A stretch of DNA of 37,470 nt from Gammaproteobacteria bacterium (lineage in GTDB: Bacteria; Pseudomonadota; Gammaproteobacteria; Enterobacterales; Kangiellaceae). Positions 1 to 37,470 of the stretch are shown piece by piece. The stretch spans positions 1 to 37,470 of the forward strand of contig JAUIHB010000005.1 in assembly GCA_030432465.1 (NCBI GenBank), read 5' to 3'. Under the pieces are notes generated by a model, which saw nothing but the letters and a program-made list of their open reading frames with translations, was not told where the DNA came from and made no database searches. Both the position numbers and the translations under genes were made by a program. Positions within the stretch are counted from its first letter, which is position 1; the number at the start of each line of letters is the position of its first letter.

Positions 1-277
1 AAAATTAGATAATAATGATAAAGAATCAATAAGTTAGTGAACTTTTAAATGGCTTTTAACTCTAATTATGTGCGATTTTAATTAATCAGTAAATCGAAGT
101 TACAAATAAACTTTTGAGTTATCTACTTAATAGTCTATTATTAATTAAACTTGTTTTCATAGCATGAAAGTGTTAGAAAATGAACAGTAATAAGTATAAA
201 ATACCCCCCAGTTTTCGGGATAACTGATATCTTAAGTATTTTTAAGTAGTTACTTAATCACAGAAAGGGTTATAAAA

Positions 278-475
278 ATGGAAGATAAAGTTGCAGAACA
301 TACTCTTTGGACGAGCAAAAACAAGGAAAGATCAGGTTTACCAGAGACTAAAATATCTCCTGAAGTAGAAAAAAAGGTTGCGGATGCTTTTGAAAAGAAA
401 GCAGACCATCAAGAGTGTCTACGTCCTTTTCAAACTCTTTTTGAAGAATCAGATTTAGCGAAGATACTCGCATAA
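278..475 (+). CDS. Small hypothetical protein (65 aa), probably co-transcribed with the downstream peptidase-like gene
   Basis: ORF with upstream purine-rich AGAAAGGG; stop lies 26 nt before the next gene on the same strand; charged Lys/Glu-rich sequence; no family recognised. Confidence 0.55.
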   Translation: MEDKVAEHTLWTSKNKERSGLPETKISPEVEKKVADAFEKKADHQECLRPFQTLFEESDLAKILA

Positions 476-501
476 TAGAAATAATTAAAAAAGGAATTTA
501 A

Positions 502-2079
502 GTGAATGAAGCTAAGCCACTGATATTTGGCCGCTTCGGTGACTCTGATGACTTAATCAGCTCTTTTTTAGACTCTCAACCGGAGTTCACTCAGGCTAAG
601 TATCTTCAATGCTATTTAGAAGGCCTTGATACCAAATCCTATTTAATAGAACAAAACTATTTCGATCGAGACTACCTTGAAGAGTTCTCCTCTTTTTACA
701 GTCTTAGTGCTCGAGGCTATCCAAATGTTTGTAAAAGAATCCACTTTTTCGACTCCGATGAAATTAATCGAGATTTATTTGAAATTGCTTGCTCTGGGGA
801 CATTCACGCTTGTAAAAAATTACAGAATTCTTATGTAGGCTTCTCTGTAATTAGACCAATAACCAAAGCTCCATTCGGACGAACTGTTTTCAGATGGTAC
901 GATGATCGGACACCTGAAACTCCTAGAGTCACAGAGCCATCTCGAGATTACGCTTGCCACATAGCGGGCATAAAGCTTTCAGTAAAAGGGTTAGCTTGGC
1001 AACAGCAAGATTCTGGCGTTGCAGCCTGCGCAACGGTGAGTTTATGGAGTATGCTTCACTCATCAGCGTTCGATGCTAGACACTCGATTCCTACAACATC
1101 AAAGATAACTAAGGCAGCTCACGAAAAAGCTTCACTTGGAAAACGCGTATTTCCTTCCCATTTCTTAACAATAGAACAAGTATTGGAAGCAATAAAAGAG
1201 CAAGGGCTCGCACCGGCAATAGTTAAAGGTGATTTAGGAGATAGCTACTTTTCAAAAGATAAGTTTGCCGCTACATGTGCTTCTTTTTTGAGATCTGGCT
1301 ATCCTTTGCTTATAGCTGGTCACCACACTGAAAGAGAAGCAGCTATTGGTCACGCTATATGTGCTGTAGGCTTTCGCGAAGCAGCTCCTATTTCCGAACA
1401 ACAAAAGCTGGTATCCCTACAAGATGCAGAGACTGAGTTCCTTTATATTCATGATGATAATATTGGGCCAAATATAAGATTCAGAATTAACGAACAAGAG
1501 TCTATAGACGTAAATCAACAACCAGTAAAAAAATGCCATATTCATGTAGAAGATCCAGAGTATTTGGATTCTAAAAAGACACTACAAGAACCTAATACTG
1601 GATTCGCCCCTACAATGTTAATCGCAGCAGTTCATGAGGATTTAAGAATATCTTCAGACCAGTTCTTTCAAACAGGTTTTCTAATATCACATAAACTTTC
1701 TGCAACATTAAAAGTTATATACGATAACAATGGTCATAATTTTACTGGATTAGTGTTTAGTACAAGATTCATTAAAATTTCCGATTACATGCAATGTGAA
1801 TTAAGCTCAATATTAGAAGAACAACCGAATATCCTGGGTAATGTAAGACTAAAACTTCAAGAAGAAGTAGCTCCTATGAGTCTACATCTAGGAATATTAA
1901 GAATAGCCCTTCCAAATTCTTCTGTATTATTAGATGTTTTATATGACTCTACTGATTCTGACTTAAACAGACCTATATTTTGTCATATAGTTTACGACAA
2001 AGTTATGAGGGACATATTAAACATGATTGACCAACAAGAAGTAATTAATCTTTTGGGAACAGCGGTAGATGCATTTTAG
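502..2079 (+). CDS. C39/papain-like cysteine peptidase-like protein (525 aa), function unknown
   Basis: GTG start preceded by AAGGA; central segment WQQQDSGVAACATVSLWSM (candidate Gln and Cys176), GHAICAVGF (candidate His284), FLYIHDDN (candidate Asp/Asn), in the order expected for papain-fold/C39-like peptidases. Confidence 0.6.
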   Translation: MNEAKPLIFGRFGDSDDLISSFLDSQPEFTQAKYLQCYLEGLDTKSYLIEQNYFDRDYLEEFSSFYSLSARGYPNVCKRIHFFDSDEINRDLFEIACSGDIHACKKLQNSYVGFSVIRPITKAPFGRTVFRWYDDRTPETPRVTEPSRDYACHIAGIKLSVKGLAWQQQDSGVAACATVSLWSMLHSSAFDARHSIPTTSKITKAAHEKASLGKRVFPSHFLTIEQVLEAIKEQGLAPAIVKGDLGDSYFSKDKFAATCASFLRSGYPLLIAGHHTEREAAIGHAICAVGFREAAPISEQQKLVSLQDAETEFLYIHDDNIGPNIRFRINEQESIDVNQQPVKKCHIHVEDPEYLDSKKTLQEPNTGFAPTMLIAAVHEDLRISSDQFFQTGFLISHKLSATLKVIYDNNGHNFTGLVFSTRFIKISDYMQCELSSILEEQPNILGNVRLKLQEEVAPMSLHLGILRIALPNSSVLLDVLYDSTDSDLNRPIFCHIVYDKVMRDILNMIDQQEVINLLGTAVDAF

Positions 2080-2145
2080 AAAAAAATGTAAGCGCTCACA
2101 TATTTAAAAATATTTGCGATAGTTTTATTTTTCTAATTGTTCACA

Positions 2146-2171
2146 AAAAAGCCTCCCAAAGGAAGCTTTTT
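2146..2171. terminator. Bidirectional rho-independent terminator between the peptidase-like gene and gyrB
   Basis: AAAAAGCCTCC-CAAA-GGAAGCTTTTT hairpin (one mismatch), T-rich on both strands, between converging genes. Confidence 0.75.
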
Positions 2172-2252
2172 CTTTTTCACTATTTATGGTATTTCATTTT
2201 ACGATTTTGACACGAAATTTCATGAATTATGAGATCCGACACTGTTATTCAC

Positions 2253-4685
<2,433 letters not shown>

Positions 4686-4702
4686 TCAAAATGCTACCTT
4701 TT

Positions 4703-5824
4703 TTAATTTCTATCAATTTCGTCAATTTCACTCGTGCTAACCGGTTTTATAACACCATGTTCCACGTGAAACAATTGGGTGCTATTATACCTTTTTTTGA
4801 GCCATTTGAGGGAATCTAGTTGCAGGCAAGAGAGTATTATTTGCACATTTTTTTGTTGCAATAACATTTGTAATAACTCTTTCTGGTTACTTTCATCTAG
4901 CTCAGAAGTGAAATCATCAATTATAAATAAACTATCTTTACCCGTTCTATTCTTCAACACAACAGTCTGAGCAAGAAACATCGCATTTATCGCAACCTTC
5001 TTTTGACCCCGCGAGAAAAACTCTTTAGCAGGATAGCCTTGAACCTTTATTTTTATATCAGCTTTGTGTGGTCCAAATCTTGTTAAACCACACTCACAAT
5101 CGGCATGAAAACTATCAGCTAATTTCTTTTCATACTCACCTGTATAACCGGGATAATATGAAATTTTAAATCCATCGAAAAATTTCACACCTAAATCTTG
5201 TATTACCTTTAATAACTCAGTTAGCAACAATTCTAACATTGCACTACGTTGCTTTGTGACAACCGACTCAAAGAGACACAGTTGTTGATCCCAAAAGGTT
5301 ATCTGTTGTGAAATTTTACTTTTATTCTTTGTTCTTAATAATGCATTTCTTTGTTTTAGTGTCGATTGGTAATTTTTCCAAGTTTCATGATAACTATGTT
5401 CCACGTGGAACAAACACCAATCTAAATATTTTCGACGCTCTTGTGGTCCGGCATCAATTAAGTGATAAGACTCAGGACTTAATACCTGAGTTGGGTAAAT
5501 ACGCGACAATGAGGATAAGGTTGAAATATTTTCACCATTAATCTTAATGGATTTTTGTTTCTTGCTTTTAGAGTACCCTACCCCTAATTTTGTCTGATCA
5601 CTCCCTGCACCAAATACGACAAATGCATCTGAATCTTCTTTAACAACCAAGTCTAGTTTGCTAGTTCTAAATGAGCGTCCAGAAGTTAGAATACTTATTC
5701 CTTCAAGAACACTTGATTTACCAGCACCATTCTCTCCATAAAAGATATTTAATTGTTTTTCCAAACTCAAAATATTCGTCGATAGATTACGAATATCCTG
5801 TAGCTGGAATTTAGTTAAATACAT
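4703..5824 (-). CDS. recF: DNA replication/repair protein RecF
   Basis: Walker A FYGENGAGKSSVLEGI, SRGQKK signature, FIIDDFTSELD Walker B; between dnaN and gyrB. Confidence 0.96.
   Translation of the reverse strand: MYLTKFQLQDIRNLSTNILSLEKQLNIFYGENGAGKSSVLEGISILTSGRSFRTSKLDLVVKEDSDAFVVFGAGSDQTKLGVGYSKSKKQKSIKINGENISTLSSLSRIYPTQVLSPESYHLIDAGPQERRKYLDWCLFHVEHSYHETWKNYQSTLKQRNALLRTKNKSKISQQITFWDQQLCLFESVVTKQRSAMLELLLTELLKVIQDLGVKFFDGFKISYYPGYTGEYEKKLADSFHADCECGLTRFGPHKADIKIKVQGYPAKEFFSRGQKKVAINAMFLAQTVVLKNRTGKDSLFIIDDFTSELDESNQKELLQMLLQQKNVQIILSCLQLDSLKWLKKRYNSTQLFHVEHGVIKPVSTSEIDEIDRN
4758..4773. promoter_or_regulatory. parS: parS (ParB-binding) site 1
   Basis: TGTTCCACGTGAAACA, one half-site difference from a perfect 16-bp palindrome of the conserved parS consensus TGTTNCACGTGNAACA; inside recF. 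Confidence 0.9.
5397..5412. promoter_or_regulatory. parS: parS (ParB-binding) site 2
   Basis: TGTTCCACGTGGAACA perfect 16-bp palindrome matching the parS consensus; inside recF. Confidence 0.92.
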
Positions 5825-5850
5825 AAATACTTAAATGCAGCTCAAACAAC

Positions 5851-6957
5851 CTATAGTCTCATAGGCATAACAACATACAAACTATCTGAATCTTCTGCAT
5901 TTTCAATCAACACACTACTGCTTGCATCACCAAGGTTAAACCGTACATTTTCCGATTTAATGGCATTTAATGCATCAAGTAAGTAACCAACATTAAAACC
6001 AATTTCTAATGCTTCACTAGAATAGTCTACGTCTAGCTCAATTTCAGCTTCTTCTTGTTCAGGATTATTAGCATGTATAGATAATTTATTATCTTCAATA
6101 TTTAGTCTGACACCGCGAAATTTCTCATTACATAATATGGAGGCGCGCTGGAAAGCATCACGTAACTTGTCTTTTTCAGCCACTAATAAACGCTGTGCAT
6201 TTTTAGGTAACACTTTATCGTACTCTGGAAAACGCCCATCAATCAGCTTTGAAGTGAAAACAAAATCACCTAATACGATTCTTATATGGTTACTACTTAG
6301 TGAAAGTGTGCAGGTCTGTTGATTACTGGAAAGTAACTTCCCTGCTTCTAATATGCCTTTTCTTGGTACTATAGCTTGAATTAAATCTTCACTAACAGGC
6401 TTAGCCAAAGTCATTGAAGATAGTGCTAGCCGGTGTCCATCGGTTGCTACAGAAAGCAATTTTTGGCTATTCACCTCAACCAACATACCATTAAGGTAAT
6501 AACGAACATCTTGTAATGCCATTGCGAATTGAGTTTTATCAAATAGTGCCTTAAGTGCTTGAGAATCGACATCAATCGTTACGTCGAAAATAGCTTCTTC
6601 AATATTAGGAAACTCTTGCGCTGAAATAGTTGATAATGAAAACCGGTTACGCCCTGAAGAAAGCTTTAACCGATTTTCTTCAAGCTGCACTGTAATAGGC
6701 TTATCACCGGAAAGACTTTTACAGATATCTAACAATTTTCGTGCAGGGACAGTAATATCACCTTCTATATATTCCCCTTCTAATGGAATACTCGAAGACA
6801 TTTCGATTTCAAGATCGGTCGCAGTTATGATCAATTGACCATTTTCAACCTTCAATAATAAATTAGCTAAAACTGGTAGTGTCTGTCGTTTTTCAACAGC
6901 ACCGGAAACCAGTTGCAACGGCGTAACCAAAAGTTCTTTACTAACTGAAAATTTCAT
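5851..6957 (-). CDS. dnaN: DNA polymerase III beta subunit (sliding clamp)
   Basis: MKFSVSKELLVTPLQLVSGAVEKRQTLPVLANLLL...VVMPMRL C-terminus; start moved from the ORF-track 6978 to the internal ATG giving the canonical N-terminus. Confidence 0.97.
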   Translation of the reverse strand: MKFSVSKELLVTPLQLVSGAVEKRQTLPVLANLLLKVENGQLIITATDLEIEMSSSIPLEGEYIEGDITVPARKLLDICKSLSGDKPITVQLEENRLKLSSGRNRFSLSTISAQEFPNIEEAIFDVTIDVDSQALKALFDKTQFAMALQDVRYYLNGMLVEVNSQKLLSVATDGHRLALSSMTLAKPVSEDLIQAIVPRKGILEAGKLLSSNQQTCTLSLSSNHIRIVLGDFVFTSKLIDGRFPEYDKVLPKNAQRLLVAEKDKLRDAFQRASILCNEKFRGVRLNIEDNKLSIHANNPEQEEAEIELDVDYSSEALEIGFNVGYLLDALNAIKSENVRFNLGDASSSVLIENAEDSDSLYVVMPMRL

Positions 6958-6984
6958 TGCTAAAGCTCCTTCATCCAATATTGA

Positions 6985-8355
6985 CTAACTTGAGAGTGTT
7001 CTCATCAAATTGGTGTAGTCTTCGTTAATATCTTGTGATTCTTCTTTGAGTGATTTTACCTTGCGACAGGCATGTAACACGGTTGTATGATCCTTACCAC
7101 CAAAAGCCTCTCCTATTTCCGGCAGACTATGATTGGTTAACTCCTTAGCAAGTGACATGGCTAACTGCCTTGGTCGTGCTATGGAGCGATTTCGCCGCTT
7201 AGAAAGCAAATCAGAAACTTTAATTTTATAATATTCTGCGACTGTTTTTTGGATATTTTCAATACTAACTTGTTTGTCTTGCGCAGCGATTAAGTCCCTT
7301 AATGCATCTTTAACAAACTCAACCGTAATTTCTTTTCCTGTAAACTGAGCATTAGCAGTAACACGTTTTAAGGCTCCTTCTAATTCTCTGACATTGGAAC
7401 GAATTCGCTTAGCGATAAAAAATGCAACTTCATGAGGTAATTCAATTTTTGACTCTTCTGCTTTTGACATCAATATAGCAACACGCGTTTCTAACTCAGG
7501 TGGATCAATTGAGACGGTTAACCCCCAACCAAAGCGTGATTTTAATCTTTCTTCAACCCCATCAATTTCTCTTGGATAACGATCGCAAGTTAATATAACT
7601 TGTTGATTTCCTTCAAGTAATGAGTTAAATGTGTGAAAAAATTCTTCCTGTGAACGCTCTTTATTTGCAAAAAATTGAATATCATCAATGAATAAAGCGT
7701 CGACGCTTCGATAAAACTTTTTAAACTTATCGATGGTATTGGTTTGTAGTGCTTTAACCATATCAGCAACAAACCTTTCTGAATGAAGATAAATAACTTT
7801 TCCATGAGGTTTATTTTTTAATATTTGATTACCCACAGCTTGCATTAGATGAGTTTTACCTAAACCAACCCCACCGTAAATAAATAAAGGATTGTAGGCT
7901 GTACCAGGGTTTTGCGACACCTGTTTGGCGGCAGCCATGGCTAGCTGATTACTTTTACCTTGAACAAAACTATCAAAGGTAAATGAATGATTTAAGTTAC
8001 CTTTTCTATTTTCTGAGCTGACATTTTTTTTGTCTGGTGCATGCTGAACTGATTTAGGTTGTGCTTGTTTTTTAATTACATTTGAGTTGTTTGGAGATGA
8101 ATTCTCTTTATTGTCAAAAAAGCTATTGGTTCCAACAATATCAAGTTGAATCTGGATCTTATCTTCACCTTCACTAGCTAAAATTTCTCTAATTCGTGGT
8201 AAATATTTCTCTCTTACCCAATCTAAAACAAAGCGATTAGGTGCACGTAAATGCAATTGCTCATTTTCAATTGATGCTTTCAAAGGACGGATCCAAGTAC
8301 TGAATTCAGTTGGTGGTAGTTCGTCTTGAAGATATCTTTGGCACTTATTCCACAT
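6985..8355 (-). CDS. dnaA: Chromosomal replication initiator protein DnaA
   Basis: [22 protein letters not shown] Walker [12 protein letters not shown]-terminal [16 protein letters not shown] DnaA-box-binding motif. Confidence 0.98.
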
Positions 8356-9080
8356 TAGATTTGAGCAAGTTTCTTTTTTTAGTTAGATGAGTATTTTCAA
8401 TACGAATCAGACAATAGACGTATTACTGTGAAAGAGTTCGCCAGTTTAGATCGATTCAGAAAAATGATCCACAGGTTTTATAAAAAAATAAATTTTATAC
8501 TGAATTCAATTAAATTTATCGATCGAATAAATTATAACCAAAAAAATGTTATCAAGGAGGTTACTAACCAATTAATGTTAGTTTAATGTATGAAAACGTG
8601 TGCATAAGGTGATTTTTCTAAATTTTTGATCTTTTTTACATTTTTAGTAAAGGTTTATAAGGTTCTTTTTCGGTTGTTATAGACAAACTTATCATTAGTG
8701 TAATCTATTGTTTAATAATAAAAAATATCACTTATCCACAGAATTATGCGATCCTAATAGTAATTATAATTAGATCTTTTACTTATTATTATAGTCTTTG
8801 TCCTGTAGATAACTTTTTGGACTGGATTAACTGACTTAAGTGAATTTTTATGATCTTTTTTTCCATATTTCATGAAAAAAGCTTATTTTTTTAAATTATT
8901 GAAAATGTTTTTAGTTTTTTTTATCCACAAGCAAATCCAAATAATTTACCATCAGATCGCATATCTAGTCTTTATTTAGGGATATTATCCATATATCTAG
9001 TGTTAAAAGTGTTATCAGTTTATGTGAGTTGCTGTTTGAAAATAGTTATTTACTCGCTGTGTTTAAAAAGTAAACATAAA
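8356..9080. other. oriC: Probable chromosomal origin of replication (oriC)
   Basis: AT-rich dnaA-rpmH intergenic region with two exact TTATCCACA boxes (8732-8740, 8921-8929), reverse-strand TTATGCACA (8599-8607), near-matches (8465-8473, 8804-8812, 8985-8993), three GATCTTTT-type 13-mers (8628-8640, 8773-8785, 8852-8864) and multiple GATC sites. Confidence 0.88.
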
Positions 9081-9085
9081 ATGCG

Positions 9086-9114
9086 TTGACAGAAAAAAGT
9101 GAATGCAATAGAAT
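9086..9114 (+). promoter_or_regulatory. Sigma70-type promoter for rpmH-rnpA
   Basis: TTGACA - 17 nt - TAGAAT. Confidence 0.75.
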
Positions 9115-9189
9115 TTGCGCCCCTTTTGAGCAGGTAACAGTTACTTCTATTACTTGTTAAACATTCAATAATTACAGACGGATAGACTG

Positions 9190-9324
9190 ATGAAACGTAC
9201 ATTTCAGCCTAGCAACATTAAGCGTAAGCGTCGTCACGGTTTTCGTGCTCGCATGGCAACTAAAAATGGTCGCGCGGTCATTAACAGACGCAGAGCGAAA
9301 GGTCGTAAAAGACTTAGCGCTTAA
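9190..9324 (+). CDS. rpmH: 50S ribosomal protein L34
   Basis: Translated by eye: [44 protein letters not shown] (44 aa); absent from the ORF track because of size. Confidence 0.97.
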
Positions 9325-9382
9325 TTGTACAACTTTTCCTGTTGTACTTTAAAAGAATTGGATGCTCTTGTTGGAAACTGTG

Positions 9383-9748
9383 ATGACTGATAAGTCCTGC
9401 AAATTTCAACGAGAGCTTCGTCTTTTATGCGCAAAAGATTTTAGTCAGGTTTTTGATAAAGCTGTTAAGGTTAACAATAAAGCTTTTACCCTGTTAGCAA
9501 GAAAAAATGACCTGAATCATCCTAGACTAGGGCTTATTGTCGCTAAAAAGAATCTTAAATTCGCTTACCAGAGAAATTTAGTTAAGCGGCTTATCAGAGA
9601 AGAGTTCAGGATAAGTCAAACGCAATTAGCTGCTTATGATTTAGTAATACTTACACGCCGCGATATTGCTCAAATGAACAAAACCGATATAATCCGATTT
9701 CGTAACGATTTATTCGATAGATTCCGTAAAAGATGCAAACATTCCTGA
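9383..9748 (+). CDS. rnpA: Ribonuclease P protein component
   Basis: [12 protein letters not shown]...[28 protein letters not shown]; directly after rpmH; start may be 9362 or 9383. Confidence 0.94.
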
Positions 9749-9975
9749 TTCGATTTATTAGGTTGTACCAAAAAACATTGAGTTTATTAATCGGTGGCGA
9801 ATGTCGTTTTTATCCAACTTGCTCAAGTTACTCTATTGAAGCAATTCAAAAATATGGCAGTTTAAAAGGCATATGGTTGACTATTAAACGAATTGCTCGT
9901 TGTCACCCTCTTCATCCAGGTGGAATAGATCATGTTCCTGTTCCTGACAATAATCCTTGCCCTCATAAGCATTAA
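9733..9975 (+). CDS. yidD: Membrane protein insertion efficiency factor YidD
   Basis: [38 protein letters not shown]...[14 protein letters not shown]; overlaps rnpA 3' end. Confidence 0.95.
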
Positions 9976-9996
9976 AGAAAGAGATTTAGTATTCAT

Positions 9997-11724
9997 ATGG
10001 AATCAGCCCGTACCTTCTTATTTATTCTTTTTGCATTTTTAACATTTCTGCTTTATCAGGAATGGCAAGAAGAGAACAAGCCTGCACCAGTAGAAAAGTC
10101 AGCAATAGAAGACTCATTCAATAGTCAACCTGTAGTTAGTCAATCAAATTTGAATGAAGTAAGCGCCTCAGGCAGTGATGACATTTCATCTGAATTGCCT
10201 CAACAAACATTTAATAGTGAAACACCAGCCGCTACACAAAATGCTGTTGCGCAACTAGTGGAAATTAAAACTGATAAATTAAGAGTTCATATTAATACCG
10301 AAGGCGGGAATTTAGTTTCCGCGGAGTTACTTGAATATAAAGAGTCTCTGACAGAGAACGCTGAGCCTATCAACATATTAGAGAACCGCAATGGTAGAAC
10401 TTACCTTGCTCTATCTGGATTGTATGGCGAAGGCTCTCCGGATTTTAAAGGGAAAGTGACAACTTATGAGGTGACTCAAAATGAGTATCAACTGGCTGAA
10501 GGTGAAGACAGTTTAAGTGTTGATTTAACTTGGGTTAATGATGCTGGTGTTGAATATATTAAACGATTTAAGTTCTATAAGAATAAATATGCAATTGATG
10601 TGAGTTATATTGTCAATAATCAAAGCAATAGTAAGTTAGCAAATCGCATGTTTACCGCATTGAAACGAGATACTTTACCTGTTGAATGGGCGGTCGTAGA
10701 AGGTTTTGGTATGCAGTCATATTTAGGGCCCGCTTACTCAACAAGTGATAGTAAGTATGAAAAATATGATTTTGAGGATATTCAGGAAAAACCACTGCAA
10801 CTGAATACTAGTAGCGGTTGGGTTGCTATTTTACAACACTATTTTGTGACTGCGTGGATCCCGCGTGGCGAGTCGGAAATGCGGATTGATGCGACAGGGA
10901 AAGATTTAGGTAAAAATGGTTTAAGACAAATTCGAATAACTCAAGACTGGCAGTGGATAGAACCTGGTCAATCAAAAGAGTTTTCTGCAACTTTATATGT
11001 TGGGCCCAAAATTCAAAAACGTTTGGAAGAAACAGCTAAGCATCTGGATCTGGCTGTTGATTATGGTTTCTTATGGTGGATTGGTCAGCCAATATTTTAC
11101 CTGTTGCTGTTTTTACAGGGATTTGTGGTGAACTGGGGGGTAGCGATTATTTTGGTCACTATCGTCATTAAAACATTGTTATACCCATTAGCCAGAGCCC
11201 AGTATCGTTCGTTTGCCAAAATGCGGTTGTTACAACCTAAAATGGCAGAAATGAAAGAACGTTATGGTGATGATCGCCAGCAAATGTCCATGAAAATGAT
11301 GGAAATGTACAAAAAGGAAAAAGTTAACCCTTTAGGCGGCTGTTTCCCTCTACTTATTCAAATGCCTGTTTTCATTGCTCTTTATTGGGTATTAATGGAG
11401 ACGGTTGAGTTACGCCATGCGCCATTTATGTTGTGGATTAATGATCTATCGGTTAAAGATCCGTATTACATTTTGCCGTTGTTAATGGGAGCCAGTATGT
11501 ACCTCATGCAGAAGATGCAACCAACTGCGCCAACCATGGATCCCATGCAGCAAAAAATGATGCAAATGATGCCTGTATTTATGACGGTATTTTTCGTTTT
11601 CTTCCCTGCAGGACTGGTACTCTACTGGTTGATGAATAACTTAATTTCAATTGCTCAACAGTTATATATTACTAATCAGTTTAATAAAGAGCAGGAAATT
11701 AAAACAAAGAAGAAAAAGAAGTAG
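9997..11724 (+). CDS. yidC: Membrane protein insertase YidC
   Basis: N-terminal TM, periplasmic domain, C-terminal [20 protein letters not shown]-like and [20 protein letters not shown] motifs, basic tail. Confidence 0.97.
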
Positions 11725-11743
11725 TCAGTGCTTACTATGTAAA

Positions 11744-13120
11744 ATGAATGATTACGCAAAAAAAACAATTGCTGCATTAGCAACACCGCCCGGTAAAGGC
11801 GGTGTTGCCATCATCCGAGTCTCAGGCGCTTTGTGTGAACAGATCAGCCTGTCGATACTTGGGCAGGTTATTACACCGCGTTACGCACATTATCTCCCCT
11901 TTTATGATCAAACTGGTCAAGCTCTGGATCAAGGAGTTGCGCTATTTTTTAAAGGCCCCCACTCTTTTACGGGAGAAGATGTTTTAGAGTTTCAGGGACA
12001 TGGTGGTCCTGTTGTAATGGATTTGTTGCTGGAGGCTATTTTACAGGCTGGTGCGATTTTAGCTAAACCAGGGGAGTTTTCTGAACGTGCATTCCATAAT
12101 GATAAATTGGATCTGGCACAAGCAGAAGCAATTGCGGATTTAATTGATAGTGGTTCACGCCAGGCAGCTAAGTCGGCATTACGTTCCCTTAGTGGTGAGT
12201 TTTCTGCTCAAATTAATCTGTTGGTCGAAAAAGTTATTTACTTACGCATGTATGTAGAAGCAGCTATTGATTTTCCTGATGAAGAAATCGATTTTCTAGC
12301 TGATGACAAGGTTGTTAACCAACTGACTGATATTATTCAAAATCTTGAAGGCTTATTGAATAATGCGAAACAAGGAGCCTTACTTCGGGAAGGTATGAAA
12401 GTTGTTATTGCGGGTAAGCCGAATGCCGGAAAATCAAGTTTATTAAATGTTCTGTCCGGCAAAGATTCAGCGATTGTTACGGATATTGCAGGTACAACTC
12501 GTGATATTTTGTCTGAGCAAATCAATATTGACGGCTTACCACTGCATATTATTGATACTGCTGGGTTGAGAGTCGCTACTGATAAAGTGGAACAAATCGG
12601 AATTGAACGAGCTTCCAAAGAGATTGAGCAAGCAGATAGAGTTTTGTTGGTTGTCGATTCTTGTGAGAGTCATATTGATGCTAGTCATGATTTATCACAG
12701 CAAGTAGAGCAACAGCTTAAACAGTTTATTGATCCGACAATTGAATTACCCCCTGTCACTTTGATTCGTAATAAATGTGACTTAGTAGGTGAGGTCCCTG
12801 CGCAAACTGATTCTGTTATTACTTTATCAGCTAAGCAAAACTTAGGTATTGATTTGTTAAAAGCTCACCTGAAACAAGCTGTTGGTTATGACGCGAGCGA
12901 GTCTGGTACTTTTATGGCGCGTCGGCGACACATTGATGCATTAAAACGAGCTGAAACACACTTACAAATGGGGTATGTACAACTGACAGAAATGGCGGCA
13001 GGTGAAATTTTGGCTGAAGAGCTTAAGTTAACTCAAGATTGCTTAAATGAAGTCACTGGCGAATTTACTGCTGATGATCTGCTTGGCAAAATTTTTGGCA
13101 GTTTTTGTATTGGCAAATAG
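11744..13120 (+). CDS. mnmE: tRNA modification GTPase MnmE
   Basis: [17 protein letters not shown]1 [26 protein letters not shown]-terminal [13 protein letters not shown]; start reassigned to ATG 11744. Confidence 0.96.
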
Positions 13121-13149
13121 TAGCCTACAAAAAATTAACAGTAATCTGG

Positions 13150-14397
13150 CTATTTTAAAAGAGAGATAAATTCCACATCGATCAGTTTGTAGGGCAAAAC
13201 TGATTGCCCACCAAAACGATGTTGACGCAATAAAATCCGTTTATTTTTGATCCCGTCTAAATACCCTGTAATTCTATCTTTATTTTTTAAATGTAAGGTA
13301 ATGTGGGCACCGATAAATCCTTTTAGACCATTTATGTTTTTAGGTAAATAACTAACACTTGGAGTGTTGCTTTTGGGTCGGGAGAGAGATTTAGCTTTTA
13401 AAAACTCTGCACTATCAAAAGATTGGAACAGTTGTGTTGCTGGGTTGTCGTTTAATGTTAGTATCAACTCAGCTTGATGAATTAATTGTTCAAATGTAAG
13501 AGCATCGAGTTGTTGCCAGCTGTAGCCAACTTTGGGTGTATAATTAAGGTTTATCTGTTGAGGATTAAAAATAAACTCGCTTAATTGTGGTAAAAAGTCT
13601 GGATTAACAATATAAAATTTTGACTCATAGAAACGCCTGAACCTTCTTTTAAATAATTGTGCCACTTCTCCCCTGCTCGATTGACTATGTTGCATGCAAC
13701 GATTCAGTGCCTGATTTAACCAGACATGCTCATCCACATTGATAGCAAGTGATGCCAGATAGCTATTCTGGTAATTTGCATTTGAAATATTGTCGATTTG
13801 ACCACTAACATTGATATCAAATAAGCTGATGGTCTCAAATTTAGAATGAAAATGAAGGCTTTCACTGGTTGCGTTAAAACTAAGTTTGCCGCTCCAATCA
13901 AACTGGAAACCACCAACCTTTTGCTGGAAAGCTTGTTTACAGTGCGGTGGAATGATATTTATATCTTGCGGTAAAGAGTTTTTTATTGTCTTACTATCCA
14001 AATCTTCGAGAAAATAAGCATTAGCCAATTTAAACTGGATATTTTTTGGAAAGTTCTGATAAATAATCAAACCTTCTAAAGTTGTGAGTTCAACTATTGA
14101 GTTGAGTTGAATGCTAAGTTTTTCAGCGCTAATCACTTCTTTTTGAGTAAGATCGTTTTGAGTAAGATCGTATAACTTGATATTAAAAACTTGAATATGT
14201 CCGAGCCAATCAACATATAACCACTGATAATCAAGCGACCATTCGTAGGGAGATTGTTGAAAAAGCTTATCGACGCCCTGCTTCACCTGCCAGATAAAGA
14301 GTAAATATGACAGGCAGGCGAGAATAATCAAACTTTTGCTGATTTTTATGAGGAATCGTCGCAATTGCTTTTTTGGCGGCATATAATCACTCGCCAA
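13150..14397 (-). CDS. Membrane-anchored hypothetical protein (415 aa) with C-terminal small beta-rich domain
   Basis: Long ORF antiparallel between mnmE and mnmG; N-terminal basic stretch plus TM segment (LIKISKSLIILACLSYLLFIW); C-terminal GAHITLHLKNKDRITGYLDGIKNKRILLRQ. Confidence 0.7.
   Translation of the reverse strand: MASDYMPPKKQLRRFLIKISKSLIILACLSYLLFIWQVKQGVDKLFQQSPYEWSLDYQWLYVDWLGHIQVFNIKLYDLTQNDLTQKEVISAEKLSIQLNSIVELTTLEGLIIYQNFPKNIQFKLANAYFLEDLDSKTIKNSLPQDINIIPPHCKQAFQQKVGGFQFDWSGKLSFNATSESLHFHSKFETISLFDINVSGQIDNISNANYQNSYLASLAINVDEHVWLNQALNRCMQHSQSSRGEVAQLFKRRFRRFYESKFYIVNPDFLPQLSEFIFNPQQINLNYTPKVGYSWQQLDALTFEQLIHQAELILTLNDNPATQLFQSFDSAEFLKAKSLSRPKSNTPSVSYLPKNINGLKGFIGAHITLHLKNKDRITGYLDGIKNKRILLRQHRFGGQSVLPYKLIDVEFISLLK
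14141..14170. repeat. Perfect tandem 15-bp duplication
   Basis: TTTTGAGTAAGATCG x2, encoding the repeated DLTQ(N/K) in the 415-aa protein. Confidence 0.9.
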
Positions 14398-14620
14398 TGT
14401 ATAAGTTGTTCAAATTATTAGGTGTCTTACAAAATGATTGGTGATAGTAACGTAATATTATTGCGTATTTCATCAACTCCTCTACTGATAGTATCGGTTT
14501 TGCCGATAAAGAGTGGAAATTGATGCGAATAACTGTTCAATTATTAGCCTGTTTTAGGTAAAATCGCAGTCCTTTTTGTCGTTGTACTCAAATCACATAA
14601 AAAGTGGTATAGGAAATCGA

Positions 14621-16513
14621 ATGATTTTTGATGAAAGTTTTGATGTTATTGTTGTTGGTGGTGGTCACGCTGGAACTGAAGCTGCGCTCGCTGCAGCCAG
14701 AATGGGGGCCATGACTTTGCTGGTTACCCATAATATCGAAACTTTAGGCCAGATGAGCTGTAATCCTGCGATTGGTGGGATAGGTAAAGGGCATTTAGTT
14801 AAAGAAGTTGATGCTATGGGTGGTGTGATGGCTAAAGCCATCGATCATGCCGGTATCCATTTTCGTAAGTTGAATGCAAGCAAAGGGCCTGCAGTAAGAG
14901 CTACTCGTGCTCAGGCAGATAGAACTTTGTACAAAAACTATGTACGTCAAACTTTGGAAAACCAACCGAATTTAAAGTTATTTCAGCAAGCAGTTGATGA
15001 TTTAGTTCTTGAACAGGACAAAGTTGTTGGTGTAATTACCCAAATGGGATTGAGGTTTAATGCTAAAACCGTTGTTTTAACTGCCGGTACTTTTTTGGAT
15101 GGTAAAATCCATATTGGATTGTCTAATTATTCTGGAGGGCGTGCTGGCGATCCGCCTTCTGTCGGATTATCTCAACGATTACGCGAGCTGCCTTTTCGGG
15201 TTGAACGTTTAAAAACAGGAACACCCCCAAGAATTGACTCGCGAAGTATTAATTTTGATGGGTTAGAACCACAACATGGAGATACTCCTGTTCCGGTTTT
15301 CTCTTTTACGGGGGATGTGGCACAGCATCCAAGACAGATCCCTTGTTACATCACGCATACCAATGCTAGAACTCATGAGTTAATTAATGCAGGTTTGGAT
15401 CGTTCACCGATGTTCAGTGGTGTGATTGAAGGCGTTGGTCCCCGCTATTGTCCCTCGATTGAAGATAAAGTGACGCGGTTTGCGGAAAGAGACTCACACC
15501 AGATTTTTATTGAGCCTGAAGGGTTAGATACATTTGAAGTTTATCCTAATGGTATATCAACCAGTTTGCCATTTGATGTTCAGTTACAGTTTGTTCGTTC
15601 GATTAAAGGGTTTGAGCAAGCGCATATTACACGCCCAGGTTATGCGATTGAGTATGATTATTTTGATCCTAGAGAACTGAAAGCTTCGTTAGAAACTAAG
15701 CATATTCAAGGTTTATATTTTGCGGGGCAAATTAATGGAACCACAGGATATGAAGAAGCTGCGGCACAAGGCTTGGTGGCCGGGTTAAATGCTGCATTGA
15801 ATACTCAAGGGAAAGCTGCTTGGTCGCCGACTCGCGAAGAAGCTTATATTGGGGTAATGATTGATGATTTAATTACCCGTGGAACACAAGAACCTTATAG
15901 AATGTTCACTTCGCGAGCTGAGTATCGGTTGATTTTACGTGAAGATAATGCCGATTTAAGGTTGTCTGAAAAAGCTTATCAATTAGGTTTATTAAGTGAT
16001 GAGCATTGGCAATTAACCGCTGCAAAACGTGAAGCGATAGAAGCTGAGTTACAGAGAATGAAGTCAACTTGGGTGCATCATGAGTCTGACGCAGCAAAAA
16101 AAATTAATCAGTATTTAGAAAAACCAATGTCTCATGAATATAGTCAGTTAGATTTGCTTAAACGTCCGCAGTTGAATTATGTGAAATTGGCGGAGAGTAT
16201 TCCAGAGCTTGGGGAAGGTTTATTAGATTCTGTGACTGAACAGGTAGAAATACAAGTTAAATACGAAGGTTACATTAATCGTCAAAAAGATGAAATTGAA
16301 CGTAATCGCAAGCAGATGGATCAACCAATACCAGCAACATTGGATTATGCCAAAATCAGTGGCTTATCGACTGAAATTATTCAGAAATTAGCGGCGACAC
16401 GACCTGAAACTGTTGGTCAGGCAAGCCGGATTTCTGGCGTGACGCCAGCAGCGATATCTTTACTATTAATTAGTATTAAAAAGCATAACGTCAAGTTATC
16501 AAAACCTGCTTAA
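14621..16513 (+). CDS. mnmG: tRNA uridine 5-carboxymethylaminomethyl modification enzyme MnmG (GidA)
   Basis: [54 protein letters not shown]; start reassigned to ATG 14621. Confidence 0.97.
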
Positions 16514-16535
16514 TGTTATTTGAGGAAAGATAATT

Positions 16536-17159
16536 ATGACGATGCAAGCTTTGCTGGCACAAGGCATTCAGCAATTAAACATAGCGGTGAGCCAGCGGCA
16601 GCAAACCCAACTGTTAAAATTGTTAGATGCGCTATTAAAGTGGAATAAAGTTTATAACCTCACCGCAATTACCGATACAGAACAAGCATTAAAGCTGCAT
16701 TTGTTAGATAGTCTTGCGGTGGTTCCTTTTTGGCAATTTACCCAAACTTTAGATGTTGGGACTGGTGCTGGTTTTCCCGGTCTGCCTCTGGCAATGGTGT
16801 TACCGGAACAAAAATTTCACTTGTTAGATAGCAACAGTAAAAAAATTCGCTTTATTCGCCAGCAAATTCATGAACTTGGGTTGAGTAATGTAACTGCGTT
16901 CCATTGTCGGGTAGAAGAACATACATTGAACAATTATGATTGTATTACCTCCAGAGCCTTTGCTTCATTAACCGATATGTTGCAAACAACCAATCGTTTG
17001 CTGCTGGATAACGGAAAATGGATGGCATTAAAAGGGGTTTATTCAGCAGAAGAGGTTTCTCATATTCCAAGCTTCGCAAAAGAAGTAAGTTGTCACTCAC
17101 TTGTAGTGCCTGGTATTGATGCAGAACGTTGTATTATTGAATTGATAAAAACGAAATGA
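16536..17159 (+). CDS. rsmG: 16S rRNA (guanine527-N7)-methyltransferase RsmG
   Basis: WNKVYNLTAITD, HLLDSLAV, LDVGTGAGFPGLPLA, ITSRAFASL; directly after mnmG. Confidence 0.96.
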   Translation: MTMQALLAQGIQQLNIAVSQRQQTQLLKLLDALLKWNKVYNLTAITDTEQALKLHLLDSLAVVPFWQFTQTLDVGTGAGFPGLPLAMVLPEQKFHLLDSNSKKIRFIRQQIHELGLSNVTAFHCRVEEHTLNNYDCITSRAFASLTDMLQTTNRLLLDNGKWMALKGVYSAEEVSHIPSFAKEVSCHSLVVPGIDAERCIIELIKTK

Positions 17160-17187
17160 TTGATCCTCACGTTGATCAATCTATAAT
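17160..17187 (+). promoter_or_regulatory. Candidate promoter upstream of parAB overlapping an inverted repeat
   Basis: TTGATC - 16 nt - TATAAT; -35 lies within inverted repeat GATTGATC (17158-17165) / GATCAATC (17174-17181). Confidence 0.45.
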
Positions 17188-17326
17188 GGATGGCTCGCCT
17201 AAATTTAGCCAGTGAACAACAAATTCATTTGTTGAAAAAAAACAATATGTAAATCAAAAAGATAGTCATTTTTGTGTACTAAACTAGGCGATGGCCAAAA
17301 AGTACTAAACAGATCAGAGGTAGCTT

Positions 17327-18112
17327 GTGGGAAAGATAATCGCGGTAACTAATCAAAAAGGTGGTGTTGGTAAAACAACCAGCAGCATCAATATTGCGGC
17401 ATCACTTGCAGCAACCAAACGTAAAGTTTTATTGGTTGATCTGGATCCGCAGGGCAATGCAAGCAGTGGTTGCGGTGTTGATAAAGATGAATTAGAAATT
17501 CAGGTGCTCGATGTTTTACTTGGTGAGCAAACCGCCAAGGAGTGCATTATTAATGCTGAGCAAGCGGGAATTTATATTCTACCTGCTAATTCTGATTTGG
17601 CTGCTGCAGAAGCGCATTTGCTTAACGCCGAAAATAAGGAGTTGAAACTCAAAAATGCTTTAGCACCGTTAGTGGATGACTTTGATTATATTTTTATTGA
17701 TTGCCCACCTTCTTTAAGTATTTTAACCGTTAATGCTTTAGTTGCCGCCAATAGCGTTATGATACCGATGCAGTGTGAGTACTATGCACTTGAAGGTTTA
17801 AGTGCATTATTAAAAACGGTACAACAAATTACTGAACACGCGAATCCTGAGTTAGAAATTGAGGGTATTTTACGCACTATGTATGATCCGAGAAATCGCT
17901 TATCTGTTGAAGTCTCTGGTCAGTTACATGAGCATTTTGGTGATAAAGTTTACCGCACTGTTATTCCGAGAAATGTTCGTTTGGCGGAAGCACCCAGTTA
18001 TGGTTTACCTGCATTGTTATATGATCGTCTATCTCGTGGTGCGAAAGCTTATTTAGCGTTGGCTGGGGAAATGATTCGTCGACAAGAGTCCTTAGCGGAT
18101 TCCGTAGCGTAA
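17327..18112 (+). CDS. parA: Chromosome partitioning ATPase ParA (Soj)
   Basis: KIIAVTNQKGGVGKTTSSINIAASLA deviant Walker A, LVDLDPQGNAS, YIFIDCPPSLSILTVNAL; GTG start. Confidence 0.97.
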   Translation: MGKIIAVTNQKGGVGKTTSSINIAASLAATKRKVLLVDLDPQGNASSGCGVDKDELEIQVLDVLLGEQTAKECIINAEQAGIYILPANSDLAAAEAHLLNAENKELKLKNALAPLVDDFDYIFIDCPPSLSILTVNALVAANSVMIPMQCEYYALEGLSALLKTVQQITEHANPELEIEGILRTMYDPRNRLSVEVSGQLHEHFGDKVYRTVIPRNVRLAEAPSYGLPALLYDRLSRGAKAYLALAGEMIRRQESLADSVA

Positions 18113-18152
18113 TTAAAATCACTTTTGAAAGAACATAGAGAATTTAAACTAA

Positions 18153-19034
18153 ATGAAAAAGAAACTTGGCCGCTCTCCTTTAGATGCATTTTTAAGTAAA
18201 CCGAATAAATCTGAAAACGGTGAAAAAGCCGAAAGTGTTGTTCCTAAAGGTGAGTTACAAAAGCTGGCGATTGAAAAGCTTCAACCTGGCCAGTATCAGC
18301 CAAGAAAAATAATGACTGATGATGCTTTAGAGGAATTGGCTAGTTCGATTAAAGCGCAAGGAATTATTCAGCCGATTGTGGTTCGTCCTGTAGGTAAAGA
18401 TAAATATGAAATTATTGCAGGTGAGCGTCGTTGGCGAGCTTCACAAATTGCTCAACTTGATGAAGTGCCTTGTCTTATTAAAGATATTCCTGACGAAGCT
18501 GCTATTGCGATGGCGTTGATTGAAAATATTCAACGGGAAGATTTGAACGCAATGGAAGAAGCAACGGCACTACAACGTTTGATGAAAGAGTTCCAGTTAA
18601 CGCATCAGCAAACTGCGGATGCTGTGGGTAAAAGCCGTACTACAATTACCAACTTATTACGTTTATTGAGTTTATCGGAACCTTGTCGAGTTATGTTAGA
18701 GCGTGGTGATTTAGAAATGGGTCATGCAAGGGCTCTGCTATCATTGACTTCTGACGAACAAACCTCGGTAGCAAGAGTTGTTGTTGCTAAAGGTCTTACC
18801 GTGAGAGAAACTGAAAAACTGGTTAGAAAACAAACTTCACCAATCACAAATACAACCGAAAAAGCTGCTGTTGATCCGCATATTGAACAATTAGAGCGCA
18901 ATATTACGGATAAAATAGGTGCACCAACTAAAATCCAACACGGTGAACGTGGTAAAGGAAAAATATCGATTCAATATAGTAGCTTAGATGAGCTAGATGG
19001 AATTTTGCGTCATATCGGTATTGAGCAAATGTAG
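18153..19034 (+). CDS. parB: Chromosome partitioning protein ParB (Spo0J)
   Basis: QYQPRK, IAGERRWRAS, IENIQREDLNAMEEA, HTH QTADAVGKSRTTITNLLRLL. Confidence 0.97.
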   Translation: MKKKLGRSPLDAFLSKPNKSENGEKAESVVPKGELQKLAIEKLQPGQYQPRKIMTDDALEELASSIKAQGIIQPIVVRPVGKDKYEIIAGERRWRASQIAQLDEVPCLIKDIPDEAAIAMALIENIQREDLNAMEEATALQRLMKEFQLTHQQTADAVGKSRTTITNLLRLLSLSEPCRVMLERGDLEMGHARALLSLTSDEQTSVARVVVAKGLTVRETEKLVRKQTSPITNTTEKAAVDPHIEQLERNITDKIGAPTKIQHGERGKGKISIQYSSLDELDGILRHIGIEQM

Positions 19035-19058
19035 GCACTACACAAGAAAAACTTTAAT

Positions 19059-19080
19059 AAGGGCTTATAAAGCCCTTTTT
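19059..19080 (+). terminator. Rho-independent terminator after parB
   Basis: AAGGGCTT-ATA-AAGCCCTT followed by T-run. Confidence 0.85.
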
Positions 19081-19114
19081 TAATATCTAAAAAAGTTATT
19101 GCTGAGTAACCAAA

Positions 19115-20230
19115 ATGCCAATTAAATCTATTGAAAATCTAGCCTCCATTCCTGCTTGGTCAAGTCGTAAAACTTTACTGGTATGTATGAATGTCATCGA
19201 AGAGACTCATGATGTAAAAACATTCCAGTTTCGAGCAGAAAGTGACATCTTATTTCATTTTAAGCCCGGCCAGTTTGTAGGGATCCAAATTGATATTGAT
19301 GGTGTAAAACATAATCGCTCTTATACTATCGCCTCCTCCCCTACTCGACCCCACTTGTTAGAATTGACTATTAAACTTGATCCTAGCGGCGTTGTTTCCC
19401 CTTGGTTACACCAAAATATTCATATCGGTTCGCAATTAGAAGTGCGTGGACCCGCGGGTCGATTTAATTGTATGGATATTTCTTCTGAAAAGGTTTTGTT
19501 GATATCAGCAGGTTCTGGAATTACCCCAATGATGTCGATGACTCGTTTTTGGTGTGATCAGGCGTTGGATAAAAATATAATGTTTTTAAATTGGGTGCGT
19601 GGGACTCAGGATATTATTTTTAGACGTGAGTTAGCATTGCTCGATCATCAATACCAACAGCTTGATGTTGAAATTGTTTGTACTCAGCCAGGATTAAATG
19701 AAAACTGGTTAGGTCGGCGTGGTCGAGTTAATCAAACAACGTTTGCCGATATGGTGCCAGATATTCATGAGCGTGTGGTTTTTTGTTGTGGGCCAGATGG
19801 TTTTATGCAACAAGTTAAACAATGCTTGCAGACTTTGAATTTTGATATGGCTAATTATCATGATGAAACTTTTGATCCTGGCGGTAAGAAGAAAGCCAAA
19901 GAAGCAGAATTAAGACAAATAAAGCAGCTTGAAATGACACAAAAAACTCAGACTAAAAAAGCTGTAGGACCATTTAATTTAACCTTAATAAAGTCGGGCA
20001 AAACAATTGTAGTTGAAGCGGAGCAAAATTTATTAGAGGTTTTAGAGGCTGAAGGTGTTGATATTGAGTCCTCATGTCGTGCAGGAAACTGTGGATGCTG
20101 TCAGGTAAAAAAAATATCGGGTGAAACAGTTACTTTCAATGAGACAGGACTTCACGCTGATAGAAAAACAAAAGATTATATTTTGACTTGTACGACTCAA
20201 CTTGTATCTGATGTTGAACTCGATTTATAA
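19115..20230 (+). CDS. FAD/NAD(P)-binding oxidoreductase with C-terminal 2Fe-2S ferredoxin domain (hybrid-cluster-protein-reductase-like)
   Basis: FKPGQFVGIQ, HNRSYTIASSP, ISAGSGITPMMSM, FCCGPDGFM, and C-terminal CRAGNCGCCQVK...C 2Fe-2S signature. Confidence 0.85.
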   Translation: MPIKSIENLASIPAWSSRKTLLVCMNVIEETHDVKTFQFRAESDILFHFKPGQFVGIQIDIDGVKHNRSYTIASSPTRPHLLELTIKLDPSGVVSPWLHQNIHIGSQLEVRGPAGRFNCMDISSEKVLLISAGSGITPMMSMTRFWCDQALDKNIMFLNWVRGTQDIIFRRELALLDHQYQQLDVEIVCTQPGLNENWLGRRGRVNQTTFADMVPDIHERVVFCCGPDGFMQQVKQCLQTLNFDMANYHDETFDPGGKKKAKEAELRQIKQLEMTQKTQTKKAVGPFNLTLIKSGKTIVVEAEQNLLEVLEAEGVDIESSCRAGNCGCCQVKKISGETVTFNETGLHADRKTKDYILTCTTQLVSDVELDL

Positions 20231-20243
20231 GCTATCAATGAGG

Positions 20244-20301
20244 AGCTGTAATAAACCGCACTAAACTCAAGGCTTAATGCGGTAATTTTTGAAGTACAGC
20301 T
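20244..20301. terminator. Nested inverted repeats between convergent genes (probable bidirectional terminator)
   Basis: Outer AGCTGTA/TACAGCT (20244-20250, 20295-20301), inner ACCGCA/TGCGGT (20255-20260, 20278-20283). Confidence 0.5.
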
Positions 20302-20302
20302 T

Positions 20303-21184
20303 TTACTCTTGGTCTGGTTCTGCCTGCTGATAATCATTAGGAATTGTTAAACTAAATAAAGAGCCATCAAGAGGTTCATCAAATGCAAGTTTTGCCTGCA
20401 TTTGAAAATTTTGTTTACCTTGGTTTGAGGTTAGTTCTAATTTAATTGGTAGTTGGGAGTCTGTTGTTGCCCAGATAGTTATCGTCATACCCGCTTCTTT
20501 AAACTGGTAACCATGAACGACCTCTCCATCAATAATCTTTTCAGGTAATTCAGTTACATCACCTTGGTAATTTTGTACAAGCCCTAACCATTTCAAAGGA
20601 TCATCCTGAATGGATTTTTCTTTTGTCGGATCAAAACTATAAGGTACAGCCATTTTTACACTGGGAAACAAGAGTAATCCACTGCCTGTTGCTGCATTTA
20701 AAATATTAACCGTTTTGCCATTTTGATGATTTTCACTATTACCTGTATCTGGGGCGGTTTCTACCCTGATAAATGCAGGAGCTTGATAAAACACTTTTAA
20801 TGACATTAAGGGTGCGTTTTGTGAGCTGAACTGGCTGGTATAGGTTAGAGTTTTAAAGTGAGAAAAGTGTTCTACTACTTTTGCAAATGTTGGTTGTGTA
20901 CCTGAAAGTAAAATAACGAATGTTGCTACCAACGCGACAGTTAATGTGGTTGTACTGATAGCGAGAGATGGCGGAGTTAATATTTTACTTAATGAAAACG
21001 TTAGAAAAAAGTCTTTCAACCGATCAATTAATGTTACAGGCTCATTTATTGCTGCATCGTAATCCTGTATTGCATTTTGTAAGTTGTGCTGCATTTTTTG
21101 ATAAGCGGCTGTAGTGGGTTGCTGAGCTTTCATTTGAGTAACTCCATCGCGTAAATTTTGATCAAGATTAATAGTCTGTTTCAT
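20303..21184 (-). CDS. Putative transmembrane anti-sigma factor with periplasmic LolA/RseB-like domain
   Basis: Overlaps the ECF sigma ORF by 17 nt; short cytoplasmic N-terminus, single TM (LAISTTTLTVALVATFVILLSG), periplasmic region resembling outer-membrane lipoprotein-sorting/RseB-like beta fold. Confidence 0.6.
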   Translation of the reverse strand: MKQTINLDQNLRDGVTQMKAQQPTTAAYQKMQHNLQNAIQDYDAAINEPVTLIDRLKDFFLTFSLSKILTPPSLAISTTTLTVALVATFVILLSGTQPTFAKVVEHFSHFKTLTYTSQFSSQNAPLMSLKVFYQAPAFIRVETAPDTGNSENHQNGKTVNILNAATGSGLLLFPSVKMAVPYSFDPTKEKSIQDDPLKWLGLVQNYQGDVTELPEKIIDGEVVHGYQFKEAGMTITIWATTDSQLPIKLELTSNQGKQNFQMQAKLAFDEPLDGSLFSLTIPNDYQQAEPDQE

Positions 21185-21707
21185 AATTAACTCCCAAAAA
21201 ATTAGATTCCTTAAGTAAATTTGAGATCTTTTGTTGACCTCGATGTAGGGTAACGCCGACTAAACTCTGTGATATGGCAAGTTGTTCGGCGATTTCCTGA
21301 TAACTGAGTTCTTCGATATATCGCAGCACGAAAACTCTGGCTTCTTGTGAACCGATTTGACTTAAAGCGTAACGTAGTTGTTCCAAATCACGGTGAATGG
21401 CAAATTCAGCAGATGGAGAATGATTTGTTGAAGTAGCTAAATCGTTACTCTGTGAACATAAATGAGAATCTTCAGCTCTGACTTTACGTTTACGCAAATA
21501 ATCGAGAGAAGTTGAAGTTGCAAGTGTTCTTAAATACGCAGACCAATTTTTTATGGGATCTAATGACAGTTTGAATAATTTAATGAAGACATCTTGCGTA
21601 ACATCTTCAGCCTGATGATTATCACCTAATATCCTAAATGCTGTGGTAAAAACCTGTTTTCCATACTCATTTGCTAAGTTTGAAATGAGCGTTGATTTCG
21701 ACTCCAA
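21168..21707 (-). CDS. ECF-type RNA polymerase sigma factor
   Basis: Region 2 AFRILGDNHQAEDVTQDVFIKLF, region 4 RVFVLRYIEELSYQEIAEQLAISQSLVGVTLHRGQQKI. Confidence 0.93.
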   Translation of the reverse strand: MESKSTLISNLANEYGKQVFTTAFRILGDNHQAEDVTQDVFIKLFKLSLDPIKNWSAYLRTLATSTSLDYLRKRKVRAEDSHLCSQSNDLATSTNHSPSAEFAIHRDLEQLRYALSQIGSQEARVFVLRYIEELSYQEIAEQLAISQSLVGVTLHRGQQKISNLLKESNFLGVNYETDY

Positions 21708-21780
21708 TTAAACTCTCCTGTTAGTGGGTTCAATAGTAGTGACGTTTGTTGAAGCGAAATTCTTACATAAAATGGAAAAA

Positions 21781-21802
21781 AAGCTCAGAATCAACTGAGC
21801 TT
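21781..21802 (-). terminator. Rho-independent terminator after the alpha/beta hydrolase-like gene
   Basis: AAGCTCAG-AATCAA-CTGAGCTT hairpin; minus strand continues as a T-run (TTTTTTTCC). Confidence 0.8.
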
Positions 21803-21820
21803 ACTGGAATATTTTTTATA

Positions 21821-22867
21821 TTACTTGTTAATTAGATTGATTAATAACTCAGGATCAGAAAAAGGTAAAAGGTGTTCTTGAGTGGGGAGTGAAATATATT
21901 GACCACTTTTCGCGTGTTTAACCAGATTTTGATAGTATTGTGCGGCATCTTCTTGCCATTTAATCAGCTCTGACTTCAAATCTGCATTATCACTTTGTTC
22001 AATATAGGTAGTCTCAAAGTCAGTATCAATGATTGTTAGCGGGATATTATTTGGTAGTTTGATTTTACTGGCTGATGAAAGATCTTGATCATATATTGCA
22101 ATTTCTTTAAATAAATTTTGTAAATTGGCCTGCTTCAGGCGTTTTTCAAAAATCTTATTTAAATACTCCCAATCAGTATCAGAGTCCTTACCGGCTAAAG
22201 TTTTCAAGTGTTTTAGTTCGATATCATTTTTTTCCTGAGCTCTTTGGTTGTATTTACCGTCTTTAATATATTGAAGGTAAGCTTCTTCATTTTTTTTGAA
22301 TGGATAAGCATCTTTAGTGTAGCGTTTGATTGAAAATTCAGTTAACACATCGGGATCGATCATAATAATTTTACTAATAGGTGTCTGTGTTTTATCCGCT
22401 GGGCTCAACTGTGCAAAATAATGATGGAGTGCTACATTGGCGCTAGCAAAGGCTATTATTGTCAGGTTGTTTAGTTTGAGTGTCTCAATAATTTGAGAGA
22501 TATCAGTACCGAAATGTGCGTAACCAACAGGCGCATCTTGAGTTGCTAAAACTTGACCCGCTCTATCAATGCTAATGACACGGTATTCATGGGCTAGTTT
22601 GGGGGCTAATCTGGCAAACCAAGCTGAATCAGAATTCCAATTATCGGTAGGACCGGAAAGTAATAGTAAGGTTTTTTGTGGTTGGGTATTTTTTTTGTCC
22701 TGTTTGTTTTTTGACCACTCTGTAATATGGATTGGATGTGAAGCAATATTTTTATGAGTTAATTGGATCGTATTACTTTGACGCTGTGCCACAACTGTCA
22801 ACGAAGCTAATAACAAGATGAGTAAAAGACAATATTTTAATATTTGATTATTCACAGGAAAATCCAT
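21821..22867 (-). CDS. Secreted alpha/beta-hydrolase-fold protein, nucleophile elbow degenerate
   Basis: N-terminal signal-like hydrophobic segment; LLLLSGPTDNWNSDSAWFARLAPKLAHEYRVISIDRAG; TIIAFASANVAL; IIMIDPD; late TQEHLLPF. Confidence 0.7.
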   Translation of the reverse strand: MDFPVNNQILKYCLLLILLLASLTVVAQRQSNTIQLTHKNIASHPIHITEWSKNKQDKKNTQPQKTLLLLSGPTDNWNSDSAWFARLAPKLAHEYRVISIDRAGQVLATQDAPVGYAHFGTDISQIIETLKLNNLTIIAFASANVALHHYFAQLSPADKTQTPISKIIMIDPDVLTEFSIKRYTKDAYPFKKNEEAYLQYIKDGKYNQRAQEKNDIELKHLKTLAGKDSDTDWEYLNKIFEKRLKQANLQNLFKEIAIYDQDLSSASKIKLPNNIPLTIIDTDFETTYIEQSDNADLKSELIKWQEDAAQYYQNLVKHAKSGQYISLPTQEHLLPFSDPELLINLINK

Positions 22868-23055
22868 GGTAAAAAGTTAATAGTAATATAAAATTCATAT
22901 TGGATAGATTGAAACTTGTAACATTTCCTTTAATAACAGCTAGTTAGTAGTATAGCCTTGAATAAAATATAAACCACTTTTGTTTTTTAACATCAAGATT
23001 AGATGCCCTCTAAAATATTAAACAGAAATTAGCATCAATTAAGGTCTCCGATCAC

Positions 23056-23084
23056 TTGCGTAAAATCTCATAGATCTCTATAAT
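23056..23084 (+). promoter_or_regulatory. Sigma70-type promoter of the atp operon
   Basis: TTGCGT - 17 nt - TATAAT, about 95 nt upstream of atpI. Confidence 0.7.
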
Positions 23085-23177
23085 TTGCGCCGCATTTGAG
23101 TGGTTGTTTTTTGCGCATGCGAAAGAAGCAAGCCGAAATTCAATCAAGGTCCAGTGAGATTAACGCGTAACAGATAA

Positions 23178-24393
<1,216 letters not shown>

Positions 24394-24437
24394 TTATTAC
24401 TTTTATTATTTAACTTTAAACTTAACATCCTTACTAG

Positions 24438-24713
<276 letters not shown>

Positions 24714-24760
24714 TCAACCTCAGGTCTTATAAACTTAAACCGTCATAAGAGGAGACTGCC

Positions 24761-25231
24761 GTGGATTTTAATTCAACTCTGATAGGCCAAACGATAGCGA
24801 TGATCGTGTTTGTTTGGTTTACTATGAAATACATCTGGCCTGCGTTAGATGCAGCGATTACTGAGCGTCAAGAAAAAATTGCTGAAGGCTTAGCTGCTGC
24901 TGATAGAAGTCAACATGACTTAGAATTAGCACAAAAAAGTGCTGCGGAAACTATGCGTGAAGCAAAAGAGAAAGCAGCTGAGCTGCTTGATCAAGCAAAA
25001 AAGCGTCATGCAGAAATTGTTGATTCGGCAAAAGATGATGCTCGTACCGAAGCTGAAAAGATTAAAGCGGGCGCACAAGCAGAAATTGAGCAAGAGGTTC
25101 ATCGAGCTCGTGAAGATTTGCGTAAGCAAGTGTCTGTATTAGCAGTTGCTGGTGCAGAAAAAATTCTTCAACGTAGCATCGACGCATCTGCTCAAGCAGA
25201 TATTTTAGATAGCTTAGTTGCTGAACTATAA
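24761..25231 (+). CDS. atpF: ATP synthase F0 subunit b
   Basis: 156 aa; N-terminal [29 protein letters not shown], long Ala/Glu/Lys helix; GTG start. Confidence 0.96.
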
Positions 25232-25249
25232 ACGAAATGAAGGTGGCCC

Positions 25250-25786
25250 ATGGCTGAATTAACAACATTAGCAAGACCTTACGCCAAAGCTGCGTTTGAG
25301 CATGCATTAGAAGCAAAGCAGTTGGCCGAATGGTCTGATATGCTTGGCTTTGCCGCTCAAGTAGTCAGTGATAAGGCGATGCAACAGCTATTAACAAGCC
25401 CTCATTTTACCAAAGAAGATCAACGCGATGCGATGTTAAAGGTTTGTGCAGACAGACTGGATGATAAAGCAACTAATTTTATTAAGTTGTTAGCTAGCAA
25501 TGGTCGTCTATTGGCTTTACCTGAAATTGAAGTGTTGTTTAATTTCTTGCGTAGCGAGTTTGAAAAAACCATTGAAGCGCAAGTCACTTCAGCAACAGAG
25601 TTAAATGAGCAGCAAATTACTCAATTAAAAGAAAAACTAGCGGCTAGATTAGGTCGTCAAGTGGAAATAAGCGTTGATATTAATGCTGATTTATTGGGTG
25701 GTTTGATTATTCAAGCAGAAGATTTAGTCATCGACGGTTCGGTACGCGGTAAGCTTGCCAAATTGTCTGATACTTTGAACGTATAA
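25250..25786 (+). CDS. atpH: ATP synthase F1 subunit delta
   Basis: [13 protein letters not shown]...[29 protein letters not shown]. Confidence 0.96.
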
Positions 25787-25796
25787 GGAACAGAGC

Positions 25797-27344
25797 ATGA
25801 GTGTGCAACTGAATCCATCAGAAATCAGTGAGTTAATCAGACAACGAATCAACGATTTTGAAGTCGTTTCTGAGGCTCGAAATGAAGGTACTATTGTTAG
25901 TGTATCTGACGGTATCTTAAAAATTCACGGTCTTGCAGAAGTTATGCAAGGTGAAATGATCGAATTGCCCGGTGGTAAATTTGGCTTGGCATTGAACTTA
26001 GAGCGCGATTCAGTTGGTGCGGTAGTGCTAGGTGACTACTCTGATATTGTTGAGGGTCAAAAAGCCAAATGTACAGGTCGTATTCTTGAAGTCCCAACAG
26101 GCGAATCTTTATTGGGTCGTGTTGTTGATGCTTTGGGTAATCCGATTGACGGAAAAGGCTCAATTGAAAATGCAACTTATGCACCAGTAGAAAAAGTAGC
26201 ACCGGGTGTTATTTCTCGTCAGTCAGTTGATCAACCAGTACAAACGGGTTACAAGTCAGTTGATGCGATGATTCCTGTTGGTCGTGGTCAACGTGAGTTA
26301 ATTATCGGTGACAGACAGACTGGTAAAACGGCATTGGCAATTGATGCAATTATCAATCAAAAAGGTACAGGTGTTAAGTGTGTGTATGTTGCGATTGGTC
26401 AAAAATCGTCAACCATTGCTAATATCGTACGTAAGCTAGAAGAACATGGCGCAATGGCTCACACCATTGTTGTTGCAGCATCAGCATCTGACTCAGCTGC
26501 TCTTCAGTTTGTTGCTCCTTTCGCTGGTTGTTCTATGGGTGAATACTTTAGAGATAAAGGTGAAGACGCATTAATCGTATATGATGACTTAACTAAGCAA
26601 GCTTGGGCATATCGTCAAATCTCGCTATTGCTTCGTCGTCCACCTGGTCGTGAAGCTTATCCTGGAGATGTATTCTATTTGCATTCACGTTTACTTGAGC
26701 GTGCGGCTAGAATCAATGCTGATCATGTTGAAAAACTTACTGAAGGTAAAGTTAAAGGCAAAACAGGTTCTTTAACAGCGTTACCAATTATCGAAACTCA
26801 AGCGGGCGACGTTTCTGCGTTCGTACCGACTAACGTAATTTCGATTACAGATGGTCAAATCTTCTTAGAAACTGATTTGTTTAATGCTGGTATTCGCCCT
26901 GCGGTTAACGCTGGTCTTTCGGTATCACGTGTTGGTGGTGCGGCGCAGACTAAAATCGTTAAAAAGCTTGGTGGTGGTGTTCGTTTAGCATTAGCTCAAT
27001 ATCGTGAGCTAGCGGCTTTTGCTCAGTTTGCATCGGATCTTGATGATGCAACACGTGAACAGTTAGAGCATGGTCAACGTGTTACAGAATTAATGAAACA
27101 AAACCAATATGCACCGATGTCGGTTGCACAAATGGCGGTTTCATTATTTGCTGCTGAGAAAGGTCACTTGAAAGATGTTGAATTAAGCAAAATTCAAGAT
27201 TTTGAGTCTGCTTTATTAGACCATATGAATAGCAATGAAAAAGCGTTGATGGAAAAAATCAACGAAGCTGGTGACTACAATAAAGATATTGAAGCAGCGC
27301 TTGAAACAGCAATCAGCAAATTTAAAGAAACAGCAACTTGGTAA
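25797..27344 (+). CDS. atpA: ATP synthase F1 subunit alpha
   Basis: [47 protein letters not shown]. Confidence 0.98.
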
Positions 27345-27352
27345 AATTATTC

Positions 27353-27370
27353 AGGGGAGCATGCTCCCCT
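27353..27370. repeat. Perfect 18-bp palindrome in the atpA-atpG intercistronic gap
   Basis: AGGGGAGCATGCTCCCCT followed by TTTC. Confidence 0.9.
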
Positions 27371-27417
27371 TTTCAAGTGTTGTTTGAGATACGTTAACTA
27401 ATTACTGGGAACAGTCT

Positions 27418-28278
27418 ATGGCGGTCGGAAAAGAAATTCGTACCAAGATTGGTAGTATTAAAAATACTCAAAAAATTACCAGTGCAATGGAAATGGTTGC
27501 AGCGAGTAAAATGCGTAAAGCGCAGGATCGTATGGAAGCAACCAAGCCTTACGCCGATAAAATTCGCGGCGTGATCGGCCATTTAGCTATGGGTAATACT
27601 GAGTATAAACATCCGTATATCATTGAGCGTGAAACTCAGCGCGTCGGGTTTATTGTGATTTCTACCGATCGTGGTTTATGTGGTGGTTTAAATACTAATC
27701 TATTCAAAGAAGCACTCAAATCGATGCAAGAGTGGCAGCAGCAGGATGTTGAACTGGATTTATGTCTAATTGGCTCTAAAGCTGCTGGATTTTTTAATCG
27801 TTTTGGTGGCAACGTAGTTGCTAAAACTTCACATTTAGGCGATAGCCCAAGCGTTACTGATTTAATTGGTACTGTTAAGGTAATGCTAGACGCTTTTGAT
27901 GACGGACGAATTGATCGTTTATATCTGGTTCATAATGAATTTGTTAATACCATGACACAACAGCCAAAAGTTTTGCAGTTGTTGCCTGTTGAGCCAAATG
28001 AAGAAGCTGATTTGAAACATCATTGGGATTATATTTATGAGCCAGACGCAAAAGAAATTTTAGATGTGTTGTTGGTTCGTTATATCGAGTCTCAAGTTTA
28101 TCAGGGTGTTGTTGATAATATTGCGTGTGAACAAGCATCACGTATGGTTGCGATGAAAGCAGCAACCGATAATGCTGGCGATATTATTGATGATTTACAG
28201 CTGATATACAACAAAGCTCGTCAAGCGGCTATTACTCAGGAAATCTCAGAAATTATTAGTGGTGCGGCTGCGGTTTAA
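27418..28278 (+). CDS. atpG: ATP synthase F1 subunit gamma
   Basis: [34 protein letters not shown]-terminal [21 protein letters not shown]. Confidence 0.98.
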
Positions 28279-28333
28279 CCCCTGCCCCACAATATGAGAG
28301 ATTTTAGTAAACGAATTTTAAAGCATTAACTAA

Positions 28334-29725
<1,392 letters not shown>

Positions 29726-29755
29726 TTGTAGCTTTCAACTGATAGGAAATTGAAT

Positions 29756-30178
29756 ATGTATACATTTCATTTAGATATCGTTAGTGCTGAAAAGTCTATT
29801 TTTTCCGGCACAGTCGATTCGTTAGTTGCACGTGGTGCTCTAGGTGAGTTAGGTATTACTCCTGGACATGCTCCGTTGTTAACTGCACTGAAACCAGGTA
29901 CAGTGAAAGTCACTGACCATGATGGAAATGTAGAACATTTCTACGTGTCAGGTGGTATGTTAGAAGTACAACCGCATGTGACGACAATATTAGCTGATAC
30001 TGCAGCACGTGCTGATGATGTTGATGAAGCCGCGGCTATTGCTGCAAAAGAAGCTGCAGAAGCTGCGATGGCCGATCAGAATTCAGAAATTGAATACTCA
30101 AAGGCTGCTGTTGAATTGGCTGAGGCTGTTGCTCAGTTAAGAACATTACAGGCTATTCGTAAAAAAGCGGGTAAATAA
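29756..30178 (+). CDS. atpC: ATP synthase F1 subunit epsilon
   Basis: MYTFHLDIVSAEKSIFSGTVDSLVARGALGELGITPGHAPLLTALKPG; ATG 29756 preferred over TTG 29750. Confidence 0.96.
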   Translation: MYTFHLDIVSAEKSIFSGTVDSLVARGALGELGITPGHAPLLTALKPGTVKVTDHDGNVEHFYVSGGMLEVQPHVTTILADTAARADDVDEAAAIAAKEAAEAAMADQNSEIEYSKAAVELAEAVAQLRTLQAIRKKAGK

Positions 30179-30201
30179 CATTTTTACTGCTGTTATAGAA
30201 A

Positions 30202-30226
30202 AAGGCGCTTTTTAAGCGCCTTTTTT
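30202..30226 (+). terminator. Rho-independent terminator of the atp operon
   Basis: AAGGCGCTT-TTT-AAGCGCCTT followed by T-run. Confidence 0.9.
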
Positions 30227-30308
30227 GTCAATTTTTCCTCTTTCAGCCAACTATTTTTATTATTTCTTCGACTAAGTGAGCAGTGTTGACTTTGGAGGAG
30301 ATAAAATA

Positions 30309-30890
30309 ATGAGTCTAGCTTTTATAAAACCCTTGGTTGCTATGCTAGCAACTACCCTAATGTGCGCTATTTTTTCTGTAAGCTTACCTATTAGTGCTGC
30401 GCATAAAGATCAATATAATCATCAAATTACGATTAAACGAGCTGATAAAGTTGAAGAAACCCGATTTACTGTGGATGGGAAAATTTTTGATTGGAGTGAT
30501 TTGTCTGAGCCACAACAAGTGAAAATTAATCAGATTTTTGTAGAGCTGGATTTGCTTGAGGATAAGCTTGAAAGTCAGACTCAAAATATAGAGTCCCAAG
30601 CGTCTATTATTGAAGCAAAAGCATTGTTTATTGAAAAATCCCACAGGTTAATCGAGAGTGCTGACTTTTCTGATAGTCACCAGCATGGGCAAGATATTGA
30701 ATTACAAGAAGTCTCTCGATTGCTTGAAACGAAAATGAACAATTTACAGAACTCTCTCGAACAGTTTCAAATTGAGATAGAGCAACTTGAAATGACAATA
30801 CCACAGATTGATCAAAGTTTAATTAATGCTATTGAAGACAAGGCACATCAGGTTGAAAGTATTTTATTAATAGTGGCTGGTAAAATTTAA
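30309..30890 (+). CDS. Secreted coiled-coil hypothetical protein
   Basis: Signal-peptide-like N-terminus (MSLAFIKPLVAMLATTLMCAIFSVSLPISAA) after GGAGG-type RBS; Glu/Gln/Leu-rich heptad-like remainder; ATG 30309 preferred over ORF-track 30276. Confidence 0.6.
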   Translation: MSLAFIKPLVAMLATTLMCAIFSVSLPISAAHKDQYNHQITIKRADKVEETRFTVDGKIFDWSDLSEPQQVKINQIFVELDLLEDKLESQTQNIESQASIIEAKALFIEKSHRLIESADFSDSHQHGQDIELQEVSRLLETKMNNLQNSLEQFQIEIEQLEMTIPQIDQSLINAIEDKAHQVESILLIVAGKI

Positions 30891-30973
30891 ACCACAGATT
30901 CTGGTTGTTCGACTCCTGAAATATACAGTTCGCCCCATTCTACTTGAGGATTTTTATAAATATCGATAAAACT

Positions 30974-31020
30974 AAGTACGAAAATTAAAGCTGATAAGAA
31001 GCTAGCTTTATTTCGTACTT
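30974..31020. promoter_or_regulatory. Long inverted repeat in the leader of the winged-helix regulator gene
   Basis: AAGTACGAAAATTAAAGCT (30974-30992) / AGCTTTATTTCGTACTT (31004-31020), pairing with a 2-nt bulge; ends 5 nt before the AGGAG RBS. Confidence 0.8.
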
Positions 31021-31039
31021 ATTTTAGGAGAATAGCTTT

Positions 31040-31375
31040 ATGTATAACCCGACGATTGCAAATTTGAATTATGGTGTAATGAAAATTGGTGAGGTTGTTT
31101 ATGATGCAACAAACCAAAGTTTAACCACCAATGGGGAAACGGTTTACTTAAGAAACAAACTTAATGAAGTTTTATTTCATATGCTGGCTAACAACCAACG
31201 AGTCGTTTCACGAGAAGAACTTATACAAAAAGTCTGGCATGGGAATTATTATACCGGTGTGAAAGGTTTAACTCACAGTGTTTGTAAGTTGAGAAAAACC
31301 TTGAATGATTTAGGCATTACTCAGGTAAAAATAAAAACATTACCTAAACAAGGATATCGTTTATCACTCAATTAG
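31040..31375 (+). CDS. Stand-alone OmpR/PhoB-type winged-helix DNA-binding protein (111 aa)
   Basis: LRNKLNEVLFHMLANNQRVVSREELIQKVWHGNYYTGVKGLTHSVCKLRKTLND...IKTLPKQGYRL, typical trans_reg_C domain; no receiver domain or TM segment. Confidence 0.85.
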   Translation: MYNPTIANLNYGVMKIGEVVYDATNQSLTTNGETVYLRNKLNEVLFHMLANNQRVVSREELIQKVWHGNYYTGVKGLTHSVCKLRKTLNDLGITQVKIKTLPKQGYRLSLN

Positions 31376-31582
31376 TGTCGTCTATCCAAAATAGAATAAA
31401 AATTTAAAAATTCAATATTTACATTTTGTAAATTTAAGTTGATTAAACTGGGTATATAAAGATATTTTTTCATTAAAAATATTAGAAGTAATTCTCAAAA
31501 AATATATTAAATAATAGTTTTTATTACCATATGAGAAATATACCCTGAAATAATGAATAAAGTGTATTTGTCAGTATTAGTT

Positions 31583-31607
31583 ACAATAAATATTTAATAT
31601 TTATTGT
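31583..31607. promoter_or_regulatory. 25-bp AT-rich palindrome upstream of the TonB-dependent receptor
   Basis: ACAATAAATAT-TTA-ATATTTATTGT, 11-bp perfect arms. Confidence 0.6.
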
Positions 31608-31630
31608 TCAAATTTTAAGTTTTCGATTGG

Positions 31631-31658
31631 TTGACTAATAACCAAATTTCTTTATACT
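31631..31658 (+). promoter_or_regulatory. Candidate promoter of the TonB-dependent receptor
   Basis: TTGACT - 16 nt - TATACT; -35 overlaps inverted repeat TTGGTT (31627-31632)/AACCAA (31640-31645). Confidence 0.5.
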
Positions 31659-31703
31659 CCCGCCTTCTTTTATAATCTCAGTCCGAAATAAAATGAGGCA
31701 AAA

Positions 31704-34163
31704 ATGCGAAAGCTAAACCCAGTCACTTTCGCTGTATCTGCTTGTATATCACTAGCCAGTTTACCTGTGCTAGCTGAAACCGTACAAGATGACCAGCAAA
31801 AAATCATTATTACCGGTTCACATATTAAACGCTTAGAGCAAGAATCTTCTTCGCCATTAGCGGTAATTGATCGTGAAGACATTGATCGCTCTGGTGTAGC
31901 GACACTTGCAGAATTGTTGCAAACAACCGTTTTTAGTAACGGTGCATCTTTAAATAATCAACAAACAGGTGGATTTACACCAGGTGCTTCAAGTTATAAC
32001 TTGAGAGGCTTGCGAGCTGATCGCACGTTGGTTTTGGTTGATGGAAAAAGATTACCAAGTTATCCATTTGGTCAAGATGGCAGCATTGCTTTTGTTAACT
32101 TAAACACTATCCCATTAGCAGAAGTTGAGAGCGTTGAAATATTAAAAGATGGCGCATCTGCTGTTTATGGATCTGATGCAATTTCTGGCGTAGTGAATAT
32201 CATTACTAAAAGAGAGTTTACTGGAAATACGGTTACGGTAAAAACAACACAATCTAACTCAAACTATAATGGAAATTTCATTTCTTTTTCTGGTGGTACA
32301 TCGAACGAATCTAATGAGTTATTGTTTATTGCTGAATTCCAGGATTACGACTCTTTACTTGGTAAAGATTTAAAAATCAGTTCACAACTTGATTTAATTG
32401 ATCTTAATGTATTTAGCTACCCTGGCTCTTATGTGACAGCAGATACTAATGGTAATTTGTTTTCTACTGCAGTAGACGGTTGTGAGCGTGTTGTGGATGC
32501 AACTGAGTTTGCTGAAAATGTACAAGGTGAAGTTTGTGTGGATGATTGGGCTAAAGGGCGTCAATTAATTCCAGAAAATAAACGTAGCTCAGTCAGTGTT
32601 AAATGGAGTCACTATTTAGGTGAAAACACCATTTATGCTGGTTTGAGTGCTAATCAGATTAAAACTGATTCTGATGTTCCTTTTGGTTTGTTGGCTGACG
32701 AATTTTTTATTCCGGCCAACTCTGAATTTAACCCGATTGGTGAAGATATGCTTTACTACCGAGGTTTTACAGAAACAGGTTTACAATCAGTTGAAACCGA
32801 CTCACGCAATTATCGTATTCATTTGGGTATTGAGGGCTTCATTTTCGACTTTGATTATGATGTTGTATTGAGCCATGGGTTAACTCAAGTAGATGAAGTT
32901 TATAAAGATGGTTGGATGCATCAGGATGATGCAATAGCTTTACTGGACTCAGTAAATAATGGTGAGCTTAATCCTTTTGAGAGTCTGACAGCAGAACAAA
33001 TAGATTTTTATACTTCGCAGTTTACACATAAAGGAAAAAGCTATAACTCAATGCTTTCTGGTCATCTTTCAGGGGAGCTTACTGAACTTGAAAATGGTTC
33101 TTTGTATTTTGCGTCAGGTGTTGAATTTAGAAAAGAATATATTCGTGATAAGCGAGAGGAAGCTTTTGCTGAAGGTAAAGTTGTTGGGTTAGGTAACTCT
33201 TCGGCTGAGGGTGAGCGTGATATTGCTGCAGTATTTGCCGAGTTTATTATACCTGCCACACAAGACTTAGAAATGAATTTAGCCTTACGGTATGATAACT
33301 ATAGTGATTTTGGCTCAAGTTTAAACCCAAAGGCTTCTTTAAGTTATACACCCATTGACAGTTTATTAGTGAGAGCTTCTTGGGGTACAGGCTTCCGTGC
33401 TCCGAATTTGTTTGAATTGCACTCAGATGAAGTTGCAGGTTTTGTTGGTCCTATCCCATTTTTTACTCAAGCGAATCCTGATTTAGAAGCTGAGACTTCT
33501 GAAAGTCTTAACTTAGGTTTGGTATTTGATATTAATGAACGTTTTATGGCGTCATTTGATGTATGGCAGATTGAAGTCGATGATATCATCACTAATTTAG
33601 GCGTTAATACTATTTTGACGACTGAAGATGAGTCAGGTGATTTGGTTTATGCTGATTTAATTACGTACAACCCTAACAATACCATTGCTTTTGTAACTGA
33701 CCCTTTCCTAAACCTTGATTCACAAAAGGCGCAAGGAATCGATATTTCAAGCAAACTAAGTTTCACTGATTCGCTTCATTTAAAAATTAATGCTTCTCAT
33801 TTGATGAAGTTGCAGCAACAGAATAAAGCGTTAACCAGTAGCTCTGATCTTGAAGGTGAGTATTTATTCCCGGAAAACAGAGTTAACATGAGTTTTATCT
33901 GGGAAGTAGCTGATTTTGAACACGTATTGCTAGGTAAATATACGGGTTCTCATGGAGATGAAGAGTTAGAAATTGAAGGGTATAGCACTTTTGATTATCA
34001 ACTTAACTATCAATATGATGCTCATCAAATTACTTTCATGGTTGCTAACCTGGCTGATGAAGAGCCGCCAACAAATAAGCCAAGTGCTTGGCCTTATTAT
34101 GAACAGCGTATGTACTCTCCATTAGGAAGAACCTATTCGTTACAATGGAAATATGATTTCTAA
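31704..34163 (+). CDS. TonB-dependent outer-membrane receptor
   Basis: Signal peptide, plug LRGLRADRTLVLVDGKRLP...VESVEILKDGASAVYGSDAISGVVNIITKR, barrel motif RASWGTGFRAPNLFEL, C-terminal aromatic YSLQWKYDF. Confidence 0.96.
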   Translation: MRKLNPVTFAVSACISLASLPVLAETVQDDQQKIIITGSHIKRLEQESSSPLAVIDREDIDRSGVATLAELLQTTVFSNGASLNNQQTGGFTPGASSYNLRGLRADRTLVLVDGKRLPSYPFGQDGSIAFVNLNTIPLAEVESVEILKDGASAVYGSDAISGVVNIITKREFTGNTVTVKTTQSNSNYNGNFISFSGGTSNESNELLFIAEFQDYDSLLGKDLKISSQLDLIDLNVFSYPGSYVTADTNGNLFSTAVDGCERVVDATEFAENVQGEVCVDDWAKGRQLIPENKRSSVSVKWSHYLGENTIYAGLSANQIKTDSDVPFGLLADEFFIPANSEFNPIGEDMLYYRGFTETGLQSVETDSRNYRIHLGIEGFIFDFDYDVVLSHGLTQVDEVYKDGWMHQDDAIALLDSVNNGELNPFESLTAEQIDFYTSQFTHKGKSYNSMLSGHLSGELTELENGSLYFASGVEFRKEYIRDKREEAFAEGKVVGLGNSSAEGERDIAAVFAEFIIPATQDLEMNLALRYDNYSDFGSSLNPKASLSYTPIDSLLVRASWGTGFRAPNLFELHSDEVAGFVGPIPFFTQANPDLEAETSESLNLGLVFDINERFMASFDVWQIEVDDIITNLGVNTILTTEDESGDLVYADLITYNPNNTIAFVTDPFLNLDSQKAQGIDISSKLSFTDSLHLKINASHLMKLQQQNKALTSSSDLEGEYLFPENRVNMSFIWEVADFEHVLLGKYTGSHGDEELEIEGYSTFDYQLNYQYDAHQITFMVANLADEEPPTNKPSAWPYYEQRMYSPLGRTYSLQWKYDF

Positions 34164-34174
34164 TTGTGATGTTT

Positions 34175-34211
34175 AATTTTATCGGCTGATAGTTATTCAG
34201 CCGATAAAATT
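34175..34211. terminator. Bidirectional rho-independent terminator
   Basis: Perfect 15-bp stem AATTTTATCGGCTGA / TCAGCCGATAAAATT with 7-nt loop between convergent genes. Confidence 0.9.
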
Positions 34212-34218
34212 TTCTGTT

Positions 34219-34995
34219 TTACTCAATACCCAATTTTTTCAGTAAGTTTTCTTTGTACGACTGACTAACATTGACTTTCTCACCACATTTTAAAGTGACG
34301 GCATACTGTCCATCCGAAAGCGTTAAAAACTCATAAACTTGTGACAGGCGGATCATCGCCGTTCTATGGATGCGTATAAAGTCATCTTTGGGCAAATGTT
34401 TTTCTAAGAAGCTTAAGCTAACGCGATGTAAAATAACCTGACTTTCTAAATGTAATTCCACATAATTACCTGCCGTGGATAGCCAGTTTACTTTTGCAAC
34501 ATCAATTAATTGGATTTTTCCTACAGAGCGAACAATGAGTGTTTTTAAAGGTTTATTTTCAGTATTAGATAGCTGCTCTAATTGTTCAACTTGTTGCTGT
34601 TGGTATTGTTTATTGGTGAGTAACTGCTCTACTCTTGAAATAGTTTTTTCAAAACGATTATCATCAAATGGTTTTAGCAAGTAGTCAATTGCACATAATT
34701 CAAAAGCTTCGACAGCATGCTCGTTAAATGCGGTGACAAAAATAATAAAGGGGGGCTGCTTTAAGCGCTGGAGCTTTTTACAAACAGATAAACCGTTCAT
34801 CCCAGGCATTTGAATATCTAGAAAAATAACTTGTGGCTTTAATTGTTCTATAGCTTTGACAACCTGATCACCGCGTGTGCACTCCCCTACAACTTTCCAA
34901 CGCGAAAAATCTTGTAATGAATAAACAATATTTTGGCGAGCAAGGTGCTCATCATCAACAATTAAAACACTTATTGAGGCATCAGGGTGGCTCAT
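34219..34995 (-). CDS. LytTR-family response regulator
   Basis: Receiver VLIVDDEHLARQN, VIFLDIQMPGMNGL, VTAFNEHAVEAFELCAIDYLLKPF; C-terminal LytTR VNWLSTAGNYVELHL...IRIHRTAMI. Confidence 0.95.
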   Translation of the reverse strand: MSHPDASISVLIVDDEHLARQNIVYSLQDFSRWKVVGECTRGDQVVKAIEQLKPQVIFLDIQMPGMNGLSVCKKLQRLKQPPFIIFVTAFNEHAVEAFELCAIDYLLKPFDDNRFEKTISRVEQLLTNKQYQQQQVEQLEQLSNTENKPLKTLIVRSVGKIQLIDVAKVNWLSTAGNYVELHLESQVILHRVSLSFLEKHLPKDDFIRIHRTAMIRLSQVYEFLTLSDGQYAVTLKCGEKVNVSQSYKENLLKKLGIE

Positions 34996-36141
34996 TTAAG
35001 ATTCGCCTTCTGAAGGAATAGTAATGGTTGTTTGGTAGTACTCACTTTCATTCAGGGTATGAATAGAAATGGTGTGATTGTATAAAATATTTAAACGTGC
35101 ATTTAGGTTTGTTAAGCCAATACCAAGACCCCGATTTTCCTTATCAGGATTGGACTGAGTATTTTTTACAACAAGCGTTAGTTCCTGTTGGTTACTGGTG
35201 ATCTGTATATCAAGCTGCATAAATTCACCATTTTTTTCAAGACCGTGCTTTATTGAGTTCTCGACCAGTATTTGTAAAATAAATGGAGGACATTGCTGGT
35301 TTTTGGATTGTCTGTTATCAATCAGCTGAATGTTGAGTTTTTTGTCGAAGCGTAACTTTTGCAATGATAAGTAATCTTTAACAAAGTCGAGTTCCTGTTC
35401 AAAATCGACAAATTTAGATTTACTTGCTTCTATCGCATAGCGCAATAAGTCACTCAAGCAGGTAATGGCGGTGAGTGCTTGTTTTTTATCTGCCACTCTG
35501 ACGAGGCTGGCAATTGAATTAAGTGCATTGAATAGAAAGTGGGGCTCAAGTTGAGAGAGTAATGATTGAATCCTTAACTCGCTTAATTGTAATTCTAGCT
35601 CCACATTGTCTTGTGTTGCTTTGAGTGCCGCGATTTTATTAGCGTTATACCGCTGATAGTATAACAGTGAAAGACAACCGCCTAAAATCACCCCAAAAAG
35701 AACTAAACAATAGACCCAAAAGAAAATGGGGAGCTTTAGAAAAACATCAATTAATGATGAATCATCAAGTGAACGCATGACTTTGTAAGACAGGCTTTCA
35801 AATGTGACCACAAAAGGAGCCCATACAATTAAAAGAATGAAGGTTGTGCGAGTGAGTGAGGTACGTCTGGAGCGGTGTTGCTTATGTAAATACCAGTAGA
35901 AAATGGGGGTTACCAGCATCCAGGGAACAAAGCTGATTAAATAACCATAAACTCGAGCAGCGACATTAATTTCCATTTGAGCGCGGCTTGAGTCAATAAA
36001 TGATGCCGATAAGCTAATTCCAATAAACAACATCCAAATTACAAAGTTGGCAATTAGTGCTTTTGAGGTAAAACTTAAATTCTTCATAAATTGAAGCATA
36101 GCTAATAAGTTTGGTGTAGAAAAGTGCCCTCGCACCAGCAA
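34996..36141 (-). CDS. LytS/YehU-type sensor histidine kinase
   Basis: Multiple TM segments; LSQLEPHFLFNALNSIASLVR His-kinase box, PPFILQILVENSIKHGLEK N box, GLGIGLTNLNARL; stop abuts the response regulator start; true start may be 36099 or nearby. Confidence 0.93.
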   Translation of the reverse strand: MLVRGHFSTPNLLAMLQFMKNLSFTSKALIANFVIWMLFIGISLSASFIDSSRAQMEINVAARVYGYLISFVPWMLVTPIFYWYLHKQHRSRRTSLTRTTFILLIVWAPFVVTFESLSYKVMRSLDDSSLIDVFLKLPIFFWVYCLVLFGVILGGCLSLLYYQRYNANKIAALKATQDNVELELQLSELRIQSLLSQLEPHFLFNALNSIASLVRVADKKQALTAITCLSDLLRYAIEASKSKFVDFEQELDFVKDYLSLQKLRFDKKLNIQLIDNRQSKNQQCPPFILQILVENSIKHGLEKNGEFMQLDIQITSNQQELTLVVKNTQSNPDKENRGLGIGLTNLNARLNILYNHTISIHTLNESEYYQTTITIPSEGES

Positions 36142-36265
36142 AGCGGCGTTTTATCCTTTTCAATCTTGAAATTAGCGCGAATTAGGGATCTCTTTGGTTT
36201 TACTCGTTAGCGAATATGAGTAAAATAGCCGACTTACATTCATCGAAACTACGGAACATTTAAGA

Positions 36266-37470
36266 ATGGACATTCAGGTCATTATTCTTGCTGCTGGTAA
36301 AGGTAGCCGCATGAAGTCTCGTCTTCCTAAAGTTTTACACCAATTAGCGGGTAAAGCATTAGTTCAGCATGTGATCGATAGCTGTCACTCAATGGGAGCT
36401 ACTCATTGTCATCTGGTTGTCGGTCACGGCGCAGAACAAGTCAAACAAGCCGTGGTTGGTGAAAAAATTCAACTGACATATGTTGAACAGACGGAACAGC
36501 TAGGGACTGGGCATGCAGTAAAAATGACTCTGGATGGATTGACTGATGACACGCCTACGTTGATTTTATACGGTGATGTACCCTTGATTCATCACGACAC
36601 TTTATCTCAACTCGTGGAAATTCAGGCGGAAAAGCCCAAAGGTATTGCTTTAATGACATGCTTTTTGGAAGATCCAACAGGCTATGGGCGAATTACTCGT
36701 GATGTAAATAATCAAGTTACTGGTATTGTTGAGCATAAAGATGCTTCTGAGTTACAACGCCAAATTAATGAAATCAACACCGGTATCTTGTGTTGTAATT
36801 CAACTGAATTAAAGCGCTGGATTAACCAGATTAATAATAACAATGCTCAAGGCGAATACTATTTAACGGATATTATTGCCATGGCAGTTGCTGATGGTGA
36901 GTCAGTAACAACAGCGCAACCCGTTGAATTATTTGAAGTTGAAGGAATTAATACTTTACAACAGTTAGCTGAATTAGAGCGGGTGTGGCAATTAAGAATG
37001 GCTCAGGAATTAATGCAGGGAGGGGTCACTTTAAGAGACCCTGCTCGTTTTGATTTACGCGGCACGTTGAGCTGTGAAAATGATGTCGTTATTGATGTAA
37101 ATTGTGTGTTTGAAGGCAAAGTGATTCTAAAGTCAGGCGTGCAGATAGGTCCTAATGCTTATTTAAAAGATTGCGTTGTTGGTGAAAATTCAGTTATAAA
37201 AGCTAACTCGGTAGTTGAAGGTGCAACGATTGACAATGACTGTAGTGTTGGGCCTTTTGCAAGATTAAGAGCAGGCACTCATCTTTGCCATGATTCTCAT
37301 GTCGGAAACTTTGTAGAAACCAAAAAAACAACATTAGGTGAAGGTTCTAAGGCGGGTCATTTAGCTTATTTAGGTGATTGTCAAATTGGTAAAAAAGTAA
37401 ATATAGGCGCGGGTACGATAACGTGTAATTATGATGGTGTTAATAAACATCAGACGATTATTGAAGATGG
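36266..37470 (+). CDS. glmU: Bifunctional GlmU (N-acetylglucosamine-1-phosphate uridyltransferase / glucosamine-1-phosphate acetyltransferase), truncated by window end
   Basis: MDIQVIILAAGKGSRMKSRLPKVLHQLAGKALVQHV; left-handed beta-helix C-terminal region; no stop before 37470. Confidence 0.96.
   Translation, partial: MDIQVIILAAGKGSRMKSRLPKVLHQLAGKALVQHVIDSCHSMGATHCHLVVGHGAEQVKQAVVGEKIQLTYVEQTEQLGTGHAVKMTLDGLTDDTPTLILYGDVPLIHHDTLSQLVEIQAEKPKGIALMTCFLEDPTGYGRITRDVNNQVTGIVEHKDASELQRQINEINTGILCCNSTELKRWINQINNNNAQGEYYLTDIIAMAVADGESVTTAQPVELFEVEGINTLQQLAELERVWQLRMAQELMQGGVTLRDPARFDLRGTLSCENDVVIDVNCVFEGKVILKSGVQIGPNAYLKDCVVGENSVIKANSVVEGATIDNDCSVGPFARLRAGTHLCHDSHVGNFVETKKTTLGEGSKAGHLAYLGDCQIGKKVNIGAGTITCNYDGVNKHQTIIED

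What the first reader, a model, noticed from the sequence alone, without database searches (positions are those of the whole stretch)
278..2079. Two-gene accessory module beside gyrB: 65-aa ORF plus a C39/papain-like cysteine-peptidase-like protein
Directly seen: two same-strand ORFs 26 nt apart, closed by a terminator before gyrB. The 525-aa protein has a Gln/Cys/His/Asp-ordered set of motifs (QQQDSGVAAC176, GH284AICAVGF, IHDDN) in its centre. It also has about 150 aa of N-terminal and about 200 aa of C-terminal sequence I cannot assign, and no signal peptide, so it is probably cytosolic. Inference: the 65-aa product could be a substrate, inhibitor or partner of the peptidase-like protein. 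A cytosolic peptidase with a small adjacent partner could fit a toxin/antitoxin-like, defence or peptide-maturation role. None of these is demonstrated, and I am not calling a specific system.
Basis: partly seen in the sequence, partly recalled or inferred. Interest (0 to 1): 0.6.

Follow-up and report, generated by a model that had tools for sequence, protein, structure and literature searches.

The report
Cysteine-protease gene with tiny partner gene
Next to gyrB lies a mobile two-gene cassette, a papain-like protein-cutting enzyme and a tiny partner protein that travels with it; the same uncatalogued pair turns up in scattered bacteria across many phyla, often in places where antivirus defences are kept, so it is probably an undescribed phage-defence module.

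Summary
The 525-aa protein is a C39/papain-type peptidase: AlphaFold pLDDT 93, best PDB matches staphopains, then IdeS and the Ubl proteases UfSP2 and ZUFSP. C176, H284 and D319 are invariant in 94 of 94 aligned family members; N320 is not conserved. No Pfam, NCBIfam or PADLOC model hits the window protein, although some relatives match Peptidase_C39_2. The 65-aa ORF is a real, co-inherited partner. It matches a profile built without it at E 8e-10. In 64 of 83 loci the upstream small ORF is recognised from other loci, while no control segment is; it is under purifying selection.

The pair is sporadic across many phyla: absent from 295 of 296 sampled order genomes, present in 21 of 399 sampled phylum genomes. 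It sits on plasmids, in a P2-like prophage's gpA-gpQ defence hotspot, in E. coli islands beside ABC-three-component genes, beside restriction systems, and in 14 loci beside bacterial ubiquitin-like (Bub-type) operons. In six congeners the DNA after gyrB differs each time.

Best reading: a two-gene, toxin-antitoxin-like defence module, with the peptidase as effector and the small protein as regulator, probably an inhibitor. Activity, toxicity, binding and phage protection are untested; a co-fold proxy was inconclusive.

The parts
278..475 (+). 65-aa small partner protein; 'xTLWT' N-terminal motif and '...RPFQT...ESDLAKILA' C-terminal tail shared with partners of related peptidases
502..2079 (+). 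525-aa papain/C39-like cysteine peptidase, three regions, no signal peptide seen
502..996 (+). conserved N-terminal alpha/beta region (aa 1-165) with near-invariant E50, D55, R79, H81, Y111, P119, G126
1000..1458 (+). catalytic core (aa 167-319): Q169, C176 (codon 1027-1029), H284 (codon 1351-1353), D319 (codon 1456-1458)
   Evidence: relatives hit PF13529 over the same region
1600..2076 (+). conserved C-terminal alpha/beta region (about aa 367-525) with near-invariant D482 and mostly conserved T484
2153..2165 (-). terminator-like hairpin plus T run, by orientation that of gyrB
   Evidence: consensus match only
1..2252 (.). variable region downstream of gyrB (2253-4685, minus strand); in six congeners gyrB is conserved and the DNA after it differs every time

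Best explanation
It is a horizontally mobile two-gene module: a cytosolic papain/C39-type cysteine peptidase preceded by a cognate small protein, acting as a phage-defence (abortive-infection or toxin-antitoxin-like) system. Shown here: a papain-like fold, an invariant Cys-His-Asp set, a co-inherited small ORF under purifying selection, sporadic distribution, and residence in mobile and defence contexts. Inferred: the small protein binds the peptidase, most likely through its conserved C-terminal tail, and holds it inactive in the uninfected cell (as an antitoxin would, or as staphostatin does for staphopain). Infection relieves the inhibition and the peptidase then cuts host or phage proteins. 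In a minority of lineages the module lies inside or beside ubiquitin-like (Bub-type) operons, often with an HTH regulator gene before it, perhaps as a second effector arm.
For: Fold: pLDDT 93.2, pTM 0.93; Foldseek PDB hits staphopain 1cv8 E 5e-5 and staphopain-staphostatin complexes 1y4h and 1pxv, prob 1.0; PF13529 above cut-off in two relatives. Triad invariant in 94/94. Partner: leave-one-out profiles find the upstream ORF at E<1e-3 in 64/83 loci and <0.05 in 71/83, with no control segment <0.05; window ORF E 8e-10; dN/dS of the small gene 0-0.41 in the pairs where it could be computed; small-versus-main similarity correlation r 0.73, no permutation of 2000 as high (shared ancestry contributes). 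Defence context: P2-like prophage module between gpA (phrog_91) and portal gpQ (phrog_68), the hotspot described in PMC9122126; E. coli islands beside ABC-three-component genes, restriction enzymes and CbtA; restriction-system and Fic neighbours; Multi_ubiq, E2, E1 and DUF6527 operons. Sporadic: 1/296 order genomes, 21/399 phylum genomes.
Against: No activity, toxicity, binding or phage protection has been measured. The small protein is not modelled confidently in a read-through fusion (pLDDT 34-53 for most of it), so inhibition is by analogy only. Many loci sit among ordinary genes, and known defence families are a minority of 117 sampled neighbours. In 12 of 95 members no partner ORF was recognised. 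The match to staphopain covers only the core (TM 0.64 on the target, rmsd 6.3).
Confidence: 0.5

Rival explanations
1. The small protein is the substrate: the peptidase trims or matures it (at the conserved C-terminal tail or elsewhere) into an active peptide or a switched-on regulator. Defence or peptide signalling could use such a step.
For: The best conserved part across clades is the C-terminal tail (for example ...VTxExLAKTCSL...VDxKSLxEPFTV), as a protease recognition site might be; the gene order, small gene first, fits a precursor.
Against: No transporter, modification enzyme or GG/GA leader motif noticed beside the pair; the tail is only a few residues from the end, leaving little to release; the closest solved structures are inhibitor-controlled staphopains rather than C39 transporter domains.
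Confidence: 0.22
2. The peptidase is a ubiquitin-like-protein protease (processing or deconjugating enzyme) belonging to Bub-type bacterial ubiquitin-like pathways, and the small protein is its adaptor.
For: 14 of 83 other loci carry E1 (ThiF) genes within 2 kb, with Multi_ubiq, Prok-E2_E and DUF6527 genes in several of those scanned; structural matches include UfSP2 (E 3e-3) and ZUFSP (E 2e-2).
Against: Most loci lack such operons; in 399 sampled genomes 21 have the peptidase and 14 have Multi_ubiq with no genome in common; some of the neighbouring E1s already carry JAB peptidase domains; no Multi_ubiq found in the window's own draft genome.
Confidence: 0.12
3. A plasmid- or island-maintenance toxin-antitoxin pair without a specific role against phages.
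For: Presence on plasmids and islands, small gene first, sporadic distribution.
Against: Most homologous loci are not on known plasmids; position in the P2 gpA-gpQ hotspot and beside defence operons favours defence.
Confidence: 0.11

Closest known systems
Staphopain and staphostatin (papain-like peptidase, family C47, with a small cognate inhibitor)
   Same: papain-like core; a small cognate protein encoded next door
   Different: staphopains are secreted and staphostatin is a larger beta-barrel encoded downstream (own knowledge); here no signal peptide, small partner encoded upstream, two extra conserved regions, 12% identity
Peptidase_C39_2 (PF13529) and phage AvrRpt2-type papain-like proteins
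   Same: relatives L004 and L097 pass the Pfam cut-off over the core; best viral fold match is a phage protein named AvrRpt2-like
   Different: the window protein itself has no Pfam match; about 165 and 160 aa of extra conserved sequence on either side
UfSP2/ZUFSP Ubl proteases
   Same: weaker fold similarity; some loci lie beside Ubl operons
   Different: catalytic order differs as recalled (Cys-Asp-His there, Cys-His-Asp here); no Ubl gene in most loci
Bub-type (Iyer 2006 row 6e) bacterial ubiquitin-like operons
   Same: 14 loci adjacent; operon type described in PMC1779556 and PMC13373217
   Different: the peptidase pair is not mentioned in the passages read of those papers and mostly occurs without such operons; the key Bub papers (PMC12885553, PMC12145246) could not be read
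SoFic plus small upstream protein, and other toxic defence proteins with small inhibitors (PMC12249575, PMC10327210; abstracts only)
   Same: two-gene logic: toxic enzyme plus small adjacent or embedded protein
   Different: different enzyme chemistry

Membership tests
Papain-like/C39-like cysteine peptidases | Cys-His-Asp/Asn in that order on a papain fold | tested here: met
   C176, H284, D319 in 94/94; fold hits staphopain, prob 1.0. Spatial clustering of the three residues not measured (no coordinates available)
Papain-like/C39-like cysteine peptidases | profile match to PF13529 | tested here: inconclusive
   window protein: no hit at E<=10; relatives L004 and L097 above cut-off, L077 just below
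Two-gene toxin-antitoxin-like module | small partner gene co-inherited, same strand, adjacent | tested here: met
Two-gene toxin-antitoxin-like module | one product toxic, the other neutralising | not testable with these tools
   needs expression assay
Two-gene toxin-antitoxin-like module | the two proteins bind | tested here: inconclusive
   read-through fusion of L042: small part at low confidence
Anti-phage defence systems | recurrent location in defence hotspots or islands | tested here: met
   P2 gpA-gpQ hotspot, E. coli islands, Bub and restriction-system neighbours; no matched background rate computed
Anti-phage defence systems | match to a catalogued defence family | tested here: not met
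   PADLOC-DB 2.0.0: none for the window pair or nine relatives
Anti-phage defence systems | protects cells from phage | not testable with these tools
   needs plaque assays
Bub-type ubiquitin-like operons | Ubl, E1 and E2 genes in the same locus | tested here: inconclusive
   14 of 83 loci have an E1 within 2 kb; for the window the upstream side is beyond the contig end and Multi_ubiq was not found in the 83% complete genome (the same search finds it in 14 other genomes)

The most novel reading that the evidence does not exclude
The small, charged protein with a conserved C-terminal tail is a Pup-like modifier or guide peptide, and the papain-like protein attaches or removes it (or is aimed by it), forming a second peptide-tagging pathway that has been joined to Bub ubiquitin-like operons in some bacteria.
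Probability: 0.05. Interest if true: 0.92.

Novelty: new variant of a known kind. Interest (0 to 1): 0.6.

Why it matters
A widespread protease-plus-partner pair with no family name in Pfam, NCBIfam or PADLOC appears to be an undescribed defence module. Proteases under small-protein control are, to my knowledge, rare among known phage defences. The pair exists in ordinary E. coli strains, in one intact form and one form with both catalytic residues naturally replaced, so toxicity, inhibition and phage protection can be tested in a standard laboratory strain. Its repeated joining to bacterial ubiquitin-like operons is a second lead: what a papain-like protease does there is an open question.

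Tried and rejected
Pfam, NCBIfam, PADLOC and PHROGs on the window protein: nothing. PDB sequence search with the 54-row profile: nothing credible. Co-fold proxy by reading through the stop between the two in-frame genes of L042: small part at low confidence, so no interface is claimed. An obligate Bub link: rejected, no shared genome in a 399-genome sample. A RiPP-type precursor: disfavoured (no leader motif, transporter or modifying enzyme noticed). Phage records: no homologue in 50,697; IMG/VR: four contigs. A regular expression for the small proteins' C-terminus caught only 51 of 95 and in L004 picked a wrong frame, so profile tests with hand-picked ORFs were used instead. The two Bub papers were not held.

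Full report
What is there. Two + strand ORFs, 278-475 (65 aa) and 502-2079 (525 aa, GTG start), are separated by 26 nt, each with a plausible ribosome-binding site. The window is a whole contig of a draft genome in 388 pieces, so position 1 is a contig end and only 277 nt are visible upstream. The hairpin at 2153-2165 has the orientation of a gyrB terminator.

The large protein. No Pfam, NCBIfam, PADLOC or PHROGs model hits the window protein. tblastn found four plasmid homologues; genome searches gave about 25 more genomes and a named genome-contig scan 79 loci from Proteobacteria, Planctomycetes, Bacteroidetes, Gemmatimonadetes, Acidobacteria, Chloroflexi and others. In 94 aligned members C176, H284 and D319 never change, Q169 is Q in 93, D318 is D in 91, and R79, G113 and P218 are also invariant. 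AlphaFold2 with 54 rows gives pLDDT 93.2 and pTM 0.93. Foldseek against the PDB returns staphopain first (1cv8, E 5e-5, TM 0.64 on the target), with TDE_0362, other staphopains, IdeS, UfSP2 and ZUFSP after it. Relatives L004 and L097 match Peptidase_C39_2 above its cut-off. It is therefore a papain/C39-type peptidase core between two conserved regions. Spatial closeness of the triad was not measured because the tools give no coordinates.

The small protein. In the four plasmid records NCBI annotates a 52-60 aa ORF directly before the peptidase, as it does in E. coli. A profile from 15 loci without the window finds the window ORF at E 8e-10; the next of 507 window segments and 500 shuffles is a shuffle at 0.17. 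For 83 loci with a candidate, a profile from the nearest other loci (under 85% identical in the peptidase) recovers the upstream ORF at E<1e-3 in 64 and <0.05 in 71, while no other-frame, antisense or downstream segment passes 0.05 (candidates were picked by eye beforehand). dN/dS of the small gene was 0-0.41 in the pairs where it could be computed, and similarities of small and large proteins correlate (r 0.73, n 75, none of 2000 permutations as high); common descent alone could give the correlation. N-termini differ between clades, while the last 10-15 residues keep a shared pattern. A read-through fusion of the in-frame pair in L042, used as a stand-in for a co-fold, left the small part mostly below pLDDT 55: no interface is claimed. 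That fusion is only a modelling device; nothing suggests that the stop is read through.

Where the pair lives. It is rare and scattered: 1 of 296 genomes of the window's order, 6 of 369 of its class, 21 of 399 of its phylum. In six congeners gyrB is conserved but the sequence after it differs every time, so this is a variable insertion place. An IMG/VR contig carries the pair between the replication gene gpA (phrog_91) and the portal gene gpQ (phrog_68) of a P2-like prophage; PMC9122126 describes this interval as a hotspot of anti-phage systems. E. coli strains carry it on islands: a tRNA-Pro island with integrase, relaxase and ABC-three-component genes, and in strain R2 an island with antirestriction, CbtA and endonuclease genes. 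L043 and L047 appear to lie beside type I restriction genes (read by eye), and five loci have neighbours of one Fic-like similarity cluster (two sampled neighbours match PADLOC SoFic). Fourteen of 83 other loci have an E1 (ThiF) gene within 2 kb, with Multi_ubiq, Prok-E2_E and DUF6527 genes beside it in several of those scanned and often an HTH regulator before the small gene. This is the operon type 6e of PMC1779556, probably what is now called Bub (PMC13373217). Yet the 21 peptidase genomes and 14 Multi_ubiq genomes in the phylum sample do not overlap, so the pair is an independent module that such operons have sometimes taken up. Among 117 sampled neighbours outside those loci known defence families are present but not dominant.

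How it probably works. The parts are a cytosolic protease and a small co-inherited partner, as in staphopain-staphostatin and in toxin-antitoxin pairs. The likeliest mechanism is that the small protein restrains the peptidase until infection, after which proteolysis stops the phage, probably at the cost of the cell. The structural class, co-inheritance and mobile context are shown; inhibition, trigger, targets and protection are inferred. The chief rival is that the small protein is the substrate.

An informative natural variant. All three E. coli tRNA-Pro-island copies examined keep an open 682-codon frame but have Tyr at both the catalytic Cys and His positions; the small protein read in one of them (L186) ends in SYEA where relatives end in SYSL, and the other copies examined carry the same annotated small protein accession. 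Strain R2 has the intact catalytic set with SYSL. Parallel change in enzyme and tail fits a link between tail and active site, though simple decay is also possible.

Novelty. The parts are of known kinds, but the family has no name in the libraries searched and no paper found in the searchable library describes the pair; subscription literature was not visible.

Noticed in passing
L186:12004-14052, L188:8004-10052, L189:8004-10052 (E. coli tRNA-Pro island): Homologue with open frame but catalytic Cys and His both replaced by Tyr, paired with a small protein whose C-terminus is SYEA instead of SYSL; 19 of 5426 E. coli genomes show this type of match, sequence read in three. Pseudo-enzyme or decay.
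   Followed up: partly
L004, L105, L173, L115 and other 650-776 aa members: A subfamily carries an extra conserved C-terminal domain (GHPSLTGFKPARIAGE...SGRYSxDY) of unknown function.
   Followed up: no
L061, L062, L063, L064, L069; L044, L045, L049, L056: XRE-type HTH regulator genes directly before the small gene, mostly with a divergent Bub-type ubiquitin-like operon.
   Followed up: partly
L043, L047, L055, L080, L110: Fic-like genes of one similarity cluster recur within about 7 kb of the pair (two sampled neighbours match PADLOC SoFic).
   Followed up: no
window 2253-9000: gyrB, recF, dnaN and (by position) dnaA order on the minus strand with a GC-skew turn near 8.3-9 kb, as expected near the replication origin.
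   Followed up: no
L002:3625-5406: A caspase-family gene lies divergently next to the pair on the Hymenobacter plasmid.
   Followed up: no
L060, L031, L034, L035: Longer family members (about 1000-1270 aa) with unassigned extra sequence.
   Followed up: no
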